From: Frigoribacterium sp. MEB024
Lineage (GTDB): Bacteria > Actinomycetota > Actinomycetes > Actinomycetales > Microbacteriaceae
Length of the DNA: 64,000 nt
Reading direction: 5' to 3'
NCBI RefSeq assembly: GCF_000878135.1
Contig: NZ_JXQZ01000002.1
Span: 1 to 64,000, forward strand
The notes beneath the pieces were generated by a model, which was not told the DNA's origin, did not search any database, and saw only the letters and a program-made list of their open reading frames with translations. A program made the translations under genes and the position numbers. Shown here in pieces: positions 1-64,000 of the stretch (its first letter is position 1; each line of letters begins with the position of its first letter).

Positions 1-365
1 ATGGTCTGCGTGACGGCGCCATCGCCAGCAGCCTGGTGTTCCGCACGGGCGACGAGGCCCTGCTCGTCCTCACGAGCGGGGCCCACCGCGTCGACACCGA
101 CCTGGTGGCGTCGACCCTCGGCCACGGTCCGATCATGCGGGCCAACGCCGACCAGGTGAAGCGCGCGACCGGCCAGGTGATCGGCGGCGTCGCCCCGGTG
201 GGCCATCCCAGCCCGGTGCGGACACTCGTCGACACCGCACTGCGGGCCCACGACGTGCTCTGGGCGAGCGCCGGCACCGCCGACACGGTCTTCGCCACCA
301 CCTTCGACGAGCTCGTGCGCGTGACCGGCGGCACCCCGGTGCGCGTCGCCGCCGACGACCTCTGA
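1..365 (+). CDS. YbaK/EbsC-type aminoacyl-tRNA deacylase, C-terminal part
   Basis: The gene starts before the window; the visible frame opens at base 3 and ends in TGA at 363-365, leaving about 120 residues. The sequence fits the YbaK/prolyl-tRNA editing family, which hydrolyses Cys-tRNA(Pro) or Ala-tRNA(Pro) in the cytoplasm. Landmarks are SLVFR, a short beta-strand pair ending in SGAHRVD, the family-like IGGVAPVGHP loop, and a WASAGTADTVF stretch near the end. The in-frame GTG at 36 is internal and not the real start. The S4 gene follows after 50 bp with its own promoter. The family call is solid; the exact tRNA substrate cannot be told from this part. Confidence 0.85.
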   Translation, partial: GLRDGAIASSLVFRTGDEALLVLTSGAHRVDTDLVASTLGHGPIMRANADQVKRATGQVIGGVAPVGHPSPVRTLVDTALRAHDVLWASAGTADTVFATTFDELVRVTGGTPVRVAADDL

Positions 366-403
366 GCCCGGCCCCCACGGTCGTCGACGTCGGCGGCCAC
401 CCG

Positions 404-409
404 TAGCAT
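404..409 (+). promoter_or_regulatory. Leaderless-type -10 box for the S4 protein gene
   Basis: TAGCAT lies six bases before the ATG at 416 and no Shine-Dalgarno sequence is present. This suggests that transcription starts at or next to the start codon. Confidence 0.5.
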
Positions 410-415
410 CGACGC

Positions 416-796
416 ATGCCGCCCCTCACGTCCGCTCGCGTCGACGCCTGGCTCTGGGCCGTCCGGCTCTACAAGACCCGCTCGGCCGCCAACGCCGCCT
501 GCCGCGCCGGTCACGTACGGGTCAACGGCGAGCGTGTGAAGGCCGCCCAGGCCGTGCGTCCCGGTGACGAGGTCCGGGCACGCATCGCGGGCTTCGAGCG
601 CATCGTCGTCGTCAAGACCTGCCTCGTGAAGCGCGTCGGCGCACCGGCCGCGGCCGAGGCGCTGACCGACCTCACTCCCCCGCCACCGCCGCGCGAAGAG
701 GTCGCTGCCGTGCCGGTCCGCGATCGCGGCGCCGGCCGTCCGACCAAGCGCGATCGCCGCGAGATCGAGCGCCTCCGGGACCGCGCCGAGAGCTGA
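416..796 (+). CDS. S4-domain RNA-binding protein (Hsp15/HslR-like)
   Basis: This 126-residue basic protein carries one S4 RNA-binding domain at about residues 5-70. It begins with the motif RVDAWLWAVRLYKTRS, typical of the Hsp15 family, and contains AGHVRVNG. In E. coli, Hsp15 binds 50S subunits that carry stalled peptidyl-tRNA; a related ribosome-rescue role is inferred here. The tail (about residues 88-126) has a proline run followed by a charged Arg/Lys/Glu-rich segment, common in actinobacterial members. The ATG at 416 is chosen because a -10 box sits six bases upstream. The gene appears to be transcribed alone. Confidence 0.85.
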   Translation: MPPLTSARVDAWLWAVRLYKTRSAANAACRAGHVRVNGERVKAAQAVRPGDEVRARIAGFERIVVVKTCLVKRVGAPAAAEALTDLTPPPPPREEVAAVPVRDRGAGRPTKRDRREIERLRDRAES

Positions 797-954
797 CACT
801 CGCTCGACCCACCCGATCGCGGGCTCCCCGCACTGGGGTGGACCGGTCCGGTATCTGTGCGAACGCATCGTCTACGCTGAGGGCACGGCGCTGCCCCGAC
901 AGCAGCAGCCTCGGGTCGGGGGACTCGGGGTCACGCCGACCCCAGGGGGACGAC

Positions 955-1593
955 ATGAACACGACCGACGCGGCGATGCCGACCGAGCGGGGCACCGTGA
1001 CGGTGCGACCACGGCGCGAACTCGCCCGGGGCGCCACGCTCACCGGCGTCTTCAGCCTGTCACCCGTGCTGATCGCGGTGCTGTGGCTGACCCTGCCGAC
1101 CGGCCACCAGTGCGGCGTGCTGGCCGTCGCCTGCGGCGTCGTGGTCATGGGACTGCTCATGTACTGGCGCTACCGCCTGTCATACGCGGCGGTCACCCGC
1201 ACCGAGTTCGTCAAGCGGGGCTGGCTGCCCGGCTTCGTGCGACTGCGCCGCGACGAGATCGACTCGCTCGTGCTCGTCCGCACCTACCGCGACCACTCGA
1301 CCGAGACCTCCACGCAGTTGCTCGCCCTCGACGGCACGGGTCGCCGCCTGTTCCGCATGCGGGGCACCTACTGGTCCGAGACGTCGGTGGACGCCGTCGT
1401 CGACGCGCTCGGCATCCCCACGACCGTCCTGCCCCGCCCGCTGACCCGGCGCGAGTTCTTCGCGGCCTACCCGGACAGCCCGTACTGGTACGAGAGCCGC
1501 CCGTGGATCGGCGCCACGATCGCGGGAATCCTCTTCGCCCTGGGCACCGGCACCCTCGTGGTGCTCTTCCGGGTGTTCGGCAGCGGCGCCTGA
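955..1593 (+). CDS. PH-domain-like membrane protein, hypothetical
   Basis: This 212-residue protein has two adjacent membrane segments near residues 27-46 and 53-69 and a third near the C-terminus (about 186-207). Between them lies a soluble region resembling the bacterial PH (bPH2-type) fold, with the pattern of YWRYRLSYAAVTRTEF followed by a beta-rich stretch. Such proteins are membrane-associated and of unknown function. The ATG at 955 is preferred over an upstream in-frame ATG at 838 because AGGGGGA stands about five bases before it and conserved sequence begins after it. No operon partner is apparent. The PH assignment is by pattern and only moderately sure. Confidence 0.6.
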   Translation: MNTTDAAMPTERGTVTVRPRRELARGATLTGVFSLSPVLIAVLWLTLPTGHQCGVLAVACGVVVMGLLMYWRYRLSYAAVTRTEFVKRGWLPGFVRLRRDEIDSLVLVRTYRDHSTETSTQLLALDGTGRRLFRMRGTYWSETSVDAVVDALGIPTTVLPRPLTRREFFAAYPDSPYWYESRPWIGATIAGILFALGTGTLVVLFRVFGSGA

Positions 1594-1630
1594 CCTCGTC
1601 CACCGGACGCGGGCCCGACCGGCTCGTGAT

Positions 1631-3553
1631 TCAGCGCCGGCGCAGCGTGCCGAAGATGCCCTTCACGACCTCGCGCACGACCGCCTTGCCGGCGCTCGAC
1701 CCGAGGACCTCGCCGAGCAACCCCCCGGTCGACCCGGCCCGCGACGAGCGGGACCCCGAGGAGGCGCGGGTCGTCGCCCCCCGCCCGGCACGGGCCTTCG
1801 CGGCCACCCGCTCGGCCCGCTCGAACTCCTTCTGCTGACGTTCGTACTCGGCCTGCGCGGCCTTCCGCTCGCGTTCGGCGGCGGTGACGGCCTTCGCATC
1901 CGCCCTCTCGCGGGCCGCGGCCTCCTTCAGCTGGGCGTCGATCGTGGCCTGCCGCGCCGCGGCGTCGGTTCGCTCCCGCTCGTCGAGCGCGGCGGCCTCG
2001 AGCTTGCGGGCCAGCATCTCGCGGGCCGAGTCACGGTCGATCGACGCCCCGTAGGCGGCGGTGAGCGGCGACGCGGCGACCGCAGCCGTCATGACGTCGA
2101 CGGGCGTCGGCGCCATCGAGCCGCGCGGGGCGCGGAGGCGCGTCCACGCGACCGGGCTGGGAGCCCCCTTCTCGTTCATGACCGTCACCACCGCCTCCCC
2201 GGTGGCGAGGCCGGTGAGCACCGCGGCGAGGTCGTAGTCGCTCGTCGGGTACGTCGACACCGTCGCCCGCAGCGCCTTCGCGTCGTCGGGCGTGAAGGCG
2301 CGGAGCTGGTGTTGGACGCGCGAGCCGAGCTGGGCGAGCACCTCGCCCGGGACGTCCTTGGGGGTCTGGGTGACGAAGACGATGCCCACGCCCTTGGACC
2401 GGATGAGCCGGACGGTCTGCGTGATCTGCGCCAGGAACTCCTTCGAGGCGTCGGCGAACAGCAGATGGGCTTCGTCGAAGAAGAAGACGAGCTTCGGTTT
2501 GTCGAGGTCGCCCACCTCGGGCAGGTCGTTGTAGAGGTCGGCGAGCAGCCACATCAGGAACGTCGAGAACAGGGCCGGCTGGTCGTGCACCCCGGGCACC
2601 TCGAGGAGGCTCACGACGCCCCGACCGTCCTCGGCCGTGCGGAGGAACTCGGCCGTGTCGATCTCGGGCTCGCCGAAGAACGCGTCGGCCCCGCGGTCGG
2701 CGAAGGTGATCAGCTCGCGCAGGATGACCCCGACGGTCTGCTTGCTCAACCCGCCGAGTCCCTCGAGTTCACCCTTGCCCTCGTCGCTGGTCAACCAGGT
2801 CAGCACGGCCCGCAGGTCGGAGAGGTCGAGCAGCGGCAGCCCGGCCTGCTCGGCGTAGTGGAACACCAGGCCGAGGCTGCTCTCCTGCGTGTCGTTGAGG
2901 CCGAGCACCTTGCTGAGCAGCAGCGACCCGAAACCGCTCACCGTGGCGCGGACCGGCACGCCGGTGCCCTTGCCGCCCAGGGCGAAGTACTCGGTCGGTG
3001 CGGCCTGCGGCGACCAGTCCTGGCCGATGCCCCGCGTGCGGGCCAGCAGCTTCTCGTTCGCCTCGCCCGGCGTCGCGATGCCCGAGAGGTCGCCCTTGAC
3101 GTCGTCCGCGAACACCGGCACCCCGGCCGCCGAGAGCTGCTCGGCGAGCACCTGAAGGGTCTTGGTCTTGCCCGTGCCGGTCGCCCCGGCCACGAGGCCG
3201 TGCCGGTTCAGCATCGCGAGCGGGATGCGCACGGGCACGTCCACCCGCGCCTCGCCGTTCACGAGGGCACCGAGCTCGAGGGCGGGACCGTCGAAGCCGT
3301 AGCCCGCGCGGATCACGTCGACCGCCGCCTCGTCGAGCGGCCCGCCGAGCGGGGTGGGGAGGCCCTCGACCGGGGCACCCGCGACCGGCTCGGGTTCGGT
3401 GAGCCCGGCGTCGGCCGCGGCGTCGGCGACGTCCGCCTCGGCGGCGAGCTGCTCTGCCCGCGCGAGTGCCGCCTCCGCGTCCTGCTTCGCCTTCTCGGCG
3501 GCGGCGACCGCTGCGGCGGCCTCCGCCCTGGCCTGCTCGAGCGCGTCCGTCAT
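1631..3553 (-). CDS. HerA/DUF853-family ATPase (YjgR-like)
   Basis: This 640-residue protein begins with about 50 residues of Ala/Glu-rich coiled coil. It is followed by a P-loop ATPase domain with Walker A GATGTGKTKT near residue 125 and a Walker B-like LVFFFDEAHLLF near residue 335. The IFVTQTPKDVP-type sensor motif follows, and the tail is again Ala/Lys/Glu-rich with a Gly/Ser/Arg linker and a short conserved C-terminus. This layout matches the DUF853 (YjgR) branch of HerA/FtsK-like NTPases, whose role is not established. A leaderless-type -10 box (3560-3565) supports the ATG at 3553. One AGGAGGCGCG motif (1759-1768) falls in the low-complexity tail. Confidence 0.85.
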   Translation of the reverse strand: MTDALEQARAEAAAAVAAAEKAKQDAEAALARAEQLAAEADVADAAADAGLTEPEPVAGAPVEGLPTPLGGPLDEAAVDVIRAGYGFDGPALELGALVNGEARVDVPVRIPLAMLNRHGLVAGATGTGKTKTLQVLAEQLSAAGVPVFADDVKGDLSGIATPGEANEKLLARTRGIGQDWSPQAAPTEYFALGGKGTGVPVRATVSGFGSLLLSKVLGLNDTQESSLGLVFHYAEQAGLPLLDLSDLRAVLTWLTSDEGKGELEGLGGLSKQTVGVILRELITFADRGADAFFGEPEIDTAEFLRTAEDGRGVVSLLEVPGVHDQPALFSTFLMWLLADLYNDLPEVGDLDKPKLVFFFDEAHLLFADASKEFLAQITQTVRLIRSKGVGIVFVTQTPKDVPGEVLAQLGSRVQHQLRAFTPDDAKALRATVSTYPTSDYDLAAVLTGLATGEAVVTVMNEKGAPSPVAWTRLRAPRGSMAPTPVDVMTAAVAASPLTAAYGASIDRDSAREMLARKLEAAALDERERTDAAARQATIDAQLKEAAARERADAKAVTAAERERKAAQAEYERQQKEFERAERVAAKARAGRGATTRASSGSRSSRAGSTGGLLGEVLGSSAGKAVVREVVKGIFGTLRRR

Positions 3554-3559
3554 GCGGCC

Positions 3560-3565
3560 AGCCTA
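3560..3565 (-). promoter_or_regulatory. Leaderless-type -10 box for the HerA-like ATPase
   Basis: On the minus strand TAGGCT stands six bases before the ATG at 3553, with no ribosome binding site between them. Confidence 0.5.
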
Positions 3566-3593
3566 GGCACCCTGCGCGCTGCGGTCCGGGCGA

Positions 3594-3620
3594 GTTCGGC
3601 GACACCGGGCGACGCCGAAC
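3594..3620 (-). terminator. Possible terminator hairpin after the PAP2 gene
   Basis: An 8-bp perfect stem (GTTCGGCG with CGCCGAAC) and an 11-base loop lie between the end of the PAP2 gene and the HerA-like gene. No T-tract is visible, so the call is weak. Confidence 0.3.
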
Positions 3621-3686
3621 GCCCGCCTCGCACGGACTCGACCGGGATCGACGGCGCGAGCGGGACCGACCGGGCGAGCGACACCG

Positions 3687-4397
3687 TCAGGCCGGACGAC
3701 CCTGCCAGATCCAGCCGCGACCGCGCACGCGCTCCTGCTCGTCGAGCAAGCGATGCGCGACCGGGGCCCAGAGCACCACCGCGACCCCGGCGCCGATCAG
3801 CAGCCCGCCGATCGTGTCGGTCAGCCAGTGCGCGCCGAGGTACGTGCGGCTGAGCAGCATCAGCACCGTGTAGACCACACCGGCGACCCACACCCAGACG
3901 CGTCGCAGGATCACCCCGAGCACGACGGCCAGCGTCGCGGCGTTGGACGTGTGCCCCGAGGGGAACGAGCCGTAGTCGCTCACCACGAGGATGTCCTCGG
4001 GGCGGGCACGGCCGAACGTGTGCTTGACGACCTGGACGACCCCGGCACTGACCGCGCAGGCGGCGATCCAGTAGAGCGCGGCCCACGGGCGACGGCGCAA
4101 CAGGAACACCGCGGTGACGCCCAGCGGGACGACGAAGACGCCGACCACCCCGGCACCGATCGAGTTGAAGATCAACGAGGGCACGTCCCAGAACGGGCTG
4201 CGGTGCTCGACCAGTTCGCCCATGAACCGCTCGTCGACGCCGATCACCCCCGACCGGGCCGTGATCACGACGCCGAGCAGCAGCACGACGCCGATGGCGC
4301 CGAGCGCGCTGAACACCCACCAGCGGCGCTGCACGCGCCGGGCCACCCGCTCTTCGGACGGCGAGGCGGGCTTCGGGGCGAGCGGGTCGGTGCGCAT
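3687..4397 (-). CDS. PAP2-family membrane phosphatase
   Basis: This 236-residue membrane protein has about six hydrophobic segments and carries all three PAP2 phosphatase signatures: KHTFGRARP, then PSGHTSNAA, then SRTYLGAHWLTD. These hold the Lys/Arg, the Ser-Gly-His and the catalytic His. The family dephosphorylates lipid phosphates such as undecaprenyl pyrophosphate or phosphatidic acid on the outer face of the membrane; which substrate applies cannot be said. The ATG at 4397 is chosen because TACCGT lies six bases upstream and membrane-protein sequence starts soon after. The gene sits downstream of the Bcr/CflA pump on the same strand with a 92-bp gap that carries an AGGAGGCGCG motif. Confidence 0.85.
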   Translation of the reverse strand: MRTDPLAPKPASPSEERVARRVQRRWWVFSALGAIGVVLLLGVVITARSGVIGVDERFMGELVEHRSPFWDVPSLIFNSIGAGVVGVFVVPLGVTAVFLLRRRPWAALYWIAACAVSAGVVQVVKHTFGRARPEDILVVSDYGSFPSGHTSNAATLAVVLGVILRRVWVWVAGVVYTVLMLLSRTYLGAHWLTDTIGGLLIGAGVAVVLWAPVAHRLLDEQERVRGRGWIWQGRPA

Positions 4398-4403
4398 CCC
4401 CAG

Positions 4404-4409
4404 ACGGTA
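4404..4409 (-). promoter_or_regulatory. Leaderless-type -10 box for the PAP2 gene
   Basis: On the minus strand TACCGT lies six bases before the ATG at 4397; there is no Shine-Dalgarno sequence. Confidence 0.45.
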
Positions 4410-4489
4410 CCGGGAGGCGCGGGTCGGCGACCGGGAGGCACCGGTCGTCGACGCACGACGGTCGTGGACGGACGACCAGGAGGCGCGGG

Positions 4490-5719
4490 TCAGCGACCCA
4501 GCGCCGGCACCGTCCGCGGGCGCACCAGCAGCCACAGGCTCGCGATGGCCACGCACGAGGTGGCGACCATGACGCTGCCCATCGGCACGGCGGACCCGAT
4601 GCCGAGGAACCCGACCACCGGCGAGATGAGTCCCGCCAGGCCGAAGTTCAGCGCACCGAGCAACGACGCCGCCGTCCCTGCCTCCTTGCCGTGGTTGGCG
4701 AGCCCGAGCACCTGGACCTGCGGGAACGAGAAGCCGCAGGCCGCGATGAAGAACCACAGCGGCACGAGGATGCCCACGAGCCCGGCCCCGAGCGAGTCGA
4801 GCACGACGATCGACGCGGCGGCGAGCAACAGGACGACCGTCGAGCAGGCGAGGATCCACTGCGGCCCGACCCGCCGGGCCAGCCGCGAGCTGATCTGGAC
4901 GCCGGCGACGATCCCGAGCGAGTTGATCGCGAACAGGTAGCCGTACTGCTGGGCGTTCAGGCCATACACCTCTTGGAAGAGGAACGACGAGGCCGAGAGG
5001 TACGAGAACAGGCCCGAGAAGACCATCGCCCCGATCAGGGCGACGCCGACGAAGATCCGGTCGCTGAAGAGCACCTTGTAGCGCTGTCCGAGGGTCGTGT
5101 GCCCGGCCTCGTGCCGCCGCGCGGGCGGCAGGGTCTCGACGATCAGGAAGATCGCTGCGATGATCACGAACGCGCCGTAGGCCACGAGGAACACGAAGAT
5201 GCCGCGCCAGCTGGTGAAGGCCAGCAGCTGCGAGCCGATGACGGGCGCGACGATGGGGGCGAGCCCGTTCACCAGGGCGAGACGCGACAGCATGCGCACG
5301 AGCGGCAGCCCACCGAACAGGTCGCGCACCGTCGCCATGGCGACGACGCCCCCGGCGGCGGCACCCATGCCCTGCAGCACCCGGAAGACGGCGAGCAGCT
5401 CGATGGTCGGCGCGCTGGCGGCACCGATGCTGGCGAGGATGTGCACGGCGGTCGCGACGATCAGCGGCGTGCGACGGCCGACCTTGTCGCTCCACGGCCC
5501 GACCAGCAGCTGCCCCACCCCGAAGCCGATCGTCGTCGCCGTCAGCGTCAGCTGGATGACGCCGCTGTCGACGGAGAAGTCCCGGCTGAGTTCGGGGAAC
5601 GCCGGCAGGTAGAGGTCGATCGTGAACGGCCCGAGCGCGGTGAGGGCGCCGAGCACGACGACGTAGACGAGCCGCTGGCGGCGGGTCAGGGAGTCACCCG
5701 GGTGGACGACGGTGGTCAC
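4490..5719 (-). CDS. Bcr/CflA-family drug:H+ antiporter (MFS)
   Basis: This 409-residue protein shows twelve hydrophobic segments and typical Bcr/CflA features. These include the first-helix motif ALGPFTIDLYLPAFP, the MFS loop motif GPWSDKVGRR between helices 2 and 3, and RVLQGMGAAAGGVVAMATVRD in helix 4-5. The family exports small toxic compounds such as bicyclomycin, chloramphenicol or sulfonamides; the substrate here is unknown. The GTG at 5719 overlaps by four bases the stop codon of a possible 69-codon upstream ORF. The gene is divergent from a TetR gene at 6080, so TetR control of the pump is a reasonable inference. Confidence 0.85.
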   Translation of the reverse strand: MTTVVHPGDSLTRRQRLVYVVVLGALTALGPFTIDLYLPAFPELSRDFSVDSGVIQLTLTATTIGFGVGQLLVGPWSDKVGRRTPLIVATAVHILASIGAASAPTIELLAVFRVLQGMGAAAGGVVAMATVRDLFGGLPLVRMLSRLALVNGLAPIVAPVIGSQLLAFTSWRGIFVFLVAYGAFVIIAAIFLIVETLPPARRHEAGHTTLGQRYKVLFSDRIFVGVALIGAMVFSGLFSYLSASSFLFQEVYGLNAQQYGYLFAINSLGIVAGVQISSRLARRVGPQWILACSTVVLLLAAASIVVLDSLGAGLVGILVPLWFFIAACGFSFPQVQVLGLANHGKEAGTAASLLGALNFGLAGLISPVVGFLGIGSAVPMGSVMVATSCVAIASLWLLVRPRTVPALGR

Positions 5720-5925
5720 GAGGCAGGTCCTGTCTGGGGGGTCGCGGAGGGGCGGTCACGGAGGAGGGGCACGGGGCGGTCACGGATCGGGGCACGCGAG
5801 GAGGCGCGGCCGGGACGACCGGGTCGGCTCGCGGCTCGAATCGATGCGACCGAACCATTGAGCACGACCACCACGGGATCGGAGGGGGTGGGAGAAGGGA
5901 GGGGAACGGCGTCGCTGCACGACAC
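5716..5925 (-). CDS. Possible 69-codon leader ORF translationally coupled to the Bcr/CflA pump
   Basis: This short frame starts with GTG at 5925 and ends in a TGA that overlaps the GTG start of the pump gene (GTGA). A minus-strand TAGGCT near 5937-5942 could serve as its -10 box. The product is rich in Pro, Arg and Ser with one hydrophobic patch (DPVVVVLNGSV), and I recognise no family. It could be a regulatory leader peptide or just an untranslated leader that happens to stay open. An AGGAGGCGCG motif lies inside (5799-5808). Confidence 0.3.
   Translation of the reverse strand: MSCSDAVPLPSPTPSDPVVVVLNGSVASIRAASRPGRPGRASSRAPIRDRPVPLLRDRPSATPQTGPAS
5836..5849. promoter_or_regulatory. Near-palindrome between pump and TetR genes, possible operator
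   Basis: The 14-mer TCGAATCGATGCGA is a palindrome except for one mismatched pair and lies in the divergent region between the Bcr/CflA pump and the TetR gene. TetR-family operators have this form, but nothing else ties this site to the regulator. The remaining 5720-6079 sequence shows no further clear element. Confidence 0.25.
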
Positions 5926-6020
5926 CCGTCGGTTCTCAGCCTAACCCTGCCGTGGACCCCCGCGACAGCCCTTCCGCCTCGGCGGCTCGCGCCGTGCCGT
6001 GTCGGCGCGTCGGCCCGGTC

Positions 6021-6026
6021 TAGGCT
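6021..6026 (+). promoter_or_regulatory. -10 box for the TetR-family gene
   Basis: TAGGCT stands 53 bases before the ATG at 6080. A strong ribosome binding site (GAGGAGGA, 6066-6073) lies between them, so this transcript would have a normal leader. No convincing -35 box is seen. Confidence 0.35.
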
Positions 6027-6079
6027 CGACCTGGCCTCGGACGCGATCGTCCCGTCCGGGTCCCCGAGGAGGAACGTCC

Positions 6080-6646
6080 ATGGTCGACGCGCGCATAGTC
6101 CAGACCACGAAGGCACTGCACGCCGCCGTCGTCGAGCTCGCCTCGACCCGGCCCGTGTCGAGCATCTCGGTCGCCGACGTCACCCGGGCCGCGGGGATCA
6201 ACCGCGCCACGTTCTACAGCCACGCGACCTCGCCCGGCAGCCTGCTCACCGCGGTGCTCACCCCCGAACTCGACGCGATCCGTGACGAGGACCACGCGCT
6301 GCGGCTCGACGGCCGGGCCGACGGCCCCGACGCGACGCGGCGCGCGATGGAGAAGGTCGTCGACCACGTCGTGCGGTACCGCGAGATCTACCGTCTCGCC
6401 CTGCCCGACCCGCTCGACGCCTCGATCCACCAGGCGCTGGCCCGCCACTTCGAGGAGTCGAGCGTTCAGCACCTCGCCGGACTGCCCGCCGGCAGCCTCC
6501 CCGAGGGGCTCGCGGTGCACATCGCCGCCGGCCACCTGGCACACGGGCTCGTGGGCGCCGTCGAGGCCTGGCTCGGCGGCAAGCGGACGAGCCGACGCGC
6601 CCTGCTCGACACCATGAACCTCATGCTGCCCACCTGGTGGGGTTGA
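6080..6646 (+). CDS. TetR-family transcriptional regulator
   Basis: This 188-residue protein has an N-terminal TetR helix-turn-helix: residues about 20-50 read SVADVTRAAGINRATFYSHA, closely matching the family consensus. An all-helical ligand-binding domain follows, including a long segment with RYREIYRLALPDP. The ATG at 6080 follows a near-perfect Shine-Dalgarno sequence (GAGGAGGA) at the right distance; the frame is open upstream but lacks conserved sequence. The regulator faces the Bcr/CflA pump gene across about 360 bp, the usual arrangement for a local repressor of an efflux gene. Its ligand cannot be predicted. Confidence 0.85.
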   Translation: MVDARIVQTTKALHAAVVELASTRPVSSISVADVTRAAGINRATFYSHATSPGSLLTAVLTPELDAIRDEDHALRLDGRADGPDATRRAMEKVVDHVVRYREIYRLALPDPLDASIHQALARHFEESSVQHLAGLPAGSLPEGLAVHIAAGHLAHGLVGAVEAWLGGKRTSRRALLDTMNLMLPTWWG

Positions 6647-6692
6647 CCCGGAGCGCTCCCCGTTCCGACGGGTCGGCGGGACGCCCGACCGC

Positions 6693-7250
6693 CTAGGAGG
6701 CGCGCAGCAGTCCCGGCCCCACGCGCAGCACCCCGTCGGTGAGCGGTTCGCAGCGGACTCCCCCGCGTCCTCGCAGGGCGCGGAACGCCCCTGTACCGAA
6801 GACCACGTCCATCCACGCGCACGGGTTCGCCGCCCGTGTCGCGCGGAACGACACCGGGCCGTCGCCCGTGTCGAGGTCGAACTCGTACCCCACGAGGGCA
6901 TCGACGTCGACACCCCTCACGACCACGTTGCGCCGCGCCAGGGCGGCGTCGAGCCGGGCCCCCGGGGGCAGGCCGAGCTCGCGGGCGACGTGCTCCAGCT
7001 GCTCGGCCGCGAAGAGGGTGACCGAGGCGCCGCGGTGCGCCGGAGCGTTGAAGTAGCGGTCGCCCACGATGCCGAGGTGGGCCCGCACGGTGACGTCGTC
7101 GTGCGACTCGTGCCCCGTGGTCGGCACCGGGGCCGGGCCGTCGGCGGGGCGGCCGACGTAGCGGGACCGGGGCGACGCGAGCAGCAGCTCGACCGTGACC
7201 GGCGTGGTCGACGCGGCCCGCGCCTCCTGCGCTCGTCGGTCGGTGTCCAC
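6693..7250 (-). CDS. MOSC-domain protein
   Basis: This 185-residue protein matches a stand-alone MOSC domain, the C-terminal fold of molybdenum-cofactor sulfurases and of YiiM/YuaD proteins. The key features are VRAHLGIVGDRYF near residue 57, ANPCAWMD with the conserved Cys near residue 142, and RGGVRCEPLTDGVLRVG near the end. The family is thought to bind sulfur or molybdopterin; the exact reaction is unknown. TATCGT six bases before the GTG at 7250 supports the start. The gene is bracketed by oppositely oriented AGGAGGCGCG motifs, and the last codons (Arg-Ala-Ser-stop) are formed by one of them. Confidence 0.8.
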   Translation of the reverse strand: MDTDRRAQEARAASTTPVTVELLLASPRSRYVGRPADGPAPVPTTGHESHDDVTVRAHLGIVGDRYFNAPAHRGASVTLFAAEQLEHVARELGLPPGARLDAALARRNVVVRGVDVDALVGYEFDLDTGDGPVSFRATRAANPCAWMDVVFGTGAFRALRGRGGVRCEPLTDGVLRVGPGLLRAS

Positions 7251-7256
7251 GGACGC

Positions 7257-7262
7257 ACGATA
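7257..7262 (-). promoter_or_regulatory. Leaderless-type -10 box for the MOSC gene
   Basis: On the minus strand TATCGT lies six bases before the GTG at 7250, and no ribosome binding site is present. Confidence 0.45.
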
Positions 7263-7280
7263 CCGCCCACCGACGACGAC

Positions 7281-7310
7281 GGCCGGACACCCCGTGCGGG
7301 GTGCCCGGCC
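7281..7310 (-). terminator. Terminator hairpin downstream of the monosaccharide importer operon
   Basis: A 13-pair stem with one mismatch (GGCCGG-a-CACCCC paired to GGGGTG-c-CCGGCC) and a 4-base loop lies 33 bp after the binding-protein gene. There is no clear T-run, as is common in GC-rich actinobacteria. Confidence 0.55.
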
Positions 7311-7342
7311 GGTGCCGGTGCTGCCCGAGGGCAGCGGGAGTG

Positions 7343-8440
7343 CTACTTGGTGAGCGGCTCGAGCGTCGTGTCGTTGGCGTACGCCTCGGCGGCGTTGTCC
7401 TTGGTCACGATCTGCGGGGGCAGCAGATAGGCCGGGACGACCTTGCTGCCGTTGTCGTACGACTTGTCGTCGTTCGTCTCGGCCTTGTCGCCCTTGCTGA
7501 GCGAGCTGACCATCGCGACGGCCTGCTTCACGAGGTTGCGGGTGTCCTTGTTGATGGTCGAGTACTGCTCGCCGGCCATGATCGACTTGACCGACTCGAC
7601 CTCGGAGTCCTGACCGGTGACGGTCGGGATGTCCTTGCCGGCCTGCTTCACCGAGGTGATGATGGCGCGGGCCAGGGTGTCGTTCGGGCTCAGGACGCCG
7701 TCGAGCTCCTTGTCACCGTAGGTGCTGGTGAGCAGCGAGTCCATGCGACGCTGAGCGTTCTCGGGCTTCCAGCCGTCGGTCGCCGTCTGCTTGATGTCGG
7801 TCTGGCCCGAGGCGACGACGAGGGTGCCGTCGTCGATCTTCGGCTGCAGGACGCTCATCGCGCCGTCGAAGAAGACCTTCGAGTTGGCGTCGTCCGACGA
7901 GCCGGAGAACAGCTCGACGTTGTAGGGGCCGTCGGCCTTCTTCGCGGCCATGCCGTCGAGCAGGGCCTGGCCCTGGAGCTCGCCGACCTTGAAGTTGTCG
8001 TACGCGACGTAGTAGTCGACGTCCTCGGTGTTGAGGATCAGGCGGTCGTAGGCGATGACCACGGCGCCGGCGTCGTGGGCGGCCTTGACCTGGGTGCCGA
8101 GCTGGCCACCGTCGGCGGCACCGATGATGATGACCTTGGCGCCCTTGGTGACCATGGACTGGATCTCGTCCTGCTGGTTCGCGACGGTGCCGCTGGCGGC
8201 CGCGTACTGCACGTCGGGCTTGAACCCGGCGTCCGTGAGGTCCTTGGTGAACAGGTCACCGGCGAGGACCCAGTTCTCGCTCGTCTTGGCGGGCAGGGCC
8301 ACGCCGATGGTCGAGCCGGACTCGAAGCCCGAGGCCGCGTCGCCCGAACCCGCGTCGGTGCGGGCCGAGTTCGAGCAGCCGCTCAGGATCAGCGTCGTTG
8401 CTGCGGCGACCGCGAAGGTCGTCAGCGCGAGTTTGCGCAT
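7343..8440 (-). CDS. chvE: ChvE-like monosaccharide-binding lipoprotein
   Basis: This 365-residue protein is the solute-binding subunit of a multiple-monosaccharide ABC importer. It starts with a lipoprotein signal peptide ending in the lipobox LILSGC (Cys22), so it should be anchored outside the membrane. The mature part has the periplasmic-binding-protein type 1 fold, with TIGVALPAKTSENWVL near the start, VIIIGAADGGQLG and VVIAYDRLI in the first lobe, and a VTGQDSEVESVKSI stretch typical of ChvE/XylF-like xylose, glucose or arabinose binders. It is the last gene of the ATPase-permease-binding-protein operon. The exact sugar is not determined. Confidence 0.85.
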   Translation of the reverse strand: MRKLALTTFAVAAATTLILSGCSNSARTDAGSGDAASGFESGSTIGVALPAKTSENWVLAGDLFTKDLTDAGFKPDVQYAAASGTVANQQDEIQSMVTKGAKVIIIGAADGGQLGTQVKAAHDAGAVVIAYDRLILNTEDVDYYVAYDNFKVGELQGQALLDGMAAKKADGPYNVELFSGSSDDANSKVFFDGAMSVLQPKIDDGTLVVASGQTDIKQTATDGWKPENAQRRMDSLLTSTYGDKELDGVLSPNDTLARAIITSVKQAGKDIPTVTGQDSEVESVKSIMAGEQYSTINKDTRNLVKQAVAMVSSLSKGDKAETNDDKSYDNGSKVVPAYLLPPQIVTKDNAAEAYANDTTLEPLTK

Positions 8441-8550
8441 GCTGTGTCTACTTTCTCGTTGTGAGGGGTGATGCCGTGTGGTCGCCCGCGGTGCGGACTC
8501 CCGGTGGAGGCGCGCCCGGCCGTCGATGGACGGGCGCGCGGGTGGTGGGT

Positions 8551-9918
8551 CTAGTTGGGCGTCGTGGCCTTGGGACGCTGCACGTCCGAGATGTCGCCGT
8601 TCGGGGTGAGGGCGGGCTCGGTCGTCTCGGCGTCGCGACCGACGCCGTTCTGGGCGCCCGGGGGCAGGTCGGAGGCCGCGATGCCGTTCTTGTCGCGACG
8701 CAGGCCCCGGGTGAGGAACCCGGTGATGGAAGGACGACCCTGGCTCTTGTTGTAGACGTCGACCGCGACCGCGATCAGGAGCACGAGGCCCTTGATCATC
8801 TGCACCTTGTCGGAGCCGACGCCCATGAGCTGCAGGCCGTTGTTCAGCACGGCGATGACGAAACCACCGACGATCGAGCCGGTCACCGTGCCGATGCCGC
8901 CGGCGACGGCGGCACCACCGATGAAGACCGAGGCGATGGCGTCGAGCTCCCAGTTGAGGCCGTCCTGCGGGCCGGAGGCACCGGCACGGGCGACGTAGAT
9001 CATGCCGGCCAGAGCGGCGAGCACGGACATGTTCATCATGACGAAGAAGTTGATGCGCTTCGCCTTGACGCCCGAGAGCTCGGCGGCGTGAGAGTTGCCA
9101 CCCACCGCGTAGATGTGCCGACCGAAGATCGTGTTCTGCGTGACGAAGCCGTAGACCAGGACGAGCACGCCGAGGATGATGCCCGAGATCGGGAACGACG
9201 TCCCGACGCGGCCGCCGGCGAACAGCGTCGCGGCGTAGGCGATGATCGCGACCAGCACGACCAGCTTGACGGCGCTGACCCAGAGGGGAGCCCGCTCGGA
9301 GCCCATCTTCTGCTGGATGCGACGCAGACGGAACTCGTTGTAGACCACGGCGACGATGATGACGAGGCCGAGCAGCAGGGTCGCGTTGTTGTAGCCGGTG
9401 TTCGGACCGAACTCGGGGAGGTAACCCGCGCCGATGACCGTGAAGCCCTCGGGGACCGGGATGGTGTCGGCGTTGCCGACGAACTGGTTGGCACCGCGGA
9501 AGAGCAGCATGCCGGCCAGCGTCACGATGAAGGCGGGGACGCCGACGTAGGCGACCCAGAAGCCCTGCCAGGCACCGATGACCACGCCGACCACGAGGCC
9601 GAGCAGGATCGCGGCACCCCACGGAAGACCCCAGCTGTCCATCGCCTTGGCGACGACGATGCCGCTGAAGGCGGCGACCGAACCGACCGAGAGGTCGATG
9701 TGACCGGCCACGATGACCATCACCATGCCGATGGCGAGGATCAGGATGTACGAGTACTGGCTGACCAGGGCGATGAGGTTCGTGGGCTGCAGGGTGAGCC
9801 CGTCGGTCAGCACCTGGAAGATCAGGATGGCCACGACGAGCGTCGCGATCATGCCGAACTGGCGCGCGTTCGACGTGTTGCCGCCGAACACCTTCTTCAG
9901 GTCTTTGATGCCACTCAT
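8551..9918 (-). CDS. gguB: GguB/MmsB-type monosaccharide ABC permease
   Basis: This 455-residue protein has ten or more hydrophobic segments and the BPD-transp-2 hallmarks of ribose/xylose permeases. They include [17 protein letters not shown] near residue 75, [13 protein letters not shown] near 130 and [19 protein letters not shown] in the cytoplasmic EAA-like loop. It forms the membrane channel for the neighbouring ATPase and ChvE-like protein. The ATG at 9918 overlaps the stop of the ATPase gene (ATGA), showing translational coupling. About 45 polar residues form a C-terminal tail. The assignment to the GguB/MmsB branch rests on partner type and length. Confidence 0.85.
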
Positions 9919-11474
9919 GCGGCTTGCTCCTTCTTCTTCGAGGTCATGGTTCGCATGAGCGTCTCGGCGTCGGCCTCGGAGGCCTCGATCTCGTTCGTGA
10001 CGGAACCCTCGAAGATCGTGTAGATGCGATCGGAGAGCCCCAGCAGCTCGGGCAGTTCGGACGAGATGACGATCACGCCTTTGCCCTGGGCCGCGAGCTG
10101 GTTGATGATGTTGTAGATCTCGAACTTGGCGCCCACGTCGATGCCTCGCGTGGGCTCGTCGAGGATGAGCAGGTCGGGGTCGGTGAACATCCACTTCGCC
10201 AGGACGACCTTCTGCTGGTTGCCGCCGGACAGCTTGGCGACCCCTTCGTCGACCGTGGGGGTCTTGACGCGCAGGCTCTTGCGGTAGTCCTCGGCGATCG
10301 AGTGCTCTTCGTAGGTGTTGACCACGGAGGCCTTCGAGATCTTGGTGAGCTTGGCCGCGACCGTCGAGCGCTTGATGTCGTCGAGCAGGTTGAGCCCCAG
10401 CACCTTCCGGTCTTCGGAGACGTAGGCCAGGCCGTTGTCGATCGCGTCCGAGACGTTCTTGATCTCGATCTTCTCGCCGTCCTTGACGATCTCGCCCGAG
10501 ACGAACTGACCGTACGAGCGACCGAAGATGCTCATCGCGAGCTCGGTGCGACCGGCGCCCATGAGGCCGGCCAGGCCGACGATCTCGCCCTTGCGGACGG
10601 TGATGGACGAGCCCTTGCAGACGAAGCGCTCGGCGGTCTGCGGGTGGCGCACCCACCAGTCCTTGACCTCGAAGAAGACCTCGCCGATCTTCGGCGTGCG
10701 GTCGGGGAACCGGCTGGCCAGGTTGCGGCCGACCATGCCGCGGATGATGCGGTCCTCGTTGACGCCGTCTTCTTTCACGTCGAGCGTCTCGATGGTCTTG
10801 CCGTCACGGATGATCGTGATGGAGTCGGCGATGGCCTCGATCTCGTTGAGCTTGTGGCTGATCATGATCGACGAGATGCCGCGACCCTTGAGGCCCCGGA
10901 TCAGGTCGAGCAGGTGCTGCGAGTCGGCCTCGTTCAGGGCGGCGGTCGGCTCGTCGAGGATCAGCAGCTTGACGTTCTTGTTGAGCGCCTTGGCGATCTC
11001 GACGAGCTGCTGCTTGCCCACGCCGAGGTTCTTGATGGCGGTGTCGGGGTCGTCCTTGAGGCCCACGCGGGCGAGCAGGTCGATCGCCTTCGTCTTGGCC
11101 GCGCGCCAGTCGATGGCCCCGAAGCGGGTCGGCTCGTTGCCGAGGAAGATGTTCTCGGTGATGGAGAGCTCGGGGATCAGCGCCAGCTCTTGGTGGATGA
11201 TCACGATGCCCTGCGACTCGCTCGAGCGGATGTCGCGGAAGCGCATCTCGGCCCCCTGGTAGACGATGTCGCCCGTGTAGGTGCCGAACGGGTAGACGCC
11301 CGAGAGGACCTTCATCAGCGTCGACTTGCCGGCGCCGTTCTCGCCGCAGATCGCGTGCACCTCACCGGCGCGGACCTGCATCGACACGTCGTCGAGCGCC
11401 TTGACGCCCGGGAACTCCTTCGTGATGGAGCGCATCTCGAGGATGACGGGAGAATCAACGCCCATGCGGGGCAC
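9915..11474 (-). CDS. gguA: GguA/MmsA-type monosaccharide ABC ATPase (two fused ATPase domains)
   Basis: This 519-residue protein contains two ABC domains in tandem, as in XylG, RbsA and GguA. The first has Walker [15 protein letters not shown] near residue 46, the signature-like [15 protein letters not shown] and Walker [12 protein letters not shown]. The second has a degenerate Walker A ([10 protein letters not shown]), a good signature [15 protein letters not shown] and [14 protein letters not shown]. It powers import of a monosaccharide by the downstream permease and ChvE-like protein. GTG and ATG choices near 11462-11474 differ by only a few residues. A promoter and a LacI-type operator lie upstream, so repression by the adjacent LacI protein is likely. 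Confidence 0.88.
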
Positions 11475-11652
11475 CCCCGGGGATGTGGCTGCTCGCGAGC
11501 TGTTCGCTCTGCGTCACGGCACTGGGCACGTCGTCCTCGACCTTCGACCTCGTCGTCGTCCGTCGGTGATGTGCACCGACGGGCATCCTGTGATTCGTCG
11601 CCGCCGTGCCGGGCCGTTCGTCGAGCCTGGCGAAGGGGCCGGACCCGCCGAA

Positions 11653-11666
11653 TGTGACCGTTCACA
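11653..11666. promoter_or_regulatory. LacI-type operator for the monosaccharide importer operon
   Basis: The palindrome TGTGACCGTTCACA (arms TGTGA/TCACA, 4-bp centre) lies just downstream of the -10 box of the importer promoter. It matches 13 of 14 bases of a second site before the lacI-family gene (12848-12861), which supports shared control by that repressor. Confidence 0.7.
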
Positions 11667-11680
11667 CTGCGACTGGAGCA

Positions 11681-11709
11681 AAGCTAATCCCGAGAGGGGA
11701 TGCTGTCAA
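11681..11709 (-). promoter_or_regulatory. Sigma70-type promoter of the monosaccharide importer operon
   Basis: On the minus strand TTGACA (11704-11709) is followed after exactly 17 bases by TAGCTT (11681-11686). The operator at 11653-11666 would lie at about +8 to +21, a repressing position. The rest of the 324-bp gap 11475-11798 shows nothing else clear. Confidence 0.7.
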
Positions 11710-11798
11710 ATGCCGATGCCGATCCGTTATGGAACGCAGGCCGGCCGACGCGCGCCGCACCTCCTGAGGGCTCGTCCCGCCGTGTGGCGCCGGGCCGG

Positions 11799-12818
11799 TC
11801 AGAGGAACCAGGGGCGCGAGGTCGAGCCGCGCACCACCAGTTCCGGAGGGATCAACGTGCGGTCGACGACCGTGCCGCCCTCGAGCTCGGCCACGACGAG
11901 TTCGACGGCGCGCCGGCCGATCAGGGCGAAGTCCTGACGCACGGTCGTGAGCGGCGGCCACAGGTGCGGCGCGGTCGGCGAGTCGTCGAAACCGACGACG
12001 CTGACCTCGCGGGGCACGTCGACGTCGGCCTCGCGGAAGGCGTGCAACAAGCCCACGGCCATCAGGTCGTTGGCCGAGAAGACGGCGGTGAAGTCGCGGC
12101 GACGCAGCAGTTCTTGCCCGGCCGTGTAGCCGAAGTCGGCGGTCAGGTCGCCGAGGATGGGCGGCTCGATCGACAACTCGGCCTCGCCCATCTCGAAGAG
12201 GAAGCCCTGCATCCGCTCGTCGGCCTCGATCCAGTCCTGAGGGCCGGCGACGTGCACGATGTGCCGATGGCCGAGGTCGATCAGGTGCCGGGTGGCGAGG
12301 CGCGCCCCTTCGAACTGGTCGACCGAGAGGCTGTGCGCCCGGGCCCGCTGCGTCGAGTCGAGAGCGACGATGGGCACGTCGAGGTCGAGCTCGTCGATCA
12401 CGTCGAAGAACTTGCGTTGCGGAGCGATGACGATGATCGCCTCGACCGCCTGGGCGGTCAGCAGCTGCAGACTCGCCCGGACGTCGTCCGACACCGTGGT
12501 CGTGCTCGCGATGCTCAGCCGATAGCCGGCGGTGCGGGCCGCGACCTCGATGGCGTTGACGATCGTCTGCGGCCCGAAGTGGACGTTCTGCAGGGTGAGC
12601 ACGCCGATCGCCTTCGACCGGCTGGTGACCAGGGCCCGCGCGGCCTGGTTCGGCCGGTAGCCGATCTCGTCGATGACGTCGAGCACCTTCTGCCGGGTGC
12701 TCGGCCGGATGCTGGGGCTGTCGTTGAGCACGCGCGAGACGGTCTGGTACGAGACCCCCGCGAGGGCGGCGACGTCGCGGATGTTGGGAGCACGCACCTT
12801 GTCGATGTCAGGCTTCAC
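11799..12818 (-). CDS. LacI-family repressor of the monosaccharide importer
   Basis: This 339-residue protein has a LacI helix-turn-helix at the N-terminus (NIRDVAALAGVSYQTVSRVL) with the hinge helix region following, then a periplasmic-binding-like sugar domain (KAIGVLTLQNVHFGPQ and later VVGFDDSPTAPHLWPPLTTV). The GTG at 12818 is preferred to one at 12860, because GGAG precedes it at the right spacing and the upstream GTG would place the operator inside the gene. It lies directly upstream of the importer on the same strand. Matching palindromes before both transcription units point to repression of the importer and of itself, relieved by the imported sugar. Confidence 0.85.
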   Translation of the reverse strand: MKPDIDKVRAPNIRDVAALAGVSYQTVSRVLNDSPSIRPSTRQKVLDVIDEIGYRPNQAARALVTSRSKAIGVLTLQNVHFGPQTIVNAIEVAARTAGYRLSIASTTTVSDDVRASLQLLTAQAVEAIIVIAPQRKFFDVIDELDLDVPIVALDSTQRARAHSLSVDQFEGARLATRHLIDLGHRHIVHVAGPQDWIEADERMQGFLFEMGEAELSIEPPILGDLTADFGYTAGQELLRRRDFTAVFSANDLMAVGLLHAFREADVDVPREVSVVGFDDSPTAPHLWPPLTTVRQDFALIGRRAVELVVAELEGGTVVDRTLIPPELVVRGSTSRPWFL

Positions 12819-12847
12819 CGTCGCTCCGTCGCTCTGTGACCGGATGA

Positions 12848-12861
12848 TGTGACCGTACACA
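12848..12861. promoter_or_regulatory. LacI-type operator before the repressor gene
   Basis: The site TGTGACCGTACACA lies 30-43 bases upstream of the chosen start and 16 bases beyond a minus-strand -10 box (CATAAT, 12878-12883). It differs by one base from the importer operator and fits autorepression. Confidence 0.65.
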
Positions 12862-12984
12862 TCGTCGTCCGGAGACCATTATGCATTCCCCGGAGGCCGC
12901 CCAAGACCCGTCCGGGGGTCACCACCGCGTCATGCCCTCCACTCGCCGGTCGAGCGCCGGCGCCGTCGGCCGGAGGAGGCGCGG

Positions 12985-14364
12985 TCACCGACCGCGGGGC
13001 ACCGCCCGGCCGCTGAGGGCGAGCGCCAGCACCGCCACGCCCGTGCCGACCGTGAAGCAGGCGACGAAGGCGATCGGGCTGGACGCCCCGCCGAGCAGCC
13101 CGAAGGCGGCCCCGGTCAGCGCCAGCGCGACGGCCGAGCCGGTGGAGTCGGCGATGGTCAGCGCCGAGCTGTTGAACCCGCGCGCGGACTCGGTCGAGAG
13201 GGCGAGGACGAGCACCGAGAAGCGCGGGTACATGAACCCCATGCCGAACCCCGCGACGGCCCAGGTCGCGATGAGGAAGGCCGGTGGCAGGTGGAACAGG
13301 GGGGTCAGCGCCGCGACGACGACGCCGATCAGCACCAGGACGATGCCGATGCGGATGCCGTCGCGCTGGGCCACCCGGTCGCCGAGCCGCCCCTGCACCC
13401 AGCTGGCGAACGCCCAGCCGAGCGCCCCGAGGGTCAGGGTGACCCCCGAGGCCGAGGCGCTGAAGTCGTATTCGGCCGAGAGCATGTACGGGATGTACAC
13501 CTCGCTGCCGAGGAACGCCGCCCCGACCAGGCCGCGCAGCAGCACCAGGGTGGGCAGCCCCGGGGTCGCGCGCAACGTGCCGGGCGGCAGCAGGGGCCTC
13601 AGGGCCACGGCGAGCACGACGACCGCCAGGACGATGACGACGACGGTGAGCCAGGTCGGGAACTCGGACACGAGGTTCAGGGCCAGCACGCCGAGGGCCG
13701 CGCCGATCGACCAGAGGATGCGGCCGATGCTCCACGGGACGCGCTGCCCGCCCTCGGCCACCACGGGCGGAGGGACGCGACGCAGGCTCGGCAGGACGGC
13801 GAAGAACGCCGGCACGGCGAGGCCCAGCGCCCCGAGGAAGACCCAGTGCCAGCCCACCGTCTCGGCCACGACGCCGGCGACGAGCGGCCCGACCAGCCCC
13901 GGCACGACCCAGGCCGCGGCGAAGCCCGCGAAGATCGAGGGGTGCAGACCCGGCGGGTAGAGCCGGGCGACCATGACGTAGAGCCCGACGATGACCGCGC
14001 CCGAGCCGACGCCCTGGACCAGGCGGCCGAGCAGCAGCACGACCATGTCGGGCGCGGTGCCGACGACGAGCAGCCCGACGGCGAACAGCAGCATCGACGC
14101 GATGACGACGACGCGGGGCCCGCTGCGGTCGGCCCAGTTGCCCGCCACCACCATGCCGACCAGGCCCGAGGCGAGGGGCGCGGCGAAGCTGAGCGAGTAG
14201 AGCGCCTCGCCGTCGAGCTCGCGGCTGATGATCGGCATGATCGTCGTGACCGCGAGCGACTCGAAGGCCGCGATGCCGATCAACGCGCACATGCCCAGCG
14301 TGGCGAGCCGGTACCGACCGCTGAGCACGCCCTCGGGGCGGGTGCTCACGGCGGCGTCGGACAT
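12985..14364 (-). CDS. MFS transporter, EmrB/QacA-like
   Basis: This 459-residue protein has about fourteen hydrophobic segments. It carries the MFS motif A region GNWADRSGPRVVVI between helices 2 and 3 and RLVQGVGSGAVIVGLYVMVA near helices 4-5, typical of drug:H+ antiporters. The family exports hydrophobic or toxic compounds; nothing nearby reveals the substrate. TAGGCT six bases before the ATG at 14364 supports the start and a leaderless transcript. An AGGAGGCGCG motif (12974-12983) lies immediately after the stop codon. Confidence 0.8.
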   Translation of the reverse strand: MSDAAVSTRPEGVLSGRYRLATLGMCALIGIAAFESLAVTTIMPIISRELDGEALYSLSFAAPLASGLVGMVVAGNWADRSGPRVVVIASMLLFAVGLLVVGTAPDMVVLLLGRLVQGVGSGAVIVGLYVMVARLYPPGLHPSIFAGFAAAWVVPGLVGPLVAGVVAETVGWHWVFLGALGLAVPAFFAVLPSLRRVPPPVVAEGGQRVPWSIGRILWSIGAALGVLALNLVSEFPTWLTVVVIVLAVVVLAVALRPLLPPGTLRATPGLPTLVLLRGLVGAAFLGSEVYIPYMLSAEYDFSASASGVTLTLGALGWAFASWVQGRLGDRVAQRDGIRIGIVLVLIGVVVAALTPLFHLPPAFLIATWAVAGFGMGFMYPRFSVLVLALSTESARGFNSSALTIADSTGSAVALALTGAAFGLLGGASSPIAFVACFTVGTGVAVLALALSGRAVPRGR

Positions 14365-14370
14365 GCGACG

Positions 14371-14376
14371 AGCCTA
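14371..14376 (-). promoter_or_regulatory. Leaderless-type -10 box for the MFS gene
   Basis: On the minus strand TAGGCT lies six bases before the ATG at 14364. Confidence 0.5.
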
Positions 14377-14419
14377 GGCCGAGCCGCCGACACGACGCGA
14401 CGGCGAGGGACGGGACGCG

Positions 14420-14474
14420 ACGACCCGAGGAGGCGCGGTGAAGGACTCCCCCGCACCGCGCCTCCTCGGGTCGT
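14420..14474 (-). terminator. 21-bp perfect inverted repeat after the cystathionine gamma-synthase gene
   Basis: Two oppositely oriented copies of the AGGAGGCGCG motif with matching flanks form a perfect 21-bp stem (14420-14440 with 14454-14474) around a 13-base loop. It begins 13 bp after the stop codon of the metB-like gene and could act as its terminator, though no T-run follows. It may equally be a small palindromic repeat element. Confidence 0.55.
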
Positions 14475-14486
14475 GTCGCGAGCCGC

Positions 14487-15641
14487 CTAGGCGTCGAGGC
14501 GCGAGAGCGCCTGCGTGACGTCGCCGAGCAGGTCGTCGACGTCCTCGATGCCGACCGACAGCCGCACGATCGAGTCGGGCACCTCGAGCTCGGTGCCGCG
14601 CACCGAGGCGTGGGTCATCTCGCTCGGGTAGCCGATCAGCGACTCGACGCCGCCGAGCGACTCGGCCAGCTGGAACAGCTCGGTCGACTCGGCGAACCGC
14701 CGGGCCGCCGCGGCACCCGCGGTCAACTGGACCGAGAGCATGCCGCCGAACGCCCGCATCTGCCGGGCGGCGAGCTCGTGCCCCGGGTGCGACTCGAGCC
14801 CCGGGTAGTAGACGCGCTCGACGGCCGGGTGGCCCTCGAGTGCGTGGGCGATCGCCAGCGCGTTGGACGAGTGGCGGTCGACGCGCACGCCGAGCGTCTT
14901 GATGCCGCGCACCGTCAGCCAGGCCTCCATCGGCGCCGACACGGCTCCGACGCCGAACTGGATGAAACCGACCTTCGCGGCGAGCTCGTCGTCGCGCACG
15001 ACCACGGCCCCGCCGACGACGTCCGAGTGGCCGCCGATGTACTTCGTCGTCGAGTGCACGACCGCGTCGGCCCCGAGCGCCAGGGGCTGCTGCAGGTACG
15101 GCGACGCGAAGGTGTTGTCGACGACGACGACGGCTCCGGCCGCGTGACCGATCTCGGCGAGCGCCGCGATGTCGCTGATCTTCATCAGCGGGTTGCTGGG
15201 CGTCTCGACCCAGAGGACGGCCGTCGGGGCGGCCTGGACGGCGGCGCGCACGGCGTCGAGGTCGCTCATCTCGACCGTGTCGAGCGTGACTCCCCAGGGC
15301 ACCCAGACCCGGTTGACGAGGCGGTGCGTGCCGCCGTAGACGTCGTTGCCCATGACGATGCGCGTGCCGGGCGCCAGGACCGAGCGCAGCAGCGCGTCCT
15401 CGGCCGACAGCCCCGACGCGAAGCTGAACGCCGCGGCGCCGCCCTCGAGGTCGGCGAGCAGGGTCTGCAGCGAGTCGCGCGTCGGGTTCGCCGACCGGGC
15501 GTACTCGTAGCCGCCGCGGAACCCGCCGATGCCGTCCTGCACGAAGGTGGACGACTGGTAGATCGGGGGGACGACGGCACCGGTGGTGGGGTCGAACTCC
15601 TGGCCGGCGTGGATCGCCCGGGTCGAGAAACCGTGGGTCAT
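14487..15641 (-). CDS. metB: Cystathionine gamma-synthase/gamma-lyase (PLP enzyme)
   Basis: This 384-residue enzyme belongs to the Cys/Met-metabolism PLP family. It opens with FSTRAIHAGQEFDPTTGAVV, has YARSANPTRDSLQ, and carries the PLP lysine in HSTTKYIGGHSDVVGG. As a synthase it would join O-acetylhomoserine with cysteine; as a lyase it would split cystathionine to cysteine. The position just after cystathionine beta-synthase suggests the lyase role in reverse transsulfuration, which sequence alone cannot settle. The ATG at 15641 is chosen because AAAGGACACCCC precedes it at good spacing. The two genes are 94 bp apart and probably co-transcribed. Confidence 0.85.
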   Translation of the reverse strand: MTHGFSTRAIHAGQEFDPTTGAVVPPIYQSSTFVQDGIGGFRGGYEYARSANPTRDSLQTLLADLEGGAAAFSFASGLSAEDALLRSVLAPGTRIVMGNDVYGGTHRLVNRVWVPWGVTLDTVEMSDLDAVRAAVQAAPTAVLWVETPSNPLMKISDIAALAEIGHAAGAVVVVDNTFASPYLQQPLALGADAVVHSTTKYIGGHSDVVGGAVVVRDDELAAKVGFIQFGVGAVSAPMEAWLTVRGIKTLGVRVDRHSSNALAIAHALEGHPAVERVYYPGLESHPGHELAARQMRAFGGMLSVQLTAGAAAARRFAESTELFQLAESLGGVESLIGYPSEMTHASVRGTELEVPDSIVRLSVGIEDVDDLLGDVTQALSRLDA

Positions 15642-15735
15642 GGGGTGTCCTTTCGAGGGGGACGGGTGGTGCGCAGACGGAGGGGGACGAGGAGGCTCGG
15701 GTCGGGTCACCGGATCACGGTGCCGATCCGGCCGC

Positions 15736-17100
15736 TCAGGAGGAGAGGAAGGAGAGGACGTCCTGGCGGGTGACGACGCCGACCGGGCGGCCGTCGTCGG
15801 TGACGAGCAGGGCGTCGACCGACTCGAGCGCGGACCGGGCCGCCGAGACGGGCTCGTTCACGCCGATCAACGGCAGCGGGTCGCCGAGGTACGCCGAGAC
15901 GGCGTCGCCCATGGTCGCGCCGCCGCGGAAGATCGCCTCGAGCAGCGCCTTCTCTTCGATGGCGCCGACGACCTCGCCGATCACGACCGGGGGCTCGGCC
16001 GAGAGCACCGGCATCTGCGAGACGCCGTAGGTCTTCATGATGCCGATCACGTCGTGGACGGTGTCGGACGGGTGGGCGTGGACGAGGTCGGGCAGCTGGC
16101 CCGTCTTCGACGCGATCAGGTCGCGGACCGACCGCTCGTCGTGACTGACGCCGAAGCCGTACGAGCGCATCCACGCGTCGTTGAAGATCTTGCCGAGGTA
16201 GCCGCGCCCGCTGTCGGGCAGCAGGGCGACGACGACGTCGTCCGGGCCGAGCTCGCGGGCCACGTCGAGGGCGGCCGCGACGGCCAGGCCGGACGAGCCG
16301 CCGACCAGCAGGCCCTCTTCGCGGGCGAGGCGTCGGGTCAGCTCGAACGAGCGGGCGTCGTCCGCGGCGATGATGCGGTCGACGACCGAGGGGTCGTAGG
16401 CGGCCGGCCAGAAGTCCTCGCCGACGCCCTCGAGCAGATAGGGGCGACCGGTGCCGCCGCTGTAGACGCTGCCCTCGGGGTCGGCGCCGACGACCTGCAC
16501 CGCGCCTCCGGAGACCTCTTTGAGGTAGCGGCCCGTGCCGCTGATGGTGCCGCCGGTGCCGACGCCCGCGACGAAGTGCGTGATGCGGCCGTCGGTGTCG
16601 CGCCAGATCTCGGGGCCGGTCGTCTCGTAATGGCTGAGCGGGCCGTTGGGGTTGGCGTACTGGTTCGGCTTGAACGCCCCGGGGATCTCGCGCGCCAGGC
16701 GGTCGGAGACGCTGTAGTACGACTCGGGGCTGGTCGGTTCGACGGCGGTCGGCGTGACGACGATCTCGGCACCGTAGGCCTTGAGCACGTTGCGCTTGTC
16801 CTCGCCGACCTTGTCGGGCAGGACGAAGACGCAGCGGTAGCCGCGCTGTTGGGCGACCAGGGCCAGGCCCACGCCGGTGTTGCCGCTGGTCGGCTCGACG
16901 ATCGTGCCGCCGGGCTTCAGGAGGCCCTCGCGTTCGGCCGCGTCGATGATGCGCGTCGCGATGCGGTCCTTCGACGAGCCGCCCGGGTTGACGTACTCGA
17001 CCTTGACGAGCACCGTCGCCGTGATGCCCTCGGTCACCTTGTTCAGCTTGACGAGCGGCGTGTCACCGATCAGGTCGAGGACGGTCTCGGCGTACTTCAC
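15736..17100 (-). CDS. cbs: Cystathionine beta-synthase with C-terminal CBS domains
   Basis: This 454-residue enzyme has an N-terminal PLP fold of the cysteine synthase family. The PLP lysine is Lys44 in NPGGSSKDR, and the phosphate-binding loop EPTSGNTGVGLA follows near residue 72. After about residue 335 come two CBS motifs (ending in GVVTRQDVLSFLSS), which bind adenosyl ligands in related enzymes. It condenses serine with homocysteine to cystathionine. The GTG at 17100 has GGAG about six bases upstream. Together with the downstream gamma-synthase/lyase gene it forms a methionine-to-cysteine transsulfuration unit. Confidence 0.88.
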   Translation of the reverse strand: MKYAETVLDLIGDTPLVKLNKVTEGITATVLVKVEYVNPGGSSKDRIATRIIDAAEREGLLKPGGTIVEPTSGNTGVGLALVAQQRGYRCVFVLPDKVGEDKRNVLKAYGAEIVVTPTAVEPTSPESYYSVSDRLAREIPGAFKPNQYANPNGPLSHYETTGPEIWRDTDGRITHFVAGVGTGGTISGTGRYLKEVSGGAVQVVGADPEGSVYSGGTGRPYLLEGVGEDFWPAAYDPSVVDRIIAADDARSFELTRRLAREEGLLVGGSSGLAVAAALDVARELGPDDVVVALLPDSGRGYLGKIFNDAWMRSYGFGVSHDERSVRDLIASKTGQLPDLVHAHPSDTVHDVIGIMKTYGVSQMPVLSAEPPVVIGEVVGAIEEKALLEAIFRGGATMGDAVSAYLGDPLPLIGVNEPVSAARSALESVDALLVTDDGRPVGVVTRQDVLSFLSS

Positions 17101-17348
17101 GGGTGCTCCGGTTTCTGCGCGGCCTCGTGGGGCGCGAATCGGGTGACGGGAGGGGCGGTGTCGGGTGACGACGCCGTCGGCCGAGTCTAACGACGCGCCC
17201 TGGTGTGTTACGGGGCGGGACGAGCCATCCCGCGTGCAGATCGTGCAGGATATTACGGACCTCCCAGTAATCCGTGAGACAACTGGTGACGCATCCCCGA
17301 TCTCGACCGATCCCCGCGATCGATCCCCCGGACGACAGGACTCCCCAC

Positions 17349-18008
17349 GTGGCCGACGACAAGCCCACCGTCAAGCAGCAGCGCGACGCCCGACGCCAGG
17401 AGAAGGTCGCCGAGCTCAAAAGGCAGCAGGCCCGGGCGAAGCGCAACCGCACCATCGGCATCGTCACCGCCTCCGTCGCGGGCGCGGCGGCGATCGCGCT
17501 GGTCGTCACCTTCGTCGTGACGAGCGGCCAGCCGCGGCAAGACCCTCAGGCCATCGAGATCGACGGCGTGAAGACCTACTCCGACCTCACCGCCAACCAC
17601 GTCGGCGGCAGCGTCGACTACGCGATGACCCCTCCCGCGGGCGGCGACCACAACCAGATCTGGCTGAACTGCGGTGTCTACACCGAGCCCGTGCCGAACG
17701 AGAACGCCGTCCACGACCTCGAGCACGGCGCCGTCTGGTTCACCTACGACCCCGAGCAGGTCAGCGAGAGCGAGATCGAGGCGCTGCGCGACTTCGCCCC
17801 CGACACCTACGCGGTCGTCTCGCCCTACGAGGGTCTCGACTCCCCCATGTACGTCTCGGCCTGGGGCGCCCAGCTGCCCTTCGCGAACGTCACGGACGAC
17901 GAGGCCACCGTGTCGGACTTCGTCACCAAGTACTGGAAGTCCACGAACGCCCCCGAGCCCGGCGCGCCCTGCACCGGCGGCGTGGACGGCACCGGCAAGA
18001 TCGCGTGA
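17349..18008 (+). CDS. DUF3105 membrane-anchored protein
   Basis: This 219-residue protein has a basic Lys/Arg/Gln-rich N-terminus, a single membrane segment near residues 38-58, and an external DUF3105 domain. The domain shows the family pattern NHVGGSVDYAMTPPAGGDHN followed by WLNCGVY and AVHDLEHGAVWFTY, with conserved His and Cys residues that could bind a metal. Its function is unknown. The GTG at 17349 is favoured because the charged N-terminus typical of the family begins there. The stop overlaps the start of the DUF305 gene (GTGA), so the pair is translationally coupled. Confidence 0.8.
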   Translation: MADDKPTVKQQRDARRQEKVAELKRQQARAKRNRTIGIVTASVAGAAAIALVVTFVVTSGQPRQDPQAIEIDGVKTYSDLTANHVGGSVDYAMTPPAGGDHNQIWLNCGVYTEPVPNENAVHDLEHGAVWFTYDPEQVSESEIEALRDFAPDTYAVVSPYEGLDSPMYVSAWGAQLPFANVTDDEATVSDFVTKYWKSTNAPEPGAPCTGGVDGTGKIA

Positions 18009-18742
18009 CCGCACCGGGGCGTGACGACGCCGACGTGACCGACGGGGCGGGGCCGCACCGCGCCTCCTCGGGTCGTCGGCTGCGGCTGGTGATCGCGGGG
18101 GTCCTGACCGTGGCGATCGTGCTGCTGGTCGGCATCGCACTCGGCCGGCTCAGCTCGCCGAACCCGGTCACGCCCGGGACGGACAGCGTCGAGGCAGGGT
18201 TCTCGCGGGACATGCAGGTGCACCACGAGCAGGCCGTGCAGATGGCGATGATGGTCCGCGATCGGACCGACGACCCCGAGGTGCGCTCGATGGCCTACGA
18301 CATGGCCCTCACGCAGTCGCAGCAGGCCGGCCAGATGTACGCCTGGCTCGAGCTGTGGCGCGTGCCGCAGGCACCGTCCGAGCCGACCATGACCTGGATG
18401 ACCCGCCCGACGCTCGACGGCGACTACGGCAGCCACCACATGACCGGCGACGGAGGCGCGAGCGGCTCGGCCACGCCCGTCGCCACCCACGAACCCGGCG
18501 GCCGCATGCCCGGGCTGGCCACCGACGAGCAGCTCGCGGCCCTCGACTCCGCCCGCGGCGTGGAGGCCGAGCGGCACTTCCTGACGCTGATGATCGCCCA
18601 CCACGAGGGCGGCATCGAGATGGCCGACGCGATCCTGGCACGCAGCGAGGTGACGCAGGTGCGCGCCTTCGCCTCGGGCATGGTGCAGACGCAGCAGAGC
18701 GAGATCGACGCCATGCAGGCGATGCTCGCCGAGCGCAGCTGA
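18005..18742 (+). CDS. DUF305 (CopM-like) membrane-anchored protein
   Basis: This 245-residue protein has one N-terminal membrane anchor (about residues 30-48) followed by a ferritin-like DUF305 domain. It contains the paired signatures MQVHHEQAVQMAMMV and MIAHHEGGIEMADA, rich in His and Met. A cyanobacterial member (CopM) binds copper, so metal handling outside the membrane is plausible but not shown. The GTG start overlaps the DUF3105 stop codon, and this two-gene arrangement is frequent in actinobacteria. An AGGAGGCGCG motif (18059-18068, minus orientation) encodes Arg-Ala-Ser before the anchor. Confidence 0.82.
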   Translation: MTAPGRDDADVTDGAGPHRASSGRRLRLVIAGVLTVAIVLLVGIALGRLSSPNPVTPGTDSVEAGFSRDMQVHHEQAVQMAMMVRDRTDDPEVRSMAYDMALTQSQQAGQMYAWLELWRVPQAPSEPTMTWMTRPTLDGDYGSHHMTGDGGASGSATPVATHEPGGRMPGLATDEQLAALDSARGVEAERHFLTLMIAHHEGGIEMADAILARSEVTQVRAFASGMVQTQQSEIDAMQAMLAERS

Positions 18743-18764
18743 GGGACGCCCGGCCCGCTACGGC

Positions 18765-20639
18765 CTACGCCGAGACCTGCTGCCCGTAGAGCTCGGCGTA
18801 GACCCCGCCCAGCGCGAGCAGCTCGTCGTGCGTGCCGCGCTCGACGACGTGGCCGGCCACGACCACGAAGACGACGTCGGCGTCGCGGACCGTCGAGAGG
18901 CGGTGCGCGATCGCGATCGTCGTCCGACCGCGGGTCGCCGTGTCGAGAGCCTCTTGGACGACGCGCTCGGACACCGTGTCGAGGGCGCTCGTCGCCTCGT
19001 CGAGGACCATCACCGCCGGGTCTTTCAGCAGGACGCGGGCGATGGCGATGCGTTGTTTCTCGCCACCCGAGAGGCGATAGCCCCGCTCGCCGACGATCGT
19101 GTCGTAGCCGTCGGGGAACGACGCGATGGTCTCGTGGATGTTGGCCTGCCGGGCCGCGTCGACCAGTTGCTCGTCGGTCGCGTCGGGTCGCGCGTAGCGG
19201 AGGTTGTCGCCGATGCTGGCGTGGAACAGATAGGTCTCTTGGCTGACGATGCCGATGTTGCCGACCAGTGATTCTTGGTCGAGCCGCCGGACGTCGGTGC
19301 CTGCGAAGCGGACCGCACCGCCGGACGCCTCGTAGAACCGCGGGATCAGGTACGACACGGTCGTCTTGCCGGCACCGCTCGGGCCGACGAACGCGGCGAA
19401 CTGCCCGGGGGCGATGTCGAACGAGACGCCGTCGAGGGTCTTCTGCCCGGGCTCGGCGTCGGGATACGAGAACGAGACGTCGTCGAACTCGACCCGACCG
19501 AGCTGCGCCTCGTCGACGGCCTCGGCCGACGGGTCGTTCGTGATGGCCGGGTGGAGGTCGAGGTACTCGAAGATGCGAGCGAAGAGCGCCCCGGAGGTCT
19601 GCAGGTCGAGGGCCACCCGCAGCAAGCCCATGAGCGGGAAGGTCAACCGGGCCTGCACCGTCGTGAAGGCCACGATCGTGCCCGCGGTCACCGGCACGTC
19701 CCGGAGGATCAACCAGGCCGCGACCAGGTAGATGAGGGCGGGGATGACCGAGAGGAAGATCTGGACGACGGCGAAGAACCATTGCCCGCTCATCTGCTGA
19801 CGCACCTGCAGCCCGATCTGGGTGCGGTTCTCGGCGGCGTAGCGCTCGACCTCTGAGTGCTGCTGGTTGAAGCTCTTGGCGAGCAGGATGCCGCTGACGC
19901 TCAACGCCTCTTGCGTGATGGCGGTCATGTCGCTGAGGGACTCCTGCGTCTTGGTGGCGATGCGGGCACGCACCTGCCCCACCCGGCGCTGGGCCACCAC
20001 GAGCAGCGGCAGCAGGATCACCGTGACGACGGTCATCTGCCAGCTGAGGACGAGCATGGACACGAAGGCCGCGATGACCGTGACCGTGTTGCCGAGGACG
20101 CTCGAGATGGTGTTGCTGAGCACGTTCGCGACGCCACCGACGTCGTTCTGCAACCGGGACTGGATGACGCCGGTCTTGGTGCGGGTGAAGAACGCGAGCT
20201 CCATGCGCTGCAGGTGCCCGAAGAGGCGGATGCGCAACGCCCCCATGACCTTGTTGCCGACCGTGGCCGTCAGGTAGGTCTGCCAGACGCCGATGCCGGC
20301 CGACAGCACCCAGAGCCCCACCATGGCACCCACCAGCTCGAGCAGCACGGGCACGTCGGGGCCGCCCGGCGGGAACAGCCCCCGGTCGAACGCCTGCTTG
20401 GTGAGCAACGGCGGAGCCACGCTGACGGCGGCGCCGATCAGGACCAGCACCACGGTGACGACGAGTGCCCGCTTGTGCGGGACGAACAGATCGCGGATGC
20501 GACCGAGCAGGTCGGGGATGCGCGGCGCCGTGGCGTTCGCTGCACGCTGGGCGTCGGCGTCGCCGCTCGACACCCGACCGGAACCACCCGGACGGCCCCC
20601 GCCACGGGGACCGCCTGCAGGGGCGTGCATCGAGCTCAT
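18765..20639 (-). CDS. ABC exporter, fused membrane and ATPase domains (MsbA/LmrA type)
   Basis: This 624-residue half-transporter has a Gly/Arg-rich N-terminal tail of about 40 residues, then six membrane segments. The ATPase domain has Walker A GPSGAGKTT, the signature LSGGEKQRIAIARVL, Walker B VMVLDEATSALD and the switch His in AIAHRLS. The family works as a dimer and exports lipids, peptides or drugs; its substrate is unknown. TACGCT six bases before the ATG at 20639 supports that start (an alternative ATG is three codons later). No partner gene is adjacent, so it may act as a homodimer. Confidence 0.85.
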   Translation of the reverse strand: MSSMHAPAGGPRGGGRPGGSGRVSSGDADAQRAANATAPRIPDLLGRIRDLFVPHKRALVVTVVLVLIGAAVSVAPPLLTKQAFDRGLFPPGGPDVPVLLELVGAMVGLWVLSAGIGVWQTYLTATVGNKVMGALRIRLFGHLQRMELAFFTRTKTGVIQSRLQNDVGGVANVLSNTISSVLGNTVTVIAAFVSMLVLSWQMTVVTVILLPLLVVAQRRVGQVRARIATKTQESLSDMTAITQEALSVSGILLAKSFNQQHSEVERYAAENRTQIGLQVRQQMSGQWFFAVVQIFLSVIPALIYLVAAWLILRDVPVTAGTIVAFTTVQARLTFPLMGLLRVALDLQTSGALFARIFEYLDLHPAITNDPSAEAVDEAQLGRVEFDDVSFSYPDAEPGQKTLDGVSFDIAPGQFAAFVGPSGAGKTTVSYLIPRFYEASGGAVRFAGTDVRRLDQESLVGNIGIVSQETYLFHASIGDNLRYARPDATDEQLVDAARQANIHETIASFPDGYDTIVGERGYRLSGGEKQRIAIARVLLKDPAVMVLDEATSALDTVSERVVQEALDTATRGRTTIAIAHRLSTVRDADVVFVVVAGHVVERGTHDELLALGGVYAELYGQQVSA

Positions 20640-20645
20640 CCGGTC

Positions 20646-20651
20646 AGCGTA
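20646..20651 (-). promoter_or_regulatory. Leaderless-type -10 box for the ABC exporter
   Basis: On the minus strand TACGCT lies six bases before the ATG at 20639. Confidence 0.4.
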
Positions 20652-20929
20652 GGCCTGACCACCGTCACGGGTGGCCCGCCGCCGGGGTGCGGGGTTCGGG
20701 GTGCGAGGCGACGCCCGCAAGAAATCGCCATGGGACCGTCGAGACACGCCGCGACACGCCGTAGAACGACCGTTCGTCCCCCAGTTGTGGGCGCAATGCC
20801 CGACAGACCATACGACGGAATGAACACTCAGTTTAGTATGGCGGTGTCGGTGCACCTGACCAGGCTCCGGCAGCCGCGCTCCCCCTACCCGACGGGCGAG
20901 CCTCCCGAAGCGGCGGAGCTAGGACCATC

Positions 20930-22525
20930 GTGAACACGTCGAACCCCACGGCCGTCGAACCACCGAGTGCCGAACTGCAGCCCGCCGACCACCGGGCTGC
21001 TCTCGATGCCATCGAACAGGGCTGGACCCAGATCGCCCCCCTTCAGGGAGCGCGTCTGCGCGAAGCCATCCGCTCGACCCCCGAGGAGGAATGGCGTGGA
21101 CGACCCCGCATCCTGCTCGCCCTGGCCGCGAGCCACCGCTCGGTCGGCTCCCGCTCGCGCAGTGCCGCCCTGCCCTGGTTCCGAGGCGTGGCCAAGGCGC
21201 TCGACGCCGACCCCGACCTGCCGCTCGACATCCGGGCGGGCTACCACGTCCACCTCGGTGCGTCCCTGCGCACCCTCGGCAACTTCGTGGTGGCCCACGA
21301 GCACCTCGAGGTCGCCCGCACCCTCATCGAGAACGACCTGGCCGAGTCGATCAGCGTGCGCATCTCGCTCAGCGCCTCCTTCTCACTGCAGCTCGGCCTC
21401 ATCCGCCTGCACTACGGCGAGATCGACCAGGCCCGCTTCGCCCTGAGCCTCGCGAACGGTCTCGGCGAGGACCACCTCAGCACCGCCGAGCGCGTGGAGT
21501 GCCTCTCGGCCCTCGCCTTCGTCGCGATGTTGATCGGCGACTTCGACCTCGCCGACCGCCACGTCGACCTCGCCCGCGAGCTCGCCGACGGCACCGACCT
21601 GTTGGGCAGCTCGTTCGGCGCACTGACCCAGATCACGCGCGTCCACCTCGCCCTCGAACGCGGTGAGGCCGTCGGGGGCCACGAGAGCCTGCTCGCCGAC
21701 GTCCGCCAGGCGTCACGCGGCAGCGACTGGGAGGCGCTCGGCCTGTTCGCCGAGGCGCACGTGCTGCTGGCCGAGAGCCGGCACATCGAGGTGCTCGACC
21801 TGCTGGCCAGGATCGCCCGCACCATCGACGGCTTCACCGGGCACAGCGCCCTGACCGAGTCGGCGACCGTGATGCGGGCCGAGACCATGCGCCTGCTCGG
21901 CCAGCCCCACGAGGCCCGTCGTCTGGCCTCGTCGGTGACCTCGTCGCACCACCACATCCGCTGTCCCGCTCGCGTGCTCGCCCTCGTGCACCTCGCCGCC
22001 GGCGAGCCCGAGGACGCCCTCGAGGCGCTCGAGCAGTGCCTCGCCATCGGGGACCTGCACAGCGAGCGCACGATGGGCCAGGTGCACGCGATCCAGGCCG
22101 CTGCACACCTCGCACTCGGCGACGGCCCGCACAGCGACATCGCTTTCGACCGGGCCCTGTTGAGCGCCGGCCACAACGGGTCGATCTGGCTCTTCGCCAC
22201 GCTGCCCGAGGACGTCCTCGAGCACCTCGTGCAGCGCGCGGTCGGGCGCCGTCAGCCGCCCACCATCGTCGGGGTGCTCGACCGCCTGCGGGGCACCTCG
22301 GCGGACGTCGTGCCGCAACTCGCCGAGCCACTGAGCGACCGTGAGCTCGTCATCGTCCAGCACCTGGCCACCGGCCAGACCCTGGGCCAGATCGGCAGCC
22401 AGCTGTTCATCTCGGTGAACACGGTGAAGAGCCACGTCCGCAGCATCTACCGCAAGCTCCAGGCCTCGTCCCGGCGCGAGGCGATGACCCGTGTCAAGCA
22501 GCTCGGCCTCGACCTCGACGAGTAG
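20930..22525 (+). CDS. LuxR-family regulator with TPR-like N-terminal region
   Basis: This 531-residue protein has a long all-helical N-terminal region with repeated Leu/Ala-rich helices like tetratricopeptide repeats (for example HEHLEVARTLIENDLAES and LAAGEPEDALEALEQCLAI). It ends in a LuxR/NarL helix-turn-helix: LSDRELVIVQHLATGQTL, then LFISVNTVKSHVRSIYRKL. It lacks the P-loop ATPase of MalT-type regulators. The GTG at 20930 has only a weak ribosome binding site. An AT-richer stretch at 20810-20860 containing TTTAGTAT is the likely promoter zone. Target genes are unknown; the amino-acid permease just downstream is one candidate. Confidence 0.75.
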   Translation: MNTSNPTAVEPPSAELQPADHRAALDAIEQGWTQIAPLQGARLREAIRSTPEEEWRGRPRILLALAASHRSVGSRSRSAALPWFRGVAKALDADPDLPLDIRAGYHVHLGASLRTLGNFVVAHEHLEVARTLIENDLAESISVRISLSASFSLQLGLIRLHYGEIDQARFALSLANGLGEDHLSTAERVECLSALAFVAMLIGDFDLADRHVDLARELADGTDLLGSSFGALTQITRVHLALERGEAVGGHESLLADVRQASRGSDWEALGLFAEAHVLLAESRHIEVLDLLARIARTIDGFTGHSALTESATVMRAETMRLLGQPHEARRLASSVTSSHHHIRCPARVLALVHLAAGEPEDALEALEQCLAIGDLHSERTMGQVHAIQAAAHLALGDGPHSDIAFDRALLSAGHNGSIWLFATLPEDVLEHLVQRAVGRRQPPTIVGVLDRLRGTSADVVPQLAEPLSDRELVIVQHLATGQTLGQIGSQLFISVNTVKSHVRSIYRKLQASSRREAMTRVKQLGLDLDE

Positions 22526-22531
22526 TCCCCG

Positions 22532-22579
22532 GGAGGCACGGCGTCCCGAGGAGGCACGGCGCCCCGAGGAGGCACGGCG
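22532..22579 (+). repeat. Three tandem 18-bp repeats between LuxR and APC genes
   Basis: The 12-mer GGAGGCACGGCG occurs at 22532, 22550 and 22568, an exact 18-bp period. The unit CCGAGGAGGCACGGCG differs by one base from the dispersed AGGAGGCGCG motif, suggesting local duplication of a variant copy. The array ends 12 bp before the -10 box of the APC gene. Confidence 0.75.
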
Positions 22580-22591
22580 CCCGCCGTACGG

Positions 22592-22597
22592 TAGCCT
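22592..22597 (+). promoter_or_regulatory. Leaderless-type -10 box for the APC permease gene
   Basis: TAGCCT stands six bases before the GTG at 22604. Confidence 0.45.
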
Positions 22598-22603
22598 CTC
22601 GCG

Positions 22604-24046
22604 GTGCCCCACGAGTCCCGCGTCACGTCCCGCCCCTCCCTCGTCGCCCAGCTGAGGGCGCGCAAACCCCTCGAGGCGTACGTCGCCGAGAGCGAGGCCA
22701 CCGCCGACGGCGGACCCCGCCTGCGCCGCACCCTGGGCGTCTGGCACCTCACGGCGATCAGCATCGGTGCGACCCTCGGCACGGGCATCCTGGTCGTGCT
22801 CGGCACGGCCGTCCCGCTGGCCGGTCCCGCGGTCTGGATCTCGTTCGTCCTCGCGGGCGTCGCGGCCCTGCTGTCGGCCCTGTCCTACGCCGAGATGGCG
22901 GGCAGCGTGCCCGTGTCGGGCTCGAGCTACTCGTACGCGTACGCGACGCTCGGCGAGGGCATCGCCTGGGTCTGCGGGTGGTGTCTCGTCCTCGAGTACG
23001 CCGTCTCGGTCGCGGCCGTCGCCGTCGGCGCGGGCCAGTACGTCAACGAGGCCCTCGACGTGTTCGGGCTGGCCCTGCCGGCCGCGATCGCCGAGCCCCC
23101 GGGTGCCGGTGGCGTGCTGAACCTGCCCGCGGCGGTGCTCGTCCTGCTCGCCACCCTCGTGCTGGTGCCGGGCGCCCGCGAGAGCGCCTGGGTCAACACG
23201 CTGCTCGTCGTCGTCAAGGTGGCGCTCCTCGTGTTCTTCGTCGCCGTCGCCTTCACGGCCTTCAGCGCCGGCAACTTCGAGCCGTTGGCACCGATGGGCG
23301 CGGCCGGCGTCTCGGCCGCCGCCTCCCGGCTGTTCTTCTCGTACATCGGCTTCGACGCGGCGTCCACGGCGGGCGAGGAGGCCCGCGACGCGAAGCGAGA
23401 CCTGCCGCGCGCCATCATCGCCTCGATCCTGATCATCACGGTGCTGTACATCCTCGTGGCCGTCGCCGCGATCGGCGCGCGTCCCTGGACGACCTTCACC
23501 GACGGCGAGGCGACCCTCGTCACCATCGTCGCCGACATCACGGGCCAGCCGTGGGTCGCCTTCCTCTTCGCCGTCACCGCCGTGGCGGCGATCGCGAGCG
23601 TCGTGCTGACGGTGCTCTACGGTCAGACGCGCATCTTCGTCTCGATGGCCCGCGACGGGCTCGTCCCCCGCGTCCTCGGTCGTGTCTCGGCGCGGACGCA
23701 GACCCCCGTCGCCGGCACCCTGATCGTCGGCGGAGCGGTGGCCGTGGCCGCCGCGGTGATCCCCCTGGGCGCCCTCGCCGACGCGACGAGCATCGGCACG
23801 CTCTTCGCCTTCGCCCTGGTCAACGTGTCGGTCATCTGGCTTCGCCGCAACCGGCCCGAACTCGACCGGACCTACAAGGTGCCGCTGTACCCGGTGACCC
23901 CGATCCTCGGCTGCGCCTTCTGCGTGCTGCTGATGGTGACGCTCGGCTGGGTCACCTGGGCGGCCTTCGCCGTCTGGATGGCCGTGGGCACCGCGGTGTA
24001 CCTCGGGTACGGTCGGCGACACTCGGTCCTGGCCCGCGCCTCCTGA
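22604..24046 (+). CDS. APC-superfamily amino-acid permease
   Basis: This 480-residue protein has about twelve hydrophobic segments and APC-family motifs. The unwound helix-1 sequence GATLGTGILVVLG comes near residue 60, followed by LSYAEMAGSVPVSGSSYSYAYATLGE and SRLFFSYIGFDAASTAGEEARDAKRD. It resembles cationic amino-acid transporters (YfnA/CAT type), which import amino acids with protons or by exchange. The GTG at 22604 is supported by a -10 box six bases upstream. The C-terminal Arg-Ala-Ser-stop is formed by a minus-oriented AGGAGGCGCG motif (24035-24044). A bidirectional terminator follows. Confidence 0.85.
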   Translation: MPHESRVTSRPSLVAQLRARKPLEAYVAESEATADGGPRLRRTLGVWHLTAISIGATLGTGILVVLGTAVPLAGPAVWISFVLAGVAALLSALSYAEMAGSVPVSGSSYSYAYATLGEGIAWVCGWCLVLEYAVSVAAVAVGAGQYVNEALDVFGLALPAAIAEPPGAGGVLNLPAAVLVLLATLVLVPGARESAWVNTLLVVVKVALLVFFVAVAFTAFSAGNFEPLAPMGAAGVSAAASRLFFSYIGFDAASTAGEEARDAKRDLPRAIIASILIITVLYILVAVAAIGARPWTTFTDGEATLVTIVADITGQPWVAFLFAVTAVAAIASVVLTVLYGQTRIFVSMARDGLVPRVLGRVSARTQTPVAGTLIVGGAVAVAAAVIPLGALADATSIGTLFAFALVNVSVIWLRRNRPELDRTYKVPLYPVTPILGCAFCVLLMVTLGWVTWAAFAVWMAVGTAVYLGYGRRHSVLARAS

Positions 24047-24089
24047 CCCGGCCCTCCGTGTGGTCGGCGCGCACCACCGGCGACGACGA

Positions 24090-24117
24090 AAGGCGCCACC
24101 CCGAGGGGTGGCGCCTT
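24090..24117. terminator. Bidirectional terminator between APC permease and rplL
   Basis: A perfect 13-bp inverted repeat (AAGGCGCCACCCC with GGGGTGGCGCCTT) separated by two bases lies between the convergent APC and rplL genes. The A/T ends on both sides fit termination in both directions. Confidence 0.75.
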
Positions 24118-24175
24118 CCGTGTGGTGCTGAGCAGACGTGCCGCTCAAGCGCAGAGGGCCGCGGGGGCCCGCCGA

Positions 24176-24559
24176 CTACTTGAGGGTGATCGTCGCGCCG
24201 GCGGCCTCGAGCTGAGCCTTGGCCTTGTCGGCGGCTTCCTTCGAGGCGCCCTCGAGGACGGTGCTGGGGGCACCGTCGACGACGGCCTTGGCCTCGCCGA
24301 GACCGAGGCTCGTGAGAGCGCGGACCTCTTTGATGACCTGGATCTTCTTGTCGCCGGCAGCCTCGAGCACGACGTCGAAGGCGGTCTGCTCTTCGACCTC
24401 TTCGGCGGCGGCGGCGGGGCCGGCGGCACCGGCAGCGGCCACGGGGGCAGCAGCGGTGACCTCGAAGACCTCTTCGAACTTCTTCACGAAGTCGCTGAGC
24501 TCGATGAGCGTGAGCTCCTTGAAGGCCTCGATCAGTTCGTCCTGCGTGAGCTTCGCCAT
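24176..24559 (-). CDS. rplL: Ribosomal protein L7/L12
   Basis: This 127-residue protein is the L7/L12 stalk protein. The N-terminal dimerisation part starts [20 protein letters not shown], an Ala-rich hinge follows at about residues 37-55, and the C-terminal domain has the conserved [20 protein letters not shown] and VKEAPSTV-type segment. Several dimers bind L10 on the 50S subunit and recruit translation GTPases. The gene follows rplJ after 49 bp in the usual order. The ATG at 24559 is preceded by AAGGAGAACACC. Confidence 0.95.
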
Positions 24560-24608
24560 GGTGTTCTCCTTATGGGTTTTCTAAAGTGTGGGTTGGTACG
24601 ACAGCTTT

Positions 24609-25124
24609 TTAGCTGTCGGCTTCCTGCTTGGCACGCAGCGCCTCGACCGTGCGAACGGCCTGGGACAGCGGTGCCTGGAACAGGTAGGCAGCACCGAACA
24701 GCGAAGCCTTGAAGGCGCCGGCCAGTTTGCCCAGCAGCACCTCTCGGGACTCGAGATCGGCGAGCTGCTTGACCTCGTCTGCCGTGAGCGGGTTACCGTC
24801 GAAGTAACCGTTCTTCACGATCAGAGCGGGGTGTGCCTTGGCGAAGTCACGCAGGCTCTTGGCGACGGCGACAGGGTCACCGTGCACGAAGGCGATCGCA
24901 GACGGTCCGACGAGTTCGTCGTCGAACGAGCTGATTCCGGCGTTGTTGGCCGCGATCTTGCTGAGCGTGTTCTTCACCACGGCGTACGTCGCGTCTGCAC
25001 TGATGGACTTGCGGAGCTCTTTCAGCTCGGCAACAGTGAGACCGCGGTACTCGGTGAGCAGGACGGCGGTCGAGTCACGGAAGTTGTCCGTGAGCTCGGC
25101 GACCGATGCTTCCTTGTTCGCCAT
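24609..25124 (-). CDS. rplJ: Ribosomal protein L10
   Basis: This 171-residue protein is L10, the base of the L7/L12 stalk. It shows [15 protein letters not shown], the rRNA-binding stretch [16 protein letters not shown], and a C-terminal helix for L12 dimers. The ATG at 25124 has AGGAGAGCC upstream; the longer open frame beyond it is the untranslated leader. A leader RNA with a built-in terminator precedes the gene, so autoregulation by L10-L12 is expected. It pairs with rplL but is separated from rplK-rplA by 16 kb. Confidence 0.95.
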
Positions 25125-25202
25125 GGCTCTCCTAAAACGTGGGTGTGCCGGCAGCCCCCGGGCGCTCGACTCGGCCGCACCGAGACCGGTGCCGCACCAA
25201 TG

Positions 25203-25232
25203 AAAAAAGCTCCGGCGCAAGCGCACGGAGCT
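25203..25232 (-). terminator. Attenuator terminator in the L10 leader
   Basis: On the minus strand AGCTCCG pairs with CGGAGCT around a GCG/CGC inner helix, directly followed by six T residues. This is a textbook intrinsic terminator and the only one in the window with a clean T-run. It sits before the coding region, so it acts as an attenuator. Confidence 0.85.
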
Positions 25233-25342
25233 GGATCTCTTCGAGAAGAGGAACGACTTCACACACCTGCGCTGGTCGCTCTCTCTCGAGAACCTTCGGC
25301 ACCCGTCTGCGAGCAGACGACTACAACCGGCGGTCTTGGGCT
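25203..25342 (-). ncRNA. L10 leader RNA (rplJ-rplL autoregulation)
   Basis: The roughly 140-base leader upstream of rplJ fits the ribosomal L10 leader family. On the minus strand it contains CCAAGACCGCCGG, a GCAGACGGG segment and GCGCAGGTG, arranged in short helices that mimic the 23S rRNA site for L10-(L12)4. It ends in an intrinsic terminator, implying attenuation when free L10 binds. Family membership is by pattern recall. Confidence 0.7.
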
Positions 25343-25348
25343 TCGCCA

Positions 25349-25378
25349 AGGATAGACGCAGGAGGCGCGCTCACGCAA
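25349..25378 (-). promoter_or_regulatory. Promoter of rplJ-rplL
   Basis: On the minus strand TTGCGT (25373-25378) and TATCCT (25349-25354) are 18 bases apart. The spacer contains a copy of the AGGAGGCGCG motif (25360-25369), and the -35 box overlaps the end of the histidine kinase gene. The predicted start at about 25342 matches the beginning of the leader. Confidence 0.6.
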
Positions 25379-26978
25379 GTCGCGCCTCCTCGGCGTCCCG
25401 CTCGGGGGCGACGACGGACGTCGCGAGCGGCAGGCGGACGGTGAAGGTCGCCCCGTCGTCCGAACTGGCGACGTCGACGGTCCCCCCGTGGGAGTGCACG
25501 ACGGCCTGGACGATCGCGAGGCCGAGGCCCGTCGAGCCGGCCTTCCGCGACCGCGAGCTGTCGGCCCGCGCGAACCGTTCGAACAGCACCGGCAGCACGG
25601 CCGGGTCGATGCCCGGTCCGTCGTCGGCGACCGAGACGACCGCCTGACCGGACGCGTCGTCGACCGTCAGCGAGACGTGCACGTGCGTGCCGTCGGGCGT
25701 GTGGGTGCGCACGTTGGTCAACAGGTTCGCGACGATCTGGTGCAGGCGCATGGCGTCGCCCGACACGGTCACCGACTCGTCGGGCACGTACACGTCGACG
25801 TCGTGCGTGGGTCCGGCCACGTGGGCGTCGTTGACCGTGTCGAGCACGACCCTGGTCAGGTCGACGTCGCCCGTGACGAGGTCGCGACCCTCGTCGAGGC
25901 GGGCGAGCAGCAGGAGGTCCTCGACGAGCGAGGTCATGCGCAACGACTCCGACTCGATGCGGCCCATGGCGTACACCACGTCGTCGGGCAGTCCGGTGTT
26001 CATGCGGCGGGTCAGCTCGGCGTAGCCGCGGACCGACGCGAGCGGGGTCCGCAGCTCGTGCGAGGCGTCGGCGACGAACTGCCGCACCTTGTTCTCGCTC
26101 TGCTGACGGGCCTCGAGGGCCCCCGCCACATGGCCCAGCATGCGGTTCAGCGAGGCGCCGACGCGGCCGACCTCGGTGCGGGTGTCGGCGTCGGCCTCGT
26201 CGACGCGTTCGGCCAGCGCGACCTCGCCGCGGTCCAGCGGCAGCTCGGCGACCCGCAGCGCCGTGTCGGACATGCGCTCGAGCGGTCGCAGGGCGCTGCG
26301 CACCACCCCGTAGGCCACGGCGATGGCGATCGCGAGGCCGATGAGGGTCACGGCGAGGATGGTGATCACCATGACCGTGATGGTGCGGTCGACGCTGCTC
26401 GTCGGCAGACCCACGACGAGGTAGGCCGGCGTCGTGGCGACCGAGCCCGACGTGGTCGTCGTCTGGTAGCCGACCGCGAGGGACTCCACCCGGTACGAGC
26501 CCAGTGCCGCCCCGAGCGAGACGGTCTCGGGTGTCGTCGAGCCGGCGACCGTCGTCACGACCGAGGTCAGGTCGTCGGTCAGGCGCGGCCGGACGACCTG
26601 ACCCGACTGCTCGACCCGGTACGCCGCCACGACCGACCCGTTCACGACGACGGCCGTGAAGGTGCCGGGCGACTGCCGCGGCCCCGAGAGGTCGTCGCCG
26701 TCGGGCGTCAGGTACGGCCGGCTCGTCGAGCCCTGGGCGTTCACCATGGGCACCGAGCGACCGGTCGCCCCGTCGAGTTCGTCGTCGAGCTGACGCATCA
26801 GCGACGCCTGCAGCACGAACACGCTGACCGAGCCGATCACGATGGTCAGCAGCACCACGAGTGCGACGATGCTGAGGATCAGGCGGTTGCGCAGCGTGAG
26901 CGGCCCGGCGAGGCCGGGCGCCCGGCCCACGACACGGCGGAGGCGCGAGCCCACCCGGGCGGGGAGGGCATCGCTCAC
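25371..26978 (-). CDS. Sensor histidine kinase (TrcS/TcrY-like)
   Basis: This 535-residue kinase has a membrane segment at about 31-56, an extracytoplasmic domain of about 140 residues, a second membrane segment near 199-224 and a HAMP region. The HisKA box FVADASHELRTPL follows with the phosphoaccepting His307. The ATPase domain shows NLLTNVRTHTP, DDGPGIDP and STGLGLAIV. It should autophosphorylate and pass phosphate to the response regulator encoded just upstream. The GTG at 26978 overlaps the regulator stop codon. The signal sensed is unknown. The 3' end lies in the promoter of rplJ. Confidence 0.9.
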   Translation of the reverse strand: MSDALPARVGSRLRRVVGRAPGLAGPLTLRNRLILSIVALVVLLTIVIGSVSVFVLQASLMRQLDDELDGATGRSVPMVNAQGSTSRPYLTPDGDDLSGPRQSPGTFTAVVVNGSVVAAYRVEQSGQVVRPRLTDDLTSVVTTVAGSTTPETVSLGAALGSYRVESLAVGYQTTTTSGSVATTPAYLVVGLPTSSVDRTITVMVITILAVTLIGLAIAIAVAYGVVRSALRPLERMSDTALRVAELPLDRGEVALAERVDEADADTRTEVGRVGASLNRMLGHVAGALEARQQSENKVRQFVADASHELRTPLASVRGYAELTRRMNTGLPDDVVYAMGRIESESLRMTSLVEDLLLLARLDEGRDLVTGDVDLTRVVLDTVNDAHVAGPTHDVDVYVPDESVTVSGDAMRLHQIVANLLTNVRTHTPDGTHVHVSLTVDDASGQAVVSVADDGPGIDPAVLPVLFERFARADSSRSRKAGSTGLGLAIVQAVVHSHGGTVDVASSDDGATFTVRLPLATSVVAPERDAEEARLA

Positions 26979-27721
26979 GACGTGGGCTTGATCACGTAAC
27001 CCACGCCACGCACGGTGTGGATCATCGGCTCTTCACCGACGTCGATCTTCTTGCGCAGGTACGAGATGTAGATCTCGACGACGCTGGACTTGCCGCCGAA
27101 GTCGTAGCTCCAGACCCGGTCGAGGATCTGCGCCTTGCTCAGCACGCGGCGCGGGTTGCGCATCAGGAAGCGCAGCAGTTCGAACTCGGTCGCGGTCAGC
27201 TCGATCTCGCGACCGGCCCGCGTCACCTCGTAGCTCTCCTCGTCGAGCACGAGGTCGCCCACGACGATGCGCGAGTCACCCGCCTCGCTGATGGCCGAGG
27301 CCGACCGGCGGATCAGGCCACGCAGGCGGGCGACGACCTCTTCGAGGGAGAACGGCTTGGTGACGTAGTCGTCGCCCCCGGCGGTGAGACCCGACACGCG
27401 GTCCTCGACGCTGTCCTTCGCGGTGAGGAACAGGATCGGGGTGTCGTCACCGCTCGACCGCAGTCGCCCCAGCACCTGGATGCCGTCGATGTCGGGCAGC
27501 ATCCAGTCGAGCACGATCGCGTCGGGCTTGAACTCGCGCGCCGTGGCGAGGGCCGCCTGACCGTCGGAGGCCGCCTTGACGTCCCACCCCTCGTAGCGGA
27601 GGGCCATCGAGAGCAGGTCGGTGAGACTGTTCTCGTCGTCGACGACGAGGACTCGGAGGGGCGTTCCGTCGGCACGGGTGAGGCGGGGGGCCGAGGCGGT
27701 GGCGGGGGTCGTTGTGGTCAC
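26975..27721 (-). CDS. OmpR-family response regulator (TrcR/TcrX-like)
   Basis: This 248-residue regulator has a receiver domain with the acidic pair in VVDDE, the phosphoacceptor Asp72 in VLDWMLPD and the conserved Lys in VTKPF. A winged-helix DNA-binding domain follows (ELTATEFELLRFLMRNPRRVLSKAQIL, then YISYLRKKID and IHTVRGVGYVIKP). It works with the kinase gene that overlaps its end by four bases. The GTG at 27721 is chosen: GATACT stands seven bases before it, suggesting a leaderless transcript; an upstream ATG in frame is possible but lacks conserved sequence. Confidence 0.88.
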   Translation of the reverse strand: MTTTTPATASAPRLTRADGTPLRVLVVDDENSLTDLLSMALRYEGWDVKAASDGQAALATAREFKPDAIVLDWMLPDIDGIQVLGRLRSSGDDTPILFLTAKDSVEDRVSGLTAGGDDYVTKPFSLEEVVARLRGLIRRSASAISEAGDSRIVVGDLVLDEESYEVTRAGREIELTATEFELLRFLMRNPRRVLSKAQILDRVWSYDFGGKSSVVEIYISYLRKKIDVGEEPMIHTVRGVGYVIKPTS

Positions 27722-27844
27722 CTCTCCAAGTATCGAGCGGTTCCTATGAACCGACTGTGATCCATCGATGAGCAGGCTGCGCATCGTCCACAGGTGGCCC
27801 ACAGCGAGTCCATCGGTTCGGGACGGCCAGGCCGAGGGCAGGCT

Positions 27845-28810
27845 TCAGGCCAGCGGGTAGTCGGCGCAGGCGAAGCGGGTCGAGTCGGGGGCCCAGCAGG
27901 GCACGTTGACGGTGCCCTGCCCGCCGAAGAGGGCGAGCACGTCGTTCGGCGTCCGGCCCGGCACGGGCAGGCCGTCGGGACCGAGGGGCAGGGTGCGCAG
28001 CACCACGTCGCGGTTCTCGGGGTGGCCGAGGGTGCCGGGCTCGAACGACACCCAGAGCAGCGTCGAGGCGTCGGGCGAGACGTGCGGGAACCAGTTCACC
28101 CGCTCGTCGTCGGTCACCTGCACGACGTCCGCGCCGTCGAGGCTGCTCCGGAACAGCTGCGCGTGGCCGGCGACCCCCGCGGAGGCGCGTTCCGAGTTCG
28201 CCCACAGCCAGGCGCCGTCCGGCGAGAACTCGGCCCCGTCGTCGGGGTGCTCGTCGTCGGTCACCGGCGTGGTCGCGCCGTCGGCGAGCGAGACCAGGGC
28301 GACGTCCGTGCGCCAGCCGGCCCGCGCCTCCTCGTCGTCCGGGTCGTCGACCGGGGCCGGCAAGGCGCCGACGATGACGCTGAGCGTCGCGCCGTCGGGC
28401 GAGACGCCGTGCAGGTAGTTCTTGTGGTTGCGCCCCGCGGGATGGTCGCGCGTCACGCGGCGGGCGGTGCCCCCCGGGGTGACCCCGTCCCACGGCACCT
28501 CGTACAGGTGGCCGTCGCGGGCGCTCACGATCACGGCCCCCTGGTCGGGCACGATCACGTGGTCGTTGTTGATCTCGGGCACGTCACCCATCGGCACCGG
28601 CTCGAGCGCCGTCTCGTCGACCCCACGGGCGTCGGCGGGCACCCGCCAGAGCAGGCCGTCGCCGTTGACGACGAGCCAGCGACCGTCGGGGCTCCAGTTC
28701 GGGGCCTCGACGAGCACGCGGGTGCTCTCGAGGACGACCTCGACGTCGCCGGTCGCGGGGTCGACGACGAGCAGGCGGCTCCGTTGGCCGGGCAGCAGGG
28801 TTCTGGGCAC
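27845..28810 (-). CDS. TolB-like beta-propeller protein of the sugar locus
   Basis: This 321-residue soluble protein has repeated WD40-like/PD40 blades. Examples are NWSPDGRWLVVNGDGLLW, HGVSPDGATLSV, EFSPDGAWLWANSE and HVSPDASTLLWVS. It has no signal peptide, so it appears cytoplasmic, unlike true TolB. The gene lies 15 bp after the TIM-barrel isomerase gene at the end of the sugar operon. A role in sugar or glycoside processing is inferred only from this position. The GTG at 28810 is chosen because the first blade starts soon after. Confidence 0.6.
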   Translation of the reverse strand: MPRTLLPGQRSRLLVVDPATGDVEVVLESTRVLVEAPNWSPDGRWLVVNGDGLLWRVPADARGVDETALEPVPMGDVPEINNDHVIVPDQGAVIVSARDGHLYEVPWDGVTPGGTARRVTRDHPAGRNHKNYLHGVSPDGATLSVIVGALPAPVDDPDDEEARAGWRTDVALVSLADGATTPVTDDEHPDDGAEFSPDGAWLWANSERASAGVAGHAQLFRSSLDGADVVQVTDDERVNWFPHVSPDASTLLWVSFEPGTLGHPENRDVVLRTLPLGPDGLPVPGRTPNDVLALFGGQGTVNVPCWAPDSTRFACADYPLA

Positions 28811-28825
28811 GGGATCAGTCTGCCG

Positions 28826-29839
28826 TTACTGGTTCGAGAAGGCGGCGTCGAAGGAGGCGCTCGGCCGCTTCCAGAGGAGCGACCGGATGTAGGCCAACGC
28901 CTCGGGGGCGCCGTGCAGCCGGTCCATGCCGGCGTCCTCCCACTCGATCGAGATCGGGCCGTCGTAACCGATGGCGTCGAGGGCGCGGAAGGCGTCCTCC
29001 CAGTCCATGTCGCCGTGGCCGGTCGAGACGAAGTCCCAGCCGCGGCGGGGGTCGCCCCAGGGCAGGTGCGAGCCGAGCACGCCCGACCGCCCCGTGGGGG
29101 GCTTGATGCGGGTGTCCTTGCAGTCGACGTGGAAGATCCGGTCGGCGAAGTCGGTGATGAACGACACCGTGTCGACCCCCTGCCAGAGCATGTGCGAGGG
29201 GTCCCAGTTGAACCCGAAGGCCGAACGGTGCTCGATGGCCTCGAGCGCCCGGACGCTCGTCCAGTGGTCGTAGGCGATCTCGCTCGGGTGCACCTCGTGG
29301 GCGAAGCGGACTCCCTCGGCGTCGAACACGTCGAGGATGGGGTTCCAGCGGTCGGCGAAGTCCTGGTAGCCGGCGTCGATCACGGCGGCGGGAACCGGCG
29401 GGAACATCGCGACGTACGGCCAGATCTTCGAGCCGGTGAAGCCGACCACGGTGTCGACGCCCATCTTGCGGGCCACCCGTGCCGCGCGTTTCATGTCCTC
29501 GGCCGCACGCTGACGGACGCCCTCGGGGTCGCCGTCGCCCCAGGTGGACGGCCGGACGATCGCCTGGTGCCGGAAGTCGATCGGGTCGTCGCAGACCGCC
29601 TGGCCGGTCAGGTGGTTCGAGATGGCCCAGACCCCCAGCCCGTGCCGCTCGAGCACGTCGAGCCGCGACCGCAGGTACGCGTCGTCCTGGTCGGCCCGCT
29701 CGAGGTCGAGGTGGTCGCCCGACGCCGCGATCTCGAGACCGTCGTAACCCCAGCCGGCCGCGAGCGCCGCGACCTCCTCGAAGGGCAGGTCGGCCCACTG
29801 ACCGGTGAACAGGGTGACGGGGCGGGAGCTCTCGGCCAT
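28826..29839 (-). CDS. Sugar phosphate isomerase/epimerase-family TIM-barrel protein (1)
   Basis: This 337-residue protein has the xylose-isomerase-like (AP endonuclease 2) barrel. Likely metal ligands are Glu in FAHEVHPSEI, Asp and His in FNWDPSHMLWQGVD, His in IFHVDCKDT and the late Glu in ISIEWEDAG. The family isomerises or epimerises sugars, and some members act on 3-keto-glycosides. ATG 29839 follows AAGGAACCC at good spacing. It lies after a Gfo/Idh/MocA gene in the same operon, so the two enzymes probably act in sequence on the transported sugar. Confidence 0.82.
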   Translation of the reverse strand: MAESSRPVTLFTGQWADLPFEEVAALAAGWGYDGLEIAASGDHLDLERADQDDAYLRSRLDVLERHGLGVWAISNHLTGQAVCDDPIDFRHQAIVRPSTWGDGDPEGVRQRAAEDMKRAARVARKMGVDTVVGFTGSKIWPYVAMFPPVPAAVIDAGYQDFADRWNPILDVFDAEGVRFAHEVHPSEIAYDHWTSVRALEAIEHRSAFGFNWDPSHMLWQGVDTVSFITDFADRIFHVDCKDTRIKPPTGRSGVLGSHLPWGDPRRGWDFVSTGHGDMDWEDAFRALDAIGYDGPISIEWEDAGMDRLHGAPEALAYIRSLLWKRPSASFDAAFSNQ

Positions 29840-29916
29840 GGGTTCCTTCTCGGGTGCGACGGGGCTGCGGACGGACGACGGGACGGTGGGACGGAACGGT
29901 GCGGACGGACGACGGA

Positions 29917-31089
29917 TCAGGGCACGTCGACCCAGCGGCGCGACGCGGCGGAGGCGAGGACCGCCTCGGTCACCCGCACGGCGCGCAGGCCGTCGACGAA
30001 GGTGGGCAGCCCCTCGGGGGTTCCGCCTCGGACGGCGTCGTGGGCGTCGCGCACGAACCCGGCGAACGCGTCGACGTAGCCCATCGGGTGCCCGGCGGGG
30101 ACGGTCGACAGGCGGGCGGCGTCGGGCGTGAGCACGGCGGCGTCCCGCGCCACGAGCTGCGTGCCCGACCGGCGGCCGACCCACAGCGTCTCGGGCTCCT
30201 CTTGTGAGAACTCGAGGCTCTCGGCGGTGCCCGACAGATCGAGCAGGAGGCGGTTCTTGCGACCCGGCGCGACCTGCGAGACGAAGAGGGTGCCGATCGC
30301 CCCCCGGGTCGTCTCGAACACGACGGCCGCCTCGTCCTCGGTGTCGACCGACGAGCCGCCACGGTGGGCGTGGGCCGTGTTGGTCGTCGAGGTCAACCGC
30401 GCCAACCGGTCGCCCAGGACGAACTCGAGCAGGTCGACCAGGTGGCTGCCGATGTCGGCGAAGGCCCTCGAGGGGCCGCCGGCCGCCGAGTCGACCCGCC
30501 AGTCGACGTCGTCGCTGTCGAGCAACCAGTCCTGCAGGTACGACCCCCGGACGCTCAGCACGCGGCCGACCTCGCCCGCGGCGACCCGGGCCCGGGCCTC
30601 GCGCACCATCGGGTGGTAGCGGTAGACGAAGGGCACGGCGCCGACGAGCCGCCCGGCCCGGGCGGCCTCGACCAGGGCCTCGGCCTCGGCGCCCGAGGTC
30701 GCGAGCGGCTTCTCGCAGACGATGTGCTTGCCGGCGGCGAGCGCCGCCAGCGCGACCGGTGCGTGCGTGGCGTTGGGCGAGCAGACGTGCACGACGTCCA
30801 CGTCCGGGTCGGTCACGAGGTCGTCGACGCTCTCGTGCGCCGTGTCGACGCCGAGCGACGTCGCGGCCCGGGCCGCGCTGGCGGGGCTCGACGAGGCCAG
30901 GGCGACCACTCGGGCGCCGGCGGACCGCGCGGCTCCGGCGTGCACGCGGGCCATGAAGCCGCCGCCCACGATGCCGACGCGGAGCGGTTCGACCGGCACC
31001 GCGCCTCCTCGGCTCGGCTCGGCCCGCCCGGCCGGGCCGGCGGTGACGCCCACCGGCCCCACCGCCGTGGCCACGGCCGGGTCGGTCAC
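29917..31089 (-). CDS. Gfo/Idh/MocA-family oxidoreductase (1)
   Basis: This 390-residue protein has an N-terminal NAD(P)-binding fold (LRVGIVGGGFMARVHAG) and the family motif CEKPLA near residue 125. A C-terminal beta-sheet domain carries the catalytic-type DIGSHLVDLLEFVLG. It should oxidise a hydroxyl of a sugar or cyclitol. The GTG at 31089 overlaps the permease stop (GTGA). The first 35 residues are Gly/Ala/Pro-rich, and a GTG near 30996 preceded by an AGGAGG motif copy is an alternative start at VPVEPLRVGI. Its closest partner is the isomerase-like gene downstream. Confidence 0.85.
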   Translation of the reverse strand: MTDPAVATAVGPVGVTAGPAGRAEPSRGGAVPVEPLRVGIVGGGFMARVHAGAARSAGARVVALASSSPASAARAATSLGVDTAHESVDDLVTDPDVDVVHVCSPNATHAPVALAALAAGKHIVCEKPLATSGAEAEALVEAARAGRLVGAVPFVYRYHPMVREARARVAAGEVGRVLSVRGSYLQDWLLDSDDVDWRVDSAAGGPSRAFADIGSHLVDLLEFVLGDRLARLTSTTNTAHAHRGGSSVDTEDEAAVVFETTRGAIGTLFVSQVAPGRKNRLLLDLSGTAESLEFSQEEPETLWVGRRSGTQLVARDAAVLTPDAARLSTVPAGHPMGYVDAFAGFVRDAHDAVRGGTPEGLPTFVDGLRAVRVTEAVLASAASRRWVDVP

Positions 31090-31925
31090 TTCACGGCCCC
31101 CGACGACAGACCGGTGATCAAGTGTTTCTGCACGAGCATGAAGCCTATGAGCACGGGCAGCGAGACGACGACCGAGGCGGCCATGAGCTGGTTCCAGTAG
31201 ACGTCCTGCTGCGAGGCGTAGGCACGGAGGCCGATCGAGAGCGTGCGCGTGTCCTTGCTCGTGAGCACCGAGGCGAAGAGCACCTCGCCCCAGGCCGTGA
31301 TGAAGGCGTAGACCGCGACGGCGATGATGCCCGGTTTGGCCACCGGGATGATGACGCGGAACAGGGCGCCGAGGCGACCCGTGCCGTCGATCATCGACGC
31401 CTCCTCGAGCTCTTTCGGGATCGAGGCGAAGTACCCCGTCAGCATCCAGATCGAGAACGGCAGCGAGAAGGTCATGTACGTGATGATCAGGCCGAGGTAG
31501 CTGCCGGTCAGCTGCACGCCGACCGTGCGCTGGATCTGCACGAAGATCAGGAACAGCGGCAGCAGGAACAGGATGCCCGGGAACATCTGCGTCGACAGCA
31601 CGACCAGGCTGAAGCTGCGCTGCCCCTTGAACCGCAGGCGGGCCAGCGAGTACGCCGCGAGCACGGCCATGGCCACCGAGAGCACCGTCGCCGAGATCGT
31701 GACGATCAGGCTGTTCTTGAAGTACGACGCCAACGGCACCGTCTGCCAGATCTGCACGTACGGCTCGAGGGTCACCCGGCTGGGGATCCAGGTGAACAGG
31801 CCCTGCACGTCGGCGAGCGGCTTGATCGAGGTGGTCAGCACCACGTAGAGCGGCACCACCACCACGAGCGACAGGAAGGCCAGCCCGAAGAAGCGGAAGA
31901 CCTTGAACCCACGGGTCTCAATCAT
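31086..31925 (-). CDS. Sugar ABC permease, MalG type
   Basis: This 279-residue protein has six hydrophobic segments and the binding-protein-dependent permease motif EEASMIDGTGRLGALFRVIIPVAKPG (EAA loop). It begins with a short cytoplasmic stretch and FGLAFLSLVVVVPLYVVL. It forms the channel together with the MalF-type permease encoded just upstream, whose 3' end it overlaps by eight bases. Its own stop overlaps the start of an oxidoreductase gene. No ATPase gene is present in the locus, so a shared MsiK-type ATPase encoded elsewhere is likely. Confidence 0.85.
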   Translation of the reverse strand: MIETRGFKVFRFFGLAFLSLVVVVPLYVVLTTSIKPLADVQGLFTWIPSRVTLEPYVQIWQTVPLASYFKNSLIVTISATVLSVAMAVLAAYSLARLRFKGQRSFSLVVLSTQMFPGILFLLPLFLIFVQIQRTVGVQLTGSYLGLIITYMTFSLPFSIWMLTGYFASIPKELEEASMIDGTGRLGALFRVIIPVAKPGIIAVAVYAFITAWGEVLFASVLTSKDTRTLSIGLRAYASQQDVYWNQLMAASVVVSLPVLIGFMLVQKHLITGLSSGAVK

Positions 31926-32913
31926 CGTGTTGTCCCTTCGGCAGAACCATGCGGATGTAGAACGCGGACGCGATCAGCAGCACGACCAGGAGCATCACGC
32001 TCATGGCACCGCCGAGGCCGAAGTTCCAGTTGTTGAACGACTGCTGGTAGATCAACGGCGAGATGAGCGTCGCCTGCTCGGGCGATGCCGGGCCGAAGAG
32101 CACGTAGGGCACGTTGAACTGGTTGAAGATCCACAGGCTCATGATCAGCAGCAGCACGGCGTTGGCCGGCTTGACCATGGGCAGGGTGATCAACGTGAAC
32201 TGCTTCCAGAGGCTCGCGCCGTCGAGGCTCGCGGCCTCGTAGACGTCCCCCGGGATGTTCTGCAGTGCGGCGAGCAGCATCAGGAAGGCGAACGGCCAGA
32301 ACTGCCAGGCCGTCACGATGACGATCGCCCAGAACGAGTTGCCGCCGAGCAGCCAGAACGGGCGGTCCTGCAGGATGCCCAGGTCGTCCACCAGGAAGCG
32401 GTTGATGGCCCCGTCGCGCTGGTTGAACATGAAGGCCCAGGCGATGGTGCCGACGTACGACGGCAGGGCGTAGGGCACGAGGAAGAGCGTGCGCAGGATG
32501 CCGCGGCCCTTGAACGAGCTGGTCAGCAGCACGGCACCCAGCATGCCCATGCTCCAGGCGATGGCCACCACGATGACGGTGAACATCAGCGTGCGGCCCA
32601 GGGCTCCGTAGAGCTGTCCGGCGATGGGCGAGGACGGGTCGAGGGCGGTGACGAAGTTCTTCAGGCCGACGAAGGGTGCGTTGACCCAGTTCGCGATGCT
32701 GAGCTGGTTGAGCGTGATGAACGCGATCCAGATGCCGAGCACCATGGGGACGATGTGGACGAGCAGCTCGGCCAGGGCGGCCGGCGCCACCAGGAAGTAG
32801 GCGAGCGGCGAGCGGTGCTTCTTGCGCTTGGCGGGCTCGAGCGGCGCCTGCTGGTGCGGATCGGGCGGGAGGTCCTTCTCGGCGGTGGCGGGGGGCAGGA
32901 CGTTGACGGTCAT
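31918..32913 (-). CDS. Sugar ABC permease, MalF type
   Basis: This 331-residue protein has about six to seven membrane segments after a polar 35-residue N-terminus. It carries the EAA-loop motif EAASLDGASLWKQFTLITLPMVKP. The ATG at 32913 is chosen because AGAGGACCC stands upstream. It pairs with the MalG-type permease that overlaps its end and with the binding lipoprotein encoded 78 bp upstream. The substrate is most likely a monosaccharide or small glycoside, judged from the enzymes in the operon. Confidence 0.85.
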   Translation of the reverse strand: MTVNVLPPATAEKDLPPDPHQQAPLEPAKRKKHRSPLAYFLVAPAALAELLVHIVPMVLGIWIAFITLNQLSIANWVNAPFVGLKNFVTALDPSSPIAGQLYGALGRTLMFTVIVVAIAWSMGMLGAVLLTSSFKGRGILRTLFLVPYALPSYVGTIAWAFMFNQRDGAINRFLVDDLGILQDRPFWLLGGNSFWAIVIVTAWQFWPFAFLMLLAALQNIPGDVYEAASLDGASLWKQFTLITLPMVKPANAVLLLIMSLWIFNQFNVPYVLFGPASPEQATLISPLIYQQSFNNWNFGLGGAMSVMLLVVLLIASAFYIRMVLPKGQHDD

Positions 32914-32991
32914 GAGGGTCCTCTCGGGGCCTGGGCGGCGGGGGCGGTCGGTCGACGGACCGGCCGCCCCCGTCACGGGCGGTGGGACGGG

Positions 32992-34317
32992 CTACTGACC
33001 CGAGCTCATCTGGCTGTTCGCGTCCTCGAGGGCCGACTTGACGTCGGACTCGCTGACGGAACCGCCCTGGGCTGCGGTGGCGAGGAGGTTCTTGATCGCG
33101 GTGCCGACCAAGGTCTCCATCTGTCCCTCGGAGGGGTAGAGGGGCATGGGCTGGGCGTGGTCCTCGAGGATCTCCTGCTTCAGCTTGATCGTGTCGGACT
33201 GGAACGCCGGGTCGTCGTAGGCACCGGTCACGACGGGCAGCGAGCTGAACGACTTGTTCAGGTACACCTGCTCGTCGTCACTCGTGAGGTGCTTGACGAA
33301 GTCGATCGCCGCCTCCTTGTTGTCCGAGTTCTCGAACACGCTGACGTTGATCCCGGCGACGTGGCTCTGGGTGCCCAACAGTCCGGTGGCGTCGGCCGAC
33401 TCCATGGGCACCGGTGCCACCGCGTACCCGGTGAAGTCCCGTGCGGCGAGGTTGGCGTCCGGGGCCTGGTCGAAGAACATCGCGGCTCCACCGTCGGCGA
33501 AGGTCGCGGCCATGTCCGAACCGTTCACGCTCTCGGCGTCCGAGGGCGAGACCACCTTGTCGACGGCCATCAGGTCGACCCACTGCTTGACGCCGGTGAC
33601 GACGCCGTCGTTGCCGAAGTCGGGGTTGCCCTCGTCGTCGTAGAGCGAGCCGCCGTTCTGCAGTCCCCGGACGAACGCCTGGTGGGCGTTGTTCGAGATG
33701 CTCGACCCGGCCATGGTGACGCCCCACTGGTCGATCGTGCCGTCGCCGTCGGTGTCGACCGTCAGCTTCTTGGCGTCCTCGACGAACTCGTCCCAGGTGG
33801 CGGGCGGCGTGGTGATGCCGGCGGCCTCGAACATGGCGGTGTTGTAGTACAGCGAGTACGACAGGCCGTAGATCGGCACGGACGTCGGGGCCTGGCCCTC
33901 GGCACCGCCGGTCGCGAAGCTCGACTGGACGAAGCGGTCCTTGCCGCCGATCGCCTCGAGGGCGTCGCCCTCCCACGGCACGAACGCGCCGCTGGACTGC
34001 AGCGACACCGCCCAGGTGTTGCCGATGTTGAGGACGTCGGGGCCCTCACCGCTCGAGACGGCGGTGAGGATGCGGTTGTAGAGGTCGGACCACGGGATGA
34101 CCTCGAGGTCGACCTTGACGCCGGTCTCCTCCGTGTAGCGGTCGATGCTCTCTTGCAGGATCTCGGCATCCTTCTCGACCGTCGGAGCCTGGTTGCTGGC
34201 CCAGTAGGTGATCGTGTCGGAGTCGCCGCTGCCGCCCGAGGCGCTGCAGGCGGTCATCGATCCGACCGAGAGGGCTCCGACCGCGAGTGCGGCGAGCCAA
34301 CGGAACTTCGTTTGCAT
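32992..34317 (-). CDS. Extracellular sugar-binding lipoprotein (family 1)
   Basis: This 441-residue protein has a lipoprotein signal peptide with the lipobox MTAC (Cys24). The mature part is of the MalE-like extracellular solute-binding type: [17 protein letters not shown] at the start, [27 protein letters not shown], and [23 protein letters not shown]. The ATG at 34317 follows AGGAGAAGTC. It feeds the two permeases downstream. A dinucleotide-rich Asp/Gly segment ([12 protein letters not shown]) resembles a calcium-binding loop. Confidence 0.88.
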
Positions 34318-34404
34318 GACTTCTCCTGGTGTCTCTTCTTCGAGATTTCTCTTCATCGAGTGAGGGAAGGGGTGGTGCAGGGGGTTCGTGGTGCTGTGGT
34401 GACT

Positions 34405-34440
34405 CGGGTGGTGCGGGTGGTGCGGGTGGTGCGGGTGGTG
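34405..34440. repeat. Four tandem 9-bp repeats (CGGGTGGTG)
   Basis: Four perfect copies of CGGGTGGTG stand at 34405, 34414, 34423 and 34432. They lie in the 189-bp gap between the oxidoreductase stop and the binding-protein start. The array may be replication-slippage prone; its role is unknown. Confidence 0.8.
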
Positions 34441-34460
34441 CGCTCGGGGGTGGACGGGTC

Positions 34461-34500
34461 AGGAGGCGCGGTGCCGGCGTCGAGGAGGCGCCGGCACCGC
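34461..34500. repeat. AGGAGGCGCG motif plus GC-rich hairpin
   Basis: AGGAGGCGCG at 34461 and the near-copy AGGAGGCGCC at 34484 enclose GCGGTGCCGGCG, which is repeated in inverted form as CGCCGGCACCGC (34489-34500). The resulting 12-bp hairpin lies just after the oxidoreductase stop and could terminate its transcript. Confidence 0.5.
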
Positions 34501-34506
34501 ACCGGG

Positions 34507-35655
34507 TCAGCCCAGGGTCGGGACGGAGGGGTCCCAGTTCTCGGGCAGCTCGGGCGTCGGCTCGAGGGTCGAGTCGACGCGGACGCTCTCGTCGCGTTCG
34601 GCGGACTCGGCGAGCGAGACCATGACGTCGAGGACGTGGAAGGCGAGCTCGCCGGGCACGCGCTCACGGCGTCCCTCGCGGATCGCCTGGGCGAGTTCGG
34701 CGACGCCGGTGCCGCGGGTGAACGTCGAGCCCGTGGCCGCGACGACCGCCGGCTCGTCGGTGCCGGTGTGGACGGTCGTGTCGCCCTCGAACTCGTTCGG
34801 GTCGGGGAACACGGCCGTGCCCTCGGTGCCGGCGATCTCGACGAAGCCGGCACGCGCCAGCTTCGAGTCGAAGCTGAAGACGGCCTGCGCGCTGGCACCG
34901 CTCTCGAACTGCAGCAGGGCGCTGACGTGCGTGGGCACCTCGACGGGGAAGACCGTGCCGGCCTTGGGCCCCGAGCCGATGACGCGGCTGTCGCGCGCCT
35001 TCGACGCCGTGGCCGTGACCTTCGCCACGGGTCCGAACACCTGCACGAGCGTGGTCAGGTAGTACGGGCCGACGTCGAACATCGGACCGGCACCGTACGC
35101 GAAGAGGAACTCGGGGCTCGGGTGCCACGACTCGGGCCCGGGGACCTGGAACAGCGCGAGACCGGTCAGGGGCGTGCCGATGTCACCGCGCTTCACGACC
35201 CGGAGGCCGGTCTGCAGACCGGCGCCGAGGAACGTGTCGGGGGCGACGGCCACGCGGACGCCGGCCTCCTTGGCGGCTGCGAGCAGCCGGGCGCCGCTCT
35301 CGCGGTCGAGCGCGTAGGGCTTCTCGCCCCAGACGTGCTTGCCGGCGGCGACGGCCTGCAGGGCCACGTCCACGTGGGCCGCCGGGATCGTCAGGTTCAC
35401 GACGATCTCGACGTCGTCGAGGGCGAGCAGCTCGTCGACCGTGCCGCTGGCGGGGACGCCCCACTTCTCGGCCTGGGCCGCGGCGCGGTCCTGGTCGATG
35501 TCGGCGACGAAGAGGACCTTCAGGTCGGGGAACTGCGTGAGGTTGCCGAGGTACTGGTCGCTGATCACGCCGGCGCCGATGACCCCGACGCCGACCGGGC
35601 CGGTCTTGCCGTCGGAGGCGACGGCGGGGCGCGAGGCGGTGGTCACGTCGCTCAT
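34507..35655 (-). CDS. Gfo/Idh/MocA-family oxidoreductase (2)
   Basis: This 382-residue protein has the NAD(P)-binding motif GVGVIGAGVISDQYLG near residue 20 and the family motif GEKPYAL near residue 110, followed by DVGPYYLTTLVQVFG in the catalytic domain. It is divergent in sequence from the other Gfo/Idh/MocA protein of the locus, so it probably acts on a different step or substrate. The ATG at 35655 overlaps the stop of the isomerase-like gene (ATGA). The binding-protein gene follows after a repeat-containing gap. Confidence 0.85.
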   Translation of the reverse strand: MSDVTTASRPAVASDGKTGPVGVGVIGAGVISDQYLGNLTQFPDLKVLFVADIDQDRAAAQAEKWGVPASGTVDELLALDDVEIVVNLTIPAAHVDVALQAVAAGKHVWGEKPYALDRESGARLLAAAKEAGVRVAVAPDTFLGAGLQTGLRVVKRGDIGTPLTGLALFQVPGPESWHPSPEFLFAYGAGPMFDVGPYYLTTLVQVFGPVAKVTATASKARDSRVIGSGPKAGTVFPVEVPTHVSALLQFESGASAQAVFSFDSKLARAGFVEIAGTEGTAVFPDPNEFEGDTTVHTGTDEPAVVAATGSTFTRGTGVAELAQAIREGRRERVPGELAFHVLDVMVSLAESAERDESVRVDSTLEPTPELPENWDPSVPTLG

Positions 35656-36395
35656 GCGCGGACCCCCTGCAGGAACTCGAGGCTGTCGGCGAGGGCGGTG
35701 AACACGTCACCGGCGTGGTCGTCGAGCTCGACGACGGGCGTGGCCTGGCGGGCCGCCTGCAGGATGTCGCGGACGGGCATGGAGCCGCGACCGACGGCGA
35801 CCTGCTCGACGTCGTTCTTGTTCTTCGGACCGTCCTTCACGTGGAGGAACCGGACCTTGTCACCCAGGCGGGCGAGCAGCTCGGCGGCGTCGACGCCGCC
35901 GACCTCGACCCAGTAGGTGTCGATCTCGAGCACGACGTTCGCGGGCAGGGCCGCGGCGAACACCTCGAGGGCGGGGGTGCCGTCGATCAGGTTCTCCAGC
36001 TCGAAGGCGTGGTTGTGGTAGCCGATGGTGAGGTCGTGGGCCGCGGCCGCGTCGGCGATCTCGCCGAGCTCCTTCGCGATCGCCTCGACGTCCTCGCGGG
36101 TGACCCAGCGGGTCTCGTCGATGTGCGGGTCGATGATCGTGCCGACCCCGAGACGGGTGGCGGCGGCGAAGATGGGCTCGAGGTCCTTGCCGATCAGGCC
36201 GACGTGGGCGCTGGGCGCGGTGAGCCCGGCGGCCGGGAGGGCCTCGGCGTACTCGTCGACGCGGTCGACGAACGCGTAGGGCTCGACCTGGGTGTAGCCG
36301 AGGTCGGCGATGCGCTTCAGGGTGCCGGGCAGGTCGGCGGCGATGGCGTCTCTGACCGTGTAGAGCTGGACCGAGATCGGGCTTGCGGTGGTCAC
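35652..36395 (-). CDS. Sugar phosphate isomerase/epimerase-family TIM-barrel protein (2)
   Basis: This 247-residue protein has the xylose-isomerase-like barrel with likely metal ligands in IGYHNHAFELE, VLEIDTYWVEVGG, FLHVKDG and PVVELDDHAG. It opens with ISVQLYTVRDAI, common in this family. It is the first gene of the operon that faces the ROK repressor. The GTG at 36395 follows GAGGAGACACC. Being coupled to the second Gfo/Idh/MocA gene, it probably works on that enzyme's product or substrate. Confidence 0.85.
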   Translation of the reverse strand: MTTASPISVQLYTVRDAIAADLPGTLKRIADLGYTQVEPYAFVDRVDEYAEALPAAGLTAPSAHVGLIGKDLEPIFAAATRLGVGTIIDPHIDETRWVTREDVEAIAKELGEIADAAAAHDLTIGYHNHAFELENLIDGTPALEVFAAALPANVVLEIDTYWVEVGGVDAAELLARLGDKVRFLHVKDGPKNKNDVEQVAVGRGSMPVRDILQAARQATPVVELDDHAGDVFTALADSLEFLQGVRA

Positions 36396-36516
36396 CAGGG
36401 GTGTCTCCTCTTCCGAGTGGATGTGCGACGGCGACGGGCACCGTCGGGGACTCTCAGCGGTCGAGCCGTCGACCGGTCACCCCCGGAAGAGTGGCGGTCG
36501 GCGTCGACCGAGACTC

Positions 36517-36545
36517 ACCATAGGACCGCTTCTGTCGACCCGCAA
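36517..36545 (-). promoter_or_regulatory. Promoter of the sugar operon
   Basis: On the minus strand TTGCGG (36540-36545) and TATGGT (36517-36522) are exactly 17 bases apart. GTCGAC copies at 36503, 36534 and 36552 lie in and around it and could be operator parts, although GTCGAC is common in this DNA. Confidence 0.55.
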
Positions 36546-36600
36546 GCAAAAGTCGACGTTTTTTCGGCGAGGTTCTCTCGGCCGTCGTCGAGGCCTGTGG

Positions 36601-36606
36601 TTTACT
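36601..36606 (+). promoter_or_regulatory. Leaderless-type -10 box for the ROK gene
   Basis: TTTACT stands six bases before the ATG at 36613, and no ribosome binding site is seen. Confidence 0.45.
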
Positions 36607-36612
36607 GCTGCC

Positions 36613-37803
36613 ATGTCCGACACGACGCGGTCGTCCGCCCTCGGCAGCACGGGAGCCAGCGAGATCTTCCAGCTGCTCCGCGACGGCGCACCGCGCACCC
36701 GGGCCGAACTCGCGGCGATGACCGGCCTCGCCCGGTCGACCATCGGTCTGCGACTCGACGTCCTCGCCGAGCTCGGTCTCGTCGGCCCCTACGCCGACGC
36801 CGTCTCGACCGGCGGCCGCCCGCCCTCGCGCGTGGCCCTCGTCCCCTCGGCCCGCGTCGTCCTGGCCGCCGACTTCGGAGCGGGCCACGTCAACCTCGCC
36901 CTGACCGACCTGATGGGCGTCGAACTGACCAGCGACCGTCGCCTGATCGACATCGCCGACGGGCCCGAGACGACCCTCGGCGGCATGGTCACCGGGGCCG
37001 ATGCCCTCCTCGACCGGCTCGGTCGCACCCGCGACGACCTGATCGGCGTGGGCATCGGCCTGCCCGGCCCCGTGCAGTTCAGCACGGGACGACCGGTCAA
37101 CCCGCCGATCATGCCCGGTTGGGACGGCTTCGACGTGCCGGGGTGGGTCAGACGCCACCTCGACGTGCCCGTCCTCGTCGACAACGACGTCAACATCATG
37201 GCCCTCGGCGAGCGCAGCCACGCGTGGCCGGGCACCGACCACTTCCTGTTCGTCAAGGTCGCCACCGGCATCGGCTCGGGCATCATCTCCGGTGGTCGCC
37301 TGCAGCGCGGTGCCCAGGGCATCGCGGGCGACATCGGCCACGTGCAGATCCCGCGGGGGGCCGGCGTCGTCTGCCACTGCGGCAACGTCGGCTGTCTCGA
37401 GGCCGTCGCCTCGGGCCCGGCCCTCGCCCGCTCGCTGCGAGCCCTCGGCCACGACTGCGAGGGGGGCCGCCAGGTCGTCGAACTCGTCCGGGCCGGCAAC
37501 GTCGACGCGGTGCAGGCCGTGCGGCAGGCGGGTCGCGACCTCGGCGAGGTGCTGACCGCCTGCGTCAACATGATCAACCCCTCGGTCATCGCGATCGGCG
37601 GCTCGATGGCGCAGGCCGGCGAGCACCTGCTGGCGGGCGTGCGCGAGGTCGTCTACCAGCGCTCGATGCCGCTCGCGACCGAGCACCTGAGCATCGTGCC
37701 GTCCCGGGCGGGCGACCGGGCGGGGCTCATGGGGGCGAGCATGCTCGCCATCCACCACGCCCTCTCCCCCGCCGCCATCGACGAACTCGCCGCCGCCGTC
37801 TGA
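36613..37803 (+). CDS. ROK-family transcriptional repressor
   Basis: This 396-residue protein has an N-terminal winged helix (PRTRAELAAMTGLARSTIGLRLDVLAELGLV). A ROK sugar-kinase-like domain follows, with LAADFGAGHVNLALTD, a VDNDVNIMALGE ligand loop and the zinc-binding signature VCHCGNVGCLEAVAS. The presence of the DNA-binding domain marks it as a NagC/XylR-type regulator rather than a kinase. It faces the sugar operon across 217 bp and very likely represses it until a sugar or sugar phosphate binds. The short leaderless-type promoter supports the ATG at 36613. Confidence 0.88.
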   Translation: MSDTTRSSALGSTGASEIFQLLRDGAPRTRAELAAMTGLARSTIGLRLDVLAELGLVGPYADAVSTGGRPPSRVALVPSARVVLAADFGAGHVNLALTDLMGVELTSDRRLIDIADGPETTLGGMVTGADALLDRLGRTRDDLIGVGIGLPGPVQFSTGRPVNPPIMPGWDGFDVPGWVRRHLDVPVLVDNDVNIMALGERSHAWPGTDHFLFVKVATGIGSGIISGGRLQRGAQGIAGDIGHVQIPRGAGVVCHCGNVGCLEAVASGPALARSLRALGHDCEGGRQVVELVRAGNVDAVQAVRQAGRDLGEVLTACVNMINPSVIAIGGSMAQAGEHLLAGVREVVYQRSMPLATEHLSIVPSRAGDRAGLMGASMLAIHHALSPAAIDELAAAV

Positions 37804-37819
37804 CCTCCCGCACGCGGCG

Positions 37820-37852
37820 CGCGCCTCCTGGTCCGCGACACGAGGAGGCGCG
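37820..37852. repeat. Inverted pair of the AGGAGGCGCG motif
   Basis: CGCGCCTCCT (37820-37829) and AGGAGGCGCG (37843-37852) form a 10-bp hairpin with a 13-base loop. It lies between the ROK gene and the YqaJ gene and could terminate the former. Confidence 0.5.
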
Positions 37853-37892
37853 GGTGTCGTCCCCACGCCCGTCGCGAGGGACAATGGTCACC

Positions 37893-38633
37893 ATGACCGT
37901 CGTCCAACCCATGCTCGCCCTGTGGGACGACGACGAGCCGGCGACCCCCGCCGCGCCTCCTGCGCACCTGACGCGCGTGCTGGCCGACTCGTCGGACCGC
38001 ATCGCGTGGCTCCGCGCCCGCAGCCAGGGCATCACGGCCACCGACGTCGCCCGACTGTCGAGCCCGCGAGCCGTGCAGGCCGTCGTGCTCGACAAGCTCT
38101 ACGGCAACGGCTTCGGCGGCAACGCCTACACCGACCACGGGCGGGCGCGGGAGCCCGAGATCGCCCGGTGGGTGCTGCAGCGGCACGGCATCGAGTCCAG
38201 CCAGAAGCTCTTCCACGCCGCCGGTCAGCGCCGCCACCTGGCCACTCCCGACGGCGTGACCGTCCGAACCGACGGGACCGTCGAGCTCTGCGAGATCAAG
38301 ACGACGAAGAAAGCGTGGTCGTCGATCCCCCGCTCGTACCTGCGTCAGGTCGCGTGGCAGCAGTACGTGCTCGGTGCCGAGCGCACCCTCGTGGTGTGGG
38401 AGCAGCACACCGACTTCGTTCCCGTGCACGGCGACCCGCAGTGCCGCTGGGTCGAGCGCGACGAGGACGAGATCCACCGGCTCGTTGCCCTGGCCGACCA
38501 GGTGCTCGACACCCTCGCGCGGCAGGCGCCGGTCGACCCCTTCGCCCCGGGTGGCAGGGCCTCGGCGCCGCCACCTGATGCCTACGGGGCCTACGAGGCC
38601 TACGAACCGCCGCCCTACGACCCGCTGCGCTGA
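37893..38633 (+). CDS. YqaJ-type (lambda exonuclease-like) nuclease
   Basis: This 246-residue protein matches the YqaJ viral-recombinase/PD-(D/E)XK fold. It shows RSQGITATDVARLSS at the start, GRAREPEIARWVLQRHG, a substrate Asp in TVRTDGTVELCEIKTTKKAW with the ExK pair, and QVAWQQYVLGAERTLVVWE. Phage members resect DNA ends for recombination; chromosomal single copies in actinobacteria have no proven role. No recombinase partner is nearby. ATG 37893 (GACAAT seven bases upstream) is preferred over ATG 37884. A Tyr/Pro-rich tail ends the protein, whose last 19 bases overlap the convergent gene. Confidence 0.75.
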   Translation: MTVVQPMLALWDDDEPATPAAPPAHLTRVLADSSDRIAWLRARSQGITATDVARLSSPRAVQAVVLDKLYGNGFGGNAYTDHGRAREPEIARWVLQRHGIESSQKLFHAAGQRRHLATPDGVTVRTDGTVELCEIKTTKKAWSSIPRSYLRQVAWQQYVLGAERTLVVWEQHTDFVPVHGDPQCRWVERDEDEIHRLVALADQVLDTLARQAPVDPFAPGGRASAPPPDAYGAYEAYEPPPYDPLR

Positions 38634-39256
38634 GGCACGGGCCGATCCGGGTCGAGCAGGCGCAGCCGTGACGCCGTCACGACGAGCGCTCCGATCGCCG
38701 TGACCGAGACGGCGATGCCCGCGCACCAGAGGGCCACGACACCCCCGCCGAGCGTCGCCACGTCGAGGAACGGGTACGGCACGAAATCGGCACCACGGGC
38801 CAGCACGACGACCACCCAGACGAGCGGGAAGGCCAGGAACTGCCACACCCGCCGCCAGGGCTGACGGCCACGGTCCGCGAAGACGAGCCAGTCGAGCACC
38901 ACGTAGAGCGGGATCACCCGGTGGAAGACGTCGCTCGCCCACCCCACCGTGTAGGGGTCGTCCGAGGGCAACCCGGCGAGCAGCAGGTTGAAGACCAGCC
39001 CGGTCAGCGCGATGTAGGTCGTGGCGCCGGCCCGCAGCGCGACCGTCCATCGGGGCGGCGTCGCGCGACGCAGGACCGTGGACGCGCCGACCAGCAGGGC
39101 GAACAGCACGATCAGGTTGCTCTGGATCGTGAAGTACCCGAAGAAGTCGACGAAGCGGTACCCCGGGTCGCGCAGGCTGTTCTCCCACTGGGCCACGACG
39201 GCGACGAGGACCGCGACCGCGGCCGCGACGCGCAGGACGGCGACCGATGCTCTCAT
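38615..39256 (-). CDS. Pr6Pr-family integral membrane protein
   Basis: This 213-residue protein has about six hydrophobic segments and matches the Pr6Pr (FAR-17a/AIG1-like) family of unknown function. Features are FFGYFTIQSNLIVLFALL, ALTGLVFNLLLAG and FHRVIPLYVVLDWLVFA. TACGGT six bases before the ATG at 39256 supports the start. Its 3' end overlaps the convergent YqaJ gene by 19 bases. No functional link to neighbours is seen. Confidence 0.75.
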   Translation of the reverse strand: MRASVAVLRVAAAVAVLVAVVAQWENSLRDPGYRFVDFFGYFTIQSNLIVLFALLVGASTVLRRATPPRWTVALRAGATTYIALTGLVFNLLLAGLPSDDPYTVGWASDVFHRVIPLYVVLDWLVFADRGRQPWRRVWQFLAFPLVWVVVVLARGADFVPYPFLDVATLGGGVVALWCAGIAVSVTAIGALVVTASRLRLLDPDRPVPQRSGS

Positions 39257-39262
39257 GCCCAC

Positions 39263-39268
39263 ACCGTA
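39263..39268 (-). promoter_or_regulatory. Leaderless-type -10 box for the Pr6Pr gene
   Basis: On the minus strand TACGGT lies six bases before the ATG at 39256. Confidence 0.45.
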
Positions 39269-39385
39269 CCCATCATCGTTTCCCTCTCGGTGACACCCGC
39301 GAAACACGGGTGACTCATCCGTCCCGTTGACTGACGTGACCACCGCGCCGGAGCCACGGCGCACACGAGCCGACAGGGGCCGCCG

Positions 39386-40372
39386 ATGGAGACGACGACG
39401 CAGACGACGATGCGGGCGATGGTGATCGAGCGGACGGGCGGGCCCGAGCAGCTCGTCGCCGCCGACGTGCCCTACCCGCGACGGGTCAACGCCGAGGTGC
39501 TCGTGCGCGTCGTCGCCGCCGGCGTCAACCGCTTCGACCTGGAGACCCGGGCCGGTCGCGGCGACAGCGACGCCATCCCGGCGTTCCCGGCCGTGCTGGG
39601 CCACGACTTCAGCGGCGTCGTCGTCGAGACGCCGTACGCGGCCCACCCCTTGAGTCCGGGTGACGCCGTCTACGGCATGGCCCCGTGCCCGCGCTCCGGT
39701 GGCAGCTACGCCGAGTACATCAGCGTCCCCTCGCTGTCGGTGTCCCGGAAGCCCGCAGCCCTGTCACACCTCGAGGCCGCCGCCGTGCCGCTCGCGGCGC
39801 TCACGGCCTGGGGGATGGTTGTGGACGTGGCCAAGGCCCACGAGGGCCAGCGCCTCCTGATCAACGCCGGGGCGGGTGGGGTGGGGCACTTCGCCGTGCA
39901 GTTCGCCTCGTACTTCGGCGCGCACGTCGTCGCGACCGGCTCGCAGGGCAACTCGGCCTGGCTGCGCGAGCTCGGCGCCGCCGAGGTCGTCGACTACGGC
40001 GCGGCCGACGTCGACCGCAGCGTCCGCCAGGTCGACGTCGTGATCAACCTGGTCGACGACGACGTCGAGGCCGATCGATCGCTGAGACTGCTCCGCCCCG
40101 GAGGACTCGCCGTCCACGCGCCGCTCTCCTCGGGCCCCGCCTTCGCCGAGAAGGCCGCCCAGGCCGGCATCCGGTCGACCGGGTTCGCCGTCTCCCCCGA
40201 CGGAGCCACGCTGGCGGTCATCTCACGACTGCTCGACTCGGGTGACGTGCGGGTCTACGTCGACGAGGTCTACGACCTGGTCGACGCCCGTGACGCCCAC
40301 ACGCGCCTCGAACGCTCGCACACCCGCGGCAAGCTCGTGCTGCGTGTCGCCGACGACACCGAGGCCGCCTGA
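39386..40372 (+). CDS. Quinone oxidoreductase-like MDR protein
   Basis: This 328-residue protein is a zinc-free medium-chain dehydrogenase/reductase. It has a GroES-like N-terminal domain (MVIERTGGPEQLVAADVPYPRR, then AGVNRFDLETRAGRG and LGHDFSGVV) and a Rossmann domain with the nucleotide-binding motif NAGAGGVGHFAVQFA. No cysteine cluster for structural zinc is seen. Such enzymes reduce quinones or enones with NADPH; the physiological substrate is unknown. AGGGG precedes the ATG at 39386. The gene stands alone. Confidence 0.82.
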   Translation: METTTQTTMRAMVIERTGGPEQLVAADVPYPRRVNAEVLVRVVAAGVNRFDLETRAGRGDSDAIPAFPAVLGHDFSGVVVETPYAAHPLSPGDAVYGMAPCPRSGGSYAEYISVPSLSVSRKPAALSHLEAAAVPLAALTAWGMVVDVAKAHEGQRLLINAGAGGVGHFAVQFASYFGAHVVATGSQGNSAWLRELGAAEVVDYGAADVDRSVRQVDVVINLVDDDVEADRSLRLLRPGGLAVHAPLSSGPAFAEKAAQAGIRSTGFAVSPDGATLAVISRLLDSGDVRVYVDEVYDLVDARDAHTRLERSHTRGKLVLRVADDTEAA

Positions 40373-40414
40373 CCCGGCTCCTGGAGGGGACGCCGAGGCC
40401 CGGCGTGGACGGGC

Positions 40415-40951
40415 CTAGATCCGACGCTCGAGGACGAAGTCCTGCTGCAGGTCGTCGCCGAGGGCGAAGGTCTTCGTCCCGACCCGCACGAGTCCGTGCT
40501 TGGCGTAGAAGCGCAGCGCGCGCTCGTTCTGCTGGTTGACGCCGAGCCACACCGAGGAGGCGCCGGTCGCGCGGGCTGCCTCGAGGGTCGCCGCCATCAG
40601 GGTCGAGGCCGCCCCCGTGCCGTGACCCTGCGGCATGACGTAGAACTTGCTCAGCTCGACGGTCGGGCGGGACGAGACGGTCGCCGCGACGTCGGCGTCG
40701 TCCGGATCCCCCGCGACCATCATGCTGTAGCCGAGGGCGCCTTGGGCCGTGGGGTCCACGGCCAACAGGACGATGCGGGTGACGTCGGCGAGGTACCTCG
40801 TGAAGGCCTCCTCCGACAGAACCGTGGTGACGACCCGGGCGATGTCGGCGAGGTCCGACCCGGGCGGGCAGGCGAGCGGGAAGGTCACCGCGGCGACCTC
40901 GGCGAGCAGGGCGGCGTCGGTCGGGAGGGCGGGGCGCACGGTGACGGTCAT
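40415..40951 (-). CDS. GNAT-family N-acetyltransferase
   Basis: This 178-residue protein has the acetyl-CoA binding motif A as ELSKFYVMPQGHGTGAASTLM and the later ALRFYAKHGLVRVGTKTF typical of GNATs. The acceptor is unknown. CACCAT six bases before the ATG at 40951 fits a leaderless start. A strong hairpin separates it from rplA upstream, so it is not part of the ribosomal operon. Confidence 0.8.
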   Translation of the reverse strand: MTVTVRPALPTDAALLAEVAAVTFPLACPPGSDLADIARVVTTVLSEEAFTRYLADVTRIVLLAVDPTAQGALGYSMMVAGDPDDADVAATVSSRPTVELSKFYVMPQGHGTGAASTLMAATLEAARATGASSVWLGVNQQNERALRFYAKHGLVRVGTKTFALGDDLQQDFVLERRI

Positions 40952-41010
40952 CTGCCCATGGTGCCCCACCCTCGCCTCCTCACCCGACCACCGGCCGGAT
41001 GACGACGACG

Positions 41011-41042
41011 AAGGCCGCCCCACTCGAGAGTGGGACGGCCTT
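41011..41042. terminator. Terminator after rplA
   Basis: AAGGCCG-c-CCCACT pairs with AGTGGG-a-CGGCCTT around a 4-base loop, with one mismatch. It begins about 34 bp after the rplA stop codon. Confidence 0.65.
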
Positions 41043-41075
41043 CGGGCGACGCGAGGTCTTCGAGGTCGGGTGGAC

Positions 41076-41765
41076 CTAGAAGACGTTGATGTCGAGGGGG
41101 ATGCCCGGACCGAAGGTCGTCGAGAGCGTGCCCTTGGTGATGTAGCGGCCCTTGGACGAGGACGGCTTCAGACGGACGACCTCTTCGAGGGCGGCGTCGA
41201 GGTTGGTGTTCAGCTGCTCTTCCGAGAAGCCGGCCTTGCCGATGACGAAGTGCACGTTGCTGTGCTTGTCGACACGGAACTCGATCTTTCCGCCCTTGAT
41301 GTCGTTGACGGCCTGCGCGACGTTGGGGGTCACGGTGCCGGTCTTCGGGTTGGGCATGAGGCCACGGGGGCCGAGCACCTTGCCGAGACGACCGACCTTG
41401 CCCATGAGCTCGGGGGTCGAGACGGCCGAGTCGAACGACGTGTAGCCGCCGGCGACCTTCTCGATGAGCTCGTCGCCACCGACCTCGTCGGCGCCTGCCG
41501 CGATGGCGGCCTCGGCGGCCGCACCCGTCGCGAAGACGATGACGCGGGCGGTCTTGCCCGTGCCGTGCGGCAGGATGACGGTGCCGCGCACCATCTGGTC
41601 GGCCTTGCGGGGGTCGACGCCGAGCTTCAACGCGACCTCGACGGTCGAGTCGAACTTCTTCGAACCGGTCTCACGAGCGACGGCGACGGCCTCGCTGGTG
41701 CTGTAGAACTTGCCTGCCTCGATCTTCTCGGCAGCGGCGCGGTACGCCTTGGACTTCTGAGCCAT
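41076..41765 (-). CDS. rplA: Ribosomal protein L1
   Basis: This 229-residue protein is L1, which binds 23S rRNA at the exit-site stalk. Typical segments are [53 protein letters not shown] and [16 protein letters not shown]. The ATG at 41765 follows AAGAGGTCCAAC. It is co-transcribed with rplK upstream. In many bacteria L1 represses its own operon; no leader site was checked here. Confidence 0.95.
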
Positions 41766-41865
41766 GTTGGACCTCTTCGTACTGGGGACGTGGTTGCGAG
41801 CCTGGCCGGCTCTCCCACTGATGTCAGGGTCGTGCAGGCGGGTCGCCTGCACGAAGGGGTGCTGC

Positions 41866-42297
41866 TTAGGCGTCGACCGTGATGCCCATGGAACGGGCGG
41901 TGCCGGCGATGATCTTCGCCGCGGCGTCGATGTCGTTGGCGTTGAGGTCGGCCTGCTTGGTCGTCGCGATCTCGCGCACCTGGTCCATGGTCAGCTTGCC
42001 GACCTTGGTGGTGTGCGGGGTACCCGAACCCTTGGCGACGCCGGCAGCCTTCTTGATGAGCTCGGCGGCGGGCGGGGTCTTCAGGATGAACGTGAACGAA
42101 CGGTCTTCGTAGACCGTGATCTCGACGGGGACGACGTTGCCGCGCTGCGACTCGGTCGCCGCGTTGTACGCCTTGCAGAACTCCATGATGTTCACGCCGT
42201 GCTGACCCAGGGCCGGGCCGATGGGCGGGGCGGGGTTCGCGGCGCCGGCGTTGATCTGAAGCTTGATCAGACCCGTGACCTTCTTTTTCGGTGCCAT
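41866..42297 (-). CDS. rplK: Ribosomal protein L11
   Basis: This 143-residue protein is L11, part of the GTPase-associated centre. It starts [18 protein letters not shown] and has [33 protein letters not shown] and a C-terminal [22 protein letters not shown] stands before the ATG at 42297. The order nusG-rplK-rplA is standard. Confidence 0.95.
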
Positions 42298-42406
42298 TGT
42301 TCTTTTCCTTCTTGTGGGGTTCGAGCAGATCGCGGTCGCGAACTGCTCTCCCGGTGGCCCGCGGCGCGGACTCCGGTGATCTGAAAACTTGGGGGGTGTG
42401 TGCCTG

Positions 42407-43501
42407 TCAGAGCTTCGTGACCTGGTCGAAGCTGAGCTCGACCGGCGTCTCGCGCTCGAACAGCGAGACGAGCACGGTGAGCTTGCCGCTCTCGGGCTTG
42501 ATCTCGTTGATCGTACCGGGAAGTCCGGCGAAGGACCCCTCTTTGATCGTGATCGTCTCGCCGATCTCGAAGTCGACCTCGGCGGGGATGACCCGCTGGG
42601 CCTGCTTCCCGCCCTTGACGCCGCCCTTGGCGGGGGCCGGGGTCGTGTCGACCTGGACGAGGCTCTTCAGCATGTTGAAGGCCTCTTCGAAACGCAGCGG
42701 CGTCGGGTTGTGGGCGTTGCCCACGAATCCGGTGACGCCGGGGGTGTGCCGGACGACGGACCAGCTGTCCTCGTTGAGGTCGAGACGCACGAGCACGTAG
42801 CCGGGGATGCGGACGCGGGTGACGAGCTTGCGCTGGCCGTTCTTGATCTCGACCACGTCTTCCATCGGGACCTCTACCTGGTAGATGTAGTCCTCCATGG
42901 TCATCGAGACCATGCGGTTCTCGATGTTCTGCTTCACGCGACGCTCGAAGCCGGCGTACGAGTGGATGACGTACCACTTGCCGGGCTTGCCACGCAGCTC
43001 GTAGCGGAAGGCCTCGTAGGGGTCGACCTCGGCGGGCTCGTCGTCCTCGACCTCGGTGGCGGACACGTCGACGTCGACGTCGTCGTGCGCGATCTCGGCG
43101 TCGGCGTCCTGGACGGACTGCTCGGCCTCGGCGATGACGGCGTTCGCCGCGGGGGCGTCACCCTCGTCGGCGGCCTGCTCGGCCTCGGAGTCGGCCTCGT
43201 CGTCGGTCGCCTCGACGGCGGCCTCGGCCTCGAAGGCGTCGTCGATGTCGAGGGCGTCGTCGACGACGGCGTCGGCCTCGGGGTCGCGCGCCTCGGCCAG
43301 CGTGTCGAGGAGTCCGTCGAGGTCGCTCGTGTCGGTCGAACCGGCGTCGCCCTCGTCGACGACCGAGAGGGCCTCGGACTCGGCGGGCTCGACGGCGTCC
43401 TCGTCGGCGGCCAGGGTGCCGCCCTCTTGGGCCTCTTCGACCTCGGAGGACTGCTCGGCAGCGGTGGCGAGGTCGATGTCGTCGCGCTCGTTGTCAGGCA
43501 A
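42407..43501 (-). CDS. nusG: Transcription factor NusG with long acidic N-terminal extension
   Basis: This protein of about 364 residues ends in a complete NusG: the NGN domain ([47 protein letters not shown]) and a KOW domain ([18 protein letters not shown]). Roughly the first 160 residues are an Asp/Glu/Ala-rich tail not found in E. coli NusG. NusG binds RNA polymerase and couples it to Rho or the ribosome. A TTG at 43501 is chosen as start because GAAAGAAG lies five bases before it; no ATG or GTG fits as well. It follows secE. Confidence 0.9.
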
Positions 43502-43596
43502 GGGTTCTTCTTTCGATCGGGGTTGTCGGGTGCACGTGCTCGAGGGCACGGGACCCGCTCACGTGGTGCTCGGGGAGTCGGCCGGAGGGTGGCGTG

Positions 43597-43878
43597 TCAG
43601 CTGCCGGTGGGGCCGTTGCCGAAGACGTAGCCGACGCCGGTGCCGAACACCAGGTCGAGCAGGGACACCAGGGCCATCATGATGACCACGAAGACCAGCA
43701 CGACACCGGTGTAGCTGAGCAGCTCTTTGCGGGTCGGGGTGACGACTTTCTTGAGCTCGGCGATCACCTGGCGGATGAACAACGCGATGCGGGCGAAGGG
43801 GCTGCGGCGCGTCGCACCGTCGCTCTTCGCCTTCTCGACGACGTCTTCACTGGGGACGTCAACGTCTTTTCTCGCCAC
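43597..43878 (-). CDS. secE: Preprotein translocase subunit SecE
   Basis: This 93-residue protein has a short charged N-terminus, the amphipathic stretch FIRQVIAELKKVVTPTRKEL and a single C-terminal membrane helix (YTGVVLVFVVIMMALVSLL). It stabilises SecY in the Sec translocon. The GTG at 43878 is chosen from an upstream purine-rich AAGG and the charged start. It lies between tRNA-Trp and nusG, the conserved actinobacterial order. Confidence 0.92.
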   Translation of the reverse strand: MARKDVDVPSEDVVEKAKSDGATRRSPFARIALFIRQVIAELKKVVTPTRKELLSYTGVVLVFVVIMMALVSLLDLVFGTGVGYVFGNGPTGS

Positions 43879-43962
43879 TGTTCCGACCTTCCGAGCTCGG
43901 CCCGAGGGCCTGTGTCCGTATCTGTGTGTGATCACCGTGTCATGAAGAACACAGCCGGGCTG

Positions 43963-44035
43963 CAGGGCGGACAGGACTCGAACCTGCAACCTGCGGTTTT
44001 GGAGACCGCTGCTCTACCAATTGAGCCACCGCCCT
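43963..44035 (-). tRNA. tRNA-Trp (anticodon CCA)
   Basis: The 73-base gene folds into a cloverleaf with acceptor stem AGGGCGG/CCGCCCT. The anticodon loop CTCCAAA gives CCA, and the T-loop is TTCGAAT. The CCA tail is not encoded. It lies at the head of secE-nusG. Confidence 0.95.
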
Positions 44036-44131
44036 ATGGGATCGACGCCGTTCAGATGACCTCTCGGCCGGACCCGGAGGCCCTGCCTCTCGTAGCCGGC
44101 TGTTGGTGAACCGGACTGCAGAGGCGCGCTG

Positions 44132-44160
44132 AAGCTTGGCGCATTCGATCGCCTCGTCAA
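44132..44160 (-). promoter_or_regulatory. Likely promoter of tRNA-Trp-secE-nusG
   Basis: On the minus strand TTGACG (44155-44160) is followed after 17 bases by AAGCTT (44132-44137). The -10 box is poor. It lies about 95 bases before the tRNA. Confidence 0.4.
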
Positions 44161-44253
44161 GTGTAGGCGAAGCGGGGGGCGCGTGCAAAGCCGGGCCGAA
44201 CCGCACCCCGAGCCCCGGTCCGGACGGCCCTGTCCGGCCCGATGGCACCCCGC

Positions 44254-44259
44254 TAGGCT
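44254..44259 (+). promoter_or_regulatory. Leaderless-type -10 box for the aminotransferase gene
   Basis: TAGGCT stands six bases before the GTG at 44266. Confidence 0.5.
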
Positions 44260-44265
44260 GGCCGC

Positions 44266-45468
44266 GTGACCCCGACCGTGCGCCGTCTCTCGTCCCGTAT
44301 CTCGTCGATCGCCGAATCGGCCACGTTGGCCGTCGACGCGAAGGCCAAGTCCCTGCTGGCCCAGGGCCGACCGATCATCAGCTACGGCCCGGGCGAGCCC
44401 AACTTCCCGACGCCCGACCACATCGTCGAGGCGGCCGTCGTCGCCGCCCGCGACCCGCGCAACCACCGCTACTCGGCGGCGGCCGGCCTGCTCGAACTGC
44501 GCGAGGCGATCGTCGAGAAGACCCGGCGCGACAGCGGCACGACGGTGTCGACCTCGCAGGTGATCGTCACGAACGGTGGCAAACAGGCCGTCTACCAGGC
44601 TTTCCAGGCGCTGCTCGACGACGGCGACGAGGCCCTCCTGCCCGCGCCCTACTGGACGACCTACCCCGAGGCCATCGCGCTGGCCGGCGGCGTGACCGTC
44701 GAGGTCTTCGCCGGTGCCGACCAGGGCTACAAGGTCACGGTCGACCAACTCGAGGCAGCCCGCACCGAGCGCACCAAGGTGTTGCTGTTCTGCTCGCCGT
44801 CGAACCCGACCGGTGCGGTCTACTCGCGCGACGAGGTCGAGGCGATCGGTCGATGGGCCCTCGAGGCCGGCGTCTGGGTGATCACCGACGAGATCTACCA
44901 GAACCTCACCTACGACGGCGTGACGGCCACCTCGATCACCGAGGCCGTGCCCGAACTGGCGGACCAGGCGATCCTCGTCAACGGCGTCGCCAAGACCTAC
45001 GCCATGACCGGGTGGCGCGTCGGCTGGATGATCGGCCCCACCGACGTGATCAAGGGGGCCGCGAACCTCCAGTCACACCTCACCTCGAACGTCTCGAACG
45101 TGTCGCAGCGCGCGGCCCTGGCGGCGCTCACCGGTTCCCAGGACGAGGTCGAGGCCATGCGCGTCTCCTTCGACGCCCGTCGCGGCACGATCGTGCGCGA
45201 GCTCAACCGGATCGAGGGCGTCGTCACCCCGACTCCCGAGGGCGCCTTCTACGTCTACCCCGACGTGCAGGGCCTGCTCGGTCGCGAGTGGGGCGGGGTG
45301 ACGCCCACGACGTCGCTCGAGCTGGCCGACCTCATCCTCGAACAGGCCGACGTCGCCACCGTGCCCGGCGAGGCCTTCGGCCCCAGCGGCTACCTCCGCC
45401 TGTCGTACGCGCTCGGCGACGACGAACTGCTCGAGGGCGTCCGTCGCCTGCAGCGCCTGTTCGCCTGA
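44266..45468 (+). CDS. PLP-dependent aminotransferase, aspartate aminotransferase-like
   Basis: This 400-residue class I aminotransferase resembles bacterial aspartate aminotransferases of the thermophile type. It has [43 protein letters not shown] and the PLP lysine in [16 protein letters not shown]. It would transfer amino groups between aspartate and 2-oxoglutarate, though prephenate or other activities occur in relatives. The GTG at 44266 is backed by a -10 box. A 15-bp hairpin ends the transcript. Confidence 0.88.
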
Positions 45469-45486
45469 CCCCACCCGCGCCACCCC

Positions 45487-45520
45487 GAGGCCGGGTCCAC
45501 CGAACGGTGGACCCGGCCTC
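45487..45520 (+). terminator. Terminator after the aminotransferase gene
   Basis: A perfect 15-bp stem (GAGGCCGGGTCCACC with its complement) and a GAAC loop start 18 bp after the stop codon. Confidence 0.7.
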
Positions 45521-45568
45521 GACCGGTCGGGCCTGGTGCCCGGCGTCGCCACGGCGCACGCTGGTCAC

Positions 45569-46489
45569 ATGACCCCCGAACCCGTCGTGCGCGTGCACGA
45601 CCTCACCAAGACCTACGGCACCGCCACGGCACTGCACGGCATCTCGTTCGAGGTCGCCGCGGGCGAGACCCTCGGCCTGCTCGGCCCCAACGGCGCCGGC
45701 AAGTCCACCACCATCGAGATCCTCGAGGGCTACCGCGACCGGTCCGGCGGCGAGGTGTCGGTGCTGGGCGCCGACCCGCGACACGGCGGTCTCGACTGGA
45801 AGGCACGCCTCGGCATCGTGCTGCAGACGTCCGGCGAACAGGGGACGGCCACGGTGCGCGAGCAGATCGCGCACTTCGCGGGCTTCTACCCGAACCCGCG
45901 CGACGTCGACGAGGTCATCGCGGCGGTCGGCCTCGAGGCGAAGGCGGGCGCCCGCATCCGGTCGTTGTCCGGCGGGCAGCGGCGCCGCGTCGACGTGGCG
46001 CTGGGCGTCGTGGGTGGTCCCGAACTGCTCTTCCTCGACGAGCCGACGACGGGTTTCGACCCCGAGGCCCGGCGACAGTTCTGGCAGCTGATCCGGTCGC
46101 TGTCGGACGACGGCACGAGCATCGTCCTCACCACGCACTACCTCGACGAGGCCGCTCAGTTGAGCGACCGCGTCGCGGTGATCGCCCAGGGCCGGCTCGT
46201 CGCCCAAGGGCGACCCGACGAGCTCGGGGACGAGGAGGCGCGCACGCCTCACGTCACCTGGGTCGACGAACACGGACGGCACGACGTCCGCACCACCGAA
46301 CCGGGCGCCCTGGTCGCCGACCTGCACACCCGCGGAGGTGAACCCCGCTCGCTCGAGGTGATCCGGCCGTCGTTGGAGGACGTGTACCTGGGACTGGTCG
46401 CGACCGCCGAGCGGGCAGCGGACGGGACCCCGGACGCGACGGTCGCCGGGAACGGGCACCGCGCCTCCTCGTCCGAGGTGATCTCGTGA
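45569..46489 (+). CDS. ABC-2 type exporter, ATPase subunit
   Basis: This 306-residue ATPase has Walker A LGPNGAGKSTTIEIL, the signature LSGGQRRRVDVALGV and Walker B LLFLDEPTTGFDPEA, as in drug or polyketide exporters (DrrA type). The C-terminal 80 residues form a short accessory domain. ATG 45569 is chosen over a GTG at 45536. It is coupled to the permease gene (GTGA overlap) and followed by a two-component system that probably controls it. Two AGGAGGCGCG motifs (46233, 46460) lie in its 3' part. Confidence 0.85.
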   Translation: MTPEPVVRVHDLTKTYGTATALHGISFEVAAGETLGLLGPNGAGKSTTIEILEGYRDRSGGEVSVLGADPRHGGLDWKARLGIVLQTSGEQGTATVREQIAHFAGFYPNPRDVDEVIAAVGLEAKAGARIRSLSGGQRRRVDVALGVVGGPELLFLDEPTTGFDPEARRQFWQLIRSLSDDGTSIVLTTHYLDEAAQLSDRVAVIAQGRLVAQGRPDELGDEEARTPHVTWVDEHGRHDVRTTEPGALVADLHTRGGEPRSLEVIRPSLEDVYLGLVATAERAADGTPDATVAGNGHRASSSEVIS

Positions 46490-47295
46490 GGACCCTCGCG
46501 CTCGGCCTGAGCCGCACCCGGTACGAGGTCCGGGGGTACTTCCGGGCCGGCGACACCGTCTTCTTCACGTTCCTGTTCCCGGTGGTGATGCTCGCGATCT
46601 TCTCGACGGCGTTCAGCGCGTCGGGTTCGTTCGGCACCCGGCCGGACGGCTCCGAGGTGGGGGCCGCCGCCTTCTACCTGCCGGGCATGATCGCGGCCGG
46701 CATCCTGCTGTCGGGCGTGCAGAACCTCGCCGTGGACATCGCCCTCGAGCGCGGCGACGGCACCCTGAAACGACTCTCGGGGACTCCCCTGCCGGTCGGG
46801 TCGTACTTCGTGGGCAAGTTCGGCCAGGTGCTCGTCACGAGCCTGCTGCAGGTGGCGCTGCTCGTGCTGGTCGCGCGCGTGGTGTTCGGCGTGCCGTTGC
46901 CGACCGATGCCGGGTCGTGGCTGACGCTCGCCTGGGTCTACCTGCTCGGCATCGCGACCTCGGCACTGGTCGGCATCGCCCTCTCCCGCGTGCCCCGCAG
47001 CGGCAAGAGCGCCACGGCCGTGATCGTCCCGATCACGCTGGTGCTGCAGTTCATCTCGGGCGTCTACCTGCCGTTCACCCAGCTGCCCGACTGGCTGCAG
47101 TCGGTGGCCTCGGTCTTCCCGTTGAAGTGGTTGGCCCAGGGCATGCGCAGCGTGTTCCTGCCCGACACGTTCTCGGCCGGCGAGGCCGGCGGCTCGTGGG
47201 ACCTGCCCGGTGTCGCCCTCTGGCTGGCGGTCTGGCTCGTCGCCGGTGCCGTCGCCTCACTGCTGACCTTCCGGTGGATCAGGAAGGACACGTGA
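46486..47295 (+). CDS. ABC-2 type exporter, permease subunit
   Basis: This 269-residue protein has six hydrophobic segments of the ABC-2 transporter family (YLPGMIAAGILLSGVQ, then IALERGDGTLKRLSGTPLPV and LQFISGVYLPFTQLPDWL). It forms the membrane part of an exporter with the overlapping ATPase gene. Drug or antibiotic export is typical of the type; the substrate is unknown. Confidence 0.85.
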   Translation: MRTLALGLSRTRYEVRGYFRAGDTVFFTFLFPVVMLAIFSTAFSASGSFGTRPDGSEVGAAAFYLPGMIAAGILLSGVQNLAVDIALERGDGTLKRLSGTPLPVGSYFVGKFGQVLVTSLLQVALLVLVARVVFGVPLPTDAGSWLTLAWVYLLGIATSALVGIALSRVPRSGKSATAVIVPITLVLQFISGVYLPFTQLPDWLQSVASVFPLKWLAQGMRSVFLPDTFSAGEAGGSWDLPGVALWLAVWLVAGAVASLLTFRWIRKDT

Positions 47296-47356
47296 CCCGG
47301 GGACCGGCACCGATCCCCGCCGACCGGAGTCGGTCCCGACGAGCGCGGCCTGCCGC

Positions 47357-47362
47357 TAGCGT
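47357..47362 (+). promoter_or_regulatory. Leaderless-type -10 box for the NarL-type kinase gene
   Basis: TAGCGT stands seven bases before the ATG at 47370. It could give separate expression of the two-component genes. Confidence 0.35.
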
Positions 47363-47369
47363 GAGCGAC

Positions 47370-48587
47370 ATGGACGACACCGGCGAGCGGGCCGAGACCG
47401 GGGCATCCGCCCGGTCGGGCACCGCGATCTCGATGCGCTGGTGGGACGCCGGCCTCGCGGTCACCGTGATCGTGATGGTCGTGCTCGCCACGACCTCGTC
47501 GAGCGGACGGGTGACGGCGTCCTTCGTCGCCGTCGGTCTGCTGACGGTCGTCTGGTTCGCCCTGGCCCGACCCGCGGTCCGTCGCGACGACGACCTCCTG
47601 TCGCTCCCGACCGTCGCCGCGGTCGCCGCCGTCGTGACCGTGGGTGGCCTCGCCGTCGCCGCCACCCCCGAGCTCGCGGTCGTCCAGGCCTTCCTGATGC
47701 CGCTGATCTGGACGCTGCTGCCCGGCACCCGGTCCGCGATCGTCGCCAACGTCTGCCTGTGCGTCGCCATCTCGGTCGGGTTCGTCGTCAGCCTGGGGTG
47801 GTCGGCCGAGTCCCTCGCGACGGCGGCCACCAGCGAGGGCCTCTCGCTCGTGTTCAGCATCGCGCTCGGGCTCTGGATCACCACGATCGCCCGTGTCGGG
47901 GCCGAACGCGGCCGCCTGCTCGACGAGCTGCGCGAGGCCCAGGCCGAACTCGCCGCCCGCCACCGCGACGCCGGCACGAGCGCCGAACGCGAACGGCTCG
48001 CCCGCGAGATCCACGACACGATCGCCCAAAGCCTGACCGGGGTCGTCATGCTCGCCCAACAGACACGGGGCGCCCTCGCGGCCGGCGACCTGGTGACGAC
48101 CCGCGAACGGCTCGACGTGATCGAGACCGCCGCCCGCGAGGCCCTCACGGAGGCCCGCACCCTCGTCGCGGCGACCGCGTCCGCCGGCCCGGCCGGCACC
48201 GACGTCGCGGCGGCCCTGCGCCGCCTCGGCCAGCGCTTCGAGCGCGAGAGCGGCATCGACGTGACGGTCGACGCCGCCGAGGTCGAGCTGCCCCGCGACC
48301 TGCAGGTCGTGCTGGTGCGGTGCACCCAGGAGGCGCTGGCCAACGTCCGCAAGCACAGCGCCTCGACGGCCGCTCGGGTCACGCTCACGGCCGCGGACGG
48401 GACGGCCGTGCTGGTCGTGGCCGACGACGGCACCGGGTTCGACACGGCGGTCGCCTCGACCGGGTTCGGCCTCGACGGTCTCCGCGAGCGGCTCCACCTC
48501 TCGGGCGGCCGGCTCGACGTCTCGTCCGGTGCCGACGGTACGATCGTCACCGCGCAGGTGCCCCGGGCGGCGGTGACGGCCTCGTGA
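47370..48587 (+). CDS. NarL-type sensor histidine kinase (HisKA_3)
   Basis: This kinase of 405 residues has about six membrane segments in its first 175 residues. A linker is followed by the dimerisation box RERLAREIHDTIAQSLTG with His215. The ATPase domain has EALANVRKHS and VADDGTGFD, then FGLDGLRERLHL. It pairs with the response regulator whose start overlaps its stop (GTGA). The membrane sensor with almost no external loop suggests detection of a membrane-active compound, consistent with control of the exporter upstream. Confidence 0.88.
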   Translation: MDDTGERAETGASARSGTAISMRWWDAGLAVTVIVMVVLATTSSSGRVTASFVAVGLLTVVWFALARPAVRRDDDLLSLPTVAAVAAVVTVGGLAVAATPELAVVQAFLMPLIWTLLPGTRSAIVANVCLCVAISVGFVVSLGWSAESLATAATSEGLSLVFSIALGLWITTIARVGAERGRLLDELREAQAELAARHRDAGTSAERERLAREIHDTIAQSLTGVVMLAQQTRGALAAGDLVTTRERLDVIETAAREALTEARTLVAATASAGPAGTDVAAALRRLGQRFERESGIDVTVDAAEVELPRDLQVVLVRCTQEALANVRKHSASTAARVTLTAADGTAVLVVADDGTGFDTAVASTGFGLDGLRERLHLSGGRLDVSSGADGTIVTAQVPRAAVTAS

Positions 48588-49294
48588 CCGACGGGCACGC
48601 GCACGACGACGCGACGCCGGAGGTCGACAGGACCCCGCCGGCGGGGTCGCCCGTCCACCGCACCCTCGTGGCCGACGACCACCCGATCGTGCGGCAGGGC
48701 ATCGCCGCGCTCCTCGCGACGACGGACGACTTCGTCGTGGTCGGACAGGCGAGCGACGGCCACGAGGCCGTCGCCCTGGCCGAGTCGCTCGAGCCCGACC
48801 TCATCGTGATGGACCTCCGCATGCCCGGACTCGACGGGGTCGAGGCGACCGAGGCCGTCCTGGCGCTACGCCCCTCCACCCGCGTCGTCGTGCTCACCAC
48901 CTACGAGTCCGACGACAGCATCCTGCGGGCGATCGAGGTGGGGGCGAGCGGCTACCTGCTCAAGGCCTCACCCGAGGACGAGCTGTTGGCGGGTCTCCGG
49001 GCCGTGGCCGCGGGACAGGTGGCCCTCGCCCCCGCGATGGCCGCCCGACTGGTCGGCCGCGCGCGCACCGGCGGAGAGCCCGCTCCGCGCGTGAGCCCGC
49101 TGAGTCCCCGCGAGACCGAGGTGCTCGCCCTCGTCGCCGAGGGGTGCTCGAACCGCGAGATCGGACGTCGACTCTTCGTCGGCGAGGCGACGGTCAAGAC
49201 GCACCTGCTGCACGTGTTCGAGAAGCTCGGCGTCAACGACCGGACGCGCGCCGTCACGCTGGCCCTCGAGCTCGGCCACCTGCCACGCGGCTGA
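48584..49294 (+). CDS. NarL/LuxR-family response regulator
   Basis: This 236-residue protein has a receiver domain (LVADDHPIVRQGI, phosphoacceptor Asp77 in VMDLRMPG, Lys in GYLLKA). A LuxR helix-turn-helix follows (LSPRETEVLALVAEGCSNREI, EATVKTHLLHVFEKLGV). It is coupled to the kinase gene and probably activates the ABC-2 exporter operon upstream. The first 25 residues are polar and variable. Confidence 0.88.
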   Translation: MTDGHAHDDATPEVDRTPPAGSPVHRTLVADDHPIVRQGIAALLATTDDFVVVGQASDGHEAVALAESLEPDLIVMDLRMPGLDGVEATEAVLALRPSTRVVVLTTYESDDSILRAIEVGASGYLLKASPEDELLAGLRAVAAGQVALAPAMAARLVGRARTGGEPAPRVSPLSPRETEVLALVAEGCSNREIGRRLFVGEATVKTHLLHVFEKLGVNDRTRAVTLALELGHLPRG

Positions 49295-49316
49295 CGTGCC
49301 GCGCGCGACGGCGCGG

Positions 49317-50408
49317 CTAGAGCGAGAGGCCGAGGAGGACGGGCTCGGGGTGCAGCAGCACGCCGAACTCGGACTGCACGCGCTGCTGCACGTAGCGGGC
49401 GAGCTCGGCGACCTCGTCGCCCGTGGCGCCACCACGGTTGGTCAGGGCCAGGGTGTGCTTGGACGAGACGGCGGCTCGGGAGCCGGGCAGTCGGAAGCCC
49501 TTGGCGATGCCGGCGTGCTCGATCAGCCAGGCCGCGCTGAGCTTGACCTCGGCGGGCGCCCGGGGTGCGGGGGCGGCCGGCTCCTCGCCGAGCGGCACGA
49601 CCCGACGCTCGGGTTCGGGGCCGGTCTGCCACCGCGGTGCGTCGGCGGGCAGGGTCGACGCATCGGCCCGCGACACGATCGGGTTCGTGAAGAACGAGCC
49701 GCTGGACGCGGTGTCACGGTCGTCGGGGTCGAGCACCATGCCCTTGGCGGCCCGCAGGGCCAGAACGCTCGACCGCACGCCGGCCACCGAGACCCGGGCC
49801 CCGAGTTCGACGTCGAGGGCCTTCGCGAGCTGCGGGTACGCCACCTGCTCGCTCGCGCCTCCGTGGTCCGTCAGGGCGAACTCGACCGCCGTGACGACGC
49901 CCCGGCGACCCTGTTTGAAGACGCTCGTGCGATAGCCGAGGTCGAGATTGGCCGCGGGGATGCGGACGAACTCGCCGGAGTCGTCGTCGAGGAAGTCGAC
50001 GGCGACCAGCGTCGAGGCGACCTCTTGACCGTAGGCACCGATGTTCTGGATCGGCGAGGCGCCCGTCGAGCCGGGGATGCCGCTCAGCGCCTCGAGCCCC
50101 GACCAGCCCTGCTCGACCGTGTACGCGACGAGGTCGTCCCAGGGCTCGCCGGCGGCGACGCGCAGGTGGACGCGGTCGTCGTCGGAGTCGACGCGCTCGA
50201 CGCCGCGCGTGGCCACGCGGACGACCGTGCCGTCGAACGGCTCGTCGGAGGCGACCGTGTTCGAGCCGCCGCCCAGGACGAACCAGGGGTCGTCGCCGAG
50301 CGACGCCTCGCGGACGGCCGCCAGCAGTTCGTCGGTCGTCGTCGCCTCGACCAGTCGGGCGGGCTCGCCGCCCACCTGCATCGTCGTGAGCTCGGCGAAG
50401 GTCGTCAC
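49317..50408 (-). CDS. murB: UDP-N-acetylenolpyruvoylglucosamine reductase
   Basis: This 363-residue flavoenzyme matches MurB, which reduces UDP-GlcNAc-enolpyruvate to UDP-MurNAc with NADPH in peptidoglycan synthesis. It shows TTMQVGGEPARLVEA, the FAD loop VLGGGSNTV, GIPGSTGASPIQNIGAYGQEV, the catalytic Ser in ASSGSFFTNP and the Glu in LHPEP at the end. The GTG at 50408 overlaps the stop of the MaoC-type gene. The operon order hydratase-hydratase-murB is found across actinobacteria. Confidence 0.92.
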   Translation of the reverse strand: MTTFAELTTMQVGGEPARLVEATTTDELLAAVREASLGDDPWFVLGGGSNTVASDEPFDGTVVRVATRGVERVDSDDDRVHLRVAAGEPWDDLVAYTVEQGWSGLEALSGIPGSTGASPIQNIGAYGQEVASTLVAVDFLDDDSGEFVRIPAANLDLGYRTSVFKQGRRGVVTAVEFALTDHGGASEQVAYPQLAKALDVELGARVSVAGVRSSVLALRAAKGMVLDPDDRDTASSGSFFTNPIVSRADASTLPADAPRWQTGPEPERRVVPLGEEPAAPAPRAPAEVKLSAAWLIEHAGIAKGFRLPGSRAAVSSKHTLALTNRGGATGDEVAELARYVQQRVQSEFGVLLHPEPVLLGLSL

Positions 50409-50836
50409 GCCAGCGTCACCACGACCTGGGCCTTGCCCAGCACCGTCTGGCCGCCGGAGGAGACGGTCAGGTCGATGCGCGCCGTGCCGGCCTCGTCGTC
50501 GAGCTTGCCCACCTTCGCGACGACGACGATCTCGGCCCCGGCGGTCGGGTCGACCACGACGGGACGCGTGAAGCGCACCTGGTAGTCGGACACCCAGCCG
50601 AGCACGCCGGCGTCGTCGCCCGCGCCCTCGAGCCATTCGACGACCGGCTGGACGGCGGTGCCCATCGTGAGCATGCCGTGGGCCAGGACGCCGGGCAGAC
50701 CGACCTCGGCCGCCACGTCGTCGCGGTAGTGGATCGGGTTGAAGTCGCCCGACGCCCCGGCGTACCGCACCAGCGAGTCGCGCGTCAGCGGGTAGGTCTT
50801 CTCGGCCACGACCCGGCCGACCTCGAGGGCGCTCAT
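50405..50836 (-). CDS. MaoC-like hydratase (HadB-like)
   Basis: This 143-residue protein has a hot-dog fold of the MaoC hydratase type with the catalytic pattern YAGASGDFNPIHYRDDVAA (Asp, His) and GVLAHGMLTMGTAV. Relatives in mycobacteria (HadB) dehydrate 3-hydroxyacyl-ACP during fatty acid elongation; the role here is inferred. It overlaps the HadA-like gene before it and murB after it, showing one coupled operon. Confidence 0.82.
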   Translation of the reverse strand: MSALEVGRVVAEKTYPLTRDSLVRYAGASGDFNPIHYRDDVAAEVGLPGVLAHGMLTMGTAVQPVVEWLEGAGDDAGVLGWVSDYQVRFTRPVVVDPTAGAEIVVVAKVGKLDDEAGTARIDLTVSSGGQTVLGKAQVVVTLA

Positions 50837-51291
50837 GCGGCTGCCTCGTCGTCGGCGCGGACGACGAGCGTCGACACCGCGGTGACCACGTGTCGCCCCT
50901 CGACGTCGCGCATGTCGGAGGACGCCGTGACCATCGCGTTGCCGCCCAGGGTCTTGACGCTCGTGACGGTCAGGGTCGCCGTGAGCTCGTCCCCCGCGAC
51001 GATCGGACGGGAGAGCGAGAAGCGCTGCTCGCCGTGGACGACGCGGGAGAAGTCGATGCCCGCGTCGGGTTCGGCGAGCAACTGGGCGAGGGTGGCCTCT
51101 TGCACGACGACGGCGAAGGTCGGCGGGGCGACGAGGTCGCCGTGGCCGGCCGCGCGGGCCGCCTCGACGTCGAGCGACAGGGGGCTCGTCGAGCCGGTGG
51201 CGCGGGCGAACTCGCGCACCTTCTCGCGGCCCACGAGGTAGGGCGGGGCCGGCGGGAAGACCCGCCCTTGCAGATCAGGGTTCACGGACAC
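50833..51291 (-). CDS. FAS1-like hydratase (HadA-like)
   Basis: This 152-residue protein is a MaoC N-terminal/FAS1-like hot-dog protein: YLVGREKVREFARATGS, LVAPPTFAVVVQE and VVHGEQRFSLSRPIVAGDEL. In mycobacteria the corresponding HadA pairs with HadB to form the active dehydratase, and the two genes are coupled here by an ATGA overlap. TAGACT stands seven bases before the GTG at 51291, with a GTG two codons later as an alternative. Confidence 0.82.
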   Translation of the reverse strand: MSVNPDLQGRVFPPAPPYLVGREKVREFARATGSTSPLSLDVEAARAAGHGDLVAPPTFAVVVQEATLAQLLAEPDAGIDFSRVVHGEQRFSLSRPIVAGDELTATLTVTSVKTLGGNAMVTASSDMRDVEGRHVVTAVSTLVVRADDEAAA

Positions 51292-51298
51292 GCCGTCG

Positions 51299-51304
51299 AG
51301 TCTA
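51299..51304 (-). promoter_or_regulatory. Leaderless-type -10 box for the hydratase-murB operon
   Basis: On the minus strand TAGACT lies seven bases before the GTG at 51291. Confidence 0.45.
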
Positions 51305-51347
51305 ACCAGCGGGGTACGACGCCCGGCCCGGTGTCGGGGGCACGGCG

Positions 51348-51353
51348 TACGGT
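51348..51353 (+). promoter_or_regulatory. Leaderless-type -10 box for the DUF3072 gene
   Basis: TACGGT stands six bases before the ATG at 51360. Confidence 0.45.
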
Positions 51354-51359
51354 CACGTC

Positions 51360-51725
51360 ATGAGCGACGCGAACATCGACCCCGACATCACCCCCGTCGA
51401 CCCGGCAGCGGCCGAGTCCGACGAGACGACGACCACCGACACGACGAGCACCGAGCAGACCGACCAGGCCGCCACGGCCCGCGAAGAGAACTCGAGCCCC
51501 GCACACGGCGAGACCCTCGGCGGCGCCCGCCCCGACGCCGGCAGCACGGCCTCCAAGGACCCCGACGACTGGGTGACCGGCGACGAGCCCATCACGGGCC
51601 CGCAGAAGAGCTACCTCGACACCCTCGCCCGCGAGGCCGGTGAAGAGTTGCCCGCCGACATGACCAAGGCCGAGGCCAGCGAGCACATCGACCGCCTCCA
51701 GCAGAAGACCGGCCGGGGGGCCTGA
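51360..51725 (+). CDS. DUF3072 protein
   Basis: This 121-residue acidic protein has a disordered first half rich in Thr, Asp and Glu. A conserved C-terminal helix pair resembles DUF3072 (PITGPQKSYLDTLAREAG, then MTKAEASEHIDRLQQKTG). The family has no known function; a short helical DNA- or protein-binding role is conceivable. It is transcribed alone and ends at a hairpin terminator. Confidence 0.8.
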   Translation: MSDANIDPDITPVDPAAAESDETTTTDTTSTEQTDQAATAREENSSPAHGETLGGARPDAGSTASKDPDDWVTGDEPITGPQKSYLDTLAREAGEELPADMTKAEASEHIDRLQQKTGRGA

Positions 51726-51741
51726 CGCCGCACGACCCGAC

Positions 51742-51780
51742 GGGGCCCGGGCCGATCCGCGAAAGACGGCTCCGGGCCCC
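51742..51780 (+). terminator. Terminator after the DUF3072 gene
   Basis: GGGGCCCGGGCCG pairs with CGGC-t-CCGGGCCCC around a 12-base loop, followed by TT. It starts 17 bp after the stop codon. Confidence 0.6.
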
Positions 51781-51809
51781 TTCCGATCCACCCGGCGCGG
51801 TCGTACACT
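51781..51809 (+). promoter_or_regulatory. Promoter of the orphan structured element before the UbiA gene
   Basis: TTCCGA (51781-51786) and TACACT (51804-51809) are 17 bases apart. Transcription would start near 51816, at the first helix of the element. Confidence 0.4.
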
Positions 51810-51814
51810 CCAGT

Positions 51815-51942
51815 CACGTCTGGGATGGTAACTCGACGTGGGCACCCTCTTTCGGCGCGTGCCGGTACTGATCCACCTGCACCTCGAGCGCCGAGGGTGC
51901 GACGAGGTGCATCCGAGTCCTCCCCCGACTCGGGTGCACCTC
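51815..51942 (+). ncRNA. Candidate structured RNA or leader upstream of the UbiA gene
   Basis: This stretch contains four possible helices. They are CACGTC/GACGTG (51815-51820 with 51835-51840), GGCAC/GTGCC (51841-51863), an 8-bp helix at 51879-51900 and a 16-pair hairpin at 51904-51942 with loop CTCCCCC. TGCACCTCG (51878-51886) can instead pair perfectly with CGAGGTGCA (51903-51911), which would break the last hairpin; this is the form of an attenuator or riboswitch. It matches no family I recognise. Short GTG/ATG frames cross it but look random. Confidence 0.45.
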
Positions 51943-51981
51943 TTCACGTTCCCGGCCTTCCGCCCGTGGCCGACCGCGGCC

Positions 51982-52005
51982 GGGGCCGGGGCCGGGGCCG
52001 GGGCC
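51982..52005 (+). repeat. Four tandem GGGGCC units (possible G-quadruplex)
   Basis: Four perfect GGGGCC hexamers lie 17 bases before the -10 box of the UbiA gene, on its coding strand. Four runs of four G can form a G-quadruplex in DNA or RNA. Confidence 0.8.
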
Positions 52006-52022
52006 GACGGCCCTCGCCCGTC

Positions 52023-52028
52023 TAGGGT
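52023..52028 (+). promoter_or_regulatory. Leaderless-type -10 box for the UbiA gene
   Basis: TAGGGT stands six bases before the ATG at 52035. Confidence 0.5.
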
Positions 52029-52034
52029 GAGCGG

Positions 52035-52937
52035 ATGACCTCCCCCGAGCCCACGGTCCCCCTCGCCGGCTCCGGACGCCGCGAGGGACCGGCCTCGAGG
52101 ACCGTCGCCCTGCTGGGGTCCACGCACCCGGGACCGACGGTCGTGGTGACCCTCCTCGCGGTCGTGCTCGGCGCCTCCTCGGGGCTGCCCCTCGGTCGGC
52201 TCGTGGTGCTCGCCCTCGCGGTGCTGCTCGGACAGGCCTCGATCGGCTTCGCCAACGACTGGCTCGACGCCGGACGCGACCGCGCCGTGGGGCGCACCGA
52301 CAAGCCGGTCGCCCAGGGCCGCGTGAGCGTGTCGGCCGTCCGCACCGCCGCGGTGGTCTGCGGAGTCCTGATGCTCGTGCCGTCGTACGCGTTGGGGCCG
52401 GCCGCCGGCACGGCGCACCTCGTGCTCGTCGCCTCGGGGTGGGCGTACGACCTCGGGCTCAAACGCACGCCGATCTCGGTGGTGCCGTTCGTCGTCAGCT
52501 TCGGCCTGCTGTCGGCCGTCGCGACCCTCGCCGCCGCCCCGCCCGCGCCGCCCGCCGCCTGGGCCCTGGCGGTCGGAGCCGTGTTCGGCGTGGCGATCCA
52601 CTTCACCAACGTGCTGCCCGACCTCGACGACGACGCGCGCACCGGCATCGTGGGGCTGCCGCATCGCCTCGGACGCACGGTGTCGGGAATCACCGCGTTC
52701 GCGGCCCTGGCCGTCGCGGCCGTCCTGCTGCTCTCGGGCCAGCTGGGCGGGGGTTCGTCGACGCCGGGCCTCGCGGCCGCGGTCGTCGGCACCGTCGCGA
52801 CCCTCGGCATCGCCGCCGTCGGCGTGCGCCTCGTCGTCGCGGGACGCGTCGACCGGACCCTCTTCCGGCTGATCATGGTCGCGGCCGTGCTGCTCGTGGT
52901 GCAGCTCGCCCTCAGCGGCGGCACGATCGTCGCCTGA
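52035..52937 (+). CDS. UbiA-family prenyltransferase
   Basis: This 300-residue integral membrane protein has eight or nine hydrophobic segments. The first Asp-rich motif is NDWLDAGRD (Asn74 to Asp82), which binds prenyl diphosphate through magnesium, and a second acidic motif is NVLPDLDDDARTG. The family attaches prenyl chains to aromatic rings in quinone and pigment synthesis. It converges on the polyketide synthase operon across 83 bp, so its acceptor may be the polyketide product; this is inferred from position only. No menaquinone genes are near. Confidence 0.82.
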   Translation: MTSPEPTVPLAGSGRREGPASRTVALLGSTHPGPTVVVTLLAVVLGASSGLPLGRLVVLALAVLLGQASIGFANDWLDAGRDRAVGRTDKPVAQGRVSVSAVRTAAVVCGVLMLVPSYALGPAAGTAHLVLVASGWAYDLGLKRTPISVVPFVVSFGLLSAVATLAAAPPAPPAAWALAVGAVFGVAIHFTNVLPDLDDDARTGIVGLPHRLGRTVSGITAFAALAVAAVLLLSGQLGGGSSTPGLAAAVVGTVATLGIAAVGVRLVVAGRVDRTLFRLIMVAAVLLVVQLALSGGTIVA

Positions 52938-53020
52938 GACCCGCGCGTCGGGGCGGGCCGGGTGGCGTCGGATCGGGGCGGGTCCGGTCGGGTCCGGTCG
53001 AGACGGCCGGGTCGGACGGT

Positions 53021-54184
53021 TCAGGCCCAGCGCATCGCGTAGACCGACGCGAGGACGTGCCGACTCGGAGCCCGCAGCACGGCCCTGAGCCCCAGGTCGC
53101 GGGCTCGAGCCGTGCCCCCACCGACGGGCCGACCGAGGGCGGTGTTCCACTCGGCCTGTCGGGCGGCCCGGACGGCGGCGCGGGCGCGGCCTGCCTCGAA
53201 GCGGGCGAACGTCGTCGGGTCGAGCACCCGGCCACCCCTCCGCTTGACCGCCACGGCGATCTCCGTCTCGAGCGCGTGCCCGTCGAGCCAGCCGAGGTTC
53301 ATGCCCTGGCCGCCGATGGGGCTGATCTCGTGGGCGGCGTCGCCGATCAGCACGACCCGGCCGACGACCGTCCGGGTGGCCAGCCGTCGCCGGACGCCGA
53401 ACGCGCTCGTCATGGTCGAGGTCGTCGCGTCGACGGGCGATCCGGTGCGATCCGACACCAGCCGCGCGACGACGTCCGCGGTCACCGGGGCGGTCGACAT
53501 GCGCTCCGACCCGGCGTGCACCACGAACCGTCGCCGCCCAGCGGGCAACGGGAACGACTCGACCACTCCGGTGCGCTCCAGGTGGATCACCGCGTCGGAG
53601 CCGTGGCCGGTCGTGTCGGCGAAATCGCCCATCACGTAGCGGTCGGGCAGGTCTCGGGCCCTGGTGTCGACGCCCAGGGCGGCACGGACGGCGCTGCGCG
53701 TGCCGTCCGCCCCGACGACGAACCGGGCGGCGACGACCACCGGGCCCTCGTCGCCGACCCCCTGGACGACCACGTCCTCGTCGCGTTGCTCGAGTCCGAC
53801 GAACCGCACACCCCTGCGCAGGGCGTCCTCCCGCCGCCTGGCGAGCCCCGTCCGCAACACGGACTCGGTGCGGTCCTGTGGCACGGCGGCGACGAACGGC
53901 CACCGGGACGACGCCCGGTCGAACGGCACGACGCCCATCGTCCGGGTCCCGCTCCGGGCGATCCCCCGCCGGATGCGGACGGCGTCGGCGAGCAGGTCGT
54001 CCGCGAGGCCGAGCCGGTCGAACAGGTCGATCGAGGGCGGGTGCACGCCGAGGGCGCGAGAGTGCGCCGGGTCGTCGACCCGCGCCTCCCAGACGACGGC
54101 GTCGAGGCCGCGATCGGCCAGCGCGACGGCGAGCATCACCCCGACGGGTCCGCCACCGACGATCAGGACGTCATGCGTCCGCAC
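53021..54184 (-). CDS. FAD-dependent aromatic monooxygenase-like protein
   Basis: This 387-residue flavoprotein has the dinucleotide motif VLIVGGGPVGVMLAVALADRG at the start, the DG motif FVVGADGTRSAVRAALG near residue 160 and the FAD ribityl motif VVLIGDAAHEISPIGGQGMNLG. It belongs to the PHBH/PheA-type hydroxylases that add oxygen to phenolic rings. The GTG at 54184 overlaps the 3' end of the methyltransferase gene, so the three-gene operon is translationally linked. Its likely substrate is the aromatic product of the type III synthase. Confidence 0.85.
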   Translation of the reverse strand: MRTHDVLIVGGGPVGVMLAVALADRGLDAVVWEARVDDPAHSRALGVHPPSIDLFDRLGLADDLLADAVRIRRGIARSGTRTMGVVPFDRASSRWPFVAAVPQDRTESVLRTGLARRREDALRRGVRFVGLEQRDEDVVVQGVGDEGPVVVAARFVVGADGTRSAVRAALGVDTRARDLPDRYVMGDFADTTGHGSDAVIHLERTGVVESFPLPAGRRRFVVHAGSERMSTAPVTADVVARLVSDRTGSPVDATTSTMTSAFGVRRRLATRTVVGRVVLIGDAAHEISPIGGQGMNLGWLDGHALETEIAVAVKRRGGRVLDPTTFARFEAGRARAAVRAARQAEWNTALGRPVGGGTARARDLGLRAVLRAPSRHVLASVYAMRWA

Positions 54185-54953
54185 GGCCGGCACCTCCGGC
54201 GCCGTCGGTGCCGGTCTCACGGACGAGCAACAGACGGAAGGGCCACTGCCGGACGACGCGCCACCCCCGGGGAGCCACGTCGACCAGCTCGTCGGCGGTG
54301 AAGCTCCGGCGGATCGACAGGAGCCCGTCGACGTGGACGAACGACCGGGTCCGCCACGGCCAGGTCGCGGCCCGGTAGGCGAGGTACGCCCCGCGGGCCC
54401 GCTCGATGTCGGCGTGCAGCACGAGACGCGTGGCCAGGCGGGAACTGTCGTCGAGCACGGCCGCCCGGGCCTCGTCGTCGAGGTGGTGCAGGACGTGGTT
54501 CGACACGACCACGTCGAAGGTCTCGCCCGCCGCGACGAGCTCGGTGCTCGACGCCCGCCGGAACTCGACACCGGGCGGGACGGGGCGCGACACCGCGAAG
54601 GCGTGGGCCCGGTCGTCGGGGTCGACGGCCACGACCTCGAGCGCGAGGCCGTCCCGGCGGGCCCAGTCGGAGAGGGCTCGGGCCAGGTCACCCCCGCCGG
54701 ACCCGAGGTCGAGCAGACGCGTCACCTTCTCGGCGGACAACACGGGGCGCAGGCGGCGGAGGTACACCCGACGCCATCCCGCGACGAGACCGTTGACGAC
54801 GGGGAACGCTCGGTAGGTGGCGTTGAGCAGCCCGAGGTCGCATCCCGGGTCGTCCATCAGCTCGACGAGGTCGACCCCGCGTCGCGACAGGTCGGGCCAC
54901 CAGGGCGGCCGCACCGCGATCGACGCAGCCGAGGAGGTGCGGATCGCGCTCAC
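54171..54953 (-). CDS. Class I SAM-dependent methyltransferase
   Basis: This 260-residue enzyme has the SAM-binding glycine loop LLDLGSGGGDLARAL near residue 83, the acidic loop VVAVDPDDRA, and the motif FDVVVSNHVLHHLDDEA. It would methylate an oxygen or carbon of a small molecule. The GTG at 54953 overlaps the stop of the polyketide synthase gene (GTGA). Streptomyces griseus srsB, in a similar locus, is of a different methyltransferase class, so the match to that pathway is only functional. Confidence 0.85.
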   Translation of the reverse strand: MSAIRTSSAASIAVRPPWWPDLSRRGVDLVELMDDPGCDLGLLNATYRAFPVVNGLVAGWRRVYLRRLRPVLSAEKVTRLLDLGSGGGDLARALSDWARRDGLALEVVAVDPDDRAHAFAVSRPVPPGVEFRRASSTELVAAGETFDVVVSNHVLHHLDDEARAAVLDDSSRLATRLVLHADIERARGAYLAYRAATWPWRTRSFVHVDGLLSIRRSFTADELVDVAPRGWRVVRQWPFRLLLVRETGTDGAGGAGRADA

Positions 54954-56068
54954 GAGACCGCGCGTCGTGTCATCAGCGCGGTCTCGACGGTCAGCCCGGG
55001 GCCGAACGCCATGGCGCCCACGCGCTGCGTCGGCGCGGCGGGCCCGCCCAGGAGCTCGGCGAGGATGAACAGGACGGTCGCGCTCGACATGTTGCCGTAG
55101 TCGCGCAGCACATCGCGTGAGGGCGCCAGGTGGGCGTCGGTGAGCCCGAGCTGCTGTTGCACACGGTCGAGGATGCTGCGCCCGCCCGGGTGGACGGCCC
55201 AGAGGTCGACGTCGCCGACGCCGACGCCGCCGGCCTCGAAGAGCGGTGCCAGGGCCGAGTCGATGTGCAGCTCGATGATCTGCGGCACGTAGCTGCTGAG
55301 CACCATGTCGAAGCCCAGGTCGCCGATGGTCCACGCCATGTCGGTCTCGCCGACCGGGGTGAGCACGGTCTCGAGCACGTCGAGGTCGAGCACGACGGAA
55401 CCCGACGGCGCCGGGCGCGCGGTCACCACCGCGGCGGCCGCGCCGTCGGCGAACACGGACGAGGCCACGATCGAGTCGGGGTCGTCGGAACTGCGCAGGT
55501 GCAGCGTGCAGAGCTCGGCGCAGACGACGAGCACGACCGCCTCCGGGTCGGCGAGGCAGAAGTCCCGTGCCGCGGCGAGGGCCGGGAAGGCGCCGTAGCA
55601 GCCCATGAAGCCCAGGTGGTGGCGACGGGTCGACGGCGACAGTCCGAGGCCCCGCACGAGCAGGTAGTCGGGCCCGGGGGCGAAGAAGCCGGTGCACGAC
55701 ACGCTGATCACGTGCGTGACGTCCTCCGGCCCGAGGTCGGGCGCCCCCGCGAGGGCGGCACGAGCGGCGTCGAGGAAGAGCTCGGGCGACCGGTCCACGT
55801 AGACCTGGTTGCGCGCGCCCGTGCCGGGTCGGAGGATCTCGTTCGACGCGGCGTCGTAGAACGTCGGCTCGCCCTCGCGCGGTCGCCGGTCGAGCTCGTC
55901 GACGACGGTGTGCCGGGTCTCGATGGCCGAGGCGCCGAACGCGGCCCCGACGATGCGCTGCCCGAGACGGCCGAGGCCGGGCTGGGTCGCGAAGATCTCG
56001 CGCACGTCGTCTTGTCGGATGATGGTCGGGGGCACCGCGGTGCCGATGCTGCGGATGCTCACGGCCAT
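54950..56068 (-). CDS. Type III polyketide synthase
   Basis: This 372-residue protein has the complete catalytic triad of chalcone-synthase-like enzymes: Cys125 in VSCTGFFAPGPD, His293 in WAVHPGGRSILD and Asn326 in LRDYGNMSSAT. The C-terminal GPGLTVE replaces the plant GPGLT motif closely. Such enzymes build alkylresorcinols, pyrones or tetrahydroxynaphthalene from acyl-CoA and malonyl-CoA; which applies cannot be read from the sequence. It heads an operon with a methyltransferase and a flavin monooxygenase. TACGAT five bases before the ATG at 56068 suggests a leaderless transcript. Confidence 0.92.
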   Translation of the reverse strand: MAVSIRSIGTAVPPTIIRQDDVREIFATQPGLGRLGQRIVGAAFGASAIETRHTVVDELDRRPREGEPTFYDAASNEILRPGTGARNQVYVDRSPELFLDAARAALAGAPDLGPEDVTHVISVSCTGFFAPGPDYLLVRGLGLSPSTRRHHLGFMGCYGAFPALAAARDFCLADPEAVVLVVCAELCTLHLRSSDDPDSIVASSVFADGAAAAVVTARPAPSGSVVLDLDVLETVLTPVGETDMAWTIGDLGFDMVLSSYVPQIIELHIDSALAPLFEAGGVGVGDVDLWAVHPGGRSILDRVQQQLGLTDAHLAPSRDVLRDYGNMSSATVLFILAELLGGPAAPTQRVGAMAFGPGLTVETALMTRRAVS

Positions 56069-56073
56069 GCCTC

Positions 56074-56079
56074 ATCGTA
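56074..56079 (-). promoter_or_regulatory. Leaderless-type -10 box for the type III PKS operon
   Basis: On the minus strand TACGAT lies five bases before the ATG at 56068. Confidence 0.4.
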
Positions 56080-56197
56080 GGCCCGGCACCTGGGCGCAGC
56101 GCACCGGTCGCGTCGCGATGGACGAGGACGATCGGGGGGCGACCACCGAGGGTACGGACGACGAAGGCCCGAACTCGTGAGAGATCCGGGCCTGCGG

Positions 56198-56271
56198 TAG
56201 CGAGGGCGGGACTTGAACCCGCGACACCACGATTATGAGCCGTGTGCTCTAACCAACTGAGCTACCCCGCC
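56198..56271 (-). tRNA. tRNA-Met (anticodon CAT)
   Basis: The 74-base gene folds with acceptor GGCGGGG/CCTCGCT, including two G-T pairs. The anticodon loop CTCATAA gives CAT, and the T-loop is TTCAAGT. It lacks the C1-A72 mismatch of initiators, so it is probably the elongator; a lysidine-modified tRNA-Ile2 is less likely. Confidence 0.88.
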
Positions 56272-56323
56272 GCAAGCTGCGGGCCCTGCCGGCATCACAC
56301 CGGGACGGGACCGAGACAGCCAG

Positions 56324-56395
<72 letters not shown>

Positions 56396-56521
56396 GTGAC
56401 CACCAGGCAAGCGACCGGGGCCGCTGCCGATTGGCACCAGACAAGGGTAGCAGAGCGAACGGGGTGCTGACGCCACGTGCCGACCCGGCCCCGCGAGGCG
56501 CGTCCGGGGCAGGATCGACGG

Positions 56522-57124
56522 GTGCACAGCCTCGAACTCCTGCTCGACCCGACCTCCGACGAGGCCGTCCGTGGCGAATGGCGCGTGTTGTCCGCGGCGG
56601 GGCTTCCGTCGCAGGGCGACCACGCCGGGACGTCGAACGCGCCGCACGTCACGCTGGTGGCACGACCCGGCCTCGACCCGGCAGCCGACGCGCGCCTCCT
56701 GCCCCTGACGGCGGCGCTGCCGCTGCCGGCCGAACTCGGCGGGCTGCTGCTCTTCGGCGCGCCTCCGCGCGGGCTCGTGCTGGTGCGGCCGATGGTCGTG
56801 ACCGGCGAGCTGCTGGACCTCCACGCCCGGGTGCACGAAAGCCTGGGAGGCGCGGGGGACGTCCCGCACACCGTCCCCGGTCGATGGACGCCCCACGTCA
56901 CGCTCGCGTCGCGCCTGACTCCCGACCAGGTGGCCCGGGCAGTCGACGCCCTCGCCGACGCCGACATCCCGTCGACCCGGCCGGTCGTGCTGTCGCAGCT
57001 GCGACGCTGGGACCCGAGCACGGGCGCGATCATCGCCCTGGGCCCCGTCACCGCGGACGAGGGGGACGGTGCCGGACGTCGACCTCGGAGATCAGGCGAA
57101 CGGACGCGAGACGGCCTCGAGTGA
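56522..57124 (+). CDS. 2H phosphoesterase (2'-5' RNA ligase-like)
   Basis: This 200-residue protein has the two HxT motifs of the 2H phosphoesterase superfamily: NAPHVTLVARP near residue 42 and RWTPHVTLASRL near residue 121. Relatives (ThpR/LigT, YjcG) act on 2'-5' phosphodiesters or cyclic phosphates of RNA; the substrate here is unknown. The GTG at 56522 has CAGGAT six bases before it. The last 33 bases overlap the convergent aldo/keto reductase gene. Confidence 0.8.
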   Translation: MHSLELLLDPTSDEAVRGEWRVLSAAGLPSQGDHAGTSNAPHVTLVARPGLDPAADARLLPLTAALPLPAELGGLLLFGAPPRGLVLVRPMVVTGELLDLHARVHESLGGAGDVPHTVPGRWTPHVTLASRLTPDQVARAVDALADADIPSTRPVVLSQLRRWDPSTGAIIALGPVTADEGDGAGRRPRRSGERTRDGLE

Positions 57125-58069
57125 CGCCAGATCACCCTCGGTCAGCTCGACCCGGGCGGCGTCGAGCAGGCCCTCGAGCTGCCGAGGGGTGCGGGCGCTG
57201 CCGAGTGCGCCGATGACGTTGTCGCGTGAGGCCAGCCAGGCCACGGCGACGGCACCCGGTTCGACGTCGAGCCGCTCGGCGATCTCGACGACGACCTCGA
57301 GGGTGCCCTGGTTCTGCGGCGTGACGTAGCTGAGGGCGCGGCCGCCCCGGGGAGAGTCCCCGCGACCGGCCTCGTGACGGTACTTGCCCGTCAGGAACCC
57401 GCTGGCCAGCGACGAATGCGGCAGCACGGCGAGGTCGTAGTGGTCGACGATCGCCGCGACGTCGCTCTCGTACTCCCCGCGACGCACCAGGTTGTACGCG
57501 ACCTGGACCAACCGGAACGGGTGCAGCCCGTCGCGATCGGCGATCGCGAGGGCCTGACGGAGGCGCGCGCCGGTGTAGTTGGACGCCCCGGCGCAGAGGA
57601 TCTTGCCTTCGTCGACGAGCTCGCTCAGCGCACCCACGGTCTCGTCCAGCGGCGTCTCGTCGTCGTCGAAGTGCGTGAAGTAGAAGTCGACGTGGTCGGT
57701 GCGCAGGCGGCGCAGCGACGCCTCGACCGCCGTGCGGATGCTGGCGCGCGACAGGCCGGGGGCGTCGGGGTGCTGCCCGCACTTGGTGCTCAGCACGACC
57801 CGGTCGCGGTTGCCCGGCCGGGCGAGCCAACGACCGATGATCGCCTCGGACTCGCCTCCGGAGTTTCCCGGCAGCCACGCCGAGTAGACGTCGGCCGTGT
57901 CGACGACGCGGCCGCCGTCGTCGGCGAAGAGGTCGAGCACCTCGAGGGCGGTGGGGGCGCCGACCGTCCAGCCGAAGACGTTGGTTCCGAGCGCGAGCGG
58001 GAACGGCCGGGTGCCGGCGGGCAGGTCGGCCGTGACGAGATCGGTCGCAGGGTTCAGGATCGTGCCAAT
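57092..58069 (-). CDS. Aldo/keto reductase; start codon unclear
   Basis: This protein of about 325 residues is an aldo/keto reductase of the YajO/YghZ-like kind. It shows PLALGTNVFGWT, the catalytic Asp-Tyr pair in VVDTADVYSAWLPG, Lys in VLSTKCGQ, and THFDDDETPLDETV. It reduces carbonyl compounds with NADPH; the natural substrate is unknown. No ATG, GTG or TTG lies in frame where the protein should begin: candidates are ATT at 58069, ATC at 58060 and CTG at 58057. A rare start codon or a sequence error must be assumed. A 7-bp hairpin (CCGGAGG/CCTCCGG, 58087-58104) is upstream. Confidence 0.75.
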   Translation of the reverse strand: MGTILNPATDLVTADLPAGTRPFPLALGTNVFGWTVGAPTALEVLDLFADDGGRVVDTADVYSAWLPGNSGGESEAIIGRWLARPGNRDRVVLSTKCGQHPDAPGLSRASIRTAVEASLRRLRTDHVDFYFTHFDDDETPLDETVGALSELVDEGKILCAGASNYTGARLRQALAIADRDGLHPFRLVQVAYNLVRRGEYESDVAAIVDHYDLAVLPHSSLASGFLTGKYRHEAGRGDSPRGGRALSYVTPQNQGTLEVVVEIAERLDVEPGAVAVAWLASRDNVIGALGSARTPRQLEGLLDAARVELTEGDLASLEAVSRPFA

Positions 58070-58153
58070 CGTGTCGCGGGTGTTCGTCCCGGAGGTCCCC
58101 CTCCGGGGTGTTCTGACGACGACCGTAGCCGATGCCGCGTCCGAGGCCTGCCG

Positions 58154-58159
58154 TATCGT
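58154..58159 (+). promoter_or_regulatory. Leaderless-type -10 box for the GH13 glucosidase gene
   Basis: TATCGT stands six bases before the ATG at 58166. Confidence 0.5.
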
Positions 58160-58165
58160 GGCCGC

Positions 58166-59890
58166 ATGTCCACACGAGATCCGGCCGAGACCGACACGCT
58201 GACCCCGACCTCCCCCCTCGAGGGCACCGCGACGACCGACGACCAGGGCCACGAATGGTGGCGCACCGCCGTCATCTACCAGGTCTACCCGAGGTCGTTC
58301 GCCGACGGCGACGGCGACGGCGTCGGCGACCTCCCCGGCATCACGTCGCGCCTCGACGCCCTCGGCGAGCTCGGCGTCGACGCCGTCTGGCTGTCGCCCT
58401 TCTACACCTCGCCCCAGCGCGACGCGGGCTACGACGTGGCCGACTACCGCGACGTCGACCCGCTGTTCGGCACCTTGGACGACTTCGACGCCCTCCGCGC
58501 CCGGGCCACCGAGCTGGGCCTGCGGGTCATCGTCGACGTCGTGCCGAACCACACCTCGAGCGACCACGCGTGGTTCCGCGAGGCCCTCGCCTCGCCAGCC
58601 GGTTCGGCCGCTCGCGGTCGCTACCTGTTCCGTGACGGCCGCGGCCCCGACGGCGACCTGCCGCCGAACAACTGGCAGTCGGTCTTCGGCGGCCCGGCAT
58701 GGTCCCGCGTGACCGAGGCCGACGGCCGGCCGGGCCAGTGGTACCTCCACCTGTTCGACTCGTCGCAACCCGACCTCGACTGGACGAACCGCCGCGTGCG
58801 CGACGAGTTCGTCGACGTGCTGCGCTTCTGGCTCGACCGCGGAGTCGACGGGTTCCGGGTCGACGTCGCACACGGCATGGTCAAGGCCGAGGGCCTGCCC
58901 GACTACACGCCCCCCGCCGAGTCCGGCAGCATGGGCGGCGGCCAGGGCGAGTCCGCTCCCCCGCCCTACTGGGGCCAGGAGGGCGTCCACGAGATCTACC
59001 GCGAGTGGCACAGCGTCCTCGCCGAGTACCCGGGTGACCGGGTGCTCGTCGCCGAGGCCTGGGTCGAACCGCTCTCGCGACTGGCCGACTGGGTACGCCC
59101 CGACGAGATGCACCAGGCGTTCAACTTCGCCTACCTCGAGACCGGGTGGTCAGCCCCGGCCGTCCGTCAGGTCGTCGACGCGTCGATCCAGACCTTCTCG
59201 AGCGTCGGGGCCCCGAGCACCTGGGTGCTGAGCAACCACGACGTCGTCCGGCACGCCAGCCGACTCGCCCTCACGGCCGAGAACCCCCAGGGATACGGCA
59301 TCGGCCCGAGGAGCGAGGGGCTTCCCGTCCCCGAGCTCGGACTGGCCAGGGCCCGAGCCGCGTCGGCGCTCATGCTGGCCCTCCCCGGCAGCGCCTACGT
59401 CTATCAGGGCGAAGAGCTCGGCCTGCCCGAGGCGATCGACCTGCCCGACGAATCCCGGCAGGACCCCACGTGGTTCCGCACCGAGGGGGAACGCTACGGC
59501 CGGGACGGCTGCCGCGTGCCGCTGCCCTGGTCCGCGACCGAGCCGGCCTTCGGGTTCAACGCGACCGGCGCCTCCTGGTTGCCCCAGCCCGCCGACTGGT
59601 CGACCTACGCCCGCGACGAGCAGCGGGGCGTCGCCGGGTCGACGCTCGAGCTCTACACGCGGGCACTGCGCCTCCGGGCCGACCACGAGCTCGGTGCGGG
59701 CACGCTGACCTGGCTCGACGGCTTCGGACCCGACGTGGTCGCGTTCCGCAGCCAGGGCGTCACCGTCGTGACCAACATGGGCGACGTCCCCGTCGAGTTG
59801 CCCGTGGCCGAGGTGCTGCTGTCCACCATGGTCGTCGAGGGGCCGGCCCTGCCGCCCAACGCGACGGTGTGGCTCGCGACCACGTCGTAG
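58166..59890 (+). CDS. GH13-family alpha-glucosidase (oligo-1,6-glucosidase type)
   Basis: This 574-residue enzyme has a (beta/alpha)8 barrel of glycoside hydrolase family 13. Conserved regions are DVVPNHTS, GFRVDVAHGM with the nucleophile Asp233, LVAEAW with the acid Glu297 and SNHDVVRH with Asp359. The N-terminal calcium-like loop DGDGDGVGDLPGI and the motif AVIYQVYPRSF are typical of oligo-1,6-glucosidases and trehalose-6-phosphate hydrolases. It lacks a signal peptide, so it acts on imported oligosaccharides. The transcript ends at a 14-bp hairpin. Confidence 0.88.
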   Translation: MSTRDPAETDTLTPTSPLEGTATTDDQGHEWWRTAVIYQVYPRSFADGDGDGVGDLPGITSRLDALGELGVDAVWLSPFYTSPQRDAGYDVADYRDVDPLFGTLDDFDALRARATELGLRVIVDVVPNHTSSDHAWFREALASPAGSAARGRYLFRDGRGPDGDLPPNNWQSVFGGPAWSRVTEADGRPGQWYLHLFDSSQPDLDWTNRRVRDEFVDVLRFWLDRGVDGFRVDVAHGMVKAEGLPDYTPPAESGSMGGGQGESAPPPYWGQEGVHEIYREWHSVLAEYPGDRVLVAEAWVEPLSRLADWVRPDEMHQAFNFAYLETGWSAPAVRQVVDASIQTFSSVGAPSTWVLSNHDVVRHASRLALTAENPQGYGIGPRSEGLPVPELGLARARAASALMLALPGSAYVYQGEELGLPEAIDLPDESRQDPTWFRTEGERYGRDGCRVPLPWSATEPAFGFNATGASWLPQPADWSTYARDEQRGVAGSTLELYTRALRLRADHELGAGTLTWLDGFGPDVVAFRSQGVTVVTNMGDVPVELPVAEVLLSTMVVEGPALPPNATVWLATTS

Positions 59891-59903
59891 GCACGCGACA
59901 GCG

Positions 59904-59937
59904 GAAGAGCCCCACCTGGCATCAGGTGGGGCTCTTC
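59904..59937. terminator. Terminator between glucosidase and M23 peptidase genes
   Basis: A perfect 14-bp stem (GAAGAGCCCCACCT with its complement) and a 6-base loop lie between two convergent genes and could serve both. Confidence 0.75.
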
Positions 59938-59969
59938 TCGTGCGCACCGCGGTCGCGGAGGCCTGTGGC

Positions 59970-61130
59970 TCAGTTCGTGTTGGCCTGGAGCCAGGGATAC
60001 GGGTCGACGGGCACGCCGCCGATCACGATCTCGAAGTGCAGGTGGGCCCCGGTGCTGTTGCCCGTGCTGCCGACCTTGCCGATGATGGTGCCGACGGTGA
60101 CGGTCTCGCCCTCGCGGACCTCGACCGAACCGGTCTGCATGTGCGCGTAGACGCTGGTGACCTTCTGGCCGTTGACGACGTGGTCGATCCAGACGTTGTT
60201 GCCCAGGGCACCGGAGGGACCGTCGACCTTGCTGACGACGCCGTCGGCGATCGACTGGATCGGCGAACCGGCTCCGGGGACGAAGTCGAGACCCTGGTGG
60301 AACGTCGAGCAGAAGCCGCAGTTGGCGACCTGGCGGGCGCCGAAGCCGCTGCTGATCGGCACGCCCGTCTGGAACGGCCACTGCACCGTGCCGTTGACGT
60401 CGTTGGAGAACGTGCTGGCACTCGTCGAGGCGTACTCGGAGACGGCCTTCATCTCGGTGACCGAGTAGCCGTCGCGCGAGACGCCGGCCGCGCCGTCCGC
60501 CGAGGGTGCCGCCGCCGTGTAGCTCTGCGAGTCGGCGGCCTTCTTGGCAGCCGTCTGCGTGGGGGTGTCGACGAAGAACGCGTTGGCGGGAACCGAGGTG
60601 GCGACGAGCATCGACCCGGCGAAGAGCATCGCTCCGACGACGGTGACCCGCTTGGTGTTGCGACGGAACGTCGCCCCGGCGGTGCGGGGTGCGCGGACCG
60701 GCGCCGCGCGTCGAGCCGCAGGACGCTGTGCTCGGGCCGCCTTGCTGCGTCCGGCTGCGGCGGGACGGGTGCCGGACTCGGCGGCGAGCCGCGCGGCCCG
60801 TCGCGGCGAGACGGACTCGCTGGCCGCGGAGGGGGCGGTCGGGGACGTCGGCGTCGGGGCCTCGGCGGCGAGCGCGGGATCGATGACGCTGGCCGCAGGA
60901 GTCGACACGGCGGGGGCCGTAGCCGCTAGCGGGACCGTCGTCGCGGAGACCTGGGCGGCGCGACGCTCGGCCTCGCGGGCTTCACGACGGGTGAGGTGGA
61001 CGGGGGCGTCGGCCACGACGGGGAAGGTCGGAGCGACGCTCGGCGAACCGGTGCCCGTGAGGTCGTCGGTGGCGCGACGCGACGGGGTTCCGTCGCCGTC
61101 GGGCTCGGCGATCTGCTGGTACTTCGTCAC
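59970..61130 (-). CDS. M23-family metallopeptidase (cell-wall endopeptidase-like)
   Basis: This 386-residue protein has a long disordered Ala/Pro/Arg-rich N-terminus, one membrane segment near residue 190 (VVGAMLFAGSMLVATSV) and a C-terminal M23 LytM domain. The zinc-site residues are in FHQGLDFVPGAG, YAHMQTG and GAHLHFEI. It should cut peptidoglycan cross-links outside the membrane. GTG 61130 is chosen; GAGGA lies about ten bases before it and the frame stays open upstream without conserved sequence. Two inverted repeats lie in the 270-bp upstream region. Confidence 0.85.
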   Translation of the reverse strand: MTKYQQIAEPDGDGTPSRRATDDLTGTGSPSVAPTFPVVADAPVHLTRREAREAERRAAQVSATTVPLAATAPAVSTPAASVIDPALAAEAPTPTSPTAPSAASESVSPRRAARLAAESGTRPAAAGRSKAARAQRPAARRAAPVRAPRTAGATFRRNTKRVTVVGAMLFAGSMLVATSVPANAFFVDTPTQTAAKKAADSQSYTAAAPSADGAAGVSRDGYSVTEMKAVSEYASTSASTFSNDVNGTVQWPFQTGVPISSGFGARQVANCGFCSTFHQGLDFVPGAGSPIQSIADGVVSKVDGPSGALGNNVWIDHVVNGQKVTSVYAHMQTGSVEVREGETVTVGTIIGKVGSTGNSTGAHLHFEIVIGGVPVDPYPWLQANTN

Positions 61131-61259
61131 GTGTGATGGGTCCTCGGGGTGATCGGGATCGGACGGTGGGTGCACCGTCGTCTTCACGGCCGTCACTGGC
61201 GATCGCGGCACCGTCTCGACCCGGGCCCGTCAGAGGCCGTCGAGAAGTGCGTCACGCTG

Positions 61260-61318
61260 TGATCACGGATCAGTAACGACCTCACCAGGGTAGCCGGTCG
61301 ATGAACGAATGGCTACCC
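61260..61318 (-). promoter_or_regulatory. Promoter region of the M23 gene with two inverted repeats
   Basis: A perfect 8-bp inverted repeat (GGGTAGCC/GGCTACCC, 61288-61295 and 61311-61318) covers a possible minus-strand -10 box TACCCT (61287-61292). A second one (TGATC-ACG-GATCA, 61260-61272) lies about 15 bases downstream of it. Both could be operators; no regulator is assigned. Confidence 0.35.
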
Positions 61319-61402
61319 GCGTTCGGGTGTCGACGCGGACATGTCGAGTTGACACTCGGCATGACAACGCGACACGACGGTGACGGGACGGGGTCGTCCC
61401 CG

Positions 61403-62215
61403 TCAGATGCCGGCCTCGACGACGAGGGTCGCGAGGTCGTGGGCGATGCTGGGAGCCGCGACGAAGGTCATCGATTCGCTGGGTGCCTCACCGACCTCAC
61501 CTCGGACGACGGCGCCTGCCTCGACGGCCACGAGCGCACCCGCCGCGTGGTCCCACGGCTTGAGTCCTCGCTCGACGTAGGCGTCCACCCGTCCCGCCGC
61601 GACGGCGCAGAGGTCGAGCGAGGCAGCCCCCAGGCGCCTCAGGTCACGGACGCGTCCGACCACCCGGACCAGCGCCTCCGCGTGTTCGACACGGCGGGCG
61701 GCGTCGTACGAGAACCCGGTCGCCAGCAGGGCCTGTTCGAGGGAAACCGGCGCGGCGACCCCGAGACGACGCCCGTCCAGCCACGCACCGCCGCCGGCCG
61801 ACGCCGTGAAGGTCTCGCCCGACATCGGGTTGGCGACGACCGCCGCGAGGGCGCGCCAGGCGAGCGGATCGGGACCACCCTCGACGACGGCGATGCTGAC
61901 GGCCCACTGCGGGATGCCGTAGAGGAAGTTGACGGTGCCGTCGATGGGGTCGACGACCCAGGTGAGACCCGTGGTCGAGTCGTCGGGTTCGCCTTCTTCG
62001 CCGAAGAAGCCGTCGCCGGGACGCAGCTCGGCCAGACGACCCCGGACGTACGTCTCGACCTCACGGTCGGTGTGCGTCACGACGTCGACGGCACTGCTCT
62101 TGGTCTCGGCGACCTCGACCCCCTCGGATCGGCGACGGGCCGCCAGCGCGGCGGCCTCACGCGCGACGACGACGGCGATCTCGAGCAACTCGGCGGGGGT
62201 CGGGGTGACGGACAC
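61403..62215 (-). CDS. Inositol monophosphatase-family protein
   Basis: This 270-residue enzyme has the two metal-binding signatures of the family, FFGEEGEPDD with WVVDPIDGTVNFLYG, and KPWDHAAGALVAVEAG. It removes phosphate from inositol-1-phosphate or related compounds such as histidinol phosphate or fructose-1,6-bisphosphate. The GTG at 62215 follows an AGGAGG sequence. Downstream lies the M23 gene, on the same strand across 272 bp. Confidence 0.88.
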   Translation of the reverse strand: MSVTPTPAELLEIAVVVAREAAALAARRRSEGVEVAETKSSAVDVVTHTDREVETYVRGRLAELRPGDGFFGEEGEPDDSTTGLTWVVDPIDGTVNFLYGIPQWAVSIAVVEGGPDPLAWRALAAVVANPMSGETFTASAGGGAWLDGRRLGVAAPVSLEQALLATGFSYDAARRVEHAEALVRVVGRVRDLRRLGAASLDLCAVAAGRVDAYVERGLKPWDHAAGALVAVEAGAVVRGEVGEAPSESMTFVAAPSIAHDLATLVVEAGI

Positions 62216-62246
62216 GGGTCCTCCTGGGGGTGAGGCGCCCGGAAAC

Positions 62247-62279
62247 GCAAGAACGGACTCGACGAGCGAGTCCGTTCTT
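62247..62279 (-). terminator. Terminator after tRNA-Tyr
   Basis: A perfect 14-bp stem (CAAGAACGGACTCG with its complement) and a 5-base loop lie 12 bp after the tRNA gene. Confidence 0.75.
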
Positions 62280-62291
62280 GAGGGGCAACCG

Positions 62292-62373
62292 TGGCAAGTG
62301 AGGGATTCGAACCCCCGAAGGCTACGCCGGCTGATTTACAGTCAGATCCCTTTGGCCGCTTGGGTAACTTGCC
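62292..62373 (-). tRNA. tRNA-Tyr (anticodon GTA)
   Basis: The 82-base class II tRNA has acceptor GGCAAGT/ACTTGCC. The anticodon loop CTGTAAA gives GTA, a long variable arm lies around GCCGGCGTAGCCTTC, and the T-loop is TTCGAAT. Confidence 0.95.
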
Positions 62374-62485
62374 ATGCACGCCCAGCCCGTGTGATCACCG
62401 ACCGGAGGCGCCAGACAAATATACAGCCTCCCGAGCCCCCTCACGACCACTGCCCCGCAGCGCCCCACCCCGCCGCCCCACCCCG

Positions 62486-62501
62486 GTGTGCAAATCGCGA
62501 C
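62486..62501 (+). repeat. Left arm of 16-bp inverted repeat around the AbiEi/DUF559-like gene
   Basis: GTGTGCAAATCGCGAC here is the exact reverse complement of bases 63882-63897. A C-rich stretch precedes it on the outer side, matching a G-rich stretch beyond the right arm. Confidence 0.85.
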
Positions 62502-62558
62502 GACGAGCCGCCGACCCGCCGCTGTTCGGTGGTGCGACAGGCCATTCCGCAACCGGAT

Positions 62559-62603
62559 GGTCGGGTTCGGCACCCCGTGAGCGGTTCGGGAGGTCGGGTT
62601 CGG
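62559..62603 (+). repeat. Two 12-mer sites 33 bp apart, left of the AbiEi/DUF559-like gene
   Basis: GGTCGGGTTCGG occurs at 62559-62570 and 62592-62603, a 33-bp step. It is the reverse complement of the sites on the right side of the gene (63684 onward). The 353-bp gap 62374-62726 otherwise holds only the left arm of the inverted repeat. Confidence 0.75.
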
Positions 62604-62726
62604 CCCGCACCCCCAGCCAGGGCGCAGACACCTTTTCGTCTCCCCCACAGCGGTCTCGACGTTCTCGTCCTCCACATCGACCGTCGCGCAGCATTTCGGC
62701 TCTGCCGTCACGACGAAGCTGCTCAC

Positions 62727-63596
62727 ATGACTCCCCTCGTCGCGGCCACCGTACGGCGCCTGGGCTCCCTGGCCCATCGGCGGGAACTGCTCGCGACCGG
62801 ACTGACCCGACGCCAGGTGGAGTCCTCCTGGCGCGCCGGCGAGATCCTTCGCATCCGGCACGGGCTGTACGGGCTCGTCGACCTACCCGTCGACGTCATC
62901 CGGGCTGCACGGGTAGGAGGCGCGTTGGCGGGAGCCTCGTCGCTCACGCACCGAGGCGCATGGGTCCCCCCTGGACCACGATTGGTCGTTTCCGTCGACC
63001 ACAACGCCCGCGACCTCAGGGACCCGGACGATGCCGGCTCGCGACTCGATCGTGACCGCGACGACGTGCTCGTCCTCCGCGACCTGTCCCGGTTCGATCG
63101 CCGGACGGAACGGCTGCTGGCATCCCCGAGCAGGGCGGCGGCCCAGGTCCTGCTCCACGAACCAGCTGAGCACGCGGCAGCCATGGTCGACTCCGCCCTC
63201 CGGCTGGCCCCGATGCAGCGACCCGACCTCGACGAGGTCTCACGCCTCGTGGCGACGCGACGCTCGGCTCAAGGCCTCGTGACCATGATCGACCCCAGGG
63301 CCGAGTCCGGGACCGAGTCCATGGCGCGCCTCCTTCTCGCTCGTGACGGCATCCATGCCGAGCCTCAGGTGTGGGTCGACGATCACACCCGCGTCGATCT
63401 GTTGATCGACGGTTGGTTCGTGCTCGAATGCGTGAGCAAAGAACACCATTCCTCGCCTGCTCATTACAACCGGGACCGTGAACGGATCGTCCACATCACC
63501 GGCCTCGGCTTCGTCGTCCTCGAGGTCACGTACCCGCAGGTGCTGTTCGATTGGCCTGCGGTTCGCCAGGCCGTCCGAATGACCCTGGGGCGTTAG
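62727..63596 (+). CDS. AbiEi-like antitoxin/DUF559 endonuclease-like protein
   Basis: This 289-residue protein has an AbiEi-type winged-helix N-terminus (AHRRELLATGLTRRQVESSW, then ILRIRHGLYGLVDLP) joined to a C-terminal DUF559/Vsr-like nuclease fold. The latter shows RVDLLIDGWFVLEC and a late GLGFVVLEVTYPQVLF. In most relatives the core reads EVDG; here it is ECVS, so activity may be lost or changed. No AbiEii toxin lies nearby. The ATG at 62727 has a possible -10-like GAAGCT six bases upstream. Codon use looks slightly less GC-rich than neighbours. The gene is enclosed by inverted and phased repeats. Confidence 0.7.
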   Translation: MTPLVAATVRRLGSLAHRRELLATGLTRRQVESSWRAGEILRIRHGLYGLVDLPVDVIRAARVGGALAGASSLTHRGAWVPPGPRLVVSVDHNARDLRDPDDAGSRLDRDRDDVLVLRDLSRFDRRTERLLASPSRAAAQVLLHEPAEHAAAMVDSALRLAPMQRPDLDEVSRLVATRRSAQGLVTMIDPRAESGTESMARLLLARDGIHAEPQVWVDDHTRVDLLIDGWFVLECVSKEHHSSPAHYNRDRERIVHITGLGFVVLEVTYPQVLFDWPAVRQAVRMTLGR

Positions 63597-63683
63597 CCCG
63601 GTCGACCTCTCTCGTCTCGTCCGTCGGCGCGTCCCCCGTCGTCGACGCGACGGGCGCAGCTGCGGCGCCACCCTCCGTGCGGG

Positions 63684-63858
63684 CCGAGCCCCACCCCGCC
63701 CCCTCACCGAGGCAGGTCGAACCCGACCCCGGCCGCACCGAGTCGGTCCGAACCCGACCCCGCCGGCCCACCGGGGCGGGCCAATCCCGACCTCACCTAC
63801 TCGGCGCGCCGAGCCAAACCCGACATGTCTCGGCCTCGCACCACGCCGGACCACGACC
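63684..63858 (-). repeat. Phased 12-mer array right of the AbiEi/DUF559-like gene
   Basis: Sites related to CCGAACCCGACC start at 63684 (10/12), 63717 (11/12), 63748 (exact), 63781 and 63814, with a weak one at 63847. Steps are 33, 31, 33, 33 and 33 bp, about three helical turns. One spacer contains the palindrome CTCGGCGCGCCGAG. This looks like a cooperative protein-binding array. Confidence 0.7.
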
Positions 63859-63881
63859 TGCCGGCGTGTCGACGCGCAACT

Positions 63882-63897
63882 GTCGCGATTTGCACAC
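63882..63897 (-). repeat. Right arm of the 16-bp inverted repeat
   Basis: GTCGCGATTTGCACAC is the exact reverse complement of the left arm at 62486-62501. The arms enclose 1,412 bp. Confidence 0.85.
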
Positions 63898-63929
63898 GGG
63901 CAGAGGGGGGGCGGGCGGGGGGCGTGCGG

Positions 63930-64000
63930 CTACTGGACGGCGGAGGTGAGGCGTGCGACGTTGTCGAGGACCTTCGAGCGGAAGGGGCGCACCAGCCAGT
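63930..64000 (-). CDS. C-terminal end of a possible cardiolipin synthase
   Basis: A minus-strand frame enters at the window edge and ends in TAG at 63930-63932. It encodes WLVRPFRSKVLDNVARLTS plus three more residues. The pattern Arg-Pro...Leu-Asp...Arg-Leu-Ser near a C-terminus resembles the end of phospholipase D-type cardiolipin synthases, but 22 residues are too few to be sure. Confidence 0.35.
   Translation of the reverse strand, partial: WLVRPFRSKVLDNVARLTSAVQ

Follow-up and report, generated by a model that had tools for sequence, protein, structure and literature searches.

A nuclease gene between copies of a dispersed inverted-pair repeat in Frigoribacterium, a candidate REPIN-RAYT-like system

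In Frigoribacterium sp. MEB024, a gene with a nuclease-type tail lies between copies of a repeat that is also scattered over the genome. The locus is part of a stretch of 64,000 nucleotides (contig NZ_JXQZ01000002.1), here called the window. We give a probability of roughly two in three to the reading that the system has two parts, scattered inverted-pair repeats and one nuclease gene per repeat type flanked by its cognate repeats, and that this locus is the copy that bears the gene. In a group of actinobacteria the gene often lies between copies of its own repeat, further copies are scattered genome-wide, and related genes are found with other repeats, which makes gene and repeats look like the two components of a single mobile system. 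The arrangement is read as REPIN-RAYT-like, with an unrelated EDxHD/Vsr-type nuclease. This reading fits better than a cassette or a defence unit, since genomes with the cognate gene hold 22 to 44 copies of the repeat, compared with 0 to 5 in 10 of the 11 others.

The inserted unit and its gene

The original prediction had described one gene enclosed by a perfect 16-bp inverted repeat and by phased 12-mer arrays. The inverted repeat is present at both of its positions (Table 1). When the segment was dinucleotide-shuffled 2000 times, one shuffle placed a perfect inverted 16-mer in the corresponding end regions. The 12-mer arrays were likewise found where they had been placed, in opposite orientation on the left and right and with a period of about 33 bp (33 bp between the left sites; 33, 31, 33 and 33 bp between successive right sites). 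At up to two mismatches the segment holds eight 12-mer sites, above the shuffle mean of 0.7 and maximum of 4. An extra, overlapping right site was found at 63723 and a weaker one at 63847 (three mismatches). By itself the 12-mer is unspecific, with 60 matches at up to two mismatches in the whole window (24 expected), 52 of which lie outside the segment. The C-rich and G-rich outer flanks were also borne out. The 16-mer (core GTGCAAATCGCGAC) and the 12-mer (GTGCCGAACCCGAC) may be read as variants of one motif, judging from an alignment by eye. On each side the outer motif (A) and the closest 12-mer (B) face each other about 72 bp apart. When positions 61500-64000 were scanned for known RNA families, the tRNA was the sole match.

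Table 1. Features of the inserted unit and its surroundings in the window
Feature	Position	Strand	Basis or remark
Whole inserted unit	62474..63929		Interval missing in relative G004 (38 bp there); alignment stops at 62473 and resumes at 63930
C-rich outer flank	62460..62485		Sequence; imperfect inverted match that takes in 63898-63923
Terminal motif A, left, GTGTGCAAATCGCGAC	62486..62501	+	Inverted repeat; dispersed family
B site 1	62559..62570	-	Inverted relative to A at a distance of 72 bp, which most other copies share
B site 2	62592..62603	-	33 bp beyond B site 1
AbiEi-like winged-helix head + EDxHD/Vsr-like nuclease, 289 aa	62727..63596	+	Only gene of the unit
B site, right, closest to gene	63684..63695	+	2 mismatches
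B site	63717..63728	+	1 mismatch
B site	63748..63759	+	Exact
B site	63781..63792	+	2 mismatches
B site closest to right terminal motif	63814..63825	+	2 mismatches; about 71 bp from motif
Terminal motif A, right	63882..63897	-	Inverted repeat
G-rich outer flank	63898..63923		Sequence
tRNA-Tyr, outside unit, adjoining site	62291..62373	-	All nine close orthologs also adjoin tRNA-Tyr

The single gene of the unit carries the predicted AbiEi-type head and nuclease tail. These parts match Pfam AbiEi_4 (E 3e-4) and REase_MTES_1575 (E 2e-4), both under the Pfam cut-offs. In relatives, AbiEi_4 and DUF559 lie above their cut-offs in several proteins (AbiEi_4 in L146, L147, L045 and L130), MTES_1575 does so in none of the 15 proteins scanned, and one relative (L231) has zero Pfam matches. 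The nuclease domain is predicted to have the fold of the homing endonuclease I-Bth0305I and of Vsr, its structure model matching 3r3p and 1cw0, in line with the suggested homing-type nuclease. Foldseek gave no match at E≤0.001; 3r3p was found at E 0.012 with a probability of 1.00. Five acidic or histidine residues of the nuclease core (E197, D224, E234, H241 and D250) are invariant in seven sequences, four of which are 25-35% identical to the window protein. The gene is under purifying selection (dN/dS 0.11-0.26 over seven ortholog pairs). In PADLOC the window protein is matched by AbiEi models only, and the relative L147 has weak extra matches to homing-endonuclease, DpdF and PDC models; PHROGs and NCBIfam hold no family for the window protein.

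The protein resembles the AbiEi antitoxin (type IV AbiE) in its winged-helix domain, which is below the Pfam cut-off in the window copy, and is unlike it in having a nuclease tail and no toxin gene in its unit. The toxin of AbiE is missing from the unit as had been noted, the unit holding one gene without a DUF1814 toxin gene. A full AbiE operon was rejected because the unit has no second gene.

Dispersed repeats and gene types in Frigoribacterium

The 16-mer is the head of a dispersed repeat family, and most of its copies lie outside the 1.4-kb box. Its 15-base core has 29 copies (up to two mismatches) in the window's genome (3.4 Mb, 136 contigs), where a reversed control pattern has none. 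An architecture of motif A, a spacer and an inverted B site is common to the copies, as seen in 20 places read out and in sites scored in further stretches. By eye, the spacer after motif A often contains a CGACACGCCG stem. Most copies have the inverted B site 71-73 bp from A; L005 and L018 have no scoring site closer than 105 bp. Many copies then carry tandem B sites about every 33 bp, and some are cut down to A-B-A (L026, L038).

The close gene is found at the window locus only, the genome's four other related genes being distant paralogs (30-35% identity), and most repeat copies in this genome have no such gene adjoining. The locus had been proposed to be a small mobile cassette or a single-gene defence or addiction unit. 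A single mobile cassette bounded by the 16-mer was rejected, because the 16-mer heads short elements that are mostly without the gene, and a self-contained unit of either kind is not supported in that form, given the same gene-free copies. The idea that the repeats belong with the gene was upheld. The expectation that the 16-mer would be found around related genes held in part: it is abundant in the five genomes with a cognate gene and scarce in nearly all others, but most copies are gene-free, which had been named as counting against the idea, and G014 holds many as well.

The genus sample consisted of 16 Frigoribacterium genomes (G000-G015). A close ortholog (E<1e-60) is present in nine of these, once per genome and always adjoining tRNA-Tyr. 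The window's motif, type T1, is found on both flanks of the ortholog in five genomes (G000, G002, G008, G010 and G013); T3 (GCAAATGCCGAC) flanks it in G003 and G015, and T4 (a ATTTGAGAG-type motif) in G001 and G011. Within the genus the motif type matches the protein clade, with modest support for the T4 branch (84/89). The five T1 genomes carry 30, 27, 44, 22 and 39 copies of T1, G014 carries 25 and the other ten carry 0-5. T3 has 55 copies in G003, 45 in G015, 29 in G011, 22 in G012 and 21 in G001, compared with 4-7 in the other 11 genomes, where reversed controls have 1-5. T4 has 18 copies in G001, 13 in G011, 12 in G015, 6 in G003, 3 in G012 and none in the other 11. No gene with T3-type flanks was found in G001, G011 or G012, and none with T4-type flanks in G003, G012 or G015. 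Since T1, T3 and T4 copies occur in genomes without a gene of that flank type, repeats can exist without their gene.

The unit is polymorphic between genomes, as had been suggested: the tRNA-Tyr site is vacant in 6 of 16 genomes (G004, G005, G006, G007, G009 and G014). A defence or addiction unit, in which the nuclease would attack incoming DNA or the chromosome while the repeats protect, titrate or mark self, is very unlikely. The AbiEi matches of the head, the weak further matches of L147 and the account of the Vsr-like domain in work on conflict systems (PMC3710099) are in its favor, but the unit has no partner toxin, the window protein itself matches AbiEi models only, the site is empty in these six relatives, and G014 retains its repeats without the gene. 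G014, whose tRNA-Tyr site is empty (L088) and which lacks a close gene, holds an orphan repeat population, perhaps left after gene loss. At the tRNA-Tyr site of G012 (L086) there is a short gene-less element with T3-like ends. Depending on the species, this single site (L074-L089) is vacant or occupied by one of three types of gene and repeat.

What stands out in the element is the motif pair and its spacing. In 1.197 Mb of G003, 43 T3 motifs were counted, with 19 convergent pairs among them; the spacing is exactly 69 bp in 18 of these pairs. Oriented T3 copies have an apparent internal stem. This hairpin has no covariation, and 179 of 500 shuffles pair as well. RNAalifold kept the outer 12 pairs alone, and these are fixed by the choice of exact motif matches. 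A conserved internal hairpin as the recognised structure was therefore rejected for the one type tested, the 12-base end identity being a selection effect.

Element content also differs at aligned sites. Three T1 elements were compared in syntenic blocks. G008 has the first, which G010 and G013 lack. The second is found in G000 and G008 and in partial form in G010, and is missing from G004. G008 (with two tandem copies) and G013 carry the third, and G010 does not. At L159 (G008:C1:246544-246832) a T1 element is duplicated in tandem (period about 183 bp). A clear target-site duplication was not seen, and the empty-site alignments are too diverged to place the edges to the base. CGG stands at both ends of the window unit, and solo copies carry one head each. 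The repeats could instead be operators, with the protein mainly a transcription factor that regulates itself and other genes through the dispersed sites and with a secondary nuclease domain. AbiEi and Rv2827c have been reported to autoregulate by binding inverted repeats (PMC7319586), and phased arrays suit joint binding of several molecules. This reading is nevertheless unlikely: the repeats are on both sides of the gene, the element lies within about 100 bp after an apparent stop codon (no annotation) at 2 of 3 aligned sites, the five nuclease-core residues are invariant, and element content varies even among close relatives.

The T2 motif (GTCGGCAACTCCTG) has 9-59 copies in all 16 genomes (controls 1-5). 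Nine of 24 distant-paralog loci have a significant flanking repeat, which is T2 in eight and another motif in one. The helper is single copy for T1, T3 and T4, and type 2 has several genes per genome. Among the matches listed, type 2 repeats are mostly clustered near distant-paralog genes (G001:C1:959-1045 kb; G004:C5:352-473 kb and 1090-1178 kb), and T1 is widely spread. A further 14-mer family (CCCGCGCCTCCTCG / CCGAGGAGGCGCGG type) is more abundant, with 110 copies of the commonest form in 1.2 Mb of G003:C2 (L278-L337); similar sequence adjoins repeats (L156-L187) and occurs at empty sites.

Related genes and their flanking repeats in other genera

The gene is widespread in the family. Of 199 sampled Microbacteriaceae genomes, 128 (including 4 of Frigoribacterium) have a profile match at E≤1e-20, and these matches cover 63 of 85 genera. 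At E≤1e-12 it was found in only 16 of 296 phylum genomes. The flanks of gene loci were tested by comparing the best inverted repeat between 400-bp flanks with 200 shuffles (p≤0.01). Positive loci numbered 16 of 33 in the genus, 17 of 27 in the family (loci outside the genus, from the 128 genomes with matches) and 13 of 26 in a phylum-wide sample (9 Microbacteriaceae loci and 17 of other families), a total of 46 of 86; the duplicates L233 and L245 and the genus rows L127 and L128 were left out. The other 40 of 86 loci have no significant inverted repeat in this test. Control genes, taken from Frigoribacterium blocks of one genus and with open frames over 1500 bp excluded, were positive in 9 of 172 cases (Fisher p 1e-11 for the family, 4e-8 for the phylum sample). 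Outside Microbacteriaceae, 8 of 17 loci scored above all 100 shuffles. Outside the genus, significant inverted repeats enclose roughly half to two thirds of the genes tested, each gene having its own motif. At several loci each flank is a complete element of 60-110 bp with its own inverted pair.

Motifs written from such flanks were searched for in whole genomes. Motif 1, written from the flanks in G203, G044 and G202, was searched for in 27 genomes and has 93, 78 and 7 copies in these three, compared with 0-5 in the other 24 (controls 0-1). In each source genome four copies are the gene's own flanks, and G202, with four of its seven copies so explained, was therefore counted as no success. 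Motif 2 was written from flanks in G360, G284 and G248, which belong to another family of the class, and was searched for in 18 genomes; it has 126, 51 and 11 copies in its source genomes, 2 in G306 of the same genus and 0-2 in the other 14 (controls 0-3). Combined, the two tests located repeat populations in 4 of 6 expected genomes and gave weak results in G202 and G248. Among the places listed, pair distances are 68-69 bp in G203, mostly 81 bp in G044 and mostly 43 bp in G360. An origin by chance, or as commonplace terminator-like repeats of GC-rich intergenic DNA, can almost be dismissed. The genus does have another abundant 14-mer, some control genes do pass the flank test, and the 12-mer by itself is over-represented outside the unit, but reversed control patterns match only 0-3 times per genome, the pair spacing is near-constant, and both motif tests in other genera contradict it.

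It is also improbable that another enzyme (a RAYT or an insertion sequence) moves the repeats while the nuclease gene hitchhikes inside them. Palindromic repeats elsewhere have been tied to Y1 transposases (PMC3116915), and several genomes keep repeats without the nuclease gene. Against this, one gene family lies between different motifs in many genera, and those motifs located the populations just described. A canonical RAYT was sought with E. coli RayT, which is unmatched in 1.9 Mb from six Frigoribacterium genomes (partial coverage, one distant query, P0001 as positive control).

Motif similarity follows protein similarity weakly over the 52 loci with p≤0.02 (rho 0.12; 25 of 999 permutations as high), and below a relative score of 0.6 the link is not significant (146 of 999 permutations). 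A 9-mer stem (GACACGCCG/CGGCGTGTC) is found inside different repeat types in the flanks of 16 of 55 gene loci from several genera; the count of 29 compares with 2.0 expected by shuffling, which looks like reuse of one inner module with differing end motifs.

A proposed mechanism and its relation to known systems

The association of gene and repeats is established, and the nuclease protein is inferred to bind, cut and mobilise the repeats. In the proposed mechanism, the AbiEi-type winged helix would bind the motif, and two or more molecules (a dimer or a higher complex) would bridge a motif pair at its near-constant spacing, 72 bp in the window's type and 69, 81 or 43 bp in others. The EDxHD/Vsr-type domain would then nick or cut at the bridged pair, and repair or strand transfer would copy or move the element, so that repeats spread in trans. 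The gene would remain at its fixed place as a domesticated helper, much as proposed for RAYTs with REPINs. AbiEi proteins are reported to bind paired inverted repeats (PMC7319586), and the EDxHD enzyme I-Bth0305I is reported as a dimer on a target of nearly 60 bp (PMC3943268). With somewhat better than even odds, this would be a second, unrelated bacterial repeat-and-helper class, in which a domesticated homing-type nuclease with an antitoxin-type DNA-binding domain replaces the RAYT transposase and maintains private paired repeats in each genome by cut-and-repair, gene and motif co-diverging across Microbacteriaceae and other families of the class.

A layout resembling the locus has been reported for REPIN/RAYT (PMC3116915, PMC8266576, PMC8049555). 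REPIN-RAYT systems (REPtron, TnpA-REP) share with the present one dispersed inverted-pair repeats of near-constant spacing (as in G003), a helper gene flanked by its cognate repeat, which is here significant at about half of the loci and in few controls, repeat types that follow the protein within the genus, and a single-copy helper (for T1, T3 and T4). They are unlike it in their enzyme, a winged helix with an EDxHD/Vsr-type nuclease (Pfam AbiEi, MTES_1575, DUF559) standing here in place of a Y1/HUH tyrosine transposase, and in the conserved internal hairpin, which is unsupported here in the one type tested (T3). Since the enzyme is not a Y1 transposase, the system is not filed as a member of REPIN-RAYT, though it would work like one. 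Compared with the EDxHD homing endonuclease I-Bth0305I, Vsr and the MTES_1575 REase, the predicted catalytic-domain fold is alike; the gene differs in being free-standing between its own repeats and in having a dispersed repeat population. MITEs and other non-autonomous transposons are similarly short, with inverted ends, and polymorphic between relatives. The unit differs from these by having no transposase gene and no clear target-site duplication, and its gene-free copies are much shorter than the gene-bearing one.

In titles and the beginnings of abstracts, with preprints and most subscription papers outside the scope, no account was found that links such a nuclease with dispersed repeats. 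The CGTC superfamily of palindromic repeats has been described as having no associated transposase gene (PMC3733652), and repeats lacking a known helper are to that extent already on record. Why do repeats persist in REPIN-RAYT although the helper gene does not copy itself? If the present reading is true, selection would be shown to maintain the layout and not the chemistry of the transposase, and a tractable comparison with REPIN-RAYT becomes available. A widespread gene family whose function is unknown would also gain a role, and several dispersed-repeat families would be accounted for. The system may offer many naturally paired proteins and DNA motifs for studies of specificity.

A further likeness to REPIN-RAYT is the presence of insertion sequences inside repeats in one genome, G360. 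At L266-L269 (G360:C1), two different insertion sequences of about 1.65 kb lie between repeat arms, each type at 2 of 4 places. The one at L266, the only one searched, is of the IS110 family (Transposase_20, E 5e-22). ISPpu9 also belongs to the IS110 family. In Pseudomonas, ISPpu9 has been reported in REP sequences (PMC8450116). At some places on G044:C4 and C15, two or three elements stand in a row.
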